IMG/VR virus record: IMGVR_UViG_3300013195_000003
Span: 41,080-105,079 of that record
Length of the DNA: 64,000 nucleotides
Reading direction: 5' to 3' (one strand)
Source: a virus
In this document: positions 1-64,000 of the stretch, one piece after another
Numbering within the stretch: the first letter of the stretch is position 1
How the letters are laid out: each line of letters begins with the position of its first letter
The notes under the pieces: generated by a model
Told to the model about the DNA's origin: nothing
The model's database searches: none
Seen by the model: the letters and a program-made list of their open reading frames with translations, nothing else
Made by a program: the position numbers and the translations under genes

Positions 1-2
1 TA

Positions 3-1076
3 GGATCGTCGAATATCCTCGAAGGTATCTATGATGTACCAGCTGGTACACTTACTGCAGATACCACATATAATGTGACCCTGAGTAATGCAAATGGAAG
101 CACTACAGAAGAGGTTACAGTTACTGTTAATGCGCTTCCTTTACCAACAGTAACAATTACCTCAGATGTTACTGCTATCAATGTTGGCGCTGATCCTGGT
201 GCTTCTATAGTGGTTGATATTAGTGGTGCTGATAGTGTTACCTATTCATCTTCTCCTGCATTTGCTGGATGGGATAATTTGTCTTCGACCACTTATACAA
301 GCACGGCAGTATCACCACCTACAACTACAACATTTACTGTTGCTGCTACAAATGCCTCAGGAACTACAACAGAGTATGTTGAGATTAGTGTGCAGCAAGC
401 TCCTACTATCGTATTGTCTGCTACTCCTGCTGTTCTTGAGATTGGTACTGGTGCAACAAACCCCGTGTCTAGTTCTACATTGACCTGGACATCTACAGAT
501 GCCACTACTGTTGTTAGTAGTAATTTCGGTGCATCGACTGTTAGCGGTACAACCACAGTTTCGCCAACAGATACTACAACTTATGAAATTGAAGTGTCTG
601 GTCCTGCACAACCTAATGCCGATGCTAGTGTTATAGTTACTGTGAACTGTACTACTGGTACAGGTACAACTTCTGCAGGTTATGGCGATACATTCTACGG
701 TTATCTGTTGTATAATGATGGAACGAAGAACGCATTTAATAATGGAAACAATCGTTACTTCGTTAGTGCTACCAATTCTTCGTATGCAAACACCACAGCT
801 GTTGGTACATATACATACGGTCAAATTGGTACACAGATTATCACTAGTTTTGAGGCTATTCTTGACAGAAGACCTGAAGATGTTGCCTTCGATGGTTGGA
901 TGAATAGCTTTATCAATAACTTCGGTACCACATATAGCAACTTGACAGATCTGAACACTGCGATCTATAATGATGCTAATGGTATCGGAGTTGGTACCAG
1001 CAATGAAATTGCACTGAGAGCATCGTACGGTGGTCTTGCAGGCAACTACAATGAATGTGATGTATTAATTGTCTAA
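3..1076 (+). CDS. Ig-like repeat virion or fibre protein, 3' part (5' end outside window)
   Basis: The frame is open from base 3, so the gene begins upstream; the GTG at 75 is internal. The visible 357 residues are Thr/Ser/Val-rich. Two bacterial Ig-like repeats can be seen (about residues 44-130 and 132-215), each ending in a TTTY/TTTF-type strand typical of surface and fibre proteins. The last 130 residues differ: a Tyr/Gly/Asn-rich stretch, then a helical segment with LDRRPEDVAFDGWMNSF, which resembles the core of DUF4214 domains (LgRxPdxxGlxyW). The next gene starts directly after its stop, so the two are probably translated together. The likely role is adhesion or fibre decoration; no enzyme motif is seen. 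Confidence 0.7.
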   Translation, partial: GSSNILEGIYDVPAGTLTADTTYNVTLSNANGSTTEEVTVTVNALPLPTVTITSDVTAINVGADPGASIVVDISGADSVTYSSSPAFAGWDNLSSTTYTSTAVSPPTTTTFTVAATNASGTTTEYVEISVQQAPTIVLSATPAVLEIGTGATNPVSSSTLTWTSTDATTVVSSNFGASTVSGTTTVSPTDTTTYEIEVSGPAQPNADASVIVTVNCTTGTGTTSAGYGDTFYGYLLYNDGTKNAFNNGNNRYFVSATNSSYANTTAVGTYTYGQIGTQIITSFEAILDRRPEDVAFDGWMNSFINNFGTTYSNLTDLNTAIYNDANGIGVGTSNEIALRASYGGLAGNYNECDVLIV

Positions 1077-1727
1077 ATGAAACCTATTACACCTATTCGT
1101 CCTGCTGAGCTGATGCTTGACGGGAATTTGACTAAATCAAACTTTGACGACTTCATTGGTGTTTGGGAAGGGTTTATGCCCAAAGCAGAATGCCAAAAAT
1201 ATATTAACTGGTTTGAAAATCTAGAGAGTAACTCTTGTGTCGTTCAACCTGGAATGGATCCTGGCGAAGTTGCCGATGGTAGATTCCAGTTTGAAATTGG
1301 TGGACTAGGGAGACTCGATAAGCAAACTTTAATTACACATCAAAACCCTGAACTGCAGCAGTGTTGCAATCAATATTTGATGTCAACCCTCGAACACTAT
1401 ATCTCTGAGTTTCCCCAGCTTGCGAATCAGTCATTGATTAGTAGCTGCATAAAAATGCAGAAGACTGAAGAAGGTGGTGGTTATCACGTCTGGCATTTTG
1501 AAGCAATGGGTCTCGATCATTCATCACGTTGTTTGGTTTGGGCGATTTATCTGAATGATGATTATGAAGGCGGCGAGACTGAGTTTTTGATGCAGAAACG
1601 TCGTGTAAATCCTCCCGCAGGAACTGTAGTTATTTGGCCAGCTGGGTTTACACACCCACACAGAGGAAACACGGTATTAAAAGGCAATAAATATATTTTG
1701 ACTGGTTGGTATTATCACAACTCGTAA
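1077..1727 (+). CDS. 2-oxoglutarate/Fe(II)-dependent dioxygenase, prolyl-4-hydroxylase-like
   Basis: 216 aa. The double-stranded beta-helix core is readable: first iron ligands H140 and E142 in WHFE, the strand motif LNDDYEGGETEF (160-170), distal ligand H195 in HPHRGN, and K205 ten residues later as the expected 2-oxoglutarate carboxylate binder. The acidic ligand is Glu instead of the usual Asp, which is uncommon and may change activity. Members of this family hydroxylate protein prolyl or other side chains using O2, Fe(II) and 2-oxoglutarate. The ATG touches the previous stop and the next gene starts 1 nt after its own stop, so it is co-translated with a structural protein and a tail-chaperone-like gene. 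A virion-protein substrate is inference. Confidence 0.85.
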   Translation: MKPITPIRPAELMLDGNLTKSNFDDFIGVWEGFMPKAECQKYINWFENLESNSCVVQPGMDPGEVADGRFQFEIGGLGRLDKQTLITHQNPELQQCCNQYLMSTLEHYISEFPQLANQSLISSCIKMQKTEEGGGYHVWHFEAMGLDHSSRCLVWAIYLNDDYEGGETEFLMQKRRVNPPAGTVVIWPAGFTHPHRGNTVLKGNKYILTGWYYHNS

Positions 1728-1728
1728 A

Positions 1729-2379
1729 ATGGCAAGAGATTTCGCAAAAGCTGACGTAGTTATTAACAATGTTCAAAAGGTGATTGGTACCTACCACGCT
1801 CCTTATGGAACTACTCTGTTCTTCCCGATTGAAGAGGAAGAGTACAATACATTAGTGGCACCTTTGCTGGTTGGTATTTGGGATGTTCCCAATGTTGATC
1901 AGCTTGAGATGTTTTATTATTGGAAATCTAGTGATGATGGTGATGGTGTAATTGAACCATCTTTTTACATCTCCGAAAACACGGAGCTCACTGATGAGAT
2001 TCCTAGGAACTATAATAAGACACCTAACAATGGTGGTCCTAGTAGAGAAGAAGGCGATAAAATTTACAATGCTCTTAGAACAAGATTAGAGCAACTTAAA
2101 ACTGAATATGAAGCAGCAGAAGCAGCCAAAATAGAGAATACTTGGAAGGAATGGAGTTATCGTGAGGATGGCACACCTTTAAATATCAAATCTCTGAAGT
2201 CTGGAAGAACTACACGTTTAAATGATTCTGACTGGACACAGATGCCAGATTCTCCTCTCTCCGAAGATGCTAAGACAGCTTGGGCGGCATATCGTCAAGA
2301 ACTGAGAGACCTTCCTGCAGCACAAGCTGATCCTTACGACCCTGATAATTTCACTGGTTGGCCAACTAGACCTTCTTGA
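1729..2379 (+). CDS. Tail-fibre assembly-chaperone-like protein
   Basis: 216 aa. The N-terminal 90 residues are unknown and acidic. A central helix (about 105-135, Glu/Ala/Lys-rich) is followed by a C-terminal domain from about 160 with R..RLNDSDWTQMPDSPLS, then WAAYRQELRDLP and a final WPTRP. This pattern (DWTQLPD...W..YRQ.LR.LP......WP..P) is the Phage_tail_APC type tail assembly chaperone signature found beside tail-fibre genes. It probably helps fold or attach one of the flanking fibre-like proteins. It lies between two hydroxylase-like genes with 1 and 3 nt gaps, so the four genes look like one translation unit. Confidence 0.75.
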   Translation: MARDFAKADVVINNVQKVIGTYHAPYGTTLFFPIEEEEYNTLVAPLLVGIWDVPNVDQLEMFYYWKSSDDGDGVIEPSFYISENTELTDEIPRNYNKTPNNGGPSREEGDKIYNALRTRLEQLKTEYEAAEAAKIENTWKEWSYREDGTPLNIKSLKSGRTTRLNDSDWTQMPDSPLSEDAKTAWAAYRQELRDLPAAQADPYDPDNFTGWPTRPS

Positions 2380-2382
2380 TTT

Positions 2383-3057
2383 ATGTTTTATCGTTATGAA
2401 CTTCTGAATCACGTCAAAGTAAATCATATAACAAATGTATTTGACACTAGTATTTGGGAAGATGGATCGAAATCTGGTAGTAAAGACAAAAAACTGAAAA
2501 ATAATCGCCAGCTTTGTAGAGACTCTGCCTTAGCGTGCTGGAGAATATTTGAAGAAGATTTTGATAATCATCCAATAGTTTATGCATCTTTAGCTACTTC
2601 TGCATACACATTGCCACACTTTTGTAAGTATGGTATCGGATGCCATTACGATTGGCACGTCGATCACACTCATATGGGCGATGGAATCGGAATACGAGCT
2701 GATGTTAGTACGACGGTATTTCTTAATGACCCTGTAGAATATGAAGGTGGGGTGTTAGAGCTTAAATTTGGAACGGAAACTCTAGAAATTAAATTGCCAG
2801 CTGGATGGGCGTTTAGTTATCCTACTGGAATAAAACACAGGGTTACGCCTATTACATCTGGAGAGAGAAGAGTAGCAGTATTGTGGTCTCAGTCACGATT
2901 CAAAGAACCTATGGATCGTATGGCATATGCAAATATTAGAGAAACATCATTAAAATATAATATTACCAGTCCAGACCATCCTGGTTGGGAGTTGCAAAAT
3001 GCCCTGGACAATGCCGAAATGCATTTACTTAGAACTAAAGGCGATCTGAGATCATAA
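2383..3057 (+). CDS. 2-oxoglutarate/Fe(II)-dependent dioxygenase, PiuC/PKHD-like
   Basis: 224 aa. All key residues are present: H92 and D94 in WHVDHT, the strand FLNDPVEYEGGVLEL (113-127), distal H152 in KHRVTPITSGERR and R162 as the 2-oxoglutarate binder ten residues on. The HRVTPITSG motif is characteristic of PKHD-type hydroxylases such as PiuC. About 55 C-terminal residues after the core are family-specific. It is not a recent duplicate of the gene at 1077, since the motifs differ (HVD against HFE, R against K). A late-type promoter site (3053-3060) overlaps its stop codon. Substrate unknown. Confidence 0.88.
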   Translation: MFYRYELLNHVKVNHITNVFDTSIWEDGSKSGSKDKKLKNNRQLCRDSALACWRIFEEDFDNHPIVYASLATSAYTLPHFCKYGIGCHYDWHVDHTHMGDGIGIRADVSTTVFLNDPVEYEGGVLELKFGTETLEIKLPAGWAFSYPTGIKHRVTPITSGERRVAVLWSQSRFKEPMDRMAYANIRETSLKYNITSPDHPGWELQNALDNAEMHLLRTKGDLRS

Positions 3058-3060
3058 ATA
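3053..3060 (+). promoter_or_regulatory. Late promoter candidate CATAAATA
   Basis: Seven of eight bases match the T4-type late site TATAAATA read by a gp55-like sigma. It lies 34 nt before the ATG at 3095, at the end of the dioxygenase gene, and would serve the giant protease gene. Confidence 0.45.
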
Positions 3061-3094
3061 ACCTTCAGGGAAAGTACTGTATTCAATTCGTGCA

Positions 3095-5716
3095 ATGAGC
3101 AATAGAATTATTGCGAGAATTTCTAAGGAAAATCAAGCTGGCGCTGTTATCGAAAGAGCAAAACAGCGTTTTACTTCACTAAAAAACACCGAAGACTTGA
3201 GTAGAGTCAAGACGGTGTTTCTTGACTTCGATTCAAAAGATGATAATTTCATCAATATACTGAAGGGAGACGAATTCCCTGAGGTCATTGGTGCTCTGTG
3301 GGATCGAGAAACTTTTATTGGTGGAGTCGAAACTCTAGAGGAACAAGTCAGTCCTGAAGGTGATGTTGTAGGAATTTTTAATTCTTTCGATAGACAAGCT
3401 GCAGCTGTTGCGGCATCTACTGAGGAAGATTCTGTTAACCTTATTGCACAGCAAATTAAACCCTCTGATTATGGTAATGTAATCCCGTATACTGTTGGTG
3501 CTGGCACTACATACTCAGTTACTGCAACTATTACCAATACTTCTAACGGTCCTAAATTTTACATTAATGGTAGTTTTGAGGCACCTGATCTCACTTTCCT
3601 TTTTCCTGGTCACGAATTAATTATTAATGTTGCTGATAATAGCAACTTCGGATATACACTTGCTTTTTCCGAAACACCTGATGGTACACATAATGGTGGT
3701 ACTGAGTATAATGTTGGTGTATCTAGAACCAACACTCCTGGTACAACTAATGCCGAAGTTCGTTTAGCAGTTTCGCAAACAACTCCTAAGCAGCTTTACA
3801 TCTACGCCCAAGAGACTCCGCGAGTGGGTCTGCGTGGTGGCGGATTCTTGAATGCTACCGATCACGGTAAAGTTGCAATGTTTAGTAAGTGGTACTTAGC
3901 ACGTATCACACAACAGCAGAATGGATTGGATTATGGTCTGTTCTCTTACACTGAGCACGGTGACGGTGTTGACTGCTATATTATTGACTCTGGTGTCCGT
4001 GGTGCATCACGTCCTACATCTGCAACAGGTGCTAACCTTCACCCTGAATTGTTCCACCCTGATTATGCAAGTGATCTGAATGATATTTCTAATCAGAACG
4101 AATATAGAGTATACGAAGTTCCTGGGTATAACTCTGGTTACACTGTTAATGGTGAGGCAGACTCTAACGAAGATGACAATGGTCACGGCACAGAGTGCGC
4201 CATTATGGTTGGTGGTTTGCAACACGGTGTTGCACGTAAGACTAGATTTTATGCTCTGAAAACTCAGGGCAGTAATGGTAGTGGACTGTTGTCCAGCTAT
4301 GTGTTTGCAATCCTTGCAATCATTAATCACAATGATCCGAACCATCCTAACTGGAAAGGTAACAACAGACCTGCTGTGGTGAACGCATCTGTTGGCGTTA
4401 ATCTTCCTTCAGAGGTTTCTCCTTTCGTTCCTCAAAACGAACCTGGATTTGATAGTGGTCCATATGAAGCTGATACAGCGATGGATGACTATGAAAATCT
4501 TGCTGTAGAGAACGGTATTGTATACGTTCGCTCTGCAGGTAACGGTTTTGGTTATAACTTCGCTTACGGTGGTTTCCAAGCTAAGTTCAACCCTGGTCCC
4601 CGTACTGCTGGTCCTCAGGACTACAGATATAATATGGAGGGTATCAGCGATAAGATTTCTGTCGGTGCTACTGCCTTCGATAATACATTCTCTGGTTTCT
4701 CGAACTATGGTCAGGGCGTTACTACCAGTGCGCCTGGTGAATCTATCTACTGCCCACATTACTACTGGAACACTAACACTCAGTACAGCTCTGTCACCAG
4801 TACTTTCTATGCATACATTAGAGGTACTTCATTCTCTGGTCCTTTGACTGCTGGTGTTGTTTGTCAGTTCCTTGGTAAGAAAGGTTATCAGAACAGAACA
4901 ACCTATGAAGGTAAGTCTGTCCCTAAGCTTGCTAAAGAATGGCTTCGTAGAAGTGTTGATTGGGATTATGAAAGAGATCAGTCACCTGTTGGCGAAGAGT
5001 ACGGTGGTGGTAGTGTCAATTTGTATCCTACTGATGACATCGATGAGATTACTCTTGACGGTGTTAATACCTTTATTAATGTTCAGGCTGGTAGTAATGA
5101 AGTTACGATTGGTCTTGGTAGCGAATTTAGTCGCTTCAATCCTGTTTTGGGTGATAAGATCCAGTTCCGTATTCCTGAAGCAATTCCTTCTACGGATGTC
5201 ATCACCGATATTTGGGTTACCAGTGATGGATCTCCAACATCAGCATATTATCAATCTGGTGGTCTGTTGAACGTTGTCACTGATAACGATCCTTCTCCTG
5301 GTCTTGCTGGTACATTCCCTTCTGGTGGTACGACTGGTTATGTTTCCACATTGTCTATTCAGAATCAAGGTTCTGGATATACAGTCGTTCCTTCAGTTTC
5401 GCTGAATGGTGGCGGTGGTGTTGGTGCTACAGCAACAGCTGACATTACATTAACTGGTGGTAACGTTACCAGTATTAACGTTGATCAGTCTGGTTCTGGA
5501 TATACTTCGGCACCTACAGTTGCAATTGTCGGTGATGGTCAAGGTGCAACAGCTGAAGCTACTATCGCATTGACTGGTGGTGGTGTTGATAGTGTTACTG
5601 TTACTAATGGTGGTTCTGGTTATAACCCTCTGAACTTGCCTGCTGTTACATTTACTGGCGGTGGGGGGAGGGATGCTACTGCAACAGCAACAGTTGTTGG
5701 TGGTATTTTTACTTAA
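3095..5716 (+). CDS. Subtilisin-like (S8) serine protease, front part of a split giant virion protein
   Basis: 873 aa before a TAA at 5714. Residues 1-125 form a helix/strand segment that could be a propeptide. Residues 131-240 form a degenerate cupredoxin-like module (Y.ING, then DNSNFGYTLAFSETPDG) lacking Cys and His ligands. The catalytic domain is complete: D298 (IIDSG), H364 (NGHGTE), oxyanion N483 (SAGNG) and S579 (GTSFSGP). From about 745 it carries GSGYT.APTV beta repeats. The stop arises inside the first copy of a 97-bp tandem duplication; removing one copy joins it in frame to the coding region that runs to 12878, giving about 3228 aa. It may mature or cut virion or host surface proteins (inference). 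Confidence 0.85.
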   Translation: MSNRIIARISKENQAGAVIERAKQRFTSLKNTEDLSRVKTVFLDFDSKDDNFINILKGDEFPEVIGALWDRETFIGGVETLEEQVSPEGDVVGIFNSFDRQAAAVAASTEEDSVNLIAQQIKPSDYGNVIPYTVGAGTTYSVTATITNTSNGPKFYINGSFEAPDLTFLFPGHELIINVADNSNFGYTLAFSETPDGTHNGGTEYNVGVSRTNTPGTTNAEVRLAVSQTTPKQLYIYAQETPRVGLRGGGFLNATDHGKVAMFSKWYLARITQQQNGLDYGLFSYTEHGDGVDCYIIDSGVRGASRPTSATGANLHPELFHPDYASDLNDISNQNEYRVYEVPGYNSGYTVNGEADSNEDDNGHGTECAIMVGGLQHGVARKTRFYALKTQGSNGSGLLSSYVFAILAIINHNDPNHPNWKGNNRPAVVNASVGVNLPSEVSPFVPQNEPGFDSGPYEADTAMDDYENLAVENGIVYVRSAGNGFGYNFAYGGFQAKFNPGPRTAGPQDYRYNMEGISDKISVGATAFDNTFSGFSNYGQGVTTSAPGESIYCPHYYWNTNTQYSSVTSTFYAYIRGTSFSGPLTAGVVCQFLGKKGYQNRTTYEGKSVPKLAKEWLRRSVDWDYERDQSPVGEEYGGGSVNLYPTDDIDEITLDGVNTFINVQAGSNEVTIGLGSEFSRFNPVLGDKIQFRIPEAIPSTDVITDIWVTSDGSPTSAYYQSGGLLNVVTDNDPSPGLAGTFPSGGTTGYVSTLSIQNQGSGYTVVPSVSLNGGGGVGATATADITLTGGNVTSINVDQSGSGYTSAPTVAIVGDGQGATAEATIALTGGGVDSVTVTNGGSGYNPLNLPAVTFTGGGGRDATATATVVGGIFT

Positions 5717-8700
5717 ATTACTATCAACAATCCTGGTTCTGGGTATTCTGAGGGACCTACAGGGTAGTGATGCTACTGCAACAGCAACAGTTGTTGATGG
5801 TATTATTACTGAAATTACTATCAACAATCCTGGTTCTGGATATTCTGAGGCACCTACAGTTGGTATTGCACAATCTGCTCCTCCGAATCAGGGTAACGTT
5901 GTACACGCACCTGATAGTGAATTTGTATCGGGTGGCGGATCTACAACCTCTGCCTCGCTGAATCAAACCACTCGTCTTCTGACTGTGGTTGCTGATAACT
6001 TACCTCAACCTGCACTGTATGGTGCTTTCCCGAATCCTAATAATAGCAATGCTATTACGGGTCAGTCTTATAACCATACTTGGGTCTATCGTGGCGGTAG
6101 AAACATTAGTGACGAGACTCCTACAGCAACAACTGATCAGGATTCTATTGGTATGGCTCTGAATGGTATTCAGCTCCGTCATTATTCGCACGGTCTTAAT
6201 ACTGACCTGCCTGATGGCACTGGTTGCCCGACTGGTTATACCTTCAATAAGATCTATAATTCCGCAGCTTTTGGTGCTGATAATGGTAGTGGTGTGACAG
6301 ATTCTTCTGGTGTCTATCACTATACCACTGGCAACTTCCTCGTCAATAGTTGGAAAGGTTCTAGTACAACCTATACTGTTACTGTCAGTGATCCTGGATC
6401 TGGTAATAAGTATTACTTAAATGGTGGATTAACACCGAACATTATTCTGACTGAGGGTAACACATACTACTTTGATCAAAGTGATGCATCCAATGGTGGT
6501 TATCCTTTCAGAGTTTCTGCAACACAAGATGGCGTTCATACACAAGGTGGTGTAGCTTACGAAATTGGTGTTCGTTATCAGGGCACTCCTGGTGATGGTC
6601 AACCTGGCACTGGTTTATATCTGCAAGTTCAACCTGATGCTCCTAACCTTTTCTACTATTGTTCATTGTATAGTGGTTACGGAAATGCTGCATCGGTTAC
6701 TACAACTAATAACACAGCTGCACTGCCCTCTCACACGACATCTGATATTATTAATGCTACCCATCACTCTCCTGTGATTGGTTATGCATATGATGGATAT
6801 CCAATTTATGGTCCTATTGGTTATGCAAGTCCTGGTTCTCCGACCACACTTGCAAGAATGCAATCTTCTTATGGTTTGAAGACGCAGCGCGATGGTCAGC
6901 AATATGCTGGTTCTACTTATAACTGGAACGTTACTACTGATGATAACTTAGATTATGATTTTACTGGGGAATCTAGTGGTACTGATGTTGCAATCACTGC
7001 TAACATCGGTGATAACCTTGTGTTCAACGTCAATGCTTCTTACACCACTGGTGGTGGCGGCGGTAGCACACCGAATACCTACAACTTAGTTGTTACTGCA
7101 TCTAGCTTCAGTGATTATACAGTTTCTGGTTCCGACAGAACTGGTAACATCAATGGTTCTGACCCTGCATTGACATTCTACGAAGGTGATACTATCAACT
7201 TCACGGTGTCTGCATCTGGTCACCCGTTCTACCTGAAGACACAAGCTGGTACTGGTACTGGCAACCAGATCTCTGGTGTTACTAACCAAGGTACTGAGTC
7301 TGGTACTGTTTCTTGGACTCCTGGTGCTGGTTCTGCTGGTACTTACTACTACCAGTGTGAGTATCACAGTAGTATGGTCGGTACGATCACTATCCAGTCT
7401 TCTGGTGGTGGCGGTGGTACAACTGTGACCCACCCGATGTGGATCCAGACAGTTCCTGCTCCTTACAACCCGACTCAGGTTGTTGGTGCTGTGACTAACA
7501 ATGGTAGTCACAATGCTACTATTCTGTGGAACACAACAACTGCTGCAGCTGGTACTTACTACTATGTGTCTGAGAATGCTCAGGCAATGACGGGTACGAT
7601 TACATTGTCCGAACCTGTTGGTTATGCACCATCTACGACTGCATATCCTATGGGATCATTCGTGGAAGATTACGAATATGTTGGAAATGGTACTCTAGAT
7701 CGCCGCAATGGTAGATTCTGCGTAACTCCTGAATTCCCAGGTGGTACTTATGCATACTTTATGACATTTGATGCATCTGCTAATCCGCAGTTCCCATATC
7801 TTTTAGGCGATCAATACTATGGTACAGCAGTAACTGAGTCTGATACTGCACCTCAAAACCCACTGTTTGAACAACCTGCATCAGGTAGTTGTACAATTGG
7901 TACCCAGATTGGTGTGGTGGATGCTGTTAATGTTATTGAACAAGGTGTTGGTTATACATACGCCAATATCGAGTTTAGTGGTGGCGGCGGCGTTGGTGCA
8001 CAAGCATCATCTAATATCTCGGTGCTGGATGGTTATGTGTCTGGTCTGACATTGGTTGATCAAGGTACAGATTATACATCTGCTCCTACTGTTGATATCG
8101 ATCCTCCAAACGTTGGTGGTGGTACTCAGGCAACAGGTGTTGCACAGATTGCCATTACTGCTGGTAACCCGAATAGTATCGACAAGCAAAGCTTCAACCA
8201 GAACTTTAATTGGAGAGGTGGTACAAACTATGCTACAGATACTATTGAAGCGAAACCACTGCGCAGTGTAAATCCCTTCGCTATTTCTAGCACGGGCGCA
8301 TTTATTTACCATTATTCTTATGAGAGTGGTCCTACTCCTGGTTGGACATACAATGCTGTTACTAACGGTAACCTTGTAGGCGAAGATGCTTACGGTGGTT
8401 TCCCCAACACTAGTAATGTTTATGGATACAACTCTAGTAAGCTGTTAGGTGCATATGGTTCTGTTGCAATTGCAGGTTCTAATTATCTCTCTAGTTCTTA
8501 TTTTGATCTCGGATATCGCACCGTCAATTATCTTGTCACTACCGCTGTAAAGACTGAAACCAGTCCTTACTACAACCAAGGTGGTACTCATCAGTATATG
8601 CTCCGTGGTGATACGTTTACTACTCCGACTGAGCAACCTCAGATTGATTTTACTAGAGGTAACACGTATATCTTTGATTTAAGTGATGCTAGTAATGATG

Positions 8701-11700
8701 GTCATCCGATGTACTTCTCTACTACCGATGATGGTATCTTCGGTGGTGGTGTTCGCTTCGGCAATGGTATTACTTATCGTTTGGATGGTGCTTCTGTTGA
8801 TGCAGTTACATTCACTAACAACTTTGATAGCGCTACCACTCGTACAATTACGATAGTTGTTCCTCAAGATTGTCCTGCACTTCTGTACTATGTTTGTGTG
8901 AATCATCAGAGAATGGGTAATCAGATTGTTGTTAACAGCAACATTCAAGGTGATTACAAGCGTCATCCTGATGGTCACTCCAAGATTCTTGGTATGACGT
9001 TTGATGGATATCCTCTCTATGGTCCTTATGGTTACTCTGATCGTGATGATAGCAGCAGTGCTGTCATTCGTATGAAGCCTGCATATCTCCTGAAGCTGGA
9101 GAATAGAGTTCCTGATATGTTCGGTTCGCGTCCTGCGCAAGGTACATATCCTCTCGGAAGCTTTATCGAAGATTTTGAATACCAAGGTGGTGTTGAGGAA
9201 GATAACGTTACCGACGTTACTTTCACTGTACAGGCAGCAACTGCATCGCAAACTGGTAGCGGTGGTCGTTACTATATCTCTGGTGGTTTGTTAACTGGTA
9301 GCGCTGAGAAACCAGCTTTCAACTTTAAGAAAGGTAGAAAGTACATCTTTAATCTTTCTGATGGTTCTAACGAAACGCACGCTATGCTGTTCTCCACAAG
9401 TGGAGATGCACAAGCACAGGGTTGGCACGTGGCAGGTTCTAGTGTGGGTGATGCAAATGCTGTCTATGGTGCTGGTGTCGTCTATAAGTTAGAAAATGTT
9501 GAGGTTGATTATGCTACATATGTCGCTGGTTTTGATGCTGCAACTCAGAGAAGCATTGAGTATACTCCTACATCAAATGCACCTCACGTTCTGTACTATT
9601 TCTGTTACAACCATCCCAATATGGGAGAGCGTATCATTATTGGTGATCTGGACAGCAGAAATGGTCGCTATTGTGTGACACCTGACTATCCGAATGGTAC
9701 TTACGCATACTTTATTACTGAGGATAATAATGGTAACCCTGCCTATCCTTATGTGATGGGTGATAATTACTACTCTGATCCTGTCTTCCCTGGTGGATCT
9801 GCTACCGAAGGTTCTTCCTATGTCTATGACATTGGTGGTCTGCAATTCAACGTGATGCAGAGATATTGGCACGCCATTACGGATGTCAATGCAGGAACTG
9901 GTACGATTATGATCGAACCTGACGCAGCTCAGTTCACTGGTGTTCAAAATGAAGTTGGTGGCAATCTGATCAAGATTGCAAACCTTGAGGGAACAAAGCA
10001 GCGTAGTGATGGTGTTCAACGTTGGATCGATCAGAACCCTGTTGGTAACAAATTGTACTTCCAGACTGAAGCTCAGGAAGATGCTGGTAGTGGTGAGGGT
10101 ACTGAGATCATCTATCTGCCTGTAGATAAGGGTGTTGATGATGGATCTATGAGAGGTTTATTCTCTCCTTATATTGATCTGCTGACCACGTGGTACACAC
10201 CTGCTGGTGCTCTCGGCACCTACAATATCGGTGATACCGTCAATCTGCAACTGGGTGTCTCGTTCCTTAGAACATATGCTGCGGAGACTATTCTTGATCG
10301 CGATTACTCTCTGACTGGTGACTCTATTGCTAACACTGGTTTGTCATTTGACACTGAAACAGGTGTCTTAAGTGGTATTTTGGTTAATAATACCACTCTT
10401 GACCTCACACTGACTGTCGAAGAGAACATCTCTGGTCAGACTCAGACCTATACTATTCAGCTCACAAACACTACAGTTACTGTACAGAATGTTTCTCTGA
10501 AGACCTCTGGTGTTGCTAGAGCGATTGATTATGCTGCAGTTACTAAGAAAGCTGGACAACCTAATGATGATGCTATCTGGGCAGAGAATGCCTGGTACTC
10601 GCGTCCTATGAATTATAAGTCATTCTCTGTTCTTGCTTATCAAACAGGTTACGAGAATACTAACTTTGAGTTTATTCCTCAGTGGCAGATCTTTAAAAAT
10701 AAGGGTGGTGGAACACTGTGGTATAACTTGAATGAGTTCTCTACTGGTCCTGTTGCAGCTGGTCAGTCTTGCCAGATTGAAGAGGGCGATTGGTTTGAGA
10801 ACAACTATGATGCTCGTGATCAGTTCTACGTTTATAATGAAACGTTTGAAGATGTTACTGGACACGAAATTGCTATTTCTTACCTCATTGCTAACAAGTG
10901 GTGGAACTATGATCAAGACTTCTTCCGTTGTAAGCTGCGTTATCGCTTGATCTTTAACTTAGTTGCTAGCGGTAATGATTATGCTGTTGTGGTTAACCAA
11001 TCTGGTTCCACCGTGTTTGAAGTTCCTAAGGGTGCTACATATCGTTTCGATGTAAGTGATGCATCCTGGGCGGGTAAGAACCTTGAACTTAGAGAGTCTC
11101 CAACGGGCAGTGCATATATCGGATCTAATGTCAGACGTTATGGTACTCCTGGCACTCCTGGTGCTTGGGTTGATCTTATCGTCGATGAATCGCATCCTGG
11201 TTCTGTCTTCTACTTTGGGCAGACTGGCGGTAGTACATTTGCTTCGCAGCACATTGACTTCACCTCTGTGTTTACTGCGCTGACATCCAATACTGTACAA
11301 CTTACAGTCAATAATATTCCTAACGTTCCTGCTCAGCCCCTGCTGACAATGGAATCTGGCGCTACATCTATCACTGCAAATACTTACTCTGTGGTGACTG
11401 AGTATGGCGCACTGACACACTTCCCGAATGAGCTTGCCTATCAATCTTCTGGTAGGTCTCCTAAGGATGGTCGTTATCCTGTTCGCCTGCTCTGCACTGA
11501 CCAAAACATTGAGTTCAACTGGTACCGTAAGCTGTACAGTTACGACACCAGTACTGGTGTTAAGTCCTATAACTGGGATACTGTTGCCAATAGTGCCAGC
11601 ACATATGTGCCCCTGAATTCTCCTCACTACAGATCCAGAAGAGATTATGGTAATAGCTTGACCAACTATCACTCTGCTTGCGCACTTGATGGTGCTAGCA

Positions 11701-12878
11701 TCTATCAAGAAAACTACATTAATTTGAATGAGGAATTCCCTCTTCGTGTGAACTATGGTGGTCCTCAGATTGAGATTCCTATTCAATCTTCCTCTACATT
11801 GAATCCTCCTCTGGCAAATAATGGTAGTGTGCTTCGTGTCACTGACCTGCCTTGTAAGGGTGTTCCTCACGGCGAGAATGATCCTTACTCTTATCAGGTT
11901 GTGATTGGAAACGGTGCATCTCTGTCCTCTGTGTCTAACGAGATCAGCGTGATTCCTAACCCACCTGAACTGGGTATGTGGTGGTATGAGTATGATAATG
12001 GTTGGTCTGGTACCGTTTCTAACGGTTACCTGCGTCACGATCAAGGCTTCGTTGATACTACTCTGACCTGTGGTGATTACTTTGGTAACGTTCTGATTCG
12101 CTCCTTCGTTATTGACGTGGGTCCTGCACCTCTGAGTGCACTGCCTTACATTGATATCAACACACTGCAAGTACAAGATTACTATAAGGGTGCACAGAAC
12201 TTTACTGTCAGTAACAACCAGACTCAGGATGTAACAGTTTCCTACACTATTGATGCTGGTCAGTTTACTTGGAGATTGCGTCTGATTAATGAGTTCCCCT
12301 ATATGGAGAACGTGGACGGTGGCACTAGAACTGTGTACACAGTAAATAATCCCACCCACGCTAATGCTCCTACAATTGTTAACACTGGCGACTTCAGCAC
12401 TTATAGTGGTCAATTAGCAGCTGCTACTGGTGTTCTTCGTGAGTGTCCCTTCCGTGGTGACACCAACATTAACCTGCCCGTTGACTTCTCGGTGAAGAAT
12501 GATATTCAACCCGCTATCTTCCCTGCACGTGGTACTCAAAAGATCTACACACTGTGGGTGGAGCTGGTTGAGTCTCCGTTCGATCTGGTTGACTTGATTA
12601 ACCTTGTAGCGGTTGCTGATCCTTGTCAGGATCACACCTATGACTTCGCATACACCTCTAATGGTGCTTGTATTACTCCGTCTAATGACTACTTCTGCAA
12701 CTTCATCAAACCTCTGCGTGATCGTAACCACGCTGAACAACCCATTATCGGTATGGAAGGTGTGGCACAGATCAAGGTAACTGATGGTATTTCGCCAAGA
12801 ACATTGGACTTCCAAGTCCCTGCTCCTTGGCCTGTCCTTTACAGCTACCTGGGCGATTGTAACCCCACTTGCGCATAA
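5661..12878 (+). CDS. Giant YHYH/cupredoxin-like virion protein, rear part of the split subtilase gene
   Basis: Open from 5661, but the first 35 or so codons are out-of-frame repeat; meaningful coding starts at 5769 and no good ribosome site is seen, so this is probably the continuation of the protease gene. Two YHYH domains occur (GVYHY near 219, HSPVIGYAYDGYPIYG near 369-384; FIYHY near 883, GHSKILG...DGYPLYGP near 1105-1122). Their loops hold cupredoxin-like modules at 236-347, 471-580, 588-650, 954-1094 and 1184-1328; three have full H + C-x2-H-x2-M ligand sets. A He_PIG-like Ig module lies near 1540-1605. The last 800 residues are unassigned beta-rich sequence, with a degenerate cupredoxin-like segment near 10950-11270. 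A cell-surface or fibre role is likely. Confidence 0.8.
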   Translation: MGGGMLLQQQQLLVVFLLKLLSTILVLGILRDLQGSDATATATVVDGIITEITINNPGSGYSEAPTVGIAQSAPPNQGNVVHAPDSEFVSGGGSTTSASLNQTTRLLTVVADNLPQPALYGAFPNPNNSNAITGQSYNHTWVYRGGRNISDETPTATTDQDSIGMALNGIQLRHYSHGLNTDLPDGTGCPTGYTFNKIYNSAAFGADNGSGVTDSSGVYHYTTGNFLVNSWKGSSTTYTVTVSDPGSGNKYYLNGGLTPNIILTEGNTYYFDQSDASNGGYPFRVSATQDGVHTQGGVAYEIGVRYQGTPGDGQPGTGLYLQVQPDAPNLFYYCSLYSGYGNAASVTTTNNTAALPSHTTSDIINATHHSPVIGYAYDGYPIYGPIGYASPGSPTTLARMQSSYGLKTQRDGQQYAGSTYNWNVTTDDNLDYDFTGESSGTDVAITANIGDNLVFNVNASYTTGGGGGSTPNTYNLVVTASSFSDYTVSGSDRTGNINGSDPALTFYEGDTINFTVSASGHPFYLKTQAGTGTGNQISGVTNQGTESGTVSWTPGAGSAGTYYYQCEYHSSMVGTITIQSSGGGGGTTVTHPMWIQTVPAPYNPTQVVGAVTNNGSHNATILWNTTTAAAGTYYYVSENAQAMTGTITLSEPVGYAPSTTAYPMGSFVEDYEYVGNGTLDRRNGRFCVTPEFPGGTYAYFMTFDASANPQFPYLLGDQYYGTAVTESDTAPQNPLFEQPASGSCTIGTQIGVVDAVNVIEQGVGYTYANIEFSGGGGVGAQASSNISVLDGYVSGLTLVDQGTDYTSAPTVDIDPPNVGGGTQATGVAQIAITAGNPNSIDKQSFNQNFNWRGGTNYATDTIEAKPLRSVNPFAISSTGAFIYHYSYESGPTPGWTYNAVTNGNLVGEDAYGGFPNTSNVYGYNSSKLLGAYGSVAIAGSNYLSSSYFDLGYRTVNYLVTTAVKTETSPYYNQGGTHQYMLRGDTFTTPTEQPQIDFTRGNTYIFDLSDASNDGHPMYFSTTDDGIFGGGVRFGNGITYRLDGASVDAVTFTNNFDSATTRTITIVVPQDCPALLYYVCVNHQRMGNQIVVNSNIQGDYKRHPDGHSKILGMTFDGYPLYGPYGYSDRDDSSSAVIRMKPAYLLKLENRVPDMFGSRPAQGTYPLGSFIEDFEYQGGVEEDNVTDVTFTVQAATASQTGSGGRYYISGGLLTGSAEKPAFNFKKGRKYIFNLSDGSNETHAMLFSTSGDAQAQGWHVAGSSVGDANAVYGAGVVYKLENVEVDYATYVAGFDAATQRSIEYTPTSNAPHVLYYFCYNHPNMGERIIIGDLDSRNGRYCVTPDYPNGTYAYFITEDNNGNPAYPYVMGDNYYSDPVFPGGSATEGSSYVYDIGGLQFNVMQRYWHAITDVNAGTGTIMIEPDAAQFTGVQNEVGGNLIKIANLEGTKQRSDGVQRWIDQNPVGNKLYFQTEAQEDAGSGEGTEIIYLPVDKGVDDGSMRGLFSPYIDLLTTWYTPAGALGTYNIGDTVNLQLGVSFLRTYAAETILDRDYSLTGDSIANTGLSFDTETGVLSGILVNNTTLDLTLTVEENISGQTQTYTIQLTNTTVTVQNVSLKTSGVARAIDYAAVTKKAGQPNDDAIWAENAWYSRPMNYKSFSVLAYQTGYENTNFEFIPQWQIFKNKGGGTLWYNLNEFSTGPVAAGQSCQIEEGDWFENNYDARDQFYVYNETFEDVTGHEIAISYLIANKWWNYDQDFFRCKLRYRLIFNLVASGNDYAVVVNQSGSTVFEVPKGATYRFDVSDASWAGKNLELRESPTGSAYIGSNVRRYGTPGTPGAWVDLIVDESHPGSVFYFGQTGGSTFASQHIDFTSVFTALTSNTVQLTVNNIPNVPAQPLLTMESGATSITANTYSVVTEYGALTHFPNELAYQSSGRSPKDGRYPVRLLCTDQNIEFNWYRKLYSYDTSTGVKSYNWDTVANSASTYVPLNSPHYRSRRDYGNSLTNYHSACALDGASIYQENYINLNEEFPLRVNYGGPQIEIPIQSSSTLNPPLANNGSVLRVTDLPCKGVPHGENDPYSYQVVIGNGASLSSVSNEISVIPNPPELGMWWYEYDNGWSGTVSNGYLRHDQGFVDTTLTCGDYFGNVLIRSFVIDVGPAPLSALPYIDINTLQVQDYYKGAQNFTVSNNQTQDVTVSYTIDAGQFTWRLRLINEFPYMENVDGGTRTVYTVNNPTHANAPTIVNTGDFSTYSGQLAAATGVLRECPFRGDTNINLPVDFSVKNDIQPAIFPARGTQKIYTLWVELVESPFDLVDLINLVAVADPCQDHTYDFAYTSNGACITPSNDYFCNFIKPLRDRNHAEQPIIGMEGVAQIKVTDGISPRTLDFQVPAPWPVLYSYLGDCNPTCA
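5672..5865 (+). repeat. 97-bp imperfect tandem duplication that breaks the giant reading frame
   Basis: Copy 1 is 5672-5768 and copy 2 is 5769-5865. Over the first 91 bp they differ at five positions, and at each one copy 1 carries G or T. One change turns a GAA codon into the TAA stop at 5714. The 97-bp period shifts the frame by one, and the last bases of copy 1 bring further stops (TAG 5765, TGA 5768). Deleting either copy restores one frame. A run of six G lies just upstream (5663-5668). Confidence 0.9.
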
Positions 12879-12902
12879 ATTACTGTATAGGAACCAAGCA
12901 AA

Positions 12903-14849
12903 ATGGCATTAATTTTCCCACCCGCTCTTGGGAGTATTCCATCGCCTGCATCGTTGACACCAACTTTAGTCTCCACTACATTTAGTGGAGAGACTGGGGT
13001 TGGTGCGCACGACTCGACAGACTGGCAAATTGCCACAGAGAATACTTTCAGCTCAGCTTCTTTAGTCTATAACCAGAATGATACCGTCAACTTAACATCG
13101 TTGACAATTCCGTCTTCTACATTATCTTCTGATACTTTTTATTATGTTCGTATCAGACATCGCGATGATGCGGGTGAGATTTCTAATTGGTCGCAAGTAG
13201 CAGAATTTAACACTGGTCTTCCGATTGGTACGCCAACGGTTACAGTTAGTTCACCTACTCCATTAGTTCCTGTTATTGTATCATCAGCTTTCGCTGGTGC
13301 TAATACACATACTAGATCTGATTGGCAAATTGCTACTGATATCCTGTTCACCAATATTGTTGAGCAGTTAATTGATAGTCCTTCCAGTCTGAATCAATAT
13401 TCGCCACAAAGCTTGGTATATAATACTCTGTATTATGTTAGAGTAAGATATAAAGATAATTTAAATACCTATTCTGACTACAGTGCTCCTGTATCATTCT
13501 ATACAGATACACAAACGAATGTCAATCCTAAGATTGATCGCCCTTCAATTTTAGCACCAGTCGATAATGCTTCTAATGTAACCATTACACCCACAATTAC
13601 ATCGAGTGGTTTTAGTGGTGCTAATGGTGCAACGCACGTGTCTTCTACCTGGGAAGTTGCATTTACACCTACATTTGGCAGTAGTTCTGGTCTAGCACCT
13701 GGAGCTGTTGGTACTACTTCTCCTCAGATTGAAAATACTAGCGGTCTGATTTATAGATCTGCAGGTGATATTAACAACAAAACTTCTATCACTCTCCAAT
13801 CTGGCATTTTAGAAGAAGCGAAAACATATTATGTTCGTGTTCGTTATGAATATATTGACCTTCAAAATACCAGCTGGTACTCAGAATGGTCGGAACCAAT
13901 TCAGTTCAATACTGTTGCTGTTCCTGGTGAGGTTCAATGTCCCTCTGTTACAAGTGTGATCGAATCCACTATCTATGATAGAATGGATGTTACGACATCG
14001 ACATATGTTGCAACTCAAACAGCTGGACAAACTCACGTTCATAGTGACTGGCAGGTTGCAACAGATGCTGGATTTACAAATTTAGTGATTGTCGCAACTG
14101 AGGATAATACGAACAAAACTCTGTTCCCAATTCCTCTCGATTCTATTCGTCCTTCTACAAACTATTATGTTAGAGTTCGTTACTATAATGGCAGCATTTA
14201 CTCTGCTTATTCTCCTGGGTACGTCTTCCAATCGCCTGCAACCGCAACTGGTACCCTGCAAGATTTCACGCGAGTCCAGACGGACACGCTAGATGACCTC
14301 TCGGTGTCCACAAACAAGATCATTAACTTGAGTGTGACGACACCGAAACTGGGAGACAATGCTGTGACAGCAGCTAAGATCGCCACAGGTGGTATCATCG
14401 CTACTAACCTCCAAAACGGAGCAATCACTGAACCTAAGTTATATCAAGTAAGTGGTAGTGAAGCAGTCACCACACCCACAATGCGTGATGGTGCTGTGAC
14501 TTCACCTAAGTTAGCTGATGGTGCAGCAACTTCATCCAAGATTGACATCAGTGGTGCTACTGATCCTGTTTCACCTGTTGAGGGTCAAGTGTTTTATAAC
14601 ACTGCTCAAAGCACATTCAAAACATATAATGGTACAAACTGGAAAGAGTCTGGTGATGCTGGTGACTACTACATCATCCGCAAACCAACGCCAGGCAATA
14701 CGAACTTAACAGTTGTTTACGCTGGTAGACAAACTAACATTTCGTATGCAGAATACTCTGCAGCAGAGAATACCCACCAGTTCTTCGCACCAAGCGGTCT
14801 GGAATTCAATATAGATAGTAGTGGGCATCTTGTCGTCACCGTAAGATAA
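12903..14849 (+). CDS. Fibre-like virion protein with fibronectin-type repeats
   Basis: 648 aa. Four repeats of about 100 residues share HSDWQIATD..F near the start and YYVRVRY.D....SDYS near the end, like fibronectin type III or surface-binding modules. From about 455 the sequence changes to short repeats of the form NGAITEPKL / DGAVTSPKL, which resemble trimeric beta-helix fibre shafts and recur at the start of the gene at 61523. The C-terminal 110 residues form a separate tip. An AGGA-like ribosome site precedes the ATG. CATAAATT at 12874 is a weak late-promoter match. Probably a host-recognition fibre; the receptor is unknown. Confidence 0.75.
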   Translation: MALIFPPALGSIPSPASLTPTLVSTTFSGETGVGAHDSTDWQIATENTFSSASLVYNQNDTVNLTSLTIPSSTLSSDTFYYVRIRHRDDAGEISNWSQVAEFNTGLPIGTPTVTVSSPTPLVPVIVSSAFAGANTHTRSDWQIATDILFTNIVEQLIDSPSSLNQYSPQSLVYNTLYYVRVRYKDNLNTYSDYSAPVSFYTDTQTNVNPKIDRPSILAPVDNASNVTITPTITSSGFSGANGATHVSSTWEVAFTPTFGSSSGLAPGAVGTTSPQIENTSGLIYRSAGDINNKTSITLQSGILEEAKTYYVRVRYEYIDLQNTSWYSEWSEPIQFNTVAVPGEVQCPSVTSVIESTIYDRMDVTTSTYVATQTAGQTHVHSDWQVATDAGFTNLVIVATEDNTNKTLFPIPLDSIRPSTNYYVRVRYYNGSIYSAYSPGYVFQSPATATGTLQDFTRVQTDTLDDLSVSTNKIINLSVTTPKLGDNAVTAAKIATGGIIATNLQNGAITEPKLYQVSGSEAVTTPTMRDGAVTSPKLADGAATSSKIDISGATDPVSPVEGQVFYNTAQSTFKTYNGTNWKESGDAGDYYIIRKPTPGNTNLTVVYAGRQTNISYAEYSAAENTHQFFAPSGLEFNIDSSGHLVVTVR

Positions 14850-16109
14850 ATGGCAGAATTTTTCATCGACGTTGGTAAGATTAAGCTTACCTGGCAAGGC
14901 AACTGGTCATCTTCCACAGATTATGTGGTTGATGACCTTGTGTGGTATGATGACGGCAGTACCGTTAGTACTTACATTTGTGTTGCCGACAATACAAACC
15001 AAGGACCATCTGTTACTGGTACAGTAAACACTAGTTACTGGAATCTATTTGCTGGTGGTGGTCTTGCTGGTGGTTTGCAACCTGGAGGTACTACATCTAA
15101 TCAGATTCAGTATAGATCTGGTTTAGCACTGGGTGCTGAAACTGGATTTGAATATGATCCTGCAACTGACATTATGTCGGTCCCTGCTATCAGTATTGGT
15201 GGTAGTGCAGCTGGTTCTCCCGCATATGATCTGGATGTTACTGGTACAATGCGTGCCACTCAGATCTGGGAAGGTGCCAATCAATTGACATATAATATCA
15301 GTGGTGGACAGGTTACTACTGGTACTATTGACAATGCTAGACTGCCTGCAACAATTTCTGTTACTGACTTAGCAGCATCCGCAGGACTTGTTATTAAGAC
15401 TGATGGTCTGGTTTATGACACTTCCACTGATCGTGTTGGCATTGGTACTGCCGTACCTGCAGCACGTTTGGATGTTAAATCAATTGCATTATCAACAGCT
15501 GATGATGTAGTTGCTCGTTTTAGATCTGATCATACCAATGCATTTGGTACGTTCATTGAAGTGATGCCTAATACATCACAGGCACAGAAGTCTGGTATTC
15601 ATTTACATAAGAACTCTCTTAGAAGTGAACCTGCTACTATCGTTAATGATGGTGGTGTTCTTACCATTAGCACAGAGGATACTGCTAATCCTACAGTAAA
15701 TATGGATTTGGGTGGTGTTAACAAATTTATGTTGACATCTGATTTGTTAGAGGTCAATACACCATTAAGACTTAATGGTTGTTTTGATGAAGCTGTGGAT
15801 AATACTACTATCAGCTCTGGTACTGTTACTATCGATGCAACAGATGCATCTGTGTTTGCAATTACTAGAACTGAAGCTATCACTTCGATGAGCATTAATT
15901 TGCCAGCAAATGCTCGTGGTGTTTCTGTTACTTTGGTGATGACATCTAATGGTAGTTACTCTATTGCCTGGCCACCTAATACTAAGTGGGCTGGTGGTAC
16001 ACCTCCTACATTATCTTCCGTTGCTGGTAGAATTGACGTGGTTACATTATCAACTACTAATAATGGTCTGTCTTGGTTAGGTTTCGTTGGAGGACTTGAT
16101 TTCCAATGA
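14850..16109 (+). CDS. Fibre-like virion protein with carbohydrate-binding-like N-terminus
   Basis: 419 aa, starting directly after the previous stop. Residues 1-70 (IDVGKIKLTWQGNW...Y.VDDLVWYDD..YICV......W) look like a small CBM5/12-type aromatic module and match the N-terminus of the gene at 16765. The middle has phage fibre motifs (QIQYRSG, VGIGTAVPAARLDV). The end (TKWAGGTPP..SS..., then a LSWLGFVGG tip) matches the C-terminus of the 16765 product. It overlaps the next gene by 4 nt (ATGA). Likely a trimeric fibre or a base for one. Confidence 0.7.
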   Translation: MAEFFIDVGKIKLTWQGNWSSSTDYVVDDLVWYDDGSTVSTYICVADNTNQGPSVTGTVNTSYWNLFAGGGLAGGLQPGGTTSNQIQYRSGLALGAETGFEYDPATDIMSVPAISIGGSAAGSPAYDLDVTGTMRATQIWEGANQLTYNISGGQVTTGTIDNARLPATISVTDLAASAGLVIKTDGLVYDTSTDRVGIGTAVPAARLDVKSIALSTADDVVARFRSDHTNAFGTFIEVMPNTSQAQKSGIHLHKNSLRSEPATIVNDGGVLTISTEDTANPTVNMDLGGVNKFMLTSDLLEVNTPLRLNGCFDEAVDNTTISSGTVTIDATDASVFAITRTEAITSMSINLPANARGVSVTLVMTSNGSYSIAWPPNTKWAGGTPPTLSSVAGRIDVVTLSTTNNGLSWLGFVGGLDFQ

Positions 16110-16729
16110 GTCCTATTGGATTTTCAAAAGGTATTATTTTTGCTGCTGGATCAGGTTCTGGTGGCGGTATCTCTGGTCCACCTGAATGGAACTATGCTGA
16201 TGGCGCTAGTCTTGGGACACCTAATACAGGAACAACTGTTAATATTATCCTAGCAACCAATGTTGATTCGTACCGCCTAACTGGCGATTTACTCCCAGAA
16301 CTGTCACTTGCTGTTGTTAATAATGAATTGATTCTTTCTGGAACTCTTGATGAATTCGGATTTGCAGCTGTGCAGGTAGACGAGGGCAATAGCTATACCT
16401 TACGTGCACAAGATTTTGGTGTTACGAAGACATTCCAGATTAGTATTTCTGGCGAGCAAAGAGAATTTACCCATAGACAGATTGGTAATACTCTTATTTC
16501 TAAGCAGTATGAATCGTATGGTACACCTAATTCTACTTGGAATGGATTGACATCGCAGCAGCAAGATGCAACTCAGAATGTCTCTGCTAGTAATGGTAAC
16601 TGTCATTCTGGTACACAACGATTGTCTAATGGTGGTGTGACTGAAGTCAGTATCAATTCTAGCAATGGTAACTATGGCGACCCTTGTGTGGGTACATACA
16701 AGCGTGTCTTCACCTATTATACTATCTGA
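16106..16729 (+). CDS. Small virion or fibre-associated protein
   Basis: 207 aa. The ATG overlaps the preceding TGA, so translation is coupled. The N-terminus (KGIIFAAGSGSGGG) is glycine-rich and resembles the start of the product at 17689 (LFAAKGMMSSGGGG). A beta-rich domain at 30-120 has Ig-like spacing (LILSGTLDEFGFAAVQV). The C-terminal 90 residues are Asn/Ser/Gly-rich with three Cys-like spaced turns. No family was recognised; position between fibre genes suggests a structural role. Confidence 0.6.
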   Translation: MSPIGFSKGIIFAAGSGSGGGISGPPEWNYADGASLGTPNTGTTVNIILATNVDSYRLTGDLLPELSLAVVNNELILSGTLDEFGFAAVQVDEGNSYTLRAQDFGVTKTFQISISGEQREFTHRQIGNTLISKQYESYGTPNSTWNGLTSQQQDATQNVSASNGNCHSGTQRLSNGGVTEVSINSSNGNYGDPCVGTYKRVFTYYTI

Positions 16730-16735
16730 TAAATA
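16728..16735 (+). promoter_or_regulatory. Late promoter candidate GATAAATA
   Basis: Seven of eight bases match TATAAATA. The site overlaps the preceding stop codon and lies 29 nt before the ATG at 16765; an AGAGAA purine stretch in between may serve as the ribosome site. Confidence 0.45.
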
Positions 16736-16764
16736 AACAAAGAGAACAAGTATCCTGAGATTAG

Positions 16765-17685
16765 ATGGCTCTCACAATCGACGTTGGTAAGATTAAAATT
16801 AAGTGGAGAGGCACATATAATGCTGCTACCGCTTATGAGATTGATGATGCTGTAAGTTTCTACGATGGAGCTACAACATCAGCATATATTTGTGTTGCAA
16901 ATACCACTGGTAATGATCCTGCAGCTAACAACGTACTGCACCCTAGTTGGGAATACTTAGCACGAGGTACCGAATCTGCATCTGGTGGTACTGCAGATGG
17001 TCAGGTTCAATATAAATCTGGCACTGGATTTGCTGGTGAAACAGGATTTAGTTATGATGCTGCTACAGATACACTTACAGCTCCTAACGCTACCATTACT
17101 GGCAACCTCACAGTTAGTGGTACAACCACAACTGTAGACACTACAAACACGACGATTTCTGATAACACAATCGTCTTGAATAGTGGTGAGACTGGTGCTG
17201 GTGTTACTCATCCTGATGGTACTGCTGGTATTGAGATTGAGAGAGGAACATCTCTTAATAGTAGTGTAGTTTGGGATGAGACTAACGATTACTTCACGCA
17301 TTTAGTTGGCGGTGGTAGTCCAGCTAGATTGCACGTAGCATCTTATTCTGAGACTGTTATTGCTGAGTCTATCAGCTCTGGTTCTTTGTCAATTGATTTG
17401 ACACAGGGTGCTATCCATACTGCTACGTTATCTGAGAACATTACTTCTTTCAATATCACTGGTGAACAAGCAGGTGCATCTACTAGTTTCATTCTTGTTT
17501 TAACACAAGATGGTGTGGGCGGTAGAACTGTTGACCTCTCTAATTTCACTGGTCGTACTGTTAAATGGGCAGGTGGTGTGGTTCCAACTATGTCATCCAA
17601 CCCTAATGTGACAGATATTTTCCTCTTTACCACATTTAATGGTGGTACAATCTACTACGGATTCACATCTGGTCAGGAGTTCTGA
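16765..17685 (+). CDS. Fibre-like virion protein, relative of the 14850 product
   Basis: 306 aa. Its N-terminal 70 residues (IDVGKIKIKWRGTYN...YEIDDAVSFYDG) and its tip (KWAGGVVPTMSS...YYGFTSGQEF) match the product of 14850, so the two share end modules around different middles. The middle (NLTVSGTTTTVDTTNTTISD, then GIEIERGTS) is the short beta-prism motif also present in the 61523 product. The C-terminal tip type is common on phage fibres that bind surface sugars. It follows the GATAAATA site and is 3 nt from the next gene. Confidence 0.75.
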   Translation: MALTIDVGKIKIKWRGTYNAATAYEIDDAVSFYDGATTSAYICVANTTGNDPAANNVLHPSWEYLARGTESASGGTADGQVQYKSGTGFAGETGFSYDAATDTLTAPNATITGNLTVSGTTTTVDTTNTTISDNTIVLNSGETGAGVTHPDGTAGIEIERGTSLNSSVVWDETNDYFTHLVGGGSPARLHVASYSETVIAESISSGSLSIDLTQGAIHTATLSENITSFNITGEQAGASTSFILVLTQDGVGGRTVDLSNFTGRTVKWAGGVVPTMSSNPNVTDIFLFTTFNGGTIYYGFTSGQEF

Positions 17686-17688
17686 TAA

Positions 17689-20600
17689 ATGCCATTATTC
17701 GCAGCGAAAGGAATGATGTCGTCTGGTGGCGGCGGAAATTTCTATACCCTTGCAGAAGCAAAGAGAGATACGGCTGATAACTCTAGTTATCGTCAACCAA
17801 CAGGTATGTTTGACGTTGCAACGTCATCTTCTGGTGAAGTCTACACACTGAATGGTGAGCGTAATACTCTCACTGGTTTATACAATGCTGTTGTTGCTAA
17901 GATCGGTGCTATCGGTGCTGTGTCTTGGCAATACACATTTTCGGCTGCGAAGAATGTCTATCCTTGTGCTCTAGCTTGTAATACTGAAGATAATAGTATC
18001 TTCGTCTGTTTGATGGTGACCACAAATGAAAATGGTCAAAATAATTATAATCTAAAGCGTTATAACTACGCTAATACTGGATGGAACGATTCTACTAGTG
18101 ATGCCATCTATCATATTATGAGGATCAGTTCTTCTGGTAGTAGAACCTGGGAGAATGTTTGGAGTTCATCTAATTCTCTGTCCTACCCATCATCTATCAA
18201 CAGGTTGAACAATGCGGGTAATGGATTTGAACACGCTAATGTGTTTGAGAACAGAAATACATCACCCACACAGCACGAAACATCTCTGATTGGTGCACCT
18301 GATCTCAAGATTACGAAGACGAGATCATATGATGGTACAAATATGGCAGCTACCACGCCATTTGAACCTAGATCTGCTGCTGTCAATGATAGTGCTAATG
18401 CAATTGACCCCACCACAGATACATTAACTGTTCTTGGTAAAGCTTATGGTGGTGAAGAGAGTTATGAAGCATATGCATTAGATGGTCCTGCATTTGGTGG
18501 TCGCCCGCAGTCAACATCTAATATTGTTATTGATTATGATAATGATCAGTTTTATATTTTGGTAGCAGGTAATGCTACTACTACAGATATGTCTGCTTCT
18601 CGTAGTACAATGCAGGCACTGCAGATTCCTTTCAGTGGAGTCACAGTAGAAGCTCGTGAATTAGTATATCCTGGTGGATGGGATCAGAATGCTAAGATTA
18701 CATTAGATAGAACTGGTAACTTATTAGTTCCTTGGACTGGCACTAATAAAGAAGCACCGTATAAGAATGCCACCAATAGACCTGAGCTATATGATACGGG
18801 TGTTTCTGCTTCTAACATTAACACCGCTAATACTGGTGCATTCTTGAAACTTGATTGGGATAATGTTGAGTTAGACTTAATTTATTTTAATCTATCTAAT
18901 AATGCACCGACTAAGGTTTGTAAGGTAGAGTCTGAACCTCCCGCTGAAGGTACACTGTACGAATATATTACTACTGGTGGTTTAACACCAGCAACGACCG
19001 TTCAACTTGGTAAAGAGATAGCTAGTAGAGACAATACTGTCGGTGATAATAGAAGGCAGTTAGGTCGCCATTCAAACTTTGTTCAGCTTCATAAAAGAAA
19101 CACTGCCACTAGTGCTCTCGAATGGGTGAGAACTTTCTTTGCTATCCCTCGTGCTAGCACCAGGGATATGAACAATTGGTTTAATGATGGATCTACAACA
19201 AATAAAGGTGGTGGCGCATTTACAGCAGATATCCACGTTTCTGATTCTAAGGTTTTTTCTAATGGCATATATTACGTTGGAAATGTAATTTTGCCTAGTT
19301 ATGGTGTTTCTGGTACTACAGAAACTACTGTAAATAACTATTTTGGTTTCATTGCAAAAGTTAATTTTGATGGAAAAATTGATTATATCAGAGAAATCAG
19401 AGCTTTAGAGATTCTTCCAGACACTCCTAATCCAAACGAGAAACCTGTTTATCATTATGCACCAACTGTTGATGGTGGTGTTCTGTTGGATAGCATCAAC
19501 TTTGATGCATTTAACAATATGATTGTAACTGGTAGACACGTTGATGCACAGTTCCAAGGTACTGTCGGCACTTATGTTAATAATATGATCTTTAAGTTGC
19601 CTCATAATGGTGACTTAATTGGTCCTATCGAAGTAATATCTGATTACGATTCACATACCAAGAGATTCACATATTCTCCTGCGTCTAGTGTTAGATGTTG
19701 GGAGGAGACGAAGTACGATACTAGTATTTCTTATGGTGGCAACCTTGAGACATATAAACTGTTAAGATGTTGTGCATTGTGGAATACATCAGCTAGTCCT
19801 ACTAATCCTAGTACTTTGGGTGCTGTTAGTACACAAACTAACTACAATGCTTGGATGTCATCTGGGCAGAGAATGGTAGACATTGGTGCTGGTGGTTATG
19901 TTGGTAGATTTCTATGGACATCACCACAAACTAATTTACAGATTGATCCTACAACTAATAGACAGTGGGATCGTGCTACTCGTAGAAGTTCTTCGTCTGT
20001 GTTCTTACAAACCTACGAAGAATCTACAGCTAATAGTAGAATTGAAGTGCAGAAGTCTGTCCCTGGATTTGTATACGTTGACCAGACAGTTAATACTGAC
20101 AATGCACAAACAGACTTTGATGTTCCTTCATATGCTAAGGCAATTGGTCAAGGCAATACTGCTGATATTCAAGAGATTGCAAAGCACGAACTTCCTAATG
20201 CAATGGTCTCTGTGTCACAGTATTGGGACGGTGATTTAGGTCTGCGTCAACAGCTTTTAACACGTCACAGTCCTACTGGTGGTGTTGAGGCACGTATCTA
20301 TGACACTGGTTATAACACTTATCCTAAAGATGTATGTGTTGATGAAGTTGGTAACATTTATACAGTAGGTTGGACAGCTGACACTACTAATAGCAATAAC
20401 TTTGGTTGTGGTTATGTTACCTGTTATGATAAAGATATGGTATTCCAGTGGGATTATCAGTATGTGAACTCTGATACCAACACATTAGGCAGCGCTACTG
20501 ATAACTATCAGATTCACGCTTGTGCTGTTACATTGGACAGCGCAAACACTGCGAAATTGTTTGTTGCTGGACATTTTACGCAAACTAATAGTGGTACGGA

Positions 20601-21882
20601 TACACAGCTAGCAACAATTGGTGTCATTCCTCTCAGTATTGCTGGTTCTGGTGCTTCTACGGTAGTTGGTATGGGTATCACTAATTCTTCTATTGCTCTT
20701 GGCGGTGGACAATCTGGTAATGCTGTTGATGGTATTTTTGGTCTGGATGTTACCCAGGTTGATGCTACTGATGGAAACTTCTTGTATGTTGGTTATGCTG
20801 GCAATACATATGACACCACTGGTACTACCAATCGTGGTATGTACGGTGTCACTAAATGGAATGGTAGTACACCAGACACAACAACAGCTAACAACTGGGC
20901 ATATATCACTGGTGACGATCTTCGCTTAACATCATTTGCCTTTGGTAAGGGTGTTGATTCCTATGAGAAAGAGTTTAATTCGCCTAATGGTGATTTTGGT
21001 CTCAGGTTTGCTGTTGGTGGTGATGAGACGCAAGCAGGTGATACTAATGGTGTTGTGATTATTGCTAACGTTAGAAGAGATAGTGCTGGTAGTAAAACAC
21101 ACTCTGGTGCACCTCTTTCAACCACATCAGTTGTTATCAACAATGCTAATGGTGCTGATGTTGTTAGAGATTTGCGTTGGGGTTATGCAGAAACTCCTGG
21201 TGTTAACACATTTAAGTATGATTCTGGTACTACCACACGTGTAGACAATAGACTTGGTGAATCTGCCATTGAGAATGATGCTATCAATACATTCTATGGT
21301 AGAAACGCATACGAAGATAGACTATATGTCGCACTGTCTGTTACCAACCAGTTCTCGCAAATTGATACTTATGTGATGGAGATCACTGCTGCACAGCTTC
21401 CTAGTCGCACTGGTGGTAATTACAGAACACCCGATGCTGCTAATGTCACTAGAGTTGGTAAGTTGAGTACATCTGGTATCACACAACCAGCTGGCGTTTG
21501 TGTTCTTGGTCCGCAGTATGGTACACTAATGGTGTCTGCTACCTCTGCCAACTCTGGTACACCTAATGATCGTCAGCTCTTGACTGCGAAAGTACCTCTT
21601 GATATGTCTAAAAAGGATAGTGCATATATTGAAGTGGGTTCGCAATTTGTATACTGGGATGATCCCGAGTTCTCACTCACACTTATTGGTAAGGGATTGT
21701 TCTCTGTTGAACTTGATCAATTGAATACTACATCATATAATGATGGTACGCGATTCTATTGGGGTGGTACCACTGCTAATGGAAGCTGGGCGCAATACAG
21801 TGGCAATAGTTATCCTGATGTTGACAACGTTGGTACATATGTTGTTCGTACTCAAGATTTGCAACAATACAAGCAATCTTGA
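17689..21882 (+). CDS. Large beta-propeller-like virion protein
   Basis: 1397 aa. It begins with a glycine-rich anchor (FAAKGMMSSGGGG). The rest shows repeated blade-like motifs such as DVCVDEVGNIYTVGW and NLLVPWTGT, spaced by 60-90 residues and followed by Asn/Thr-rich loops, as in SBBP/NHL-type propellers. No catalytic motif is seen. Codon use matches the flanking structural genes. It closes the fibre block; a -10 box for the early genes starts 9 nt after its stop. The likely role is a fibre, whisker or adhesin; the propeller call is inference from motif rhythm only. Confidence 0.65.
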   Translation: MPLFAAKGMMSSGGGGNFYTLAEAKRDTADNSSYRQPTGMFDVATSSSGEVYTLNGERNTLTGLYNAVVAKIGAIGAVSWQYTFSAAKNVYPCALACNTEDNSIFVCLMVTTNENGQNNYNLKRYNYANTGWNDSTSDAIYHIMRISSSGSRTWENVWSSSNSLSYPSSINRLNNAGNGFEHANVFENRNTSPTQHETSLIGAPDLKITKTRSYDGTNMAATTPFEPRSAAVNDSANAIDPTTDTLTVLGKAYGGEESYEAYALDGPAFGGRPQSTSNIVIDYDNDQFYILVAGNATTTDMSASRSTMQALQIPFSGVTVEARELVYPGGWDQNAKITLDRTGNLLVPWTGTNKEAPYKNATNRPELYDTGVSASNINTANTGAFLKLDWDNVELDLIYFNLSNNAPTKVCKVESEPPAEGTLYEYITTGGLTPATTVQLGKEIASRDNTVGDNRRQLGRHSNFVQLHKRNTATSALEWVRTFFAIPRASTRDMNNWFNDGSTTNKGGGAFTADIHVSDSKVFSNGIYYVGNVILPSYGVSGTTETTVNNYFGFIAKVNFDGKIDYIREIRALEILPDTPNPNEKPVYHYAPTVDGGVLLDSINFDAFNNMIVTGRHVDAQFQGTVGTYVNNMIFKLPHNGDLIGPIEVISDYDSHTKRFTYSPASSVRCWEETKYDTSISYGGNLETYKLLRCCALWNTSASPTNPSTLGAVSTQTNYNAWMSSGQRMVDIGAGGYVGRFLWTSPQTNLQIDPTTNRQWDRATRRSSSSVFLQTYEESTANSRIEVQKSVPGFVYVDQTVNTDNAQTDFDVPSYAKAIGQGNTADIQEIAKHELPNAMVSVSQYWDGDLGLRQQLLTRHSPTGGVEARIYDTGYNTYPKDVCVDEVGNIYTVGWTADTTNSNNFGCGYVTCYDKDMVFQWDYQYVNSDTNTLGSATDNYQIHACAVTLDSANTAKLFVAGHFTQTNSGTDTQLATIGVIPLSIAGSGASTVVGMGITNSSIALGGGQSGNAVDGIFGLDVTQVDATDGNFLYVGYAGNTYDTTGTTNRGMYGVTKWNGSTPDTTTANNWAYITGDDLRLTSFAFGKGVDSYEKEFNSPNGDFGLRFAVGGDETQAGDTNGVVIIANVRRDSAGSKTHSGAPLSTTSVVINNANGADVVRDLRWGYAETPGVNTFKYDSGTTTRVDNRLGESAIENDAINTFYGRNAYEDRLYVALSVTNQFSQIDTYVMEITAAQLPSRTGGNYRTPDAANVTRVGKLSTSGITQPAGVCVLGPQYGTLMVSATSANSGTPNDRQLLTAKVPLDMSKKDSAYIEVGSQFVYWDDPEFSLTLIGKGLFSVELDQLNTTSYNDGTRFYWGGTTANGSWAQYSGNSYPDVDNVGTYVVRTQDLQQYKQS

Positions 21883-21891
21883 CTTTGGTGG

Positions 21892-21897
21892 TATAAT
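21892..21897 (+). promoter_or_regulatory. -10 box TATAAT of the first early-type gene
   Basis: TATAAT ends 23 nt before the ATG at 21921. No good -35 is seen at 16-18 nt, so it may be an extended or phage-modified promoter. Confidence 0.5.
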
Positions 21898-21920
21898 ATA
21901 CCCATAGTTCTCAAAATACT

Positions 21921-22181
21921 ATGGGTGCACATTCTCTTCCCGCTGACACTTCAGAAGCTTTCGCTACACTCTCTTCTCCACGTGACATTACTCTCACTCT
22001 AGAAGAGCGAGGTTACTTGAAAGAAATGCTGCACACATATAAGAGTATGTTTGCTGAACAGATGGTAGCAATGAAGTTCAATAATAGTACCGATATGCAG
22101 AAGCGTGAGGTGTTTCGTGAGAAACAACTATTCTATGGTGAGTGTATTATGAATAAACTGGTGCTGGCAGACACTAAGTGA
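21921..22181 (+). CDS. Small helical protein of unknown function
   Basis: 86 aa. Mostly helical: an LTLEERGYLKEMLHTY helix followed by a long Met/Lys/Glu-rich helix. The start is chosen because it lies at the usual 21-24 nt spacing after a -10 box. A strong terminator follows, so it forms a single-gene unit. Not recognised. Confidence 0.65.
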   Translation: MGAHSLPADTSEAFATLSSPRDITLTLEERGYLKEMLHTYKSMFAEQMVAMKFNNSTDMQKREVFREKQLFYGECIMNKLVLADTK

Positions 22182-22188
22182 ACTGTCT

Positions 22189-22214
22189 ACCCCTGCCTTC
22201 GGCGGGGGTTTTTT
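22189..22214 (+). terminator. Rho-independent terminator
   Basis: GC-rich hairpin (ACCCCTGCC / GGCGGGGGT arms with a tight TTC loop and one T-G pair) followed directly by six T. It ends the 21921 unit. The next -10 box begins 5 nt after the T run. Confidence 0.9.
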
Positions 22215-22218
22215 CTTG

Positions 22219-22224
22219 TATAAT
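22219..22224 (+). promoter_or_regulatory. -10 box TATAAT next to the terminator
   Basis: TATAAT, 21 nt before the GTG at 22246. Its -35 region would fall inside the terminator hairpin, so no normal -35 is possible. Confidence 0.5.
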
Positions 22225-22245
22225 ACTTACATTCGCAATTCACCC

Positions 22246-22521
22246 GTGACTCAAGGCACTCTCCCTCCCCGCCACACGCTCAGTGTCAAGGATGCTGCTG
22301 CTCTTGAACCCTTCTACCGTGCTCAGCGTCCCCACGGTGCTGCGCTGACGTGGCAGCAGCTGCGCAAGGCAGGTGCTACGCCCAAACCAAAGGAGGATCC
22401 CTCGCTCAAATTTGTGTGTGATGCTTTCAATGCTGCTTACAACGCTGACCTGAACTATGACAAGATCAATCGCGAAGATTCAGATATTTCCGACGACAGT
22501 GTATCAGCTGCCAGTGCCTGA
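22246..22521 (+). CDS. Small protein of unknown function, GTG start
   Basis: 91 aa with GTG at 22246. This start fits the 21-nt spacing from the -10 box; an upstream TTG at 22216 would sit in front of the promoter. The sequence is charged, with RAQRPHGAALTWQQLRKAG in the middle, and is more G+C-rich than the fibre genes. Its 3' end overlaps the next gene by 65 nt in another frame. Not recognised. Confidence 0.55.
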   Translation: MTQGTLPPRHTLSVKDAAALEPFYRAQRPHGAALTWQQLRKAGATPKPKEDPSLKFVCDAFNAAYNADLNYDKINREDSDISDDSVSAASA

Positions 22522-23050
22522 TGATTTGTACAGTCATTTACTTCAGCAATGCTATACAGTAGCGTGGAGAAAAACTGAAGATGGATCTCGCAGTGTGTCT
22601 AGCATTAGTGATAATGTTGATTTTGCTGATGTTATCAGCTGGATCAATGATTGTATTGCTGATGTGTACAATGACATCTACGAAGAACCATATGCACAAG
22701 GACTACAAGTCAGTGATGCTTGGTTGAATAGATCTGAGACTGGTGATGAGACACTATTGCACACACATCCGTGGTCAATAATCTCTGGTGTGTTGTACAT
22801 CACTGGTGATGATGGTAGCACTGTATTTGTTCAGAATAATCCATACGATACTGTGAATCAGATGAGTATGTCTAAACGGTATCATATTAAGCAGGAATGT
22901 CCCATAGCAAATGGTACAATGATTTTGTTCCCATCTACATTGCAGCATTTTGTTCCTGTCAACAGATCGCGTGAGGTGCGTCACACTCTATCATTCAACA
23001 CGATGCCCTCAGCAGTGGATGATGGACACCTGATAAGGTGGCACAGCTGA
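22457..23050 (+). CDS. 2-oxoglutarate/Fe(II) oxygenase of the 2OG-FeII_Oxy_5 (TIGR02466) type
   Basis: 197 aa. The family signature is readable: IQIFPTTVYQ at the N-terminus, LHTHPWSIISGVLYI with H102 and H104, FPSTLQHFVP with H164, and R175 in the closing RHTLSFN strand. Members are frequent in marine cyanophages; their substrates are not known. The ATG at 22457 is kept despite the overlap because the family's N-terminal strand begins at residue 8. It differs from the PKHD-type enzymes at 1077, 2383 and 26769, so the window holds at least two oxygenase subfamilies. Confidence 0.8.
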   Translation: MTRSIAKIQIFPTTVYQLPVPDDLYSHLLQQCYTVAWRKTEDGSRSVSSISDNVDFADVISWINDCIADVYNDIYEEPYAQGLQVSDAWLNRSETGDETLLHTHPWSIISGVLYITGDDGSTVFVQNNPYDTVNQMSMSKRYHIKQECPIANGTMILFPSTLQHFVPVNRSREVRHTLSFNTMPSAVDDGHLIRWHS

Positions 23051-23052
23051 CG

Positions 23053-23080
23053 CTGACCGACCACCCATCAGCTGTATAAT
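23053..23080 (+). promoter_or_regulatory. Sigma-70-like promoter CTGACC-16-TATAAT
   Basis: The -10 TATAAT (23075-23080) ends 21 nt before the ATG at 23102, with CTGACC 16 nt upstream of it. It starts just after the oxygenase stop codon. Confidence 0.6.
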
Positions 23081-23101
23081 AACTTCAGTTCAAACAAAGC
23101 A

Positions 23102-23518
23102 ATGATCTCCCTCCCCAACCCCAAGTCCGAGACCTTCGCTGAGTTCTGTGCCAGCGCTGATGCTCGCAACACCATTCAACTCAACGTCCGCAAGTGGACG
23201 CTGATGCTGTGTGATGCACTGGAGATGAACTTTAAGTCTCGCAATCGTGGTGTCGTTGCTGGTCGCGAGGCACCTGAGTACAAGTTTGTGATCGAAGAGG
23301 GTCGCAAGTATCTCAAGATCATTATGGAAGTTCCTAACGAGAACCGTCCTCCCTCCCGCAGTGTTCACGCCTTTGTTGATAAGAAGACTGGTGAAGTCTA
23401 CAAGGCAGCATCATTCAAAGCTCCTGCTAAGCACGTTCGCTTTGATCTGCGCCTGATCAAGGATCGTGAGTGGTTGCTGGAGCACGCTGATTGGGCAGGT
23501 GGTTATCTTTACAAATGA
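23102..23518 (+). CDS. Conserved-type small phage protein, unknown function
   Basis: 138 aa. Charged and mixed alpha/beta, with a long basic helix (TIQLNVRKWTLMLCDALEM) and a strand pair YKFVIEEGRKYLKIIMEV. The middle phrase HAFVDKKTGEVYKAASFKAP is typical of small cyanophage proteins of unknown role. It has its own promoter and is followed by a 7-bp hairpin. No catalytic motif is seen. Confidence 0.75.
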   Translation: MISLPNPKSETFAEFCASADARNTIQLNVRKWTLMLCDALEMNFKSRNRGVVAGREAPEYKFVIEEGRKYLKIIMEVPNENRPPSRSVHAFVDKKTGEVYKAASFKAPAKHVRFDLRLIKDREWLLEHADWAGGYLYK

Positions 23519-23533
23519 TTAGTTACGGTTCAC

Positions 23534-23556
23534 GAGTACGGCAACGTGTCGTACTC
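23534..23556 (+). terminator. Hairpin, possible weak terminator
   Basis: Perfect 7-bp stem GAGTACG / CGTACTC with a 9-nt loop, followed by ATTCTTCCT instead of a clean T run. It lies between two single-gene units, so termination is plausible but weakly supported. Confidence 0.35.
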
Positions 23557-23568
23557 ATTCTTCCTATC

Positions 23569-23597
23569 TTGCAATTCATCATTGCATTGGTTACACT
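23569..23597 (+). promoter_or_regulatory. Sigma-70-like promoter TTGCAA-17-TACACT
   Basis: -35 TTGCAA (23569-23574), 17 nt spacer and -10 TACACT (23592-23597), 21 nt before the ATG at 23619. The spacing is ideal and the leader length matches its neighbours. Confidence 0.5.
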
Positions 23598-23618
23598 GTT
23601 CAAACTTGACTCACACCT

Positions 23619-23852
23619 ATGCACAAAACCATTCTAGAGAAAAACGGTTTCCGTTTCGTTACAGCTGGTACACTAGAGAACGGTCAACCTGATTATCGCT
23701 TGCAAACGCAAGATGAGTATACTAATCGTTGGCGTGATGTATACTATTTTGACAATGAGATGCAATTCTCGCTCGCTATCGAAGATAACGAGTATCCTAA
23801 ATGGTTAACGGGTCAACCCTGTTACATTAAAGACACCGTATCTCGTCACTAA
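23619..23852 (+). CDS. Small protein of unknown function
   Basis: 77 aa, aromatic and charged, with NGFRFVTAGTLENGQPDYRL suggesting a compact beta sheet. It is followed 4 nt later by the next gene, so the two are likely co-transcribed. Not recognised. Confidence 0.65.
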   Translation: MHKTILEKNGFRFVTAGTLENGQPDYRLQTQDEYTNRWRDVYYFDNEMQFSLAIEDNEYPKWLTGQPCYIKDTVSRH

Positions 23853-23856
23853 GCTT

Positions 23857-24150
23857 ATGTTTGAAATTGGAGATTGGATTCACGCACCCCACTGCAATGT
23901 CAGTGGTATGGTATTCTTCATTGATGAACAATACATCACGGTTACAATAAAATGTGATCTCCAAGATCAACACGCTCGCTGCCCTTATGACATAACGTGT
24001 GTATGCGTACCACGTGAACGCTGGGGGGAGTGTGTAGTTTACCCCGAAAAAAAGATCAATTCACTAACACAATTGCACAAGGTTTATGCTGGTACCTCAG
24101 AAAAGCGAATTGCTACATTTAAAACTTCAGGCAGCCTTGCGGGAGTATGA
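23857..24150 (+). CDS. Small Cys/His-containing protein of unknown function
   Basis: 97 aa. Begins FEIGDWIHAPH, the start of a small SH3-like barrel, followed by VSGMVFFIDEQYITVTI and a Cys-rich CPYDITCVCVP. The Cys/His pattern could bind metal, but the order fits no known finger. The start is set by the 4-nt gap from the previous stop. Its last 65 nt overlap the next gene. Confidence 0.65.
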   Translation: MFEIGDWIHAPHCNVSGMVFFIDEQYITVTIKCDLQDQHARCPYDITCVCVPRERWGECVVYPEKKINSLTQLHKVYAGTSEKRIATFKTSGSLAGV

Positions 24151-24283
24151 TTTCCCTGAGACTGAGCTGCGTTATCTTGGTATTCAAGACCAAGATGATG
24201 GCACCCCAAATCATTACTATTTGATTGCTGGTGAGCATAGAGTATGTGTTGATCAGATCGAAGACTTTGAACAGGTGTCCTGA
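24086..24283 (+). CDS. Small acidic protein of unknown function
   Basis: 65 aa, overlapping the previous gene by 65 nt in a different frame. The non-overlapping part (FPETELRYLGIQDQ...HYYLIAGEHRVCVDQIEDFE) looks like real protein: a beta strand pair with an acidic tail. The actual start could be later than the ATG at 24086, but no other in-frame start was found. Confidence 0.5.
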   Translation: MLVPQKSELLHLKLQAALREYDFPETELRYLGIQDQDDGTPNHYYLIAGEHRVCVDQIEDFEQVS

Positions 24284-24291
24284 GACCCCTC

Positions 24292-24297
24292 TACAAT
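24292..24297 (+). promoter_or_regulatory. -10 box TACAAT of the lysozyme-like gene
   Basis: TACAAT lies 23 nt before the ATG at 24321. The spacing favours this ATG over the nearer one at 24311. Confidence 0.45.
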
Positions 24298-24320
24298 CCC
24301 CTACAACACAATGAAACACT

Positions 24321-24893
24321 ATGGCAAGTACCATTGCATCAGTAGCACTAGTTTGTGCCCTCTGTAGTCCATCTGAGCAGACTGTCTTAAATGTCATACA
24401 AGAAGATGGCGTCACAGATAAAAATGCAGCTGCTGTTATTCTTGCTAACATTAAACAAGAATCAAACTTCAACCCGTTAGCGTGTGAAGGATTTTATCCT
24501 GCGCTTGCTAACTCATATGAGCACTGCTATAACAATACACGCGGAGGATTTGGTCTTCTGCAGTGGACATCCGAGGCACGTATCAAGGGTCTTGGTACAT
24601 TCTGCGCAACATACAATTGCGATCCGAGCACAGTCGCGGGACAAATGCGCTACCTAGTCAATGAATATGACTACACATTAGTGCGTCCCGTGTTCACTAC
24701 ACCTGGACTTCCGCTCCAAGAGTATAAAGACGCAGCTTTTGCGTGGATTCGTTGGGGCATCACTGGTCACAGGTGGACCTATGCAAATGAATACATCAAT
24801 AAAATCAATGAAGTACAGCGTCCAGTGGAGGAAGCCCAAGAAAAAAAGTGGATACACCGCCAAGCAAAGCGTGGTGGTCTACAACTTGGATGA
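24321..24893 (+). CDS. Phage tail-lysozyme-like peptidoglycan hydrolase
   Basis: 190 aa. The fold is recognisable from AAAVILANIKQESNFNP, where E47 is the probable catalytic glutamate, and from GGFGLLQWTS (75-84), the substrate-cleft motif of tail-lysozyme (Phage_lysozyme2-like) enzymes. Residues 1-15 are hydrophobic and may be a signal or membrane anchor, which suggests export and cell-wall action at lysis, though a virion role is possible. It has its own -10 box; its 3' end overlaps a small gene in another frame. Confidence 0.75.
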   Translation: MASTIASVALVCALCSPSEQTVLNVIQEDGVTDKNAAAVILANIKQESNFNPLACEGFYPALANSYEHCYNNTRGGFGLLQWTSEARIKGLGTFCATYNCDPSTVAGQMRYLVNEYDYTLVRPVFTTPGLPLQEYKDAAFAWIRWGITGHRWTYANEYINKINEVQRPVEEAQEKKWIHRQAKRGGLQLG

Positions 24894-24972
24894 TGCTCGA
24901 CACATTATGGAGAACCTTGCTAAGGATCCCGCAATAACGTGCATCGATGTGATGCCAGTGTTCGGTTCATAA
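24808..24972 (+). CDS. Small basic protein of unknown function
   Basis: 54 aa. Starts MKYSVQWRKPKKKSGY and continues with TAKQSVVVYNLDDARHIMENL, a strand-helix pattern seen in short cyanophage proteins. The ATG at 24808 is preferred over 24739 because the upstream stretch is only the shadow of the lysozyme frame. It overlaps that gene by 86 nt. A hairpin and a promoter follow it. Confidence 0.6.
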   Translation: MKYSVQWRKPKKKSGYTAKQSVVVYNLDDARHIMENLAKDPAITCIDVMPVFGS

Positions 24973-24983
24973 GCTGGCACAGA

Positions 24984-25016
24984 GCCCCTGTCGCACTGCG
25001 GCGGGGGCATTATAAT
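24984..25016 (+). promoter_or_regulatory. Hairpin joined to -10 box TATAAT
   Basis: An 11-bp stem (GCCCCTGTCGC / GCGGCGGGGGC, ACT loop, 24984-25008) is followed after 2 nt by TATAAT (25011-25016), which lies 27 nt before the ATG at 25044. The hairpin has no T run, so termination is uncertain; it occupies the place of a -35 element. Confidence 0.5.
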
Positions 25017-25043
25017 AGGTACATACCAAACGAGGGAGACTCG

Positions 25044-25295
25044 ATGACCGTCCAAACCGTCAAGCACTGCTACTACAAGATCGAGATCGACACCGTGGAC
25101 GCTCCCCAGCACCCCATCATCTACTTCCGCAAGTGTGGCAAGTGCACCACTGCTAAGGGCGCTGACCGCCAGCACAATCGCATCGTGAACGAGACTGTCG
25201 ATGCCTGGCGTCAGTTCTCTCAGCAGATTCGTCGCTACACTATCTCTCGCGTCCCTGCTGACGTGGTTGTCAAAGGCGAGATCCGTAACGCCTGA
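25044..25295 (+). CDS. Small basic protein of unknown function
   Basis: 83 aa. A GAGGGAG ribosome site (25032-25038) sets the ATG at 25044, one of few clear Shine-Dalgarno sites in this block. The sequence has CYYKIEIDTVD and CGKCTTAKGADRQHNRIV; the C-x2-C could be half of a metal site, but no partner pair is seen. It overlaps the next gene by one base (TGATG). Confidence 0.65.
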   Translation: MTVQTVKHCYYKIEIDTVDAPQHPIIYFRKCGKCTTAKGADRQHNRIVNETVDAWRQFSQQIRRYTISRVPADVVVKGEIRNA

Positions 25296-25447
25296 TGCGG
25301 GGTATCTGGTCATTGGCATCAGTTGTGGTCACGGGTGGTCTCATCTATGTCTGTATGATGCCAGCAGACGCTCAAGCTGAGACCGTGCAAACAATCGTGG
25401 ACCTGATCCATTCTGCTCCCAAGGCACGCGACGGCGAGACCTACTAG
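25295..25447 (+). CDS. Tiny membrane or exported protein
   Basis: 50 aa, starting at the TGATG overlap with the previous gene. Residues 3-22 (GIWSLASVVVTGGLIYVCMM) are hydrophobic and look like a transmembrane segment or signal peptide; the tail is polar. An ADAQAE site after it could be cleaved by signal peptidase. Function unknown; membrane location is inferred. Confidence 0.55.
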   Translation: MRGIWSLASVVVTGGLIYVCMMPADAQAETVQTIVDLIHSAPKARDGETY

Positions 25448-25475
25448 GACAGTCCACACAGTGTCCACTCTCCCC

Positions 25476-25503
25476 CTGACACTGCCCGCTCTTGCCCTAT
25501 AAT
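25476..25503 (+). promoter_or_regulatory. Sigma-70-like promoter CTGACA-16-TATAAT
   Basis: CTGACA (25476-25481), 16 nt spacer, TATAAT (25498-25503), 23 nt before the ATG at 25527. An AAAGGA site lies in the leader. Confidence 0.65.
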
Positions 25504-25526
25504 ATGTTCATCAGCAAAGGACACCA

Positions 25527-25766
25527 ATGCAACTCCTGACCTCCGCCACACAGATTGACTACTATCCCGTCACTCCTGCTGGCAAGCGCTATGTGCGTCG
25601 TGTCACCTGGCATCCTGGTGCTGACACCGAGATGACCACATTCTCCACCATCGTTAAGTCTGAGATGATCTACGATGCTAACCAGCACATTGCCAACGGT
25701 GCTCAGGTTACAGACTTCAATGTTCATTGCTACAACGGTTCTGACTACGCTCCTCTCTCCTGCTGA
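25527..25766 (+). CDS. Small beta-rich protein of unknown function
   Basis: 79 aa. Alternating strands (YYPVTPAGKRYVRRVTWHPG, FNVHCYNG) with no known motif. It has its own promoter and a ribosome site, and leads a run of three closely packed genes to 26093. Confidence 0.65.
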   Translation: MQLLTSATQIDYYPVTPAGKRYVRRVTWHPGADTEMTTFSTIVKSEMIYDANQHIANGAQVTDFNVHCYNGSDYAPLSC

Positions 25767-25768
25767 TT

Positions 25769-25930
25769 ATGCTCAAAGCAACTATTATCAAGACCATCCG
25801 TGAGTGTTGCGAAGGCACAGCACTAAGTAAGGTTGAGAAGTTCCAAGTCTTCTGCCACGTATGTGACAATATGCTGGCTGAAGGTCACATCACCAAAACA
25901 CAACACGAGCGTTACACCAATGTTTTCTAA
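25769..25930 (+). CDS. Tiny helical protein of unknown function
   Basis: 53 aa, ATG 2 nt after the previous stop. Sequence ATIIKTIRECCEGTALSKVE, then FQVFCHVCDNMLAEGHIT; two helices with Cys pairs. This pattern is familiar from small cyanophage proteins, but no role is known. Overlaps the next gene by 11 nt. Confidence 0.6.
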   Translation: MLKATIIKTIRECCEGTALSKVEKFQVFCHVCDNMLAEGHITKTQHERYTNVF

Positions 25931-26093
25931 AGCTGACACCGACTTCATTGATTTTCTCTTCGGCAAACTCACCTCACTTGTAGATGTCGAAGAACTTGAT
26001 CTCCACGATGATGACACTTGCTGTGATCATCTTGAACTAAAAGCAGCAGAGCTTGAGATGACTGTTGACGAAATGCTGCACGCTGATCTATAA
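25920..26093 (+). CDS. Tiny acidic protein of unknown function
   Basis: 57 aa, ATG at 25920 inside the end of the previous gene. Strongly acidic (DFIDFLFGKLTSLVDVEELD, then DDDTCCDHLELK). The acidic charge and small size recall phage inhibitors of host enzymes, but there is no direct sign of that. The stop overlaps the next promoter's -10 box. Confidence 0.55.
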   Translation: MFSKADTDFIDFLFGKLTSLVDVEELDLHDDDTCCDHLELKAAELEMTVDEMLHADL

Positions 26094-26094
26094 T
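26065..26094 (+). promoter_or_regulatory. Sigma-70-like promoter TTGACG-18-TATAAT
   Basis: TTGACG (26065-26070), 18 nt spacer, TATAAT (26089-26094) overlapping the previous stop codon, 21 nt before the ATG at 26116. Confidence 0.55.
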
Positions 26095-26115
26095 ACTATT
26101 GACAATACCTATGCT

Positions 26116-26292
26116 ATGCGTCACTGTATTCGCCTAACTCAAAATGAAGTTAAAGTCCTCGCAGATGCCCTCCAGTTCCTCTCAAAGTCCCAGCAAAGAA
26201 ACGTCGAACGTAGTCATCACACCCGATGTGACGAACTCTACCTCCACCTCGCAAAAGAGCTCGGACGACTTGAATCAGAGCAACAGGTATGA
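26116..26292 (+). CDS. Tiny helical protein of unknown function
   Basis: 58 aa. The ATG at 26116 fits the promoter spacing; an upstream ATG-like start at 26065 lies before the promoter. A helix LTQNEVKVLADALQFLSKSQ is followed by a charged second helix rich in Arg and Glu. Possibly a small DNA- or protein-binding factor. Confidence 0.55.
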   Translation: MRHCIRLTQNEVKVLADALQFLSKSQQRNVERSHHTRCDELYLHLAKELGRLESEQQV

Positions 26293-26311
26293 TGATACAT
26301 ACCGTAAGCAT

Positions 26312-26521
26312 ATGCGCGGGATGTTAGATGACATTGTTATGGAGTACATTAACGACGATACAAATGTTACTCCATACGACTTCATCAGCGACCTCAAGAC
26401 AAGCTTGTATGAAATACAGGATTACTATCAGGGTCAGATGAATCGTGTCAATGCCATCCTTGCTTATCTCAATGGTGAACAATCACCTCACCTCTTTGAT
26501 CGTAAATCTAAAGAAATGTAG
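26312..26521 (+). CDS. Small acidic helical protein, start uncertain
   Basis: 69 aa from the ATG at 26312. The frame is open back to 26144, but that earlier part is a Ser/Thr-rich shadow of the preceding gene. The likely protein begins MRGMLDDIVMEYINDD and continues with a helix FISDLKTSLYEIQDYYQG. The true start may be slightly upstream at a non-ATG codon, since the charged stretch before residue 1 also looks protein-like. Confidence 0.5.
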   Translation: MRGMLDDIVMEYINDDTNVTPYDFISDLKTSLYEIQDYYQGQMNRVNAILAYLNGEQSPHLFDRKSKEM

Positions 26522-26586
26522 GTGATTGTACAACAATCCCAGTCCTGATCTGATAAAATACTATTGTCATTTCAACACACAACTCT

Positions 26587-26772
26587 ATGGACACTGAATC
26601 AAAAACTGAAAAACGCCGTAGAGCATTGGGATTGTTCATTGAATCAGTATACAAACCTGATCCTCAGCTTCGCCAATGTGCACATAATCAGATTTGTTAC
26701 CACGAGTTGTTAGAGTACAGAGATGAAGTTCTCCAATATCTGTACTCTAAGTATGACAGCGAATTCAATTAA
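26587..26772 (+). CDS. Small charged helical protein
   Basis: 61 aa. A TAAAAT box (26554-26559) lies 27 nt before the ATG. Basic N-terminus (TESKTEKRRRALGLFIES) and a helical CYHELLEYRDEVLQYLYSKY. It converges on the minus-strand oxygenase gene with a 4-nt overlap of stops. Not recognised. Confidence 0.6.
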   Translation: MDTESKTEKRRRALGLFIESVYKPDPQLRQCAHNQICYHELLEYRDEVLQYLYSKYDSEFN

Positions 26773-27407
26773 GTATTCTTGAAGTAACGGATCATTCCTT
26801 CACTAGGAACAATATATGATCCTTCTTCAGTGTCATTAGTTTCACTACACATACGAGGCATTCTACTCGCCCACGTTGTTGCAATGTATTTTGTACCACC
26901 GATGGGCGGGTTTCCTCTATGTACGTGTGTATAACTTGCAGGGAAGATAACAGTCTTGCCCTTCTCTGGTTTCACACGTACACCTTGATATAAGAATTCA
27001 GTTTCACCACCTTCAAAATCATCATTGAGGTATGTAATGATCACAAATTGTCTGCCTTGTGTCAAGAAACCAGCTCCATCATAATGCCAACGATGGAAAC
27101 CCTCACCTGGATTAGTTGCTTGTACTTTAGTAGCATCCATATAGTAATCTTGCTGTGCTAGATGTTGAAATTCATCCAGATATTTTGTACCAGCAAGCTT
27201 TGACCATTGAGTATGGAGAGTATGACGTAAATCAGGTCTTGATCCTTCAGTTAACCAAAATTGAAAGTCTTTACGATCAATTGTATCTTGCTTAACTGAC
27301 ACTTCATTCTTACTCGCACCACTACGTAATTCTTCTGCATAAGCAATCAATGCATCACAAAAACTACTAGGTGCGTGGTTTTTATATTCACGAATAAAGT
27401 TCTCCAT
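26769..27407 (-). CDS. 2-oxoglutarate/Fe(II)-dependent dioxygenase, PKHD-type
   Basis: 212 aa. Complete motif set: H108 and D110 in RWHYDG, YLNDDFEGGETEF (126-138), H163 in THVHRGNPP and K173 ten residues on. The pairing of HRGN with a Lys binder links it more closely to the 1077 product than to the PiuC-like one. It sits on the minus strand behind a 59-aa gene with an ATG/stop overlap (TAATG). The opposite orientation to every other gene suggests a separate acquisition. Substrate unknown. Confidence 0.88.
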   Translation of the reverse strand: MENFIREYKNHAPSSFCDALIAYAEELRSGASKNEVSVKQDTIDRKDFQFWLTEGSRPDLRHTLHTQWSKLAGTKYLDEFQHLAQQDYYMDATKVQATNPGEGFHRWHYDGAGFLTQGRQFVIITYLNDDFEGGETEFLYQGVRVKPEKGKTVIFPASYTHVHRGNPPIGGTKYIATTWASRMPRMCSETNDTEEGSYIVPSEGMIRYFKNT

Positions 27408-27586
27408 TAATTCCTAAGACCACCATCAAAAATAAACTCTTTCGCCTCTTGAAATGAAGCTAATGTAACTATTGTACCATCATCCTTGCGGACTGTAAAC
27501 CCATCCTCGGTCTCATCAATCAAATGAGCAAACATTCTATCTTCTAACTCATCTAAATCAAACGAGTCACAATTCTTGCATCCCAT
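27407..27586 (-). CDS. Small Cys-containing protein upstream of the oxygenase
   Basis: 59 aa. Starts MGCKNCDSFDLDELEDRMF, with C3 and C6 in a CxxC pair, then an acidic beta segment. It overlaps the oxygenase start, so both are translated from one minus-strand message. The CxxC could hold a metal or disulfide; one pair alone is not a finger. It could be a helper of the oxygenase (inference from position). Confidence 0.6.
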   Translation of the reverse strand: MGCKNCDSFDLDELEDRMFAHLIDETEDGFTVRKDDGTIVTLASFQEAKEFIFDGGLRN

Positions 27587-27624
27587 AGTATAATACTGGA
27601 AACGACACCACTATTTACCCACCA

Positions 27625-27921
27625 ATGATTGATGTCACGCAAAACGAAGACGGAAGCTTCAGTGTCTCCTGGGACGAAAACGACCCGAAAGAAAGCATCC
27701 TCAACTCCTACACCCAAGACGACTTCAAAGCGCTCATCCAAAACTACCTCGACAAAACCCAAGCAGAACAAGACTACGCAGGCAAACGAGGTAAAAACAC
27801 AACGATCTTTAGAGACAAATCTAAGAGCAAAGGCAACATCACCGAAGCGTCAGAAGAAGACTACCACGACTTCTGGTACAACTCGCCAGACCCGAAAGTC
27901 CAAAAGTTCGGTTTCCATTAA
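27625..27921 (+). CDS. Small acidic protein of unknown function
   Basis: 98 aa. Acidic, with ENDPKESILNSYTQDDFKAL in the first half and a Trp/Tyr-rich DYHDFWYNSPDP near the end. A TATAAT at 27589-27594 lies 30 nt before the ATG. Another long frame overlaps it completely, but its Thr/Lys/Ser bias marks it as a shadow until 27921. Confidence 0.65.
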   Translation: MIDVTQNEDGSFSVSWDENDPKESILNSYTQDDFKALIQNYLDKTQAEQDYAGKRGKNTTIFRDKSKSKGNITEASEEDYHDFWYNSPDPKVQKFGFH

Positions 27922-27943
27922 ACCACCAACACGTTCGCGTGAC

Positions 27944-28120
27944 CTGACATTATTCCCACATAAGGCATTTCCATATAGAATAGAGATTAAGAATGAAAAA
28001 CGTGTAGCGTGGTTTCAATGTGAAGAGCACGCTATCAAGTTCCTTCAACGCCATCACCCTAAACCATTCACTCATTTCAAATACTATGTCTTCCCCCAAG
28101 ATCAACCTGCAACAGCATAA
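27944..28120 (+). CDS. Small basic protein with probable CTG start
   Basis: About 58 aa if CTG at 27944 is used. The convincing part is LTLFPHKAFPYRIEIKNEKR followed by VAWFQCEEHAIKFLQRHH. In this frame no ATG, GTG or TTG lies between the previous gene's stop and this motif. Upstream the frame is open as a shadow of the 27625 gene. Either a CTG start or a frame change from the previous gene would explain it. Overlaps the next gene by 35 nt. Confidence 0.5.
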   Translation: MTLFPHKAFPYRIEIKNEKRVAWFQCEEHAIKFLQRHHPKPFTHFKYYVFPQDQPATA

Positions 28121-28355
28121 ACAAGCTCTTAGACAAATCATCTCTGATCTAATCAATGCTCCCGACACCACATCAACACAATTGTATGATGATCTAAACG
28201 ACGCCCTGGATAAAGCAATCGAAGATACAACTAATGCCACAGTCAAAGCACAAGCAATGAAAGATCTGATCTTAGGCAAACGTCCCCTTGATTTGGATAA
28301 TGGTGTGACACAAGAAGAAGTGACACGTTCTAAGAATATCCCACCTAGATACTAG
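28086..28355 (+). CDS. Small helical protein of unknown function
   Basis: 89 aa from the ATG at 28086. Mostly helical with KQALRQIISDLINAP and LYDDLNDALDKAIEDTTN; the tail is charged and ends RSKNIPPRY. A longer start at 28020 would lie within the previous gene. A textbook promoter begins one base after its stop. Confidence 0.6.
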   Translation: MSSPKINLQQHKQALRQIISDLINAPDTTSTQLYDDLNDALDKAIEDTTNATVKAQAMKDLILGKRPLDLDNGVTQEEVTRSKNIPPRY

Positions 28356-28384
28356 TTGACACTCACCCCCACCAGCTGTATAAT
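28356..28384 (+). promoter_or_regulatory. Consensus sigma-70 promoter TTGACA-17-TATAAT
   Basis: Perfect -35 TTGACA (28356-28361), a 17-nt spacer and perfect -10 TATAAT (28379-28384), 22 nt before the ATG at 28407. It should be read by the host sigma-70 holoenzyme early in infection. Confidence 0.9.
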
Positions 28385-28406
28385 GAACACATCAACCAAC
28401 AAACCA

Positions 28407-28571
28407 ATGACTCACGAAGAAATGCTTGAAGTCGCATACCAACGTGAAACTGAACTCACTGTTGATGATGCACTAGAGGAACTCGCTTACATTGTACAAG
28501 GTGGACAAGATGCTGAAGAGTTTCAACAATCAATCAGAGTCATTGCTCAAGTATTGGAACAGTACAAATGA
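28407..28571 (+). CDS. Small acidic helical protein
   Basis: 54 aa. The ATG at 28407 is preferred because ATG 28383 lies inside the -10 box. Contains EEMLEVAYQRETELTVDD and a Gln-rich tail helix. Stop overlaps the next ATG (AAATGA). Expression should be high given the consensus promoter. Function unknown. Confidence 0.65.
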   Translation: MTHEEMLEVAYQRETELTVDDALEELAYIVQGGQDAEEFQQSIRVIAQVLEQYK

Positions 28572-28759
28572 TTACTACAGCATTCAAACTATTCTTTGCA
28601 TTCACTAGGTGGGGTAAACTATCCAATGATGACATCAGAGTCATTAAAACTACATCATTTAAACAACTATTCCACTCACCATACATCATCACCAAGTATA
28701 GTTCTAAGAACCAATCATTAGAACAATATACACCAGTACTCCGCACGGGAGCTCCCTAG
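28568..28759 (+). CDS. Tiny basic protein, coupled to the 28407 gene
   Basis: 63 aa. ATGA overlap with the previous stop. N-terminus hydrophobic (TAFKLFFAFTRWGKL), the rest basic and polar. May be membrane associated. It ends 25 nt before the DnaA-box repeats. Confidence 0.5.
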   Translation: MITTAFKLFFAFTRWGKLSNDDIRVIKTTSFKQLFHSPYIITKYSSKNQSLEQYTPVLRTGAP

Positions 28760-28784
28760 TTACTTCAAGGTATCTCACCAGTAG

Positions 28785-28820
28785 CTGTGGATAACTCTGT
28801 GGAAAAACCTGTGGAAAACT
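28785..28820 (+). repeat. Three tandem 12-bp DnaA-box repeats
   Basis: Units CTGTGGATAACT, CTGTGGAAAAAC and CTGTGGAAAACT follow each other with no gap. Read on the other strand they give one TTATCCACA (the E. coli consensus DnaA box) and two TTTTCCACA (the form reported for cyanobacterial DnaA boxes). The segment is non-coding. Another CTGTGGAAAACT lies at 29209-29220 in the next gene. Confidence 0.8.
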
Positions 28821-28836
28821 AAATGGTTAAAAAAAC

Positions 28837-28890
28837 ATAGGTTGTGTGTTCTATTCAGCTCAGTCCTTGTAGTCTTAGCACGCAACCTAT
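28837..28890 (+). repeat. 12-bp inverted repeat around a 30-nt loop
   Basis: Arms 28837-28848 (ATAGGTTGTGTG) and 28879-28890 (CACGCAACCTAT) pair with a single G-T step. The loop includes CTATTCAGCTCAGTCC. It sits between the DnaA boxes and the AT-rich repeats. It could be a cruciform, a structured RNA or a protein site; a tRNA was considered and rejected. Confidence 0.65.
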
Positions 28891-28926
28891 CGAAAGTCAA
28901 GAATCTGTAAAACTCCGAAATCTCAG

Positions 28927-28992
28927 AAATCTTAAAATCTTAAAAAGTCAAAAAGTTTAAAAAGTCAAATTTTAAGATTTAAAGATTAAATA
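28927..28992 (+). repeat. AT-rich segment with 13-mer and 9-mer repeats (possible unwinding element)
   Basis: TTAAAAAGTCAAA occurs at 28940-28952 and 28957-28969. AAATCTTAA occurs at 28927-28935 and 28935-28943 and inverted at 28972-28980. Almost no G+C. Next to DnaA boxes this has the form of a duplex-unwinding element. Confidence 0.65.
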
Positions 28993-28996
28993 GACT

Positions 28997-29026
28997 TTGC
29001 CAAACCCCGTGTGGGTATGGTATAAT
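28997..29026 (+). promoter_or_regulatory. Sigma-70-like promoter TTGCCA-18-TATAAT
   Basis: TTGCCA (28997-29002), 18-nt spacer, TATAAT (29021-29026), 21 nt before the ATG at 29048. Starts directly after the AT-rich repeats. Confidence 0.7.
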
Positions 29027-29047
29027 ACTACTGTTAACGTTTAACCT

Positions 29048-29449
29048 ATGACTACTAAGTACGAAGAACTACCATCTACAGCTATTGAGTATATGGAACT
29101 AGACTTTGATAGTTCTGTAGTTAAACTAGTATATAAATCCAATACTAATAAACAGTATGGATATAAATGTGAAGATCTAGACGAATTTCAGAGTGCTTTT
29201 ATGCAACTCTGTGGAAAACTAGAAGCTGAACAAGATAGAGACGATGAAGATAATCTCATTGAATCTGAAGAAGATACTATTGCTAGAGAAGATGCTAGTA
29301 TTGGTAAGTTTATTAATCAAAGAATTCAATTGAGCAATCTAAAGCTAGACTATATCCTAGAGTTAACTCAGGATATGACTGAGAAGGGATGGGATAGTTT
29401 TGACGGTAGTACTGTACCACAAAATGCTGTTATTGTTGGTGATGAGTGA
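29048..29449 (+). CDS. KTSC-like small protein
   Basis: 133 aa. Residues 9-47 (AIEYMELDFDSSVVKLVYKS followed by NKQYGYKCEDLDEF) resemble the KTSC fold, a short beta domain sometimes fused to nucleases or synthetases. The middle is very acidic (EQDRDDEDNLIESEEDT) and the end helical. Its position right after the origin-like region makes a replication role conceivable but unproven. Rich in AT-type codons. Confidence 0.6.
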   Translation: MTTKYEELPSTAIEYMELDFDSSVVKLVYKSNTNKQYGYKCEDLDEFQSAFMQLCGKLEAEQDRDDEDNLIESEEDTIAREDASIGKFINQRIQLSNLKLDYILELTQDMTEKGWDSFDGSTVPQNAVIVGDE

Positions 29450-29524
29450 CAGTTTTTGTACTGTCCACTAACACTTGCATTTTGAATCTACCTGTGCCAT
29501 AGTATCACTATCGACACAAATCGA

Positions 29525-29776
29525 ATGACCAATCAATCACCAAACGAGTCTGATCTTTTCTCCCTAAAGGAGAACTATTCAAACCACATTATTGACTCGA
29601 TGGATATGGATTCCCTCGTGCAATTTGCGTTCGATAACTTAATCGAATACTTCAAAGATCACACCTGGGATGATATGTGTGAAGAGATCAAATCTCTCTA
29701 TGATGAAGATACTTTGATCGACCTGTTGCCAGAGGCAGCTGATGTGACAGTTCAAGAGGTGTCCACTACCCCTTGA
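29525..29776 (+). CDS. Small acidic protein of unknown function
   Basis: 83 aa, strongly acidic, with HIIDSMDMDSLVQFAFDNLI, a pattern common in small cyanophage proteins. Its last codons (VTVQEVST) match the end of the 30201 product (VTVDEVST) and the underlying DNA is nearly the same. Promoter not clear; TAGTAT near 29500 is a possible -10. Confidence 0.65.
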   Translation: MTNQSPNESDLFSLKENYSNHIIDSMDMDSLVQFAFDNLIEYFKDHTWDDMCEEIKSLYDEDTLIDLLPEAADVTVQEVSTTP

Positions 29777-29801
29777 CCTGACCCCCCATCTCCTGTATCT
29801 T
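29773..29801 (+). promoter_or_regulatory. Sigma-70-like promoter TTGACC-17-TATCTT
   Basis: TTGACC (29773-29778), 17-nt spacer and TATCTT (29796-29801), 27 nt before the ATG at 29829. The -35 overlaps the preceding stop codon. Confidence 0.6.
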
Positions 29802-29828
29802 ATAGAAGTCAACCAAACACGACACCAA

Positions 29829-30152
29829 ATGCGCAAGATCGAATCCCTGATGAACGCTGCAGTTTCTAACAACAAGAACTGGACAAACAGCAACACCAGT
29901 GTTACGTATTGCCCCGAATCTGACGAGTCCCGTGTATACCTGCACGGCAACCACATTGCCACTGTGGGTGACAACTTCCTTCAAATCTTTGATGGTGGTT
30001 GGCAATCCAACACCACCAAATCTCGCCTGAATGCTCTCATCAATTGCTTCTGTAATGGTGTGACCGATGGTGTACATCAGAAGGACTTTGCTTGGTACAT
30101 TCGTGACAACAATGTGACCCGCGATTTCGTTAACGGTTACATCTTCGCTTGA
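29829..30152 (+). CDS. Conserved-type small cyanophage protein, unknown function
   Basis: 107 aa. Recognisable lay-out MRKIESLMNAAVSNNKNW, then VYLHGNHIA and IFDGGWQSNTTKSRLNAL, seen repeatedly in small cyanophage proteins. Single-gene unit with its own promoter and a following terminator. Function unknown; no catalytic residues stand out. Confidence 0.75.
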   Translation: MRKIESLMNAAVSNNKNWTNSNTSVTYCPESDESRVYLHGNHIATVGDNFLQIFDGGWQSNTTKSRLNALINCFCNGVTDGVHQKDFAWYIRDNNVTRDFVNGYIFA

Positions 30153-30164
30153 ACGTGTTACAAT

Positions 30165-30193
30165 GGGCGGGTATAAATAACCCGTCCTTTTTT
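30165..30193 (+). terminator. Terminator whose loop is a TATAAATA promoter
   Basis: Stem GGGCGGGT (30165-30172) / ACCCGTCC (30180-30187), 7-nt loop, then six T. The site TATAAATA (30172-30179) consists of the last stem base and the whole loop. It lies 21 nt before the ATG at 30201, the same spacing as neighbouring -10 boxes. Confidence 0.85.
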
Positions 30194-30200
30194 GTATCTT

Positions 30201-30401
30201 ATGACTATCACCAGAGACGGACTAATTCGCGAGTTAGTTGCACAACGGATGAAGACAGTTGAGGGTGAGAAGTATACAGAAACTCTCCATCAATTGTACA
30301 AAAATTATGAGGACATCGACCTCGAATCCATTGTTGCACGATATAACTTAGAATTCAGCCGAGCTGTGACAGTTGACGAGGTGTCCACTTTGCTCCCCTA
30401 A
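30201..30401 (+). CDS. Small acidic protein of unknown function
   Basis: 66 aa. ATG at 30201 right after the terminator-promoter. Helical (DGLIRELVAQRMKTVEGEKY) and ends VTVDEVSTLLP, shared with the 29525 product. Probably transcribed from the TATAAATA in the hairpin loop. Confidence 0.65.
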   Translation: MTITRDGLIRELVAQRMKTVEGEKYTETLHQLYKNYEDIDLESIVARYNLEFSRAVTVDEVSTLLP

Positions 30402-30418
30402 ACTGCAGACCCTGTGCC

Positions 30419-30424
30419 TATAAT
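30419..30424 (+). promoter_or_regulatory. -10 box TATAAT very close to the start codon
   Basis: TATAAT ends only 6 nt before the ATG at 30431, so transcription would begin at or near the A of the ATG. Confidence 0.55.
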
Positions 30425-30430
30425 GTCTGT

Positions 30431-30628
30431 ATGATCAATCAAACCTACTCCATCGAGTGCCCTGCACTCTCCGAAACCGAAACCACCACCGACCTGGATC
30501 GGGCGTGGGACCTGTGCTTCTCTATGCATCAGGAGTCCAACTCCTATGCTTGCGTCCGTGATGCCTCTGGTGATATCATCGGAGAGTACGGCGACGTGAT
30601 CCAAGGCATCGCAGATATGCTCTTCTGA
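30431..30628 (+). CDS. Small protein, possibly made from a leaderless message
   Basis: 65 aa. Motif YSIECPALSETETTTDLDRA then WDLCFSM and a GDIIGEYGD end. No in-frame start lies further downstream before the conserved-looking part, so ATG 30431 is used. G+C-rich codons. The stop overlaps the next ATG (TGATG). Confidence 0.65.
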   Translation: MINQTYSIECPALSETETTTDLDRAWDLCFSMHQESNSYACVRDASGDIIGEYGDVIQGIADMLF

Positions 30629-30831
30629 TGCCTGACCCCTGTACCATTGCCCTTCACTACGACCGAATTATGTGGGATGAGATCCAAGACGCCCCAGGTG
30701 AGATTTTTGACACCGCAGCTCGGGATGCTGCCCTTGATGCCCTGATTGAGGATGCCCTATTCGATGGGGATGAGACCACGATGATGGACGATGAGCGAAG
30801 TGTCCTACGTGCCATAGACGAGGCATTCTGA
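30628..30831 (+). CDS. Small acidic protein of unknown function
   Basis: 67 aa, translationally coupled to the previous gene. Rich in Asp and Ala (DTAARDAALDALIEDALFDG). Acidic mimicry of DNA is possible but unproven. G+C-rich codons. Confidence 0.6.
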   Translation: MPDPCTIALHYDRIMWDEIQDAPGEIFDTAARDAALDALIEDALFDGDETTMMDDERSVLRAIDEAF

Positions 30832-30836
30832 CCCCT

Positions 30837-30842
30837 TACAAT
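30837..30842 (+). promoter_or_regulatory. -10 box TACAAT with A/C-rich leader
   Basis: TACAAT lies 22 nt before the ATG at 30865. The leader is A/C-rich (contains AAGCAACCAAACCACA) and has no Shine-Dalgarno site. Confidence 0.5.
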
Positions 30843-30864
30843 ACACACAAGCAACCAAACCACA

Positions 30865-31104
30865 ATGCTCAAGATCCTTTCCTATGGTGCCGCCTTCGCT
30901 GCTGGTCTGGTCGTCGGTAACGGCGAGATTCGCGAGGGCATTCAGGTTACCACTGCTGACACCCTTGCCGATGTCGCTGAATTCGTACGCCCCGAGGATG
31001 CAGACGTTAACGGTGCACCGATGGGCGGACCCTACGGCAAGCGATCCTACATCGCTCCCCCCTCGGTGAACAACACCCCCGAGGGTCCTTATGCCGCTCA
31101 ATGA
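30865..31104 (+). CDS. Small membrane-anchored or exported protein
   Basis: 79 aa. Residues 2-18 (LKILSYGAAFAAGLVVG) form a hydrophobic segment with small residues, then a polar Pro/Gly-rich tail (GGPYGKRSYIAPPSVNN). No cleavage site is certain. Could be an envelope protein acting in superinfection control or lysis, but the sequence does not say which. Confidence 0.6.
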   Translation: MLKILSYGAAFAAGLVVGNGEIREGIQVTTADTLADVAEFVRPEDADVNGAPMGGPYGKRSYIAPPSVNNTPEGPYAAQ

Positions 31105-31172
31105 GCTGTCCACCTAACGGCGCTTTCCGTCCCAAGGGTCGCTACAATTCACACATCAACCAAACGAACCAA

Positions 31173-31430
31173 ATGCAAGCACTCGAAACGATGATCCCCG
31201 AGCGTGAGACGTTCAACGGGTGGACCAACTATGAGACCTGGAACGTCGCCCTGTGGTTGCAGAATGACGAGGCGATGTACCGTGTCGCTCGTGTCTATGG
31301 TCACAGCGGGTACGATCACCTGATCCCCACCCTTGAGGTGAACTTCGGACAGATGACCCCCGATGGTGTCCGTTGGATGGATGGACGCATCGACACCGAT
31401 GAACTCGATGAGATGCTGGAGGATCTCTGA
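31173..31430 (+). CDS. Small protein with NGWTNYETWNVALW motif
   Basis: 85 aa. TACAAT at 31143-31148 and a 24-nt A/C-rich leader place the start at ATG 31173. The motif NGWTNYETWNVALWLQND is a recurring hallmark of small uncharacterised phage and bacterial proteins; the rest has GVRWMDGRIDTDELDEML. Function unknown. Confidence 0.7.
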   Translation: MQALETMIPERETFNGWTNYETWNVALWLQNDEAMYRVARVYGHSGYDHLIPTLEVNFGQMTPDGVRWMDGRIDTDELDEMLEDL

Positions 31431-31449
31431 GGGGTCGCCCCCTCCGTGC

Positions 31450-31455
31450 TACAAT
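31450..31455 (+). promoter_or_regulatory. -10 box TACAAT with A/C-rich leader
   Basis: 23 nt before the ATG at 31479, with the leader ACCACCAAACCAACCAACC lacking any purine-rich ribosome site. Confidence 0.5.
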
Positions 31456-31478
31456 ACCACCAAACCAACCAACCACGA

Positions 31479-31658
31479 ATGAAGAACTACGGCAACGGCA
31501 TCTACGCATCCGACGATCGCCTCGCTAGCATCGGTGAACTCTATATGAGGGAGGAGATGGAGAGGCAGCGCCAGCGTGCCCTGCTGCGTGCCGCCTTCCG
31601 TGACGGCAAGCAAGTGGAGGGACAGTGGGGCAGCTGGAACATCAGTGATCGCCACTGA
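31479..31658 (+). CDS. Small basic helical protein
   Basis: 59 aa. A short aromatic start (KNYGNGIYASDDRLASIGEL) and a long Arg/Glu-rich helix (REEMERQRQRALLRAAFRDG). Single-gene unit. Could bind nucleic acid, but no motif proves it. Confidence 0.6.
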   Translation: MKNYGNGIYASDDRLASIGELYMREEMERQRQRALLRAAFRDGKQVEGQWGSWNISDRH

Positions 31659-31698
31659 CCCCTGACCGACTAGGATACACACAAGCAAACGAACCACG

Positions 31699-32211
31699 AT
31701 GCTCACCACCACCAAAGCACAGCAACGCTACCTCGATGCCTTCGCTGCTCTCTATGAGGCAGCAGAGGAGATGAACGCAGGCGACCCGATGTCCTATGCT
31801 CGGTCTCGTGAGATCCACCTGGCGTGCATCCTTGGTCACAGCGTGGCGGATACCTACAGCGGTGCTGATGCCTATGAGCAGGACGGCACCCCTGTAGAGT
31901 ACAAGAGCACCATCGGCAAGAACATCAGCGCCACCTACAACGGCATCAGCGTACAGCCCACGTGGGAGGATCAGGAGGCATATCTCATCGAGCATAAGAT
32001 CGGATGCTATCCCCGCCACTACTATGCACGTTATGAGGGTGCCAAGGTCGTTGAGGTGTGGGTGATGGATTCCGACACCGTGCTGTCTCTGCTGCTGCCT
32101 AAGGCAGAGAAGCAGTATAGCACCAAGCGCAACGGCAAGGCAAAGGATCCACGGATCGGCGTCACGATCAGCAGCGGTGAGATTCGGAAGTTCGGTCGCC
32201 GCATCGTCTGA
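31699..32211 (+). CDS. PD-(D/E)XK nuclease-like protein
   Basis: 170 aa. D57 in SGADAYEQDG and E67-Y68-K69 in VEYKST form the D...ExK core of PD-(D/E)XK nucleases, with an initial helix containing E39 (SREIHLACILGH) that could complete the site. It continues with ATYNGISVQPTWEDQEAYL and CYPRHYYARYEGAKVVEVW, plausible beta strands after the active site. A short basic tail follows. Its length fits a small restriction-type or repair nuclease. G+C-rich, single-gene unit with -10-like TAGGAT at 31671. Whether it cuts DNA, and which DNA, is not known. Confidence 0.65.
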   Translation: MLTTTKAQQRYLDAFAALYEAAEEMNAGDPMSYARSREIHLACILGHSVADTYSGADAYEQDGTPVEYKSTIGKNISATYNGISVQPTWEDQEAYLIEHKIGCYPRHYYARYEGAKVVEVWVMDSDTVLSLLLPKAEKQYSTKRNGKAKDPRIGVTISSGEIRKFGRRIV

Positions 32212-32218
32212 GACGTGC

Positions 32219-32224
32219 TATAAT
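32219..32224 (+). promoter_or_regulatory. -10 box TATAAT with A/C-rich leader
   Basis: 21 nt before the ATG at 32246; the leader TTCAACAACAGCAAACGACC matches the others in this block. Confidence 0.55.
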
Positions 32225-32245
32225 TTCAACAACAGCAAACGACCA

Positions 32246-32407
32246 ATGCGCTTCGCTCTCCTCATCGCCACCCTCATCGCTGGTGGGTTCATCGGCACCA
32301 ACGCCATCACCGCTGTCTCTCAGATGCAGGACACACGGATGGAGCGGTTCTGTCAGGCAGTGCCCGTGGGTGCATCCTACGACGACGCCTGCGCTAAGTA
32401 TCGCTAA
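32246..32407 (+). CDS. Tiny exported or membrane protein
   Basis: 53 aa. Hydrophobic residues 3-22 (FALLIATLIAGGFIGTNAIT) suggest a signal or membrane segment. The remainder has two Cys (C39, C50) that could form a disulfide outside the cytoplasm. ATG set by promoter spacing. Function unknown. Confidence 0.55.
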   Translation: MRFALLIATLIAGGFIGTNAITAVSQMQDTRMERFCQAVPVGASYDDACAKYR

Positions 32408-32436
32408 CCGTAGCGCTGCTAAGTATACCTAACTCA

Positions 32437-32468
32437 CGTCCCCTCTGACTGTTAATTAAGGGGGGGCG
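32437..32468 (+). terminator. Possible terminator at the end of the early block
   Basis: Stem CGTCCCC / GGGGGCG with a 17-nt loop and a short TTTG tail. Weak by shape, but it lies exactly between the early G+C-rich genes and the late baseplate block. The rest of 32408-32582 shows only a CTAAATAT site at 32520 (a poor late-promoter match). Confidence 0.45.
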
Positions 32469-32582
32469 TTTGTATAGAGAATTCGCCAAGCGCAATCTAT
32501 AACGAACCGATTTCGAGAGCTAAATATTGAAGGAATGAAAATATTTTTCGCTAGTAAAAACGCCCCTTAGAGTTTTTTTGAA

Positions 32583-32801
32583 ATGACACGTCGTAAAAAA
32601 TATTGGACAATTGCAGCGCCCCACAGTGGAAACTTTGTGAAGGGTATGATATATTGGAAGGAGGACTCCAGCTGGCAGTCCGATCCAGAATCTGCACATC
32701 ATTTCAGGTCTAATGAGACTGCAGAGAAAAAACTGAGTAACATCATTAAAACGAAACCCAATGCAAGAGTCGTCAAAGTTGACCCCAACAACACAAATTG
32801 A
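32583..32801 (+). CDS. Small basic protein of unknown function
   Basis: 72 aa. Starts TRRKKYWTIAAPHSGNFVKG and has FRSNETAEKKLSNIIKTKP. Marks the start of the late block; overlaps the next gene by 41 nt. Not recognised. Confidence 0.6.
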   Translation: MTRRKKYWTIAAPHSGNFVKGMIYWKEDSSWQSDPESAHHFRSNETAEKKLSNIIKTKPNARVVKVDPNNTN

Positions 32802-33003
32802 TATTAAAGAGTATGTAAAACTCTTAGAGGAGCGAATTGTTTCTTTAGAGCAAGAGTTATCGAAAGTACCTGATGCTATGACCAGCTCGAAGTTTTGGTT
32901 TAGGCGTCCTGGGAGAGTTGAGCACGAACCTTTAGGGAAGTACTTGGAAGATTTAGAGAAGCGTGTACAAGCGATTGAGTTAAGGCAAGAACTCGGATTA
33001 TGA
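32761..33003 (+). CDS. Small coiled-coil protein
   Basis: 80 aa. Two heptad stretches, IKEYVKLLEERIVSLEQEL and LGKYLEDLEKRVQAIEL, with a basic Trp-containing linker. Possibly a trimeric linker or scaffold beside the large structural gene that overlaps its stop (ATGA). Confidence 0.6.
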   Translation: MQESSKLTPTTQIDIKEYVKLLEERIVSLEQELSKVPDAMTSSKFWFRRPGRVEHEPLGKYLEDLEKRVQAIELRQELGL

Positions 33004-36000
33004 CATACGGCGGGCATCCAGACGGAAGGAATAGTTGGGGATCAACCTATGGGATGGAAGGTGGTCTGTCGATCACTTCGCCCGTACATAATTCTCCGAC
33101 TGGTGGAGGTTTTGGATTTCTTGCAAGGAATTACTTTTCTTCCGAGTCTGTAGTTCCTCGTCTAGGACCCGTTGATGACGAAGAGTATATCGAGTATTAT
33201 TTCACACTGACACCATTGAGTGGTGATGGAGAATCTGATAGGTGTACGAATTACCAACCCACACGTATTAACATCATTTCAGAAGACGAGCAATACTTTA
33301 CGATGTGGGTATGCGACAGCTATACCGAGCGCGTAGCTGTTCGCAATCCGACTGGTGAATTTAAACCAGGGGAGACACTAACAGGTGCCAATGGGGCGAC
33401 TGCAGTTATTAAGGACTGGCATCGTTTCAGGGAAAGTAATGCGTTGCATATTATTGAGTTTGAGGAAGGGACTGCTAATGGGTCATTTCCGAATCATAAT
33501 GTAACAGGGTCTTCCAGCGGGGCGACCGCCGAGTGTATTTCTGGATTCAATAATATTGAGGTATCAACAGACCTAGGATTATCATTTACTGGACTCCCTG
33601 TTGCTGTTCCAGCTCAGAGTCCTGTGATTGGCACCATAAGCGGGTTCTACACCTATCCAAAGCGTGTGGGGTATGTCAAGTATATGCCACCGCGTTGCAC
33701 GACCCTTCTAGACGTTGCTGAGGAGATCGCTGAATATCCTAATCAGACTCCTGGATGGAAGAAGTCTTTATCGAAGAATAAGAATATTGATTGTACGTTC
33801 ATACCTTTTCTTGAAGCTGTACAAGCAGAATATGAATCTAATACCTGGGGAGCAAAAGAAATTCAGGATAGAAGGGAGAGTACAAGGAAGAGACAAGTTA
33901 ATACTGGTGTGTTTAAGTCTGTTCCAATTGCAGGTACAGATGAATCATTAGACAACTATCAATTAATACCTGTTGTCTTTAAAAATATCCATCCAGCAAA
34001 CACTGACCCCAGTTATGCTAAGAAGCAAGATGAGAGTGGTGGTCCAGCTTTGATTAGTCAGAGTGGTGATCGTTTAAGTTTCTTAGATGGTGGTGGTACT
34101 GACGAAAATGCTGCATTAAGTATTCGTCGTCAATCTGGTGGTGCTGCATTTTTTGCAATTGATCCTAATGCCAAGAATGGATTGGGAGTTGTTATTGCAG
34201 TTAGTCAGCAAGTAGAAGTAGAGATTGAATTAGAGTGGGACGATAATCCTGACACTGAAGGTACAGCTTTAGGTACTGTACAAATCGAGAATGCATCCTG
34301 GGAACAAAAGGGCGAAAAAGGTAGTCAACTCCGAACCATTACAATTGGCGAGAATATTGGTGGTGAAGGTATACCATTGAAGAGCAAAAGAAATCGTTGT
34401 GTTGAAGCTGGTCTTAAGAAAGGGCACCAAGATTTCTTTAACAAAGTGCAAGATTATATTACTTGTGGAGAACCTTTTACTAAGAAGGAATTTAAAGATT
34501 TAACTAGAGGAATGTCTCAGTCATCTGAGATTGATAACAACTATAAAGAGATTCAAGTTTGTACCGAAGATGATGCGGACGTAACTGACACTAAGATTGA
34601 ACCGAACTATGAAGATAGTGCGGATGTGATGAAAGAATCCAAGACATTCTTCTGCGACTTGGGACCTGCATATGATTATTCAATTGCGGCTTTGGATTAT
34701 ATGGACCTGGCATTTAATAATCTAGACACCAAGGTTCCAAGTCAAACGTTTGTAGAGGTACCTCAGGAGCTGTTTACACACGGATTTAGAACTGTTCCTC
34801 CTCCGACAGAGTTTCTGAAGTGGTCGATCTTCCGTTATGACCCTCATAGAAATACTGAGAAGGTAATGGCAATTACTGTTCAGGGTCAATGGGTCTGTAC
34901 TACAGTGTCTTATTTTGAGACTCAAACGGTTCCTGGTACACCCCCTACTGGTAATCCTGGTGATCCCGATTATGATCCTGGTACAGACGATGAAGAGGTT
35001 GAAGTTGAAGTTGGAAACCCGTCATTCGGTGTAGGATTCTCAAAAACTTTCAATACTGATCTCACAGTTGAGTCTAATTGGGACACACATAGAGACAACT
35101 TAAAAGCAGCTGTGGAAAATCAGGGCAATCCTGACTCTACTACTCTGATGGCAGAGATGGTTGAGTTTATGGATGTCTCCGAAACTACTTTAGACATTTA
35201 TGATTACGATGCAAGTGACTTCCCCAGCTATGGTTATATTGAATTAAACAACTATGATGTCGAAGGAAGAGGTCTGGCAGAGGTTAATCCAGTTAATGTG
35301 GGATTTGGATATCTACAAGAACCTACAGTTACAGTTAGCGAACCTGATTTATCAGACGGAACATACCCTGAGATCGAAGCTCAGATTGTTGCTGGACGTG
35401 TAACTGGGTTTGATATTGTAAAATCTGGTAGTGGATATGCTCAAGAACCGATTGTTACCATTGAAGAACCCACCACAGAGATTACAGGCACTGGAGATAT
35501 ATCAGCAGGCAGTAGATATATCCAAAATATTGGATTTGGCAACTTAGATTTCTTTGAAAGATTGTTTGTTGGTGTTCGTGTTAGTGTCCCAGGCAGTGGA
35601 TTTACCTTCAATGAGGTCTTAAGAGTCCTTCCTGGCGTTGTTATGAACGTTACTGCGGATGGAACTAACATTTTGACTATCAATGAGGTACTGTTTGAGT
35701 CGGAAATTGAAGATGCGAACCCTGGAATGTTGCTCGAAGGCACTGATGTGAACAATTTGACGATTCAAACCATTGATATTGTCGCTAATCAGATCACTGT
35801 GAGCGGTAATGTTGCAGCTGGGACCTATGAAGTCAATACTGAGCGCACAATTTTAATGACTTATGCTTCTAGTATCACCCAAACTGGAGCTAATTTAGTG
35901 TTTACTGCGCCATCTGCGGTACAAGCGACTGCTAGAGCGCAACTTTATGTCGGAAATAGGTTCGGAACCTCCTATAAATATGCTGATAGTCGTGAAATTG

Positions 36001-36131
36001 CGCATTACGACGGCGTTACAGATAATGGTGACGGAACTTTTACGCTCCAAAACATACAAAGAGGGCAAAAAGAGACCGATGTGAAGCGTCATTTGCGCGG
36101 AGACCACATTTTATTACACTCAACGATCTAA
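33000..36131 (+). CDS. Large virion structural protein of unknown type
   Basis: 1043 aa, coupled to the previous gene by ATGA. Glycine-rich start, then beta-rich sequence with FKPGETLTGANGATAVI, a decoration-type module also seen in the DUF4815 protein. GSGYAQEPIVTIEEP near 780 is the same repeat found in the subtilase and gp7-like genes. A Pro/Gly/Asp-rich linker lies near 645. The end (REIAHYDGVTDNGDGTFTLQ) is typical of tail proteins. Located just before the PAAR tip, so a hub or tail-tip part is likely; a gp5 or gp53 identity could not be confirmed. Confidence 0.65.
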   Translation: MTYGGHPDGRNSWGSTYGMEGGLSITSPVHNSPTGGGFGFLARNYFSSESVVPRLGPVDDEEYIEYYFTLTPLSGDGESDRCTNYQPTRINIISEDEQYFTMWVCDSYTERVAVRNPTGEFKPGETLTGANGATAVIKDWHRFRESNALHIIEFEEGTANGSFPNHNVTGSSSGATAECISGFNNIEVSTDLGLSFTGLPVAVPAQSPVIGTISGFYTYPKRVGYVKYMPPRCTTLLDVAEEIAEYPNQTPGWKKSLSKNKNIDCTFIPFLEAVQAEYESNTWGAKEIQDRRESTRKRQVNTGVFKSVPIAGTDESLDNYQLIPVVFKNIHPANTDPSYAKKQDESGGPALISQSGDRLSFLDGGGTDENAALSIRRQSGGAAFFAIDPNAKNGLGVVIAVSQQVEVEIELEWDDNPDTEGTALGTVQIENASWEQKGEKGSQLRTITIGENIGGEGIPLKSKRNRCVEAGLKKGHQDFFNKVQDYITCGEPFTKKEFKDLTRGMSQSSEIDNNYKEIQVCTEDDADVTDTKIEPNYEDSADVMKESKTFFCDLGPAYDYSIAALDYMDLAFNNLDTKVPSQTFVEVPQELFTHGFRTVPPPTEFLKWSIFRYDPHRNTEKVMAITVQGQWVCTTVSYFETQTVPGTPPTGNPGDPDYDPGTDDEEVEVEVGNPSFGVGFSKTFNTDLTVESNWDTHRDNLKAAVENQGNPDSTTLMAEMVEFMDVSETTLDIYDYDASDFPSYGYIELNNYDVEGRGLAEVNPVNVGFGYLQEPTVTVSEPDLSDGTYPEIEAQIVAGRVTGFDIVKSGSGYAQEPIVTIEEPTTEITGTGDISAGSRYIQNIGFGNLDFFERLFVGVRVSVPGSGFTFNEVLRVLPGVVMNVTADGTNILTINEVLFESEIEDANPGMLLEGTDVNNLTIQTIDIVANQITVSGNVAAGTYEVNTERTILMTYASSITQTGANLVFTAPSAVQATARAQLYVGNRFGTSYKYADSREIAHYDGVTDNGDGTFTLQNIQRGQKETDVKRHLRGDHILLHSTI

Positions 36132-36132
36132 T

Positions 36133-36822
36133 ATGGCAGCTTTAGCACTACAAACTGGCGTATGTACTGGTCACGCTTGCTGGCCACCGATGGGTTATGG
36201 ACCTTCTTTGGCACAAACAGTGCGTGTAACGAAGATTGCACCCCTCCACGACACTGTTGTGCGTCTTCCTCACTGCAAACCTTGCGGAAAAAACCCTGCT
36301 TGCCACCCTGGAGCAGTGGTAGCGTCTACAAAAAATGTACTTGCTGGTACAGATGTTCCTGGAATTCCGTTAGTTGTGCCCAAATCTGGTGATCCAGAGA
36401 CTGAAGCAATCCTAACTGCCCTTGCACCTAAGCTTTGTGCAACTAGATTACCAATTGCAAGGATATCAGATTCTTGTGGTTGCGGTTCTGCGGTCGCTGT
36501 GGGCGCTCCTAACGTCCTTCTGGGCACTGGTGCTGGGGCAGCAACGTCTATGGCGAAAGCAGCGGTTGCTGGGGGCGTTGGTGCTGTTGCTGCATTAGGT
36601 GCTGCCGCGGCCATCTTTACAATTGCTGGAATGGCTGCTAGTATGTTAGGGTCTGCAGGCGGCGGAGGTGGCGGTGGATCTTCTGAAGATCCGTCATTTG
36701 ACATCGACGAAGCTGCAGGTGACCAGGAATATGATCCATCTGTCACTAAAACTATTGGTGGAAGAGGTGGATTGTCTACTGGCAAAGACGCATCAACCAT
36801 TTCTACAACTTACTGCGATTAA
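36133..36822 (+). CDS. PAAR-like spike tip protein with hydrophobic helix
   Basis: 229 aa. N-terminal TGVCTGHACWPP and the later CGCGSAVAVGAPNVLLG follow the PAAR pattern (repeated G.PNV and Cys/His), with metal candidates C11, H14, C16, H47, C48, C51, C57, H58, C115 and C117. Unlike the short T4 gp5.4, it then has a hydrophobic alanine-rich helix (about 138-175), a run of seven Gly and an acidic tail. It would cap the central spike and pierce the outer membrane. The helix might insert into a membrane on injection (inference). Confidence 0.75.
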   Translation: MAALALQTGVCTGHACWPPMGYGPSLAQTVRVTKIAPLHDTVVRLPHCKPCGKNPACHPGAVVASTKNVLAGTDVPGIPLVVPKSGDPETEAILTALAPKLCATRLPIARISDSCGCGSAVAVGAPNVLLGTGAGAATSMAKAAVAGGVGAVAALGAAAAIFTIAGMAASMLGSAGGGGGGGSSEDPSFDIDEAAGDQEYDPSVTKTIGGRGGLSTGKDASTISTTYCD

Positions 36823-36824
36823 TT

Positions 36825-36962
36825 ATGGCACTCTACGGCAAGTCTATGGGTTATACGCCCGCTCGTCCGAAGAAAACTCGTCAAGGCAAGTCTCCTAATA
36901 GTAAGCTTTCCGCTTCTTCCCGCAATGGCGCTAAGAAAGCGTACCGTGGTCAGGGTAAATGA
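36825..36962 (+). CDS. Tiny basic protein
   Basis: 45 aa, very basic (ALYGKSMGYTPARPKKTRQG, then KKAYRGQGK). The ATG is 2 nt after the previous stop and its own stop overlaps the next ATG. Short basic proteins in this place occur in cyanophage baseplate clusters; perhaps a packing or assembly peptide. Confidence 0.65.
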   Translation: MALYGKSMGYTPARPKKTRQGKSPNSKLSASSRNGAKKAYRGQGK

Positions 36963-37138
36963 GACCCGAAACCCGCAAATCTATGGAGATGTTGTTCACT
37001 GCTAAGTGGAATTTACCCAAAGCAGCGAAACACTGTGGTCTTACTAACAAAGAAATGAAGATCACGTTCAACGAATACTGTACATTCCACCCTCCGACCT
37101 ACAATCGCGATGAAGAAACTTCTGTATGTCTCCCGTGA
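36959..37138 (+). CDS. Small helical protein in the baseplate cluster
   Basis: 59 aa. ATGA overlap with the previous gene. Sequence RKSMEMLFTAKWNLPKAAKH then GLTNKEMKITFNEYC looks like a helix-turn-helix pair. Could bind DNA or another protein. Overlaps the next gene by 29 nt. Confidence 0.6.
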   Translation: MRPETRKSMEMLFTAKWNLPKAAKHCGLTNKEMKITFNEYCTFHPPTYNRDEETSVCLP

Positions 37139-37622
37139 CACCGAATTAGCGCTCATTGAAGCGTTGACTTACAGAATTCAGATGATGGAATTGGATTGGG
37201 ATCCTAAAGATACGTGCTTTTTGTGCGTATCACCCGATTATTCCGCAATTGTGACTCAGCTTTTGGCACATTGGCTCTCTAAAGACGGTGAAATGTACCA
37301 TATTGAGTCTGTTAACGTCCCATTTCCCGATGAAGACAAGTATGAGTACGAAATTACCTTCGCTCAGAACCTTATGGACTGGAAATGGATGTGGAAACGC
37401 TTCGTTTTGATCGAAGCTGGCGTGATTAGAGGTGGAAATTACACTTGGATCACTGATGTCCTCAAAAATATTGCTCCAGAGTGCGAATTTACAACTCTGG
37501 CAATGTACGAAAACGTTCATAGCAACTTTGAGAGTGATATTGTCGGAAAAATCTACGACAATAATTCCGAAGATCTTCATTTTTGGTGGGAAAGACCCAA
37601 TAATCACTGGACTGGGCGCTGA
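37110..37622 (+). CDS. Phosphoribosyltransferase-like protein
   Basis: 170 aa. The segment FVLIEAGVIRGGNYT (about 108-122) has the hydrophobic strand plus G-rich loop of PRTase-type PRPP sites (hhhhE..hh.GG.T). The rest is aromatic and acidic, with a WWERPNNHWTGR end. The usual second Asp of the loop is missing, so it may bind but not catalyse. Followed by a strong terminator whose loop contains its stop codon. Role beside baseplate genes unknown. Confidence 0.5.
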   Translation: MKKLLYVSRDTELALIEALTYRIQMMELDWDPKDTCFLCVSPDYSAIVTQLLAHWLSKDGEMYHIESVNVPFPDEDKYEYEITFAQNLMDWKWMWKRFVLIEAGVIRGGNYTWITDVLKNIAPECEFTTLAMYENVHSNFESDIVGKIYDNNSEDLHFWWERPNNHWTGR

Positions 37623-37636
37623 TGCGCCCTTTTTTT
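37614..37636 (+). terminator. Rho-independent terminator
   Basis: Perfect 6-bp stem GGGCGC / GCGCCC with a TGAT loop, followed by seven T. The TGA stop codon of the previous gene lies in the loop. Confidence 0.9.
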
Positions 37637-37641
37637 GTCCA

Positions 37642-37649
37642 ACTAAATA
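37642..37649 (+). promoter_or_regulatory. Possible late promoter ACTAAATA
   Basis: Six of eight bases match TATAAATA; it lies 6 nt after the terminator and 57 nt before the ATG at 37707. Would serve the gp25-gp6-gp7 operon. Confidence 0.35.
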
Positions 37650-37706
37650 AAACGTCGGGATAGAACCCCGTAAAAAGTTCTCCTGCAAACCATTAGGAGA
37701 CGATTG

Positions 37707-37865
37707 ATGTCCATTCCTCGCAAGACACCTGTAGATTATGGCGACCAGTTTATTAAATCTGGTATGGTACTCATTACCGATCAGAGAGCTGACGCATTAT
37801 TAAGAAAAGCGAGTAAAAAGAGACAGGTTCCCCAACCTGACTATACAGAAAGGTTCGAGAACTAG
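37707..37865 (+). CDS. Small protein at the head of the gp25 operon
   Basis: 52 aa. A TAGGAG ribosome site (37695-37700) fixes the ATG. Sequence IPRKTPVDYGDQFIKSGMVL then a basic helix LLRKASKKRQ. Not recognised; perhaps a small baseplate or assembly factor. Confidence 0.65.
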   Translation: MSIPRKTPVDYGDQFIKSGMVLITDQRADALLRKASKKRQVPQPDYTERFEN

Positions 37866-37892
37866 TATACATACTAAAGATCCCTAACTACA

Positions 37893-38291
37893 ATGCCGAG
37901 AGAGGTTAAATTTAAGGATTTATCCATCTCGATGGGTATTAATCCCGTTACTAAGGATGTACTCAACACCACAGGTGAAGCTGCGGTGAAAAGGGCGTTG
38001 TATAATATTATTTCAACACGTAAAGGAGAGAGGTTCTATAGACCCGACCTCGGTAGTAATATTGCTGATCTTTTATTTGAACCTCTCGATGCTGCTACAG
38101 CTTCTTTGATATCTTTAGAGATAGAATTTGTTATACGGAAGTATGAACCAAGAGTAAATTTGATTCGTGCTGACGTTGATCTAAACTATGACAATAACGG
38201 TTTCGATGTGGTTATCGCATTTGAGATTATCGGTGTGGAAACAGATGTGCAGGTACGCGAAGTAGAATTCTTCTTAGAACGAACTCGATAA
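37893..38291 (+). CDS. 25: Baseplate wedge subunit gp25
   Basis: 132 aa, the usual length. Conserved features of the gp25/GpW fold: VKRALYNIISTRKGERFYRPDLGSNI, split here as VKRALYNIISTRKGER and FYRPDLGSNIADLLFEP, with the EPR and acidic end typical of the lysozyme-like baseplate family (no catalytic role). It joins gp6 and gp7 in the wedge. The stop overlaps the gp6 start by one base, matching the T4 order. Confidence 0.93.
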   Translation: MPREVKFKDLSISMGINPVTKDVLNTTGEAAVKRALYNIISTRKGERFYRPDLGSNIADLLFEPLDAATASLISLEIEFVIRKYEPRVNLIRADVDLNYDNNGFDVVIAFEIIGVETDVQVREVEFFLERTR

Positions 38292-40105
38292 TGTCTTACA
38301 TTCAGGTTGCTAATTTAGACTTTGATCAGGTAAAGAGATCGCTGAAAGAGTATTTACGCTCTAATAGCGATTTTACTGATTACGACTTTGAAGGTTCGAC
38401 TCTTTCGACCCTGATCGATCTACTTGCCTATAACACCTACTACACGGCGTTTAACGCCAATATGGTAGTCAATGAGGCGTTCCTTACTTCCGCCACTCTC
38501 AGAGACAATGTGGTGTCTCTGGCGAAGCAAATAGGATATGTTCCTAAGTCAACTGTTGCTCCTACAGCTGTTGTTAGTTTAGTAGCAGATTACAGTTCCG
38601 AACAGAGAGTTCCTGATCAGGCAAAACTCCCCAGAGGTTCTCAATTTGTTACTAGAATCAACGGTGTATCATATTCCTTCATTACTGTAAGGGATTATGT
38701 CGAAAGTGTAGATTCTAGAGACATTGCCACTTTTAATGATGTAGAGATTAAAGAAGGCAATTACGTAATTGAAAATTTCACTTTCAATTCGGCTATTCCG
38801 CAACGCTTCATTTTAAGAAACCCAAATATCGATACCAGCACTATTAGGGTAACTGTTAGGGAAACGCTGGACAATACAAATGTTACTGAATATCAGTTAG
38901 CTTCCAATATCATTGGATATGACGGATCATCTAATATTTTCTTTATTCAAGAAGGTGAAGATGAGAGATATGAGATTATTTTTGGCGATGGAGTCTTAGG
39001 CACTAAGCTTACTACTAATAACTTCATCGAAGTTTCTTATATCACGACTAACGGTTCTGATGCAAACGCTGCAAGAGTGTTTACTTACTCTGCCGTCTTA
39101 GAGGATACTGTCGGTAACATTAATTATTCACCTACTATTACACTTACCACAGTATCGGCTGCTGGAGGAGGAGAAGAACTTGAATCAATCGATAGTATTA
39201 AAACAAACGCTCCAAAAGTTTTCAATGCGCAAAATCGAGCGGTTACCGCAGATGACTACGAATCCGTTATCCGTAATATTTACCCTGCGATTGCTGACAT
39301 TGTTTGCTATGGTGGAGAAGAAGCAGATCCTCCCGAATATGGGAAGGTCAAAATTGTAATCAAACCTCGTTTTGCGACTAAGTTGTCGCAATACACGAAA
39401 AATTTGATTGGACAAGAATTAAAGAAGTATGCAGTAGTGTCGGTTACTCCCGAAATTATTGATCCTTCCATCATTTACGTTGAATTAGACTCTAAGGTTT
39501 ATTTTAACCAGTCTAAGACAACTCTTAACGAGTCTCAGTTAAAAGCTGGTGTTATTAGTTCTCTTGAGGCATATAAAACGACTTCTGATTTAGAAAAATT
39601 TAACGGTCGCTTTAAGTATAGTCGTGTTGTTGGTATTATTGACTCTACAAACAATTCGATCACCTCTAACGAGACGAGTATCACACTCAGAAAGGATTTT
39701 TATCCCGTTATGAATACTGTTACTCAATATGAAATTTGTTATCAAAACCCACTCTCTTCTGGATGTACTCATCCATCTGTTCAGAGTACAGGATTCGTAA
39801 TTGCAGAGTTTCCTAGCGATGTCGTTTACTTAGCTGACGATCAAGTGGGAAATGTTTACCTTTATAAGATTGACGCAACTACAAAAGACCGTTTTGTGCT
39901 GAATCCTCAGCAAGGAACTGTTGATTATATCAAAGGAGAGGTAATGTTGAATCGGTTAAATATAATCAAGGGAACGTATGATGATAACAAGATTGAACTT
40001 CGTGTTCAACCTAAAAATAAAGACATTTATGCACTTCGTGAAGCATACTTAACTCTTGATTTAACAACTAGCGTCTTCCTCATTCAAAAAGAATCGTTAA
40101 TCTGA
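38291..40105 (+). CDS. 6: Baseplate wedge subunit gp6 (J-like)
   Basis: 604 aa, near the size of T4 gp6. N-terminal IQVANLDFDQVKRSLKEYLR and the LIDLLAYNTYYTAFNANMV segment are hallmark gp6 sequence. The central J-like part includes FNAQNRAVTADDYESVIRN. gp6 forms the ring that holds wedges together around the hub. TAATG coupling with gp25 and a 3-nt gap to the next gene. Confidence 0.92.
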   Translation: MSYIQVANLDFDQVKRSLKEYLRSNSDFTDYDFEGSTLSTLIDLLAYNTYYTAFNANMVVNEAFLTSATLRDNVVSLAKQIGYVPKSTVAPTAVVSLVADYSSEQRVPDQAKLPRGSQFVTRINGVSYSFITVRDYVESVDSRDIATFNDVEIKEGNYVIENFTFNSAIPQRFILRNPNIDTSTIRVTVRETLDNTNVTEYQLASNIIGYDGSSNIFFIQEGEDERYEIIFGDGVLGTKLTTNNFIEVSYITTNGSDANAARVFTYSAVLEDTVGNINYSPTITLTTVSAAGGGEELESIDSIKTNAPKVFNAQNRAVTADDYESVIRNIYPAIADIVCYGGEEADPPEYGKVKIVIKPRFATKLSQYTKNLIGQELKKYAVVSVTPEIIDPSIIYVELDSKVYFNQSKTTLNESQLKAGVISSLEAYKTTSDLEKFNGRFKYSRVVGIIDSTNNSITSNETSITLRKDFYPVMNTVTQYEICYQNPLSSGCTHPSVQSTGFVIAEFPSDVVYLADDQVGNVYLYKIDATTKDRFVLNPQQGTVDYIKGEVMLNRLNIIKGTYDDNKIELRVQPKNKDIYALREAYLTLDLTTSVFLIQKESLI

Positions 40106-40108
40106 TAA

Positions 40109-43100
40109 ATGGCAGGTCCCAGTCTCGCAGCTCTGATTGAAAATCAGCTTCCTGATTTTATTGTCGAGGATTATCCCCTCGTAACAAATTTCCTGTCGAA
40201 ATATTATGAAGCGTTAGCGCTGAGTGAAGGTCCGACTGATATTATTAACAATTTCGAGAAGTATCTCGATGTTGACACATTTTCACCAGAGGTATTAGTT
40301 AAGACTTGCCTCTTGGAACAAGAAATCGCTGATGGTAGCGATAGAATTGATATTGTCGTCAATAAGACAGATGGATTTCCTGATAAGAACGGTCTGATAA
40401 TGATCGATCAGGAAATTTTCCTGTATGAGACCAAAACTGCTACAGAATTTAAAAATTGCGTCAGAGGATATAGCGCAAAAACAGCTCTTGGCGATTTATA
40501 CAATGAAATTTCATATCACGAGAGCAGCACAGGTGTTCATAAGCAATTTGCCGAAGTTAGCAACCTGAGCAATCTGCTTTTGGCAGGTTTGATCAAGCAA
40601 TACGAAGAGCAGTACACTTCTGGTTTCCCATATCAGTATCTTAGAGATCAGAGCAATAAAAACTTGCTTGTTAAGCGTATTAAGGACTTTTATCAAGTCA
40701 AAGGTACGCCACAATCTCTGGAATTCATTTTCCAAATTCTCTTTAGTGTCAAACCAGATATTTTCTATCCGAAAGAGAATGTTTTCAAGAGTTCGGAGTC
40801 TGGTTGGAACAGTAAAGAGCTTTTACTAGTCGAAGTCATCTCTGGTGACATTCGTGAAGTCGTCGGTAATGAAATTGCACAAACTCCCGACCCATATAAC
40901 CCAGAACTGACATCTGCGACTGCAATTATCGACAATATCGTCGGTGAACCGTACCAGGGCAGCAGATTATACACTCTGACCATTTCTCCTGGTTCTAAGA
41001 CTGGCAAATTTGCAATTGCACGTCGTACATTCTTAATGAATGCACTTTCGCAGAATGCTGGACCTGGAGATCGCATCGATGTGTTCTCTACTATCGGGTT
41101 TCCCGAAAAAGATGGTCGTGTGGTAATTGGCACAGAAGAAATTACCTATAGTGGCAAAACTGCAACTCAATTTATCATTGCTGAGCGTGATGCTGCTATT
41201 AAAGAAGTTTCAAACAAGAGAAGCTTCTCTCATAAGAAAGGTGTTCGTTGTTTTACTAAAAATAATCTCACTGGTAAGTATCAAGACGAATTTGGTATTG
41301 CCAGAGAGACCCAGCTGAGAATTTACGGTCTTGTCGCAGGTCTTACTAGCGAAGGATTGGAATTAGAGAGCTCTTCTTTAGTTTATGGTGAACAAGGTGA
41401 TGAAAGTGTCTTTGATGTCGAAGATGGTGGTATTCCATATATCGCTCTCGACAATATGGTCGAGTTTTCGTCTTCTGGTTTCTTTGACGACCTTCCTCTT
41501 ACTAATGAATGGATTGTCAATGAAGATTTCACAAAGCTGAGTGCATTTGATCCTACTAATATTGGATCTACTAGTATTAAGGACAAATTGCTGTCAAACG
41601 TCTCTGCAATCTACAGAGATGATACAAATTACTATATTGCATCGTCTGGTTTCCCATCATACCCGATTGGACCGTTTGACAACACCGCAGTTCCTCAAGA
41701 TCAGGAACATTTGAAAATTATTCCCAGAAAACCGATAGATGCTTCTAATAAACAGTATTCTACTAATAGAGAAGTCGGTGTTCTGATTAATGGCGTTCCT
41801 TTGCTCAATCATCGGTCTCCTGATGGGTTAGCATATGGATCTATCACCGATATCGAGATTACAGACACTGGTAGGAACTATACAGTGCCTCCTACTGTTA
41901 ATATCGAAGGTGCTGCCGAAGCTTACGCTGAAATCAATGGATTGGGTCAAGTTACCAATATCGTAGTCACTAATCCTGGTTCTGGTTACTCTGCACCTCC
42001 TGAAGTTACAATTACTTCTGGTTCTGGTGGTCAATTTACTACTGTAATCTCTCAGGGCGAAATTGCAAGTATTTCGCTGTCTATTAACGAGCTTGCGCAG
42101 GTTATTGACGCTGGACAAGATTATACCGAACCTCCGAACGTCTTTATCTTCGATTCTAGCGGAAAAGGTAAAGGTGCACTGTTTACTTGCCAAATTGACG
42201 CTAATACTGGCACCATTACAGGATTTACGAAGCTTTCTGGCGGTTTCGACTATCAAGAGGCAACTACTACCGTTACTCTTGCTCCTAGACACCAAATTGC
42301 AGGCGCAAGAGCAAATCTGACTCAATGGAAGTTTAACAGTTACTTCTCCGAAACTGTAGACAACGGAAACACCTCTGGCATCGTCTATGAGGCGTCTAGT
42401 ACTCTATATGGCAATGCATATGGTCATATTATCGCTCCGACCTCTCTGAAGATCCAGAGGAGCGATAATGTGGATGGTCAGGGTAACCCTCTGACCAATA
42501 AGACCCATTCTCCTATTTTGGGTTGGGCATATGACGGAAATCCGATCTATGGGTCATTCGGTTACGATAATCCCTATCAAGATACCTCAGCATCTTCTCC
42601 AACCATTAAAAGGATGGAATCGTCTTGGAGATTGAAGACAACTCGTGGAAATGATTCTCCAAGTGAAGCTACGTATTCATTAGGTCGTTTTGTTAACGAT
42701 TATGAGTATGTTGAGCGTTTAGGTGACCTGGATGCTAATAATGGTCGTTTCTGTACAACACCAGAGTTTCCTGATGGTGTTTATGCATATTTCTTAACTA
42801 CAGACTCAAATGAGACTCCACAGTTCCCATATTCGGTTGGAGAGGCGTTTTACAACGTTCCTGTCGAAGAGAACTGGAAAGAAGGTGCCAGACAGTCTGT
42901 ATTGCCTGATAGAGTCCGTAGACGCCGTGTAAATGCCAGTGAGTCTTCTGGTGAGCTGCTGACTTCTAGAGTTAGCGGTGTGAACTATGGTCCCGTCACA
43001 AATATCGAAGTTCACGCATCTTCTGCTAATTTTACAAATGAAGATGTTGTTTTCGTCGATAATACAACTAATGACAGCGGAGATGGTTTATTTGCAGCTG

Positions 43101-46100
43101 TTAATGAAATTCAAGGTCAAGAAGTTGAATCTCTGTCCTGCAACTCTCCTAAGAACAATTATCTGATTACTAATAATCCTTTATTCTTAAATCACGAAAC
43201 TGTGATTACTCAGGAGAATACAGGCGCTTCTGCACAAGTAATTGGTAAGATTGAAGAAGTTGATCGCTTTGTCGTCAAGAACGTTACTGGCGAATTTAAT
43301 TTAACCGATAATATCAATTCTACGACAGAAATTTACAATCTGACATTTGACAATACTGTAGTTGCCGATGTTGGCGATGAAGTTGTTCTGCAGGTTCAAT
43401 CTGGTGGAGTTGCTCACGAAACTGCTATCGGTAAAGTTTTACGTAATGTTTTTGATAAAAATACTGTTGTTGTAGAGCTACAACTTGCCAACCCCAATGA
43501 AACGACAACATTAGATGAGGATGGGGTTACAGTTATCACTATTCCTAGATCCAGTTATACAGATATTGGATATTTCGCTGTTGGCGATGGCATTTCTCTT
43601 GGACCCAGCGCTGCGACTATTGTCAGTATTAGATCTTTATCTAAAGGATTTAAGCTGCTGAATATCGAAGATAATATCGCAGTTCTTAAAACCAAAGATA
43701 AGGTTCACGGTCTTGCAGTTGGTGATGATGTTATTGTCACTGTCGAACCCAATGCCGCAATTGCAACGCAGCGTTATTTTGTCGAAACTAAGAAGTATCA
43801 TACTATTCAATTAGAGAATATTGAGAGATCTACCGCAATCAACGATTCTGGACTCTCAAGAATTAGCCTTATTGGTGCTGGTTCTGGTTTTACCCCCAGC
43901 ACTACATTTAATGATGTCACCGTTGATTTCTATAGCAACTCCCGAGTTGGAGTTGTTCACGGTACTCTCGACATTACAACAAATGCTAACGGCAATGTAG
44001 AATCAGCTGTAATCACTAGCGGTGGTTCTGGATATCAATATGGAGATATCCTTACAGTACCTCTTGGCAATCTTGGTGGCAATGTTGGTAGTAACAATTG
44101 TGCTTTCTTTGTTGATGCAGCTGGATTTGGCAGCAATAAAACTTTATTGACAGTTGACAACTCTAACGGTATTTCCGCAGGTGATATCATTCAAATTACT
44201 GAAGAGCTGCTACAAGTTGTTAGTGTATCTGGCAATAATATTACTGTTACCAGAGGATACAACAATACAGAAATTGTTGACCACCTGGATGACATTGCCG
44301 TAACTCTTATTACGAAGACTTATAGATTTACAAAGGATAGTGTCATCAACTTTGGTTCTAGTACTGCATATGTTGATAGTTACAATCCTGCCACTCAGCA
44401 GATTACCGTATATTATGCCAATGAAGGTGATTTAGAGATTACTAGTAGCTCTATCTTTGTTGATGAAAGTACTCCCACTAAGCAAGCAATAATCAACAGT
44501 GTCACTGACACTAGCTTGAGATTTAGATTCCGTAAAGATGGTGATACTGAATGGTTTAGAAATCTTTCTCTTGATGTTCAGAGAACATATCGATATATCT
44601 TTGATACTAGCGATGCATCGTTACTGAATAGACACCTCAAGTTCTATAGTAATGTTTACAGAACCAGAAAACTTTTGCAGGCATTTGAGTCTGTGGAAAA
44701 ACCTGGATTAAGTGGTTCATACACCTCATTCCAGTTGGGTTATGGTATTCCTATCGATGGTACTAGCTGGGAGCAAACTCCTATTATTGATGTTCCTCCA
44801 AAGATCTACTATGACGAACCCCTTGACCTGATTGATTCTGAAAATCAGTTCTTTACGCTGGTTAGCGACCCGTTTGCTGGCAAACACGCTGTGTTCTATG
44901 GTTATGAATACGAATTTGCTTATAGACTGCCAACCACACCGCAGCAAGAAGGATTTACTAACGTTCAATATTACACTGATTCTCTTTACGCTATTGGTAG
45001 TATTAAGAGTATCAAAGTGATCAGTGGTGGTAAGAACTATACTATACCACCGCAGCTGCCAGGTGTATTCCTCAACAAACGTTTTAGAGGAGCATTTACT
45101 CCATTAATTGAAGATGGAAAGATCACTTCTGTTACTGTTGTTGATACTGGTCTTAACTATTCCAAACCTCAAGTACTCCTCGAAAACACTGATGGTGGTG
45201 CAAATGCCCAATTCCGTGTTGAGCTGACTAACCAAGGTGCTGTCGGTCGTATTGTGCCTATTGATCAAGGTAGTGGTTATGGTCCTGATACTACATTGAG
45301 ACTATATGAGTCAGATACAAAACTTTTTGCTCACGGTGAGAACATTGGTAAGCTTGCTACCTTAGAGATCATCTCTTCTGGTAAGGACTTTAATAATGAT
45401 CCTACTTTGCTTCCTCAAGTCAATCCTCCTGTTGTGATGACTCTGAGAAATTTCCCTGCTAGAGCTTTCTTGAATGGTGAGCAAATCACTCAAAGAAATT
45501 CTCAGGGTAGAGTTATTGCAACTGGTCGTGTTGACTTCTGGATCAATGGTATGAACATTCTGCGCATTAAGCAGATTGAAGGTAAGTTTGATCAAAGATA
45601 TTCACTCTACGGCGAATCTCTTCGTAGTACAGCCGACATTCAGAAGATATACGTTGCCAAGATCGATCCGATTATTGGACCTACTAGTACATCTATTGGT
45701 AACTTCCAAACTGACCGCAGTAAGCTGTCTGCTGTGTCCCAGAAGATTCAGGATGGTATTTACTATCAAGATTATTCTTATGTGGTCAAATCCACAGTTT
45801 CTATTAACGACTGGAGAGACTTTGTTAAGAAGTTCACTCACCCCGCAGGTTTTAACCTGTTTGGCGAAGTTCTAATCGAATCTTTTGGAGATGCAGAACA
45901 ACCCGAGACTATCGATACTCCTCAGTCTGGAACTAAGGATAATGGTTTCGGTGCTGTTATTAGCATCATTGAACCTGGCGTTCTTGGCGTTACCACTACA
46001 CACAAGTCTACAAGGATTACACAGTCTCACGTTAGAGTCGATACATTCAGACAACAACGTGGTCTTGGCACCCTCAACTACAGTGAACGTAACAATGTGG

Positions 46101-49100
46101 AGATTGAGGTCTTTGACCTTGCTGTGTCTCCTGAGTTTGACGGCGAAGTCCAAGTGGACGGTACGATTACTGGCACAAAGACCTTCACGCTGTTTAAGAA
46201 GGAGATTAACGAACCTCTGACACCTTATAAGGCACAGCAGCTGCTTGTGACCCTGGATGGTGTGCTGCAAGATCCTGACACTGCATATACTGTCAGTGGT
46301 AACACGATTACATTTGCTGAAGCTCCTCTCGGACCTTATGTGGATGCTAAGACTGGAATTCACGTTCCTGGTGTGACATTCTATGGTAAGTCTGTCAAGT
46401 TCCAAGATAATGCAAACAATGATCGTTATATGCTTGAGGCAAATAACATCACATCAGAGTTTGATGGTACTAGTACCGAGTTTGACTTGGGTATCGAAGT
46501 TGTCAATGACGACCACCTGTTTGTGTCTCTTGACGGTGTTGTACAGGAACCTGACGTTGCATATGACTTGGTTGTTGGCGGCGCTGGCGAGATTCACTTC
46601 ACAGAACCTCCTAGACAGGTTGGTAAGATTCTCGAGCTTGATATTACTGATGCAACCAACTATCTGGTAAATGATTTTGTTGTTGGTCAGACATCTGGTG
46701 CACGTGGTGAGATTGTTGCCAAGCGTTATTTTGTCGATCATAGATTCCTGGATGCTGCTGATATCTTAGATTCCAATAGCACAGTTCTTGCCGAAGAAGC
46801 TGTAGGTATTCTGGATGACACTAGCAAGTTCTCTGCTGCTAATGGATTCTCTTATCCTGGTTTGGGCAGAAATCAGTGTATTACTGACCTGAAGTCCGTT
46901 CTCAAGAATATTGCCAGAGACCTCCAACTTGGTGGTAACAGCAATACCTGGGATGCTGCTAAAGAGTATCTGCTCGATCCTGCTGATCCTAACTCGGACC
47001 TTAAGCATATTGAGGGCGAAGTTGAGGCGACTTTGTGGGCAATGAAGTATTTTAAGGATATGACTATCCTTGCACTTCGTAATAAGTTTGGTATTGATAA
47101 CCTGACAGCAGCTCAAAGAGCAAACTTAAATGACCCATATAATACAGCAAATGCCGTTGCAGATGAATTTATTGATGCTGCTAACTTATTAGATGCCAAC
47201 CGCAACTTCATTGCAGAAGAAGCTGTTGCTATGATGCTTGCTAATCCTGCAAATACGGGATTCACAATTCCTAATGGTAATGTGAATTGTATCGATGATG
47301 TTAAGGATATGCTGAAAGCTATCAGCTGGAACTTACAATATGGCGGCAATAACAAAGTCTGGGATGCAGCAGAACTCTACATTGATAGATCTGGTGCTCT
47401 AGAGCATATCACAGGACAAGTTACAGAAACCTTAGAAGTATTCGCAAATGTCAAAACTCTCGCTGCTGATGTCATTCGCAACATCAATATCACACCAGTT
47501 GGTGCCCACGGCGTCACTCAGGTGTTTGATAACAGCATTACTGTTGAGACAAATGAGTGCGCAGCTGTAGAATCTGCTATTGACGTTTTGGTGGATCTGG
47601 TTGGCGATGCCGTACAGAACCCCAGTACATTTGAAGCAAATGTAAGCAGAACTCTGCCATATATTTGGCCTCTTGAATTCAGCACTCTGGCAGTAAATCG
47701 CGACCTAACGATTACAGTTGACACTGCCAATCCTTACTGTGCTCAGGTTGAATCTGCAATTAGCACACTGTTTGATATTGTCACGACAACAATTTCCGAA
47801 TCTGCATATAACAATAATAACCACCTGTTGACTGTCACACAGGACTTCCCGAATCCCAACAGAATTCAAGTTGAGATGACTAAGAAGGACTTCCTGCAAG
47901 GTGAGGATATCCAATCTGAAGCTTCTCTTCTTACAGCAACTGTACAGAGTGTCAGTTCTATTGATCCTGGTATCCAGCAGAAGTTCTTTGCATTTAAACA
48001 CGGTAAGTATTACAAACTAGACTCTATTGAGTCTCAGTTTAATGATGCACAAACTATCTTTGAACTTGAGAGAGATGGCGTTCCTTTCTATGCAGAAAGA
48101 AACCAGAACCTTGTGATTTTCCTGAACGGTGTTATGCAGGTCAATCGTGACGCATATACTGTTGCAGACAATATTATCGTATTCAATGAAGCTCCTGCTA
48201 CTGGATCTTCTTGCTTCGTTCTGTACTTCTATGGTTTGGATCCCGAGCGTGTTCTGATTGGTTATAACATCGAACCACCTGGCACATTTAAGAAGTTCTT
48301 TAAGCTGACTCTGGACCAACAGATCTTACTGCCTCTGGAAGGAGCAGAGTGTTGGATTTCTACTGAACCTGGAACTGGAACTACGAGACAGTATCCGTAT
48401 TCGTTTGCTAGAGGTAGGATTTATAAGCAATCCTGGACTCCTGGTCAGCAAAACATTCTCTTTGTTGAAGGTGTTACTGCACAGAAGGTCAATTGGTTGA
48501 ATGGTACTCTAAGTGTGACCAGAGATAGAGGTGCGACAGCTTCTATCATTGATTTACAAGTAACGGCAGTAGAGGAATTGGTCAATGACGAACTTAGGGA
48601 AAAACTGTTTAATAGACAAGATAGAATTAAGTCTAATCTCAGTCAAGGTGATTTAATTCAAATTGATGGTGAGGCAGAGACTCGTAGTATCGTAAGAGCT
48701 GCTAGAGATGCTCTGGTTACTTCTGGATATGATTCCGACACCTCTGGTGACGTGGCATCGTTCTTCAGATCTTATGAGTATGAAGTCGTTCTTAACGTCG
48801 GTCCTTACTCTGGTCAGATTGAAGGTTTTGGTGCTCAAGCAATTGCAAAAATTGACGCTGAGGTTAGATTCCACACTTTACAATCTTCTAGACAAGAGGA
48901 TCTTGAATTCTTGCCTGGCGACGAGGTTGTTCAATTCCAAGATCAAAATGATACCAGCAGTCCTGTTGTTTGGAGAGGAACTGTCAAAGAATATTCTCGT
49001 GATAGAAGCACAATTGGATTTAGATCAGATTATATTGACGGAGCTCCATATACGGATCCTAGCGAAACTGCCTTCCGTCCTGGTGAGAGAATCTATGTCG

Positions 49101-51109
49101 AATCTGTTCTTAGCACAAATGCCATTGGTATTCAATACCTGAAGCCTGGTGGCGTGAATAGCATTGTTCTGACAAAAAGAGATAACACTGCTTATTATGA
49201 AGCTTACAGAGAATGGAAGCAAGCAAATGTTTGGAATAAAGGCGAAGATCTGTTAGGTAACGCATTTGTTCCTAAGAATGCTAGCGCTAATGACGAACCT
49301 GGCGAATACGATTTCAGCTCTGCTCTCTATGACGACTTGCTAAATCCTCAGATCTCAAAGAATTATCGCGAACCTCCTGTGATGATTTTTAGATCTTCAC
49401 CTGTTGTTGACTCTAATGGCGATGCTTTAACTTCACCAACTGGTGGTGGCGCTAGAGCACGTGCCATTGTGGTTCGTGGCGAGATTACAGACACCGAGTT
49501 GATTTCATCTGGTTCTGGTTATAAGGTTCCTCCACAAATCCTCTTCACTAGAGGTTACTTTGTGTTCCGTAAGGATCCTCTGAGTGTTGTTAAATTTACA
49601 ACGTTTGGTATTGAACCTCCGAAGATTGATTCTCCTGTCGGTGTTCAAAGCTTCCTGCAAACCATCTTCAAAGGTGGCGATCAAACTCGCTGGTCGTTGT
49701 TCAATTCCCTCGCTCCTGCTGGTCAGAACCTTGTGTTTGGTAATGCTGGTGCGCCGATCTATCAGGTCAACAAATACTATGACGGTCGTGTAATCATTCA
49801 AAAGATTCTCGATCTCGGACCTGAGATGCATCCTCAACCTGAGATTTACATCAACCTGGCACCAGAGCAAGTTTTATGTGAGTGGAAAGAGACCCTTGCT
49901 ATGCAGTCTATAATGACTGGTGGTGTGCAGGGTATGTCTGTTGCTATTACTAGACATAAGAAGTCTGAAACCAAGGTTCAATACAATGCTGGTGTTGTTG
50001 AGAAGAGAGCTTTCAACAATCCCGATCTGATTGGTTTCGATTCTTATGACACTGGTTCTCTTGGATTGACTATTGGTTCGTTGGAATCTATGAAGTTTGA
50101 GATTCAACCTCAAACTAATAGCTCTGTCGGACAGAACGGTTACTACACTGATGCTTCTGGCAGACAGATTAATTACATAATGGGCGATATGAATCTTGAA
50201 TTCTGGTCTAACCTGTATCCTAATCTGACTATTGGCGATTTTGAAGATAAAGAAATCCTCAACTCTCAGGTATATGCAGAAGGAGAGCAAAACTACTTCC
50301 GTTATCAGCAGGGTGCCGAGTTCCACTTCAGAACTGCTAGCAAAGCTATGGTCCTGGATAACACATTCGGAGATGATGTTGTTCTCGTGAACAGCACAAA
50401 AGGATTCCCAGCTTCTGGTGGTAGATTCATCGTTGGTGTTCCTGGTACCGATAAGAGAGAGGAAATGACTTACACTTCTGCCACTGGCGATAGATTCCTT
50501 GGTGTTCAGAGATTGAATCCTCTCAGCACAGTGGAAGAAGGTTCACGGTTTACCGTTATGCCTATGACTCCTACTGATAACAATGTGTCAGTTACTAATG
50601 GTGGTACTGGATTGAACTATAACGGATTCTTTGCTTCCGATGTTCAATATTATATTTTCTACGGTGGTAGTACTGGTAACGATAGATGGATTCAGTGGGA
50701 ATTCAGCACAACTGAGCAGATCGCAACATTCCAGAATCATACCACTATTACCACCGAATATATAAGGGGTAATATGTCCAACGGTGGCGAAACACCAGGA
50801 CAAGATTTAGAGTGCTTCTTCTGGACCCAAGCAACTGGTTATGTTAAAGCTGGCAATGTTTGGGAATACAATACCGCCAACATCAATAATGATGTAGGCA
50901 TTGATTGGAGCACCACAACTCTTACTATTCCAGCAACTGTCCAAACTGAAATTAATGCTGGAAATACTTTCAGATTATATTACCAGCAACTTAATATTCA
51001 AGCAAGTGCTGCCGATTACTTCGGAATTAGAACTTGGTGGTTGGATGACATCGATAGCGAACCTACTTATCCCGTGGGATCTGTTGTTATGACTGCCAAC
51101 AAAATATAA
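40109..51109 (+). CDS. 7: Giant gp7-like baseplate wedge protein
   Basis: 3666 aa, about 3.5 times T4 gp7. The start (ALIENQLPDFIVEDYPLVTN, FLSKYYEALA) is the gp7-type initiator region of cyanophages. Inserted modules include GSGYSAPPEV repeats (from about 590), an uninterrupted YHYH domain near 794-925 (HSPILGWAYDGNPIYG, NGRFCTTPEFPDG) and two helical repeats near 2214-2318 and 2352-2457 (DAANLLDANRNFIAEEAV type). The C-terminal 1000 residues are beta-rich. It probably starts wedge assembly and displays extra surface modules. The name gp7 rests on position and the N-terminal pattern. Confidence 0.75.
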   Translation: MAGPSLAALIENQLPDFIVEDYPLVTNFLSKYYEALALSEGPTDIINNFEKYLDVDTFSPEVLVKTCLLEQEIADGSDRIDIVVNKTDGFPDKNGLIMIDQEIFLYETKTATEFKNCVRGYSAKTALGDLYNEISYHESSTGVHKQFAEVSNLSNLLLAGLIKQYEEQYTSGFPYQYLRDQSNKNLLVKRIKDFYQVKGTPQSLEFIFQILFSVKPDIFYPKENVFKSSESGWNSKELLLVEVISGDIREVVGNEIAQTPDPYNPELTSATAIIDNIVGEPYQGSRLYTLTISPGSKTGKFAIARRTFLMNALSQNAGPGDRIDVFSTIGFPEKDGRVVIGTEEITYSGKTATQFIIAERDAAIKEVSNKRSFSHKKGVRCFTKNNLTGKYQDEFGIARETQLRIYGLVAGLTSEGLELESSSLVYGEQGDESVFDVEDGGIPYIALDNMVEFSSSGFFDDLPLTNEWIVNEDFTKLSAFDPTNIGSTSIKDKLLSNVSAIYRDDTNYYIASSGFPSYPIGPFDNTAVPQDQEHLKIIPRKPIDASNKQYSTNREVGVLINGVPLLNHRSPDGLAYGSITDIEITDTGRNYTVPPTVNIEGAAEAYAEINGLGQVTNIVVTNPGSGYSAPPEVTITSGSGGQFTTVISQGEIASISLSINELAQVIDAGQDYTEPPNVFIFDSSGKGKGALFTCQIDANTGTITGFTKLSGGFDYQEATTTVTLAPRHQIAGARANLTQWKFNSYFSETVDNGNTSGIVYEASSTLYGNAYGHIIAPTSLKIQRSDNVDGQGNPLTNKTHSPILGWAYDGNPIYGSFGYDNPYQDTSASSPTIKRMESSWRLKTTRGNDSPSEATYSLGRFVNDYEYVERLGDLDANNGRFCTTPEFPDGVYAYFLTTDSNETPQFPYSVGEAFYNVPVEENWKEGARQSVLPDRVRRRRVNASESSGELLTSRVSGVNYGPVTNIEVHASSANFTNEDVVFVDNTTNDSGDGLFAAVNEIQGQEVESLSCNSPKNNYLITNNPLFLNHETVITQENTGASAQVIGKIEEVDRFVVKNVTGEFNLTDNINSTTEIYNLTFDNTVVADVGDEVVLQVQSGGVAHETAIGKVLRNVFDKNTVVVELQLANPNETTTLDEDGVTVITIPRSSYTDIGYFAVGDGISLGPSAATIVSIRSLSKGFKLLNIEDNIAVLKTKDKVHGLAVGDDVIVTVEPNAAIATQRYFVETKKYHTIQLENIERSTAINDSGLSRISLIGAGSGFTPSTTFNDVTVDFYSNSRVGVVHGTLDITTNANGNVESAVITSGGSGYQYGDILTVPLGNLGGNVGSNNCAFFVDAAGFGSNKTLLTVDNSNGISAGDIIQITEELLQVVSVSGNNITVTRGYNNTEIVDHLDDIAVTLITKTYRFTKDSVINFGSSTAYVDSYNPATQQITVYYANEGDLEITSSSIFVDESTPTKQAIINSVTDTSLRFRFRKDGDTEWFRNLSLDVQRTYRYIFDTSDASLLNRHLKFYSNVYRTRKLLQAFESVEKPGLSGSYTSFQLGYGIPIDGTSWEQTPIIDVPPKIYYDEPLDLIDSENQFFTLVSDPFAGKHAVFYGYEYEFAYRLPTTPQQEGFTNVQYYTDSLYAIGSIKSIKVISGGKNYTIPPQLPGVFLNKRFRGAFTPLIEDGKITSVTVVDTGLNYSKPQVLLENTDGGANAQFRVELTNQGAVGRIVPIDQGSGYGPDTTLRLYESDTKLFAHGENIGKLATLEIISSGKDFNNDPTLLPQVNPPVVMTLRNFPARAFLNGEQITQRNSQGRVIATGRVDFWINGMNILRIKQIEGKFDQRYSLYGESLRSTADIQKIYVAKIDPIIGPTSTSIGNFQTDRSKLSAVSQKIQDGIYYQDYSYVVKSTVSINDWRDFVKKFTHPAGFNLFGEVLIESFGDAEQPETIDTPQSGTKDNGFGAVISIIEPGVLGVTTTHKSTRITQSHVRVDTFRQQRGLGTLNYSERNNVEIEVFDLAVSPEFDGEVQVDGTITGTKTFTLFKKEINEPLTPYKAQQLLVTLDGVLQDPDTAYTVSGNTITFAEAPLGPYVDAKTGIHVPGVTFYGKSVKFQDNANNDRYMLEANNITSEFDGTSTEFDLGIEVVNDDHLFVSLDGVVQEPDVAYDLVVGGAGEIHFTEPPRQVGKILELDITDATNYLVNDFVVGQTSGARGEIVAKRYFVDHRFLDAADILDSNSTVLAEEAVGILDDTSKFSAANGFSYPGLGRNQCITDLKSVLKNIARDLQLGGNSNTWDAAKEYLLDPADPNSDLKHIEGEVEATLWAMKYFKDMTILALRNKFGIDNLTAAQRANLNDPYNTANAVADEFIDAANLLDANRNFIAEEAVAMMLANPANTGFTIPNGNVNCIDDVKDMLKAISWNLQYGGNNKVWDAAELYIDRSGALEHITGQVTETLEVFANVKTLAADVIRNINITPVGAHGVTQVFDNSITVETNECAAVESAIDVLVDLVGDAVQNPSTFEANVSRTLPYIWPLEFSTLAVNRDLTITVDTANPYCAQVESAISTLFDIVTTTISESAYNNNNHLLTVTQDFPNPNRIQVEMTKKDFLQGEDIQSEASLLTATVQSVSSIDPGIQQKFFAFKHGKYYKLDSIESQFNDAQTIFELERDGVPFYAERNQNLVIFLNGVMQVNRDAYTVADNIIVFNEAPATGSSCFVLYFYGLDPERVLIGYNIEPPGTFKKFFKLTLDQQILLPLEGAECWISTEPGTGTTRQYPYSFARGRIYKQSWTPGQQNILFVEGVTAQKVNWLNGTLSVTRDRGATASIIDLQVTAVEELVNDELREKLFNRQDRIKSNLSQGDLIQIDGEAETRSIVRAARDALVTSGYDSDTSGDVASFFRSYEYEVVLNVGPYSGQIEGFGAQAIAKIDAEVRFHTLQSSRQEDLEFLPGDEVVQFQDQNDTSSPVVWRGTVKEYSRDRSTIGFRSDYIDGAPYTDPSETAFRPGERIYVESVLSTNAIGIQYLKPGGVNSIVLTKRDNTAYYEAYREWKQANVWNKGEDLLGNAFVPKNASANDEPGEYDFSSALYDDLLNPQISKNYREPPVMIFRSSPVVDSNGDALTSPTGGGARARAIVVRGEITDTELISSGSGYKVPPQILFTRGYFVFRKDPLSVVKFTTFGIEPPKIDSPVGVQSFLQTIFKGGDQTRWSLFNSLAPAGQNLVFGNAGAPIYQVNKYYDGRVIIQKILDLGPEMHPQPEIYINLAPEQVLCEWKETLAMQSIMTGGVQGMSVAITRHKKSETKVQYNAGVVEKRAFNNPDLIGFDSYDTGSLGLTIGSLESMKFEIQPQTNSSVGQNGYYTDASGRQINYIMGDMNLEFWSNLYPNLTIGDFEDKEILNSQVYAEGEQNYFRYQQGAEFHFRTASKAMVLDNTFGDDVVLVNSTKGFPASGGRFIVGVPGTDKREEMTYTSATGDRFLGVQRLNPLSTVEEGSRFTVMPMTPTDNNVSVTNGGTGLNYNGFFASDVQYYIFYGGSTGNDRWIQWEFSTTEQIATFQNHTTITTEYIRGNMSNGGETPGQDLECFFWTQATGYVKAGNVWEYNTANINNDVGIDWSTTTLTIPATVQTEINAGNTFRLYYQQLNIQASAADYFGIRTWWLDDIDSEPTYPVGSVVMTANKI

Positions 51110-51123
51110 TTAAATCCACTAAA

Positions 51124-51131
51124 TATAAATA
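51124..51131 (+). promoter_or_regulatory. Late promoter TATAAATA for gp8
   Basis: Exact match to the T4 late consensus, 33 nt before the ATG at 51165, in the 55-nt gap after the giant gene. Confidence 0.8.
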
Positions 51132-51164
51132 ACCTCGGATCCAGTCTCAGTATACGAAAATCCA

Positions 51165-52985
51165 ATGTCTGCAATTATCACTGATCTTTTTAGAATTCAT
51201 AATGCACAGCAGTTCGTTGAGGCGCTGGCGGAACCTGACACTGCTTCTCCTGCAGAGGAAACGGCAGCTGAGTCTGGTACCCAACGTACTCGATTGTACT
51301 TCTTTATTGGACGCCCTCAAGAGTGGCGTGCGTACTTAGAATTGTACGCAATCAATAACACTTTCCAAGAAGGCGAGATCGTCTATCAGGGTTCTTCCTA
51401 TCCTGGTGGCGCTACCGTCTATGGTACGGTCGAAAAAGTGTTCCCTAACTCGGTTCTTCTCTCTGGCGTTAACGGCGCTTCTGGTCAGAACTCCAACTTT
51501 GTTGCGGGTGTAACTGTTACAGGTAACACAGGTGGCGCTACTGCTAAGGCAGGTGTGTGGAGAACTGGTACTGAGAACACCCCCACACAACCTTTCGACT
51601 CGCAGGAAGAAAAGTTTGAGATCTTCGATGATATGATCTCACTGAAGCGTGTTAAGAAGGATGACGTGACCTTTGTGGTCAAGCGTTATAACTTCGGTGC
51701 TAACACCGTGTACGATATGTACAAGCCTGACTACAGCAGCGCCAAAACTGCTGCAACAGGTGCAACCTCTCTGTTTGCTTCCACATTCTATGTGATGAAC
51801 AGCAGCTATGAGGTGTTCAAATGTATTTACAACGGTCAGACCCCTACCGATCCTAACGGTGTGGTCTCTGTGACCGAACCCACCAAGGTCCAGTCGATCT
51901 CTGGTATCTTTATCGAACCTGAAGATCCTGGCAACCCTGGTTTCCGTACTGACGGTAAGCGTCCGTACGTTTGGAAGTATATGTACACCATCCCTACTGA
52001 TAGTGTGCTGAAATTCCTGTCTACTGACTTCCTTCCCATCGTGGAAGAGACCGCAGTGACAACCGCAGCTGTTGACGGTGCTATTGACACTATTTTGGTT
52101 ACCGATGCTGGTACCAACTATGACCCTGGTACTTACTATGCTCCTATTCAGGGCAATGGTGCTGGCGGTATCGCTAAGCTGGTTGTTGATGCTGGTGCAA
52201 TTGTTGAGGCAAGTCTCCAAGCAAATGGCACAGGTTATACCTATGCTTCTATCAACTTGAGCGATGTCTACAGCGATGCTGCTCTGACTACTCCTTCCAA
52301 CATTGACGCCAACAGCGATGCTACTGGTGGTGCTCTGGAAGTGATCATTCCTCCTCAGGGTGGTCACGGTAAGGACCCTGTTGAGGAGCTGGGTGGTAAG
52401 CGTGTGATGATTAACACTCGCTTGACCTATGATGAAGGTGAGGGCGACTTCCCGACTGATAACGACTTCCGTCGTATCGGTCTGCTGCGCGACCCTTACA
52501 ACTACAACTCCACCGACTTTGCTACTGCTGATAACCTGAGTGCTACTCCTGCACTCAAAGTGCAGAACCCCTCTGGCGACTTCTTCGTTGACGAAGAGAT
52601 CTCCCAAACCTACACTGATGGCAATGGCGACACCGTTATCGCTAAAGCTACTGTGGTTTCTTGGAAGGGTACTGTTGACGGTGTGACCTACAACATCCTG
52701 AAGTACTTCCAGTCTCCTGATCGTCACACCCATAACGGTGTTGTGTATCCGTTTGATAATGGTGCTGACACGGTTTCTGGCGGAACTTCGCTTTCTACTG
52801 CTACGGTAAATAGTACATATAATACTCCTGGTGGTCAGACTGACGGCGGTGTTATCTTTGCTTCTGGTCTCGCTAATCCCGAAATCGAAGGCAACTCTGG
52901 TGACATCATCTATATCGAAAACCGTCGCGCCATTTCTCGTGCTTCTGACCAGATTGAGGACATTAAGCTCGTTGTCGAGTTCTAA
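51165..52985 (+). CDS. 8: Baseplate wedge subunit gp8
   Basis: 606 aa. Starts IITDLFRIHNAQQFVEALAE, the cyanophage gp8 opening, and has RLYFFIGRPQEWRAYLELYA. Later KRPYVWKYMYTIPTD and the C-terminal ENRRAISRASDQIEDIKLVV are also gp8-type. gp8 dimers connect gp7 and gp10 in the wedge. It carries one GTNYDPGTYY-type repeat, longer than T4 gp8 (334 aa). Codons are more G+C-rich than in flanking genes, as in highly expressed genes. Confidence 0.9.
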   Translation: MSAIITDLFRIHNAQQFVEALAEPDTASPAEETAAESGTQRTRLYFFIGRPQEWRAYLELYAINNTFQEGEIVYQGSSYPGGATVYGTVEKVFPNSVLLSGVNGASGQNSNFVAGVTVTGNTGGATAKAGVWRTGTENTPTQPFDSQEEKFEIFDDMISLKRVKKDDVTFVVKRYNFGANTVYDMYKPDYSSAKTAATGATSLFASTFYVMNSSYEVFKCIYNGQTPTDPNGVVSVTEPTKVQSISGIFIEPEDPGNPGFRTDGKRPYVWKYMYTIPTDSVLKFLSTDFLPIVEETAVTTAAVDGAIDTILVTDAGTNYDPGTYYAPIQGNGAGGIAKLVVDAGAIVEASLQANGTGYTYASINLSDVYSDAALTTPSNIDANSDATGGALEVIIPPQGGHGKDPVEELGGKRVMINTRLTYDEGEGDFPTDNDFRRIGLLRDPYNYNSTDFATADNLSATPALKVQNPSGDFFVDEEISQTYTDGNGDTVIAKATVVSWKGTVDGVTYNILKYFQSPDRHTHNGVVYPFDNGADTVSGGTSLSTATVNSTYNTPGGQTDGGVIFASGLANPEIEGNSGDIIYIENRRAISRASDQIEDIKLVVEF

Positions 52986-53006
52986 TTCATAACAGAGACC
53001 TAAGAG

Positions 53007-56000
53007 ATGCCACAAAATACTAACCTGAATAGATCCCCGTATTTCGACGACTTTGATGCGGGGAAAAACTTCTATAGGATTCTGTTCAGACCAGGGTACT
53101 CGATCCAAGCGAGAGAGTTGACCCAACTGCAGTCTATGCTGCAGGATCAAGTCGAACAGGTCGGCAACAGTATGTTTAAGCAGGGTCAAATGGTGATCCC
53201 TGGTGAAGTCTCGTATTCCGATACGTATGACTATGTTAAGTTAAGTAGCGTCTCTCAGGTTGCACAAAATGTAGATGGTGAAATTAATTTCGTCAAATAC
53301 AATATCAACCAGCTGATCGGCAGAATTCTTGTCGGTCAGACTTCTGGTGTTAAGGCATTTGTTGATAATATTACATTAGAAACAACAACAGATGCCGACA
53401 CTATTTTTGTCAAGTATGTCAGTTCTGGTTCTGATAATACTGATGTTAAGTTTAGACAAGGTGAAGCTCTCAAATTAGAGAATCCTTCTCTTGATAATGA
53501 TCCTACATTAGTTGTTGGTACAGATGGTATCAAACCAGCAGATACTCCTGCTATGGGGTTTGGTTCTGCTGTCAACGTTCAAAAAGGCATTTACTTTATT
53601 AATGGTCACTTCGTCCAAAACGAAGCTCAGACTTTGATCTTGGAGAAGTATAGCCGTACTTCTTCGTATAAAGTTGGTTGGGATATTACAGAAACTATCG
53701 TCACCCCAGAAGACGATCCATCTCTGAAAGATAATGCTCAGGGTTATTCCAACTATTCAGCTCCTGGTGCACATAGATTAAAGATCAATCTTTCTCTGCA
53801 AAAGTTTGATATTAATGCACCTTCTAATAAGAATTTTGTCCAACTAGTTTATCTTCAAGAAGGCAAGATTCAAAGACAAATTAAACAAACTCCTCCCAGT
53901 CAGATTGAGGAGATTCTTGCGCGTAGAACATATGATGAGTCTGGTGATTATATCGTTAAAAACTTTATTGCCGATCTGAAAGAGTATTATAATACTGATG
54001 GATCTGGTTATTATAGTACTGATGCTAATGGTCTTATTAATGGATTAACTGAGTTACAAGCTCAGGATAAGTTCATTATGAGCATTGGTCCTGGCAAAGC
54101 TTATATTCGTGGTTATGAAGTAGAGAGCACTGATACTAAGTATCTCGAATTAGATAAAGCAAAAGAAACACAAGATAGAGAAAATACAAGATTATATTCT
54201 ACAGCTTTACCGACTGTTGGTGTTCGTGGTGTTCACGGTACTGTTCCTATTAGTGCCACTAGCGATGGCGAAGCAACCCCATTTAAGAAAGTTGACTTCT
54301 ATCGCAAGTTTATCGACTCTTACTTAGGTACAAACGGTAAGGATAACAATATCGATACTGCTGTTTTTGCAGCATCAGATTTTAGAGGCACAGCTTATAA
54401 TAATGATATCGCCACGATGAGTGTATGGGTTTATCCTGGTGTTGACCCTGTTAATGGCGATCCTATCGATCTTGTTAATAACACTACTGATATTGTCTAT
54501 ACTCCTCTCAAGACTGGTCAGGCAGCTACGGTTTATCACTACAATGGCACGTCTTATGATGAGATCAAAGTAGTTGGTGCGAGATTTAACATCAACTATA
54601 AAACAGATCTGAATAGAGAAGTCCCTTGGGTTGGAGATACTGCTGCTGGCGGTATGAATGATGGTTCTATTGACGTTGTTCACGAACTGGTCCTCAGAGG
54701 TTCAATTAAAGCTCTGTTCAGTATTCATCAGTCTTATCAAGCACACGGTCCAGTTAAACTTGGTGGATCTGGTGGTGGTGCTGGAAATGGTATCTCGCTC
54801 TATGGCAACAACACTGGTAGTACCTATTATGGTATGATCCTGGACTATACGACTCCTGTTCATCCAATCATTGGTCGTGGTATTGCAAGAGACTTTAAGT
54901 TTGTCAAAACTCCTACTGGATTTGACAAGACAAAAAATGTTTTCTCTTCTAGCAATCAGCAAGACAGCACATTTACTTTCAGCTATACAAACCCGATTCT
55001 GTTTAGCAAAATTGTTCTGACTGGCAATCACGCTTTTGAGACTGGTTCTAACATTAAGGGTTCTATCTCTGGTGCTACTGCAGTTGTCGAAGGTGGTCTG
55101 TCCGTGGGTCAAAATGACCCAGAAAATGCTGCACTATCTCACGCTAATACACTTGTACTGTCAAGTATTGTCGGTGAGTTTGTAGAAGGTGAAGAAATTT
55201 TCGATATGGATGATAGCGCAAAATCTGCTGTTATTGCTGTCGAAGGTCGTATTAGTCACTTCACTGTTCCATATGGTGGCGAAAACTATGCCGAGCAGAT
55301 GGAGCTCAAAATTGGTCAAAGACAATATAAAGGTAACTATGTAACTGTCAGGAGAGAGACTACTGTAGATGGTATCAATGGACAGCAAGACTATGTTCAC
55401 TCTGTTTCCTTCACTGAGTTAGGTAGAAGAGAAATCACTGATACATTTACTATTCCACCAACTATTGAAGTGGTTGACGTTGGTGGTGTTCATAGTGCAG
55501 GTGATGAGGATGCATATGTCAGAGCTTATCTTTACAAAAACGTAATCCAAACATTTGGTACCGAAGACCTGCGTTCTATCGGTATGACGCACGGTAGTTC
55601 TTCTAAAGTGTTCACAGCTGATATTCAGTATGCTGATGTTGATTACACTAATTTTGTAACTATCAGTAATAACTTACAGTACTCTGGTAAAGCCGATTGC
55701 GATTTCATCGAATCTACAAACTACACTGCGCGTCCTGCAGATGAGTTGAAAGAAGATGATCTGATTCAAATTACTATTGATGGTGTTACTTATCGTTATG
55801 AAGTTGCAAGCGCTTGTAATGCCTCTACAGATAAAGTCGGTAGAATCTATTTGAAGCAGCGTCTCTTAGTTGACTTTGACGCTATCACCGTTGCTAAAGT
55901 TTCGGCAAAGGTCAGTAATTCTGGTAAATCTAGTCTTATTCTTCCTCTGCCTAATAGTAAGGTTGCATCTATTCTTACTAATGATACCGATACAGGTATC

Positions 56001-59000
56001 ACTTACTATTCGAGAAAGCAGTTTATTGAGTCCGTCACGATTGACGGTACAACGAATGAAATCAACATTGCTGCTCAGCTTGATTTCGGTCAGCAGCAAT
56101 TCGCTCCTTTCAATCAAGGTGATTATGTAATTGAAGTCTATAATGCTGGTGCAACTACTACCAGATATGGTGGTTCTACTGGAGATATTGTGCAGGATGG
56201 CGACATTCTGTATGTTGATTCTTCAATGGTCACTATCAATAGTGGCACAGGAGGAAACATTGCTGGTTCTCTTGATATTAAACTGCCGTCTGATTATTTC
56301 TATCAGTCTGGTGCATTGAATCTGGCAGATATGAAGCTGAAGATTTCTTGCACTATTGAGACTCAGAAAGCGAAACCCAAGCTTAAGACTGCTGTCAAAA
56401 ACTATAGAATTTCTATTGCTTCTGATATTGATAACGAAATTATTCCTCTCAGAGGCGACAACTACGATAATCCAACTGGACAAGTTAAGTCATTCTCCGA
56501 TGTTTATAGACTGAGATACGTCTATGAAGGACAATCTGGTATTGCTCCTACAGTTAACGAAAATGGCGAAATTGTCGGAGATTCTGGTACCGATATTACC
56601 AATCACTTCTTGTTCGACAATGGTCAGAGAGACTCTCTATATGATACATCTGCTTTGGTTAGAAAGCCTGGTTTTAGGACTCCTACTGGCACTTTAGTTA
56701 TTGGTTTTGATTACTTCAAACATTCCGAAGGCGATTTCTTCGCGGTCGATTCTTATCTACACGAAAATGGTGTTAGATATGAAGAGATTCCTGTTTTCAC
56801 TTCCAATGTTTATGGTAAGAAGTCTCTGGCAGACGTGATTGATTTCCGTCCTCTGGTTGGTACATCGGCATTTGTGCCTGGTTACCTTAACGCTAGTGTG
56901 ATGGATCCTCAGTCTAACATTGCCGAGGTGTTTACTACTGGTGGCGTTACAGCTGCTTTGCCTGCTGATACAGTTAGTACTTCTTCTATTCCTTACACAT
57001 TTGCTTGTTATTACGAGTATTATGTGGACAGAATTGATACCATTTATCTCAAGAAAGATGGTAAGTTTATCGTCAAGAAGGGTGCTGGTTCTAACGATCC
57101 TCAGTCTGCACAAACTATTGACGAGGCAATTAAGGTCTTCAAGATCTATATTCCAGCTTTCACTGATAGTTTAAGGAAGGTCAAAATCTTCCCTGTCGAG
57201 AATAAGCGCTTCACAATGCGCGATATCTCTAAACTCGAAAAGAGAATTGAGCGTGTTGAAAGATATACAATGCTGTCTGTTCTTGAGCAGTCTGCGCTGA
57301 ATACACAGATTAAGGATGCTAGTACTGGACTTGATAGATTTAAGTCTGGTTTTGCTGTTGACAACTTTGAGAACTACAATCTCTCTAACATCAATAGTGT
57401 AGATTTTAAAGCCGCACTTGATCTGACCCGTGGTGCTCTGCGTCCTGAGTCTAAAGAGACTAGTATTACTCTTTCGGAATTAGATCCGACACCTACTTCT
57501 AGATTGTTGGCAAATTATGTTGTCAATAATGGTATGGTTACTCTGCCGTTCACTCAAACAGTTCTGGCACAAAACGTTTTTGCTACCGAAACTATCTCGG
57601 TTAATCCTTTCTTGATCTTTGCATTTAAGGGATCTGCAGAACTGACACCAAATATTGATCCGTGGTTTGATGAGTATCAGCTTCCTTCTCTGAATAATAA
57701 CGACAACCAGACTCTCGATCCTCTGGAAGTTTATGAAGATGGAGATGTTGCTCTGTCTCAAATTCACGATGTCAGTAAAATTACTATTCTTGGTAATGAC
57801 TCGGAGTTTAGTAATGTCAATTCTTTAAGTTCTGATGCTCCTGATACTGCCGAAGCTGAAGTTGTTCAGTCTAAGATTACTAGTTCTTCCAATCTCGCAG
57901 CTCAAAATACAGAACTTCCGCTGCAGCAGAGCAGCACTACCATTGGAGAAAAGACTCTTTCTACCTCCCTTACACTCTATGTCAAGGAGCAGTATGTAGA
58001 GTTCCATCTTCGTAAGATGAAACCAAATACCAGACTGTATCCTTTCCTGGATAACATTAATATTTCTGGATATGTTATCCCAGATCGTAATTATTCTGGT
58101 ACTCCTGGTTCTTCCCTTGGGCAGTGGGGAGAAGATATTATTACAGATGATGCTGGCAATGCGTCTGGTGTTATCCTTATTCCTTCGGGAAGAAGACCAG
58201 CTTCTAATACCAATTATCAGGAAAATATTGATGATCTGACTTTTACTTCTGGTGTGGGTCTTAAGTTCCCTCTGGGTGTTAAGAAAATTAAGTTTACCAG
58301 TAGCGCTACTAATGGGATGCATCCAGAGACGTTTGCAAACGTCTCCTTCTTTGCAACAGCTGTCAAAGAACCTCCTCCGAATGATATCATCGCTGTCGAA
58401 AATCTCGATCAAGATGATAAAACTGATGGAACGCAATATACAGAAAATATTCTCAATCCCGAGATTTCTGTCGTTGACCCTCTAGCACAAACTTTCCGTG
58501 TTGAAAGCTTTGAAGGTGGTGTGTTTGCAACCTCTGTTAATATGTTCTTCTCAGAGAAAGATGCAACTCTACCTATCTCTATCAAGCTGACTGATACAAT
58601 TGCTGGTAGACCCTCCAAGAATACACTGCCTGGTTCTAATGTCGTCTTAGATCCCAACACTTATCTGCGTGTTATTACCAGTGGTTCTCATACTCTAATC
58701 AAAGATGAAATTATCGAAGGTGATACTTCTAATGCTCAGGGTCCTTTATTGAAAGTTCTTGACGCTCAGAACTCACCTGTTCCCGAAGTCAATGGCAACT
58801 TTACTCTTGCCACTTCGCAAGTATATACTTTGGTGCTGAGTAATCATAACAAAGAAACATTTATCCCTGGCGAACCCCTCGTCATCACTTCTTTGACGGT
58901 TGCTAATAATGCAAGATCTGGCGATGATATCGTTTCGATGGAAATTGTTCAAGATTCTGGTTATCTGTCTCACATTGTTATGAATGATCTGGGTGATGGA

Positions 59001-61250
59001 TATGCGGGTTCTACATCTGTCACCATTGAATCTCCTAGTCTGCCTGGTGGCGTTACAGCAACTGCTGTTCCTAGTGTTACCGATCAGAAGATCTACGAAA
59101 TTAATCCCACCCTTGGTGGTAGCGAGTATACAACAGCACCTAGTGTTCTGATCGTTAGTACAAGTGCCACACAGCTTGCTTCGGCAACTGCTGTTATTAA
59201 ATATAACAAACCAGCCGTGAGAATGGGTGTTGCTACAGATAGCAAAGCACTTATTCCTACAGAGTTTCATTTCCAGTACCCCGTATATCTTGAAAATGAC
59301 CGTGAATACGCTATTATCGTCGAAACAAATAGCACTCAGTACCAGACGTTCATCTCTCGCCTTGGCGAAACTGAGATTAATAGTAACTCTACAGTTACTA
59401 CTCAGCCTCTTCTTGGTTCACTGTTTAAGAGTCAGAATAGCAATCTTTGGACCGCGAACCAATACGAAGATCTGAAGTTTGAGATTCATCGTGCGCAGTT
59501 TGAAGTTGGCAAACCTGGCGTTATTCATCTGGTCAATGATGATCTTGGATATGAGAAACTTGGTCCTGGTCCTATCAGAACTGATGCAGATGGTTCTGGC
59601 ACAACTTCGAGTCAGTTGTTTGGCGCAAACACCAAGATTATTAAGATTGACCATAAGAACCACGGTTTAAATCCTGGTTCCTATGTCGCATTAAAGAATG
59701 CTGATGGTGTTGGTGGTTTCTCTAGCACAAGCTTGAACAATCAGATTCTCCCAGTTATTGATGCTGGCATTGACTTCTACACATTAGCAATGCCTGTTGT
59801 TGCAGGTGGTACTGCTAGCGGTGGTGGTAACGATATTGTTGCTCTGGGTCAAGTTAAGTTCGAGAAAGCTTTGGTCAAGATTGATGCTATGGATTATCCA
59901 GAGACCGATCTGCAGACTAGAGTTCAAACAACTAAGATTAAACCAGTCGATAGTAGAGAAACTATTACTGATTACGGTCTGGAAGAGTTTGTTCCTATTA
60001 TTTTGAATAAGGAGTATTACTTCCCAACACAACGTGTTATTGCTTCTAAGTTGAATGAAAAAATGTATGCTTCTCGTATGAATGAGAAGAAGTCATTTAC
60101 TGTTTCCGCAACTCTCAATACAACCAACCCCAATCTTTCTCCGATTATCAATCTCAAGAATCCTAAGGCAATTCTCACAACCAACCGTGTTGAGAGTCCT
60201 ACTGGAGCTGAGAGCAGATACGGTAAGAAAGTCCAGCAGGTCGAAATGTATAAGACTGTTGTGATGAGATTTACCGATAGTGCAGGTACTCCTGCAACTC
60301 TGGGTTCAGCTCAAACTTTTGAAGTTACAAGTGGTATCGGTCAGGTTATCACTGGTAAAACATCTGGCACCAAGGGTGTCCTGTCTTACTGGGATGCATC
60401 TTCTCCTGGTGAAATGTATGTGAGAATTATTGAAGGTGATGGTTTCATTCTTGGCGAAGAACCTGTATTCAGTGGTTCCTCTTCTTATAACCAAGAGTGG
60501 AACTTTGATGGTGTTACCACAAACCCAACATCTGGCGCTGCTAATGGTTTCACTTTACCTCTGAAGATCGCTGGTGATCTGTCTCTTGCTCAGTTTGACA
60601 TTGATCCTGATATCAATCTTGCCAATAACACAGACACCAAGACTGGTAATGCTATTAGATGGAACCAAGAAAATTATCGCCTCATTTTCAATTCTAATGA
60701 TGCAGAATTTGTAATGGGCGATCTAGTTGGTTCTGGTGATGTCACGACTGGTCTTTATGAGTCTGGTTTTGATGTCATCAATAAGAGCTTTAATGTTCCT
60801 CAGGAAATTAAATACGTTTATGATGCATATGGTTTCCTTTTCACACCAGAAAGACTCAAGAATTCTTCTAACGTCGCGAACTATGTGACTAAGGAAATCT
60901 CTCTTGATAATCCTGGCAATGGAATCACTATTAAGCTTACTGCTGCTCTGCAGGAGATTGATGATGTGGTTGTGATGTACAAGACGAAGCGTGCTTCTCA
61001 GCAAGTCTTTTTCAACGAAATTAACTGGAACTATTTTAATATGAATGGTTCTCCTGATGTGACTGTTGCTCCTTCGACTGGCACCAACTTCTCGGCAATT
61101 ACCGAATCTGAAGCTGACTTCAAAGAATATTCATATACTGTGAATGGTCTTAAGGACTTTAACTCTTTTGCAATTAAAGTGATTATGAAGTCACGAAATC
61201 CGTCTATGCCTCCTAGAATCAGAGATCTTCGTGCAATTGCAACTTACTAA
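53007..61250 (+). CDS. Giant DUF4815-type baseplate/tail protein
   Basis: 2747 aa. N-terminal domain with SPYFDDFDAGKNFYRILFRP then GYSIQARELTQLQSMLQDQV is the DUF4815 start, found in tail and baseplate proteins at the gp10 place. A heptad stretch at about 1400-1435 (ISKLEKRIERVERYTML) could trimerise. Near 2000 there are G.GYAGSTSVTIESP repeats. The long C-terminal part resembles the end of fibre proteins. Function by position: outer wedge or fibre-anchoring protein, the gp10 equivalent. TAATG coupling to the next gene. Confidence 0.75.
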   Translation: MPQNTNLNRSPYFDDFDAGKNFYRILFRPGYSIQARELTQLQSMLQDQVEQVGNSMFKQGQMVIPGEVSYSDTYDYVKLSSVSQVAQNVDGEINFVKYNINQLIGRILVGQTSGVKAFVDNITLETTTDADTIFVKYVSSGSDNTDVKFRQGEALKLENPSLDNDPTLVVGTDGIKPADTPAMGFGSAVNVQKGIYFINGHFVQNEAQTLILEKYSRTSSYKVGWDITETIVTPEDDPSLKDNAQGYSNYSAPGAHRLKINLSLQKFDINAPSNKNFVQLVYLQEGKIQRQIKQTPPSQIEEILARRTYDESGDYIVKNFIADLKEYYNTDGSGYYSTDANGLINGLTELQAQDKFIMSIGPGKAYIRGYEVESTDTKYLELDKAKETQDRENTRLYSTALPTVGVRGVHGTVPISATSDGEATPFKKVDFYRKFIDSYLGTNGKDNNIDTAVFAASDFRGTAYNNDIATMSVWVYPGVDPVNGDPIDLVNNTTDIVYTPLKTGQAATVYHYNGTSYDEIKVVGARFNINYKTDLNREVPWVGDTAAGGMNDGSIDVVHELVLRGSIKALFSIHQSYQAHGPVKLGGSGGGAGNGISLYGNNTGSTYYGMILDYTTPVHPIIGRGIARDFKFVKTPTGFDKTKNVFSSSNQQDSTFTFSYTNPILFSKIVLTGNHAFETGSNIKGSISGATAVVEGGLSVGQNDPENAALSHANTLVLSSIVGEFVEGEEIFDMDDSAKSAVIAVEGRISHFTVPYGGENYAEQMELKIGQRQYKGNYVTVRRETTVDGINGQQDYVHSVSFTELGRREITDTFTIPPTIEVVDVGGVHSAGDEDAYVRAYLYKNVIQTFGTEDLRSIGMTHGSSSKVFTADIQYADVDYTNFVTISNNLQYSGKADCDFIESTNYTARPADELKEDDLIQITIDGVTYRYEVASACNASTDKVGRIYLKQRLLVDFDAITVAKVSAKVSNSGKSSLILPLPNSKVASILTNDTDTGITYYSRKQFIESVTIDGTTNEINIAAQLDFGQQQFAPFNQGDYVIEVYNAGATTTRYGGSTGDIVQDGDILYVDSSMVTINSGTGGNIAGSLDIKLPSDYFYQSGALNLADMKLKISCTIETQKAKPKLKTAVKNYRISIASDIDNEIIPLRGDNYDNPTGQVKSFSDVYRLRYVYEGQSGIAPTVNENGEIVGDSGTDITNHFLFDNGQRDSLYDTSALVRKPGFRTPTGTLVIGFDYFKHSEGDFFAVDSYLHENGVRYEEIPVFTSNVYGKKSLADVIDFRPLVGTSAFVPGYLNASVMDPQSNIAEVFTTGGVTAALPADTVSTSSIPYTFACYYEYYVDRIDTIYLKKDGKFIVKKGAGSNDPQSAQTIDEAIKVFKIYIPAFTDSLRKVKIFPVENKRFTMRDISKLEKRIERVERYTMLSVLEQSALNTQIKDASTGLDRFKSGFAVDNFENYNLSNINSVDFKAALDLTRGALRPESKETSITLSELDPTPTSRLLANYVVNNGMVTLPFTQTVLAQNVFATETISVNPFLIFAFKGSAELTPNIDPWFDEYQLPSLNNNDNQTLDPLEVYEDGDVALSQIHDVSKITILGNDSEFSNVNSLSSDAPDTAEAEVVQSKITSSSNLAAQNTELPLQQSSTTIGEKTLSTSLTLYVKEQYVEFHLRKMKPNTRLYPFLDNINISGYVIPDRNYSGTPGSSLGQWGEDIITDDAGNASGVILIPSGRRPASNTNYQENIDDLTFTSGVGLKFPLGVKKIKFTSSATNGMHPETFANVSFFATAVKEPPPNDIIAVENLDQDDKTDGTQYTENILNPEISVVDPLAQTFRVESFEGGVFATSVNMFFSEKDATLPISIKLTDTIAGRPSKNTLPGSNVVLDPNTYLRVITSGSHTLIKDEIIEGDTSNAQGPLLKVLDAQNSPVPEVNGNFTLATSQVYTLVLSNHNKETFIPGEPLVITSLTVANNARSGDDIVSMEIVQDSGYLSHIVMNDLGDGYAGSTSVTIESPSLPGGVTATAVPSVTDQKIYEINPTLGGSEYTTAPSVLIVSTSATQLASATAVIKYNKPAVRMGVATDSKALIPTEFHFQYPVYLENDREYAIIVETNSTQYQTFISRLGETEINSNSTVTTQPLLGSLFKSQNSNLWTANQYEDLKFEIHRAQFEVGKPGVIHLVNDDLGYEKLGPGPIRTDADGSGTTSSQLFGANTKIIKIDHKNHGLNPGSYVALKNADGVGGFSSTSLNNQILPVIDAGIDFYTLAMPVVAGGTASGGGNDIVALGQVKFEKALVKIDAMDYPETDLQTRVQTTKIKPVDSRETITDYGLEEFVPIILNKEYYFPTQRVIASKLNEKMYASRMNEKKSFTVSATLNTTNPNLSPIINLKNPKAILTTNRVESPTGAESRYGKKVQQVEMYKTVVMRFTDSAGTPATLGSAQTFEVTSGIGQVITGKTSGTKGVLSYWDASSPGEMYVRIIEGDGFILGEEPVFSGSSSYNQEWNFDGVTTNPTSGAANGFTLPLKIAGDLSLAQFDIDPDINLANNTDTKTGNAIRWNQENYRLIFNSNDAEFVMGDLVGSGDVTTGLYESGFDVINKSFNVPQEIKYVYDAYGFLFTPERLKNSSNVANYVTKEISLDNPGNGITIKLTAALQEIDDVVVMYKTKRASQQVFFNEINWNYFNMNGSPDVTVAPSTGTNFSAITESEADFKEYSYTVNGLKDFNSFAIKVIMKSRNPSMPPRIRDLRAIATY

Positions 61251-61495
61251 TGCCTAGTCACATTATCGCTGAATTATGGGCGGATGATCATATGAAAAAG
61301 GTACAAGGACACACAGATTATCATCGCGATGATACAGGAGCTATTATCAATCACGATAAAAGCTCCTTTGAGGCATACAAGCGCCAAAAAGCGCTTGCCG
61401 AAAGAAACTTGAATTATGAACAAGAGATTACTTCCTTGAAGAAGGATGTCTCCGATATCAAGTCTCTTTTAAAGGACCTGATTTCTAAACTATAA
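61250..61495 (+). CDS. Small coiled-coil virion-associated protein
   Basis: 81 aa. Polar, His/Asp-rich first half (DDHMKKVQGHTDYHRDDTGA) and a C-terminal coiled coil (EITSLKKDVSDIKSLLKDL). Overlaps the end of the giant gene by one base. The late promoter of the next gene overlaps its stop. May bridge the baseplate and fibre proteins. Confidence 0.65.
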   Translation: MPSHIIAELWADDHMKKVQGHTDYHRDDTGAIINHDKSSFEAYKRQKALAERNLNYEQEITSLKKDVSDIKSLLKDLISKL

Positions 61496-61498
61496 ATA
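61491..61498 (+). promoter_or_regulatory. Late promoter TATAAATA
   Basis: Exact consensus overlapping the previous stop codon, 24 nt before the ATG at 61523. A ribosome site AAGGAA (61506-61511) lies in the leader. Confidence 0.8.
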
Positions 61499-61522
61499 CT
61501 CACATAAGGAACTGTTTAAACA

Positions 61523-63064
61523 ATGGCGCTTACACGAATCAGGAGAACTGGTTTAAATGATGGGTTGGTCAGTGACGCCAAACTGGATAGTGGTGTAGGC
61601 ACCCAAGCGGTCACTACATCTGTTATCCGTAATGGCGCTGTCACGACCCTGAAGTTAGCAGATAACTCCATCACTACGGAGAAACTCAGCACAACTGTCG
61701 GTCTAGAAGCAATTAGTACCGCTGTTATTAGAGATGGATCGATTACTCCACCTAAAATCGATACCACTGCAGCATTTAGCTTTAGTTCAGTTACTGTTGC
61801 AACTTCTCTCAACGTTACTGGAAAGGTTTCTAGAGAAGATGTCACTGGTGTTGATGTCTCTGGATCAGATATCGTAATTGCTGGTGGTGCTAGTACTGGA
61901 TCTGCTTCTGGTGGTGCCATTAGATTAAAAACATCTAAATCTTCTGGTGTTAGTGGTAGCTCTGTTAATGCTCTTTCCGATGCTCTGGTTATTACTGGTC
62001 AGGGTAAGGTAGGCATTGGGGTAGGCAACCCAACTGAAGATTTGGAAGTTGCGAATAACGTTATCATTAACGGTGAACTAACTGTTCTTGGTGCAACCAC
62101 TACTGTCTCTACTACCAACACTGTGGTTGGAGATAAACTGATTGAACTTGGTAATGGTGTTGTTGGCGCACCATCTGGTGATTCGGGCATTGTCCTTGAG
62201 CGTGGTACTGCCGATAATGCATTTATCGGATATGATGAATCTGAAGATAAGTTTGCAATTGGAACAGGTACATTTACGGGTACCACTAGTGGCGATCTTA
62301 CTATTACCAGAGGAACTTTAGTTGCAGACCTCGAAGCTGCTTCCATAGAAGTTTCTGGGGTTGGTTCTTCTGTTACTTTTGATGGTGCAGTTGTCACCAT
62401 TGAACCAACTGGATCAAATATTCCTCTTTTAAAAGTTGATCCCACTAATAATAAAATGGGCATTGGGCAAGATCCCAATAATGCTCTTGCGCAAATTTTA
62501 CAAGTTAATGGTACTGTTGGTGCTACAGCTTTCATTGGTGATGGTAATGGACTGACTAACCTGTCTGGTTTCACTGGTGCAGGTGATGGTACTGAAGCTA
62601 TTCCTGGCATTTCATTCTATCTCGATCAGGATAACGGATTCTTCCGTCCTGCTTCCGACCAATTTGGTCTAGTTCTTGGCGGTGACGAGAAGATTCGTTA
62701 CAATGACCAAGGGGATTCACTTGTATTAACTCGCGATATTCACGGTCAAGATTGCGGTCAACTTACCACTGCTGTTATCCAAGCTGCAGTTATCGATACA
62801 TTCACTAGTGCAGATTATTTTAGCGGTAAGTATGTTGTTCAGGTAATGTCTGGAGCTTTTGTCCAGACTAAAGAAGTCTTGATTATGCACGATGGCACTG
62901 ATATCTTTATTGAAGAATATGCCACTATGACTTCTGGTGGTTTAGATCAGGGTGCACTAGGTACTATTTCTGCTCAATATAATGGCAGTAATGTAGAGGT
63001 GATTTTCACCCCTACATATGCAACTAACACAATTAAATACTATAGATCCCTCATCAGATCTTGA
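61523..63064 (+). CDS. Fibre-like virion protein
   Basis: 513 aa. N-terminal short repeats (NGAVTTLKLADNSITTEKL, RDGSITPPKI) match the shaft segment of the 12903 product. The middle shares GELTVLGATTTVSTTNTVV and GIVLERGTA with the 16765 product. The last part (GLTNLSGFTG...GISFYLDQDNGFFRPASD) is typical of cyanophage fibres. Single-gene unit between two TATAAATA sites. Probably a trimeric tail fibre or whisker. Confidence 0.8.
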   Translation: MALTRIRRTGLNDGLVSDAKLDSGVGTQAVTTSVIRNGAVTTLKLADNSITTEKLSTTVGLEAISTAVIRDGSITPPKIDTTAAFSFSSVTVATSLNVTGKVSREDVTGVDVSGSDIVIAGGASTGSASGGAIRLKTSKSSGVSGSSVNALSDALVITGQGKVGIGVGNPTEDLEVANNVIINGELTVLGATTTVSTTNTVVGDKLIELGNGVVGAPSGDSGIVLERGTADNAFIGYDESEDKFAIGTGTFTGTTSGDLTITRGTLVADLEAASIEVSGVGSSVTFDGAVVTIEPTGSNIPLLKVDPTNNKMGIGQDPNNALAQILQVNGTVGATAFIGDGNGLTNLSGFTGAGDGTEAIPGISFYLDQDNGFFRPASDQFGLVLGGDEKIRYNDQGDSLVLTRDIHGQDCGQLTTAVIQAAVIDTFTSADYFSGKYVVQVMSGAFVQTKEVLIMHDGTDIFIEEYATMTSGGLDQGALGTISAQYNGSNVEVIFTPTYATNTIKYYRSLIRS

Positions 63065-63072
63065 TATAAATA
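63065..63072 (+). promoter_or_regulatory. Late promoter TATAAATA
   Basis: Exact consensus directly after the previous stop codon, 28 nt before the ATG at 63101. Confidence 0.8.
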
Positions 63073-63100
63073 AATCTAGATTCTAACTGCCTATCCGATA

Positions 63101-63754
63101 ATGACTGTCAGGAACGTAGCAAAAAATTATACGTTTGAGCAGCAGCGTCTTGAAATCAATGATATTGGCGCTGACAATGGCGACTTTTCTGGCAAAATCA
63201 TTGCTCAGGCTGTTGCGAATAACCTTGTAGCGCAGACTATTACAGATTGTCTGCTTGAACTTGATACTGAGTTAGGACCCATCGCAAGTATTACTGGCGA
63301 GATTCCTGCTAATGATAAAGATAATGTGGTAGAGGCAATTAATTATATTACTGATACCATTATCAAAGCTTTATCTCAATTAACTACTGTAGATAAAACT
63401 AGTGTCGTTAATGCGATCAATGAACTTGATTCTGACGTTGGCGATTTGACACAACTGTCTGCAAACATTGCAGATCACACTAGTTTGGTTGCTGCTCTTA
63501 ATGAAACAAAGGATATCATTGTTGGTGTTCTTTCCAACTTAAGTACAGTTTCTAAATCCAGTATCGTTGCTGCTATCAACGAAATTAAAGACATTACCAT
63601 TGGTAATCTTAACAACCTCACAACACAAAACAAAGCAAACCTTGTTAATGCGATCAATGAATTGCAGGTTGAGGTGAATACTCTTGCTGCCCAGGTCGGT
63701 GTGTCTGTGGAAGCAGGTCTTGATGCTACTGCTCTTGCTATCGCTCTCGGTTAA
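63101..63754 (+). CDS. Helical-repeat virion protein
   Basis: 217 aa. After a 40-residue start it consists of repeats ending in SVVNAINELDSDV, SSIVAAINEIKDI and ANLVNAINELQVEV, spaced about 35-45 residues, which should form a long trimeric coiled coil. Such repeats occur in fibre shafts of marine phages. It is followed 6 nt later by the next gene. Confidence 0.75.
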   Translation: MTVRNVAKNYTFEQQRLEINDIGADNGDFSGKIIAQAVANNLVAQTITDCLLELDTELGPIASITGEIPANDKDNVVEAINYITDTIIKALSQLTTVDKTSVVNAINELDSDVGDLTQLSANIADHTSLVAALNETKDIIVGVLSNLSTVSKSSIVAAINEIKDITIGNLNNLTTQNKANLVNAINELQVEVNTLAAQVGVSVEAGLDATALAIALG

Positions 63755-63760
63755 TAAAAA

Positions 63761-64000
63761 ATGGCAAATAAATTTATCTCAACTTCTAAAACAGGTATCG
63801 GCACTGTCGAGACTTCTATCTACGCCGTAGAGCTGCAAGGCACGCAGGTGGAGAAACAGACTGTGATTATTGGGTGCAACTTAGCAAACACCACACAGAC
63901 TGCCGTGATTGCTGAGGTTAAGATTAATAGATACCCAGCGTACTCTATCGATCCCCAGTATCCGAAAGACGATGTGTACATTGTCAGGAATGTACCTATT
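63761..64000 (+). CDS. Virion structural protein, 5' part (cut by window end)
   Basis: 80 codons visible from the ATG at 63761. Beta-rich (FISTSKTGIGTVETSIYAVE, VIIGCNLANTTQTAVIAEVK). The phrase on IGCNLANTT is typical of a small cyanophage tail-tube-associated or fibre protein. Function not assignable from this part. Confidence 0.65.
   Translation, partial: MANKFISTSKTGIGTVETSIYAVELQGTQVEKQTVIIGCNLANTTQTAVIAEVKINRYPAYSIDPQYPKDDVYIVRNVPI

Follow-up and report, generated by a model that had tools for sequence, protein, structure and literature searches.

Host-type DnaA boxes at one fixed place in the genome suggest, as far as the sequence can tell, that T4-like cyanophages may start DNA copying with a host protein. 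In the 64-kb window analysed here, taken from a virus record of 105 kb, a single conserved intergenic unit upstream of the baseplate gene 6 cluster holds the boxes, an AT-rich spacer and a core; in the window genome this unit additionally contains a stretch of very AT-rich DNA with low stability and a predicted early-type promoter. From this anatomy and the comparison with T4, we read the element as an origin of phage replication, placed like T4 oriE, that would recruit host DnaA, with a probability of roughly 0.55. T4-type phages bring their own replisome, and no requirement for host DnaA is known in them. A literature search, which covered few subscription papers, found no report of DnaA boxes for T4-like cyanophages. 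The features of the window are as follows.

28785-28820, minus strand: three gap-free tandem 12-bp units with DnaA boxes, read in the window and kept in relatives
28786-28794: box 1, TGTGGATAA, which is TTATCCACA on the minus strand
28798-28806: box 2, TGTGGAAAA, which is TTTTCCACA on the minus strand
28810-28818: box 3, TGTGGAAAA, which is again TTTTCCACA on the minus strand
28821-28841, plus strand: conserved AT-rich spacer AAATGGTTAAAAAAACATAGG, present in phages with boxes and in the box-less clade
28837-28848 and 28879-28890: 12-bp inverted repeat, ATAGGTTGTGTG / CACGCAACCTAT, 11 of 12 positions paired
28867-28900, plus strand: conserved core TTGTAGTCTTAGCACGCAACCTATCGAAAGTCAA, present across Kyanoviridae and IMG/VR contigs
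28918-28992: low-stability AT-rich segment by nearest-neighbour energy, candidate DNA unwinding element
28997-29026, plus strand: sigma-70-like promoter, TTGCCA-18-TATAAT with TG before the -10 hexamer, 11/12 match to consensus
29048-29449, plus strand: small downstream gene, 133 aa, phrog_4357
29829-30152: Kyano_Gp96
36133-36822: PAAR protein
38291-40105: gp6
51165-52985: gp8

As in an oriC-type origin, host-type DnaA boxes are clustered at the window array, where the three tandem 12-bp units described in the earlier note were confirmed. The motif TTWTCCACA occurs seven times in the window, always on the minus strand, compared to 1.6 expected, and none of 100 shuffles reached seven; the chance expectation for a box triple within 33 bp is ~6e-7. 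Single boxes outside the array lie at 15794, 29210, 35111 and 44692, those at 29210 and 44692 having been pointed out before and the other two missed. That the boxes are of the host type is well supported, because relatives have kept them and the host oriC has matching ones. For cyanobacteria, TTTTCCACA is the oriC box given in the literature, and DnaA binding to it was tested in vitro for Cyanothece (PMC4674748). Given this identity of the boxes, host DnaA very probably binds the array. No phage-coded DnaA scored above the Pfam cut-off in 14 phage genomes. The assignment of the window to a T4-like cyanophage was supported by matches to gp6, gp8 and Kyano_Gp96.

Among 121 Cyanobiaceae genomes sampled as hosts, three carried the 12-bp box tandem as found in the phages. 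At the host loci L324 and L326 the tandem lies between dnaN and thrC, both genes being confirmed by NCBIfam, and at L325 its flanks were the same, as judged by eye. The 28 regions examined upstream of dnaN held 21 boxes in 18.5 kb, compared to none in 49.7 kb of adjoining sequence. The exact box is not universal in hosts, since about half of these regions have none.

Downstream of the array, the spacer starts 2 bp past the last box, and 28821-28845 is 76% A+T. The segment from 28918 onward starts 100 bp after the boxes and is the least stable 75 bp of the window in nearest-neighbour energy; its base composition and predicted stability make it a candidate for the adjacent AT-rich unwinding element of an oriC-type origin. 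It contains an 18-nt inverted repeat (28928-28945 / 28970-28987), two copies of the 13-mer TTAAAAAGTCAAA (at 28940 and 28957) and two of the 11-mer AAATCTTAAAA (at 28927 and 28935). The AT-rich stretch reported in the earlier note is real, although its description in terms of 13-mers and 9-mers was a loose reading; similarly, the reported 12-bp inverted repeat exists but is private to the window genome and not conserved. A stem-loop in the core was rejected, as the arm complementarity over 63 loci was not above permutation (13.4 observed vs 13.9 permuted). Promoter-like sites in the region as a whole were no more numerous than in shuffles, and Rfam and tRNA scans of the window gave no matches.

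Conservation of the boxes in close relatives, on which the earlier note had made its reading depend, was indeed observed. The element was found in 15 of the 19 Kyanoviridae genomes examined, a figure for this sample and not for the whole family because the genomes were largely chosen for matching this region. In blastn searches the intergenic element was matched in many Kyanoviridae genera, with 80-93% identity to the nearest relatives over the best-matching 52-121 bp; the gp6 proteins of the window and the same relatives are 49-51% identical. The box-bearing phages span deep splits, with gp6 identities of 34-51%. Relatives have two to three boxes, arranged in a 12-bp tandem or with one box inverted and the rest direct. 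An AT-rich spacer near AAATGGTTWAWWAAACATAGG comes next, and a stretch of variable sequence separates it from the core TTGTWGKCTTAGCACGC..CCTATCGAAAGTCAA. In many relatives the core is followed by TGTGNCA inverted half-sites, a TTGACA/TATAAT-type promoter, an AT-rich tract and the next gene, which places the promoter between core and tract, as opposed to after the tract in the window. The arrangement TGTGNCA-N10-TGNCACA, ~10 bp past the core, is kept in many relatives (e.g., L012, L022 and L025) and absent from the window.

The genome position was also constant. The window element is intergenic, between small genes and 9.5 kb upstream of gp6, and the phages measured all have the element on the gp6 strand, 2.0 to 9.5 kb upstream of that gene. 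The gene downstream of it in relatives is T4-GC_805-like. The window has a gene for a 2OG-Fe(II) oxygenase on its minus strand (26769-27407), whereas in several relatives this gene lies just upstream of the element and on the strand of the element. Syn9 carries the element at about 52565-52690, S-PM2 at about 19.2 kb and Syn1 at about 58.7 kb; for Syn9, a review mentions a single predicted origin (PMC2984593).

Clustered boxes were confined to one locus per genome. Of the 126 boxes in the 19 complete genomes, 39 fall inside the 120-bp element, a further 12 lie no more than 1.2 kb from it and 75 are elsewhere. The density is 21.7 boxes per kb inside the element compared with 0.021 per kb elsewhere, a ~1000-fold difference. 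Every cluster in these genomes (at least two boxes within 60 bp) was in the element or at most 1.2 kb away. AG-345-P14 (L026), with boxes and no core, was excluded from the counts, and the IMG/VR tandem-box matches listed, being a mixture, were not used for frequencies. DSL-LC03 (L020) has a second array of five boxes ~400 bp downstream of its element (80507-80579 of the record), and S-RIM32 and S-SZBM1 have a second box pair within ~1 kb. The tandem-box stretch also gave blastn matches with weak E-values to several microviruses (Microviridae, Gokushovirus and bajarodmic viruses; H85-H87, H90, H94 and H95), and host-type DnaA boxes may occur in these small viruses too.

The phages without boxes, S-WAM2, S-H9-1, ACG-2014h and Sf-CH1b, form one clade in the gp6 tree with a support of 100/99, and the deepest gp6 branches include the box-bearing Syn19, ACG-2014g, S-H38, S-SZBM1, DSL-LC03 and the window phage. 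Three of the four, together with similar IMG/VR contigs, have repeats of the TTCTCAATAA and TTGAGAATCAATAA types where other phages have the boxes and keep the spacer and core, and L164 has one box plus such repeats. The TTCTCAATAA and TTGAGAATCAATAA repeats were seen upstream of the core in L022, L023, L024, L148, L151, L157, L159, L167, L169, L173 and L174. Their half-site looks slightly like a Fur box. A search for a host factor for TTGAGAATCAATAA gave eight single matches in 101 host genomes with no clear shared context. One loss of an ancestral array would fit the gp6 tree, although we can only infer it because the tree has long branches and a midpoint root only. Since this clade has no boxes, DnaA must be dispensable at least there.

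The promoter next to the element allows a reading without replication, in which host DnaA would regulate the early promoter or promoters of the downstream small genes. The sigma-70-like promoter after the element in the window, the TTGACA plus TATAAT-type promoters after it in many relatives, and the other operator-like inverted repeat that most members of the box-less clade have instead of boxes are consistent with such transcription control. However, the distance from the boxes to the promoter downstream is ~180 bp in the window and mostly above 100 bp in relatives, the constraint applies to the unit of boxes, spacer and core and not to the promoter, and the 12-bp tandem is also present at the host origin region, so we regard this role as rather unlikely. 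Box-less phages share the core, which indicates that some of the function does not depend on DnaA, and a phage protein or another host protein might bind the boxes of an element for packaging, partition or recombination instead of initiation. This is improbable for a site with the exact host DnaA box in a 12-bp tandem, so strongly enriched at one locus and identical to the box of the host oriC region.

A datA-like decoy would also have host boxes packed closely at one locus. The phage copies would then soak up host DnaA and stop initiation on the host chromosome, with the copy number of the array climbing with phage DNA, and the additional array in DSL-LC03 would fit such titration. Most elements, however, have only two or three boxes, and titration needs no AT-rich spacer, conserved core or oriE position; the spacer and core would not be expected of a pure titration site, and we consider this explanation quite improbable.

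The replication origin proposed in the earlier note is favoured by the context, namely the AT-rich neighbour, the oriE position, the single locus per genome and the predicted early-type promoter. On the other side are the non-conserved 12-bp repeat, the clade without boxes, the different place of the promoter in the window and in many relatives, and the GC skew, which had been named as a check and showed no switch of the oriC type at the element in Syn1, S-PM2, Syn19, S-H9-1 or Syn9; skew is a weak test in these genomes because it follows gene orientation and coding strand. If the element is an origin, host DnaA would bind the box array early in infection and help to open the AT-rich DNA beside it. 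The T4-type replisome of the phage (gp41/gp61, gp43 and gp45), whose genes cyanomyoviruses possess (PMC2984593), would then enter at an early transcript made by the host RNA polymerase or at the opened strand. Such an origin would serve the first rounds, and recombination-dependent replication would take over later. In one clade the DnaA boxes would have been lost, most members having another repeated site in the same slot. A substitution of DnaA for a missing gp59 helicase loader was considered and rejected, as gp59-like presence does not track the boxes: gp59-like N domains were found in Syn19, DSL-LC03 and ACG-2014g, all box-bearing, and were not detected in the remaining box-bearing phages or in the box-less ones.

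A more specific form of the origin reading, to which we give slightly less than even odds, is a modular, host-initiator-dependent origin with host oriC boxes in place of the T4 oriE repeats, in which one clade swapped the array for another repeat. The start of phage replication would in that case be tied to host DnaA. A conserved host-type array at the oriE position in abundant marine phages would link phage replication to host initiation control, and cyanophages would gain a defined origin instead of a predicted one.

Compared with known origins, the phage element has the same 9-mer and a similar number of boxes as the dnaN-adjacent cyanobacterial oriC (here dnaN-thrC of Cyanobiaceae), and in some hosts the same 12-bp tandem. 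Unlike that oriC, it resides in a lytic phage with a T4-type genome layout and without dnaA or dnaN, and it runs on into a phage-specific core. In temperate phages and plasmids, DnaA-box origins such as P1 oriR have host DnaA boxes beside an AT-rich segment, together with a phage or plasmid Rep protein that has its own iterons. Boxes and an AT-rich segment are likewise present in the cyanophage element, whereas no Rep with iterons was identified. The T4 origins oriF and oriG combine a promoter with an AT-rich unwinding element and an R-loop, similar to the promoter beside the AT-rich segment here, and T4 origin transcripts prime synthesis at such elements (PMC3016281). No DnaA boxes are described for oriF/oriG in the literature consulted, and these origins use MotA middle promoters, whereas cyanomyoviruses lack motA.

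Direct repeats are present at T4 oriE, which requires an early promoter (PMC3016281). The evenly spaced repeats identified at the T4 site have a 24-nt period, read about GTTGAAGGTAAT and lie inside gene 5, repEA/repEB being on the other strand, as opposed to the intergenic position of the cyanophage element; T4 has no DnaA boxes at 76000-84500. Homology of the oriE repeats with the cyanophage boxes was rejected, and the parallel is one of position and layout, because the T4 repeats are coding repeats of gene 5 with a different sequence. Within these terms the two sites agree in two respects. Both lie shortly upstream of gene 6 (1.7 kb for oriE), and both have evenly spaced direct repeats, which are boxes with a 12-bp period in the cyanophages and unrelated in sequence. 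For the early promoter of oriE, the consensus matches in the window and many relatives are candidate counterparts. The cyanophage element could inform the role of the oriE repeats in T4 itself.
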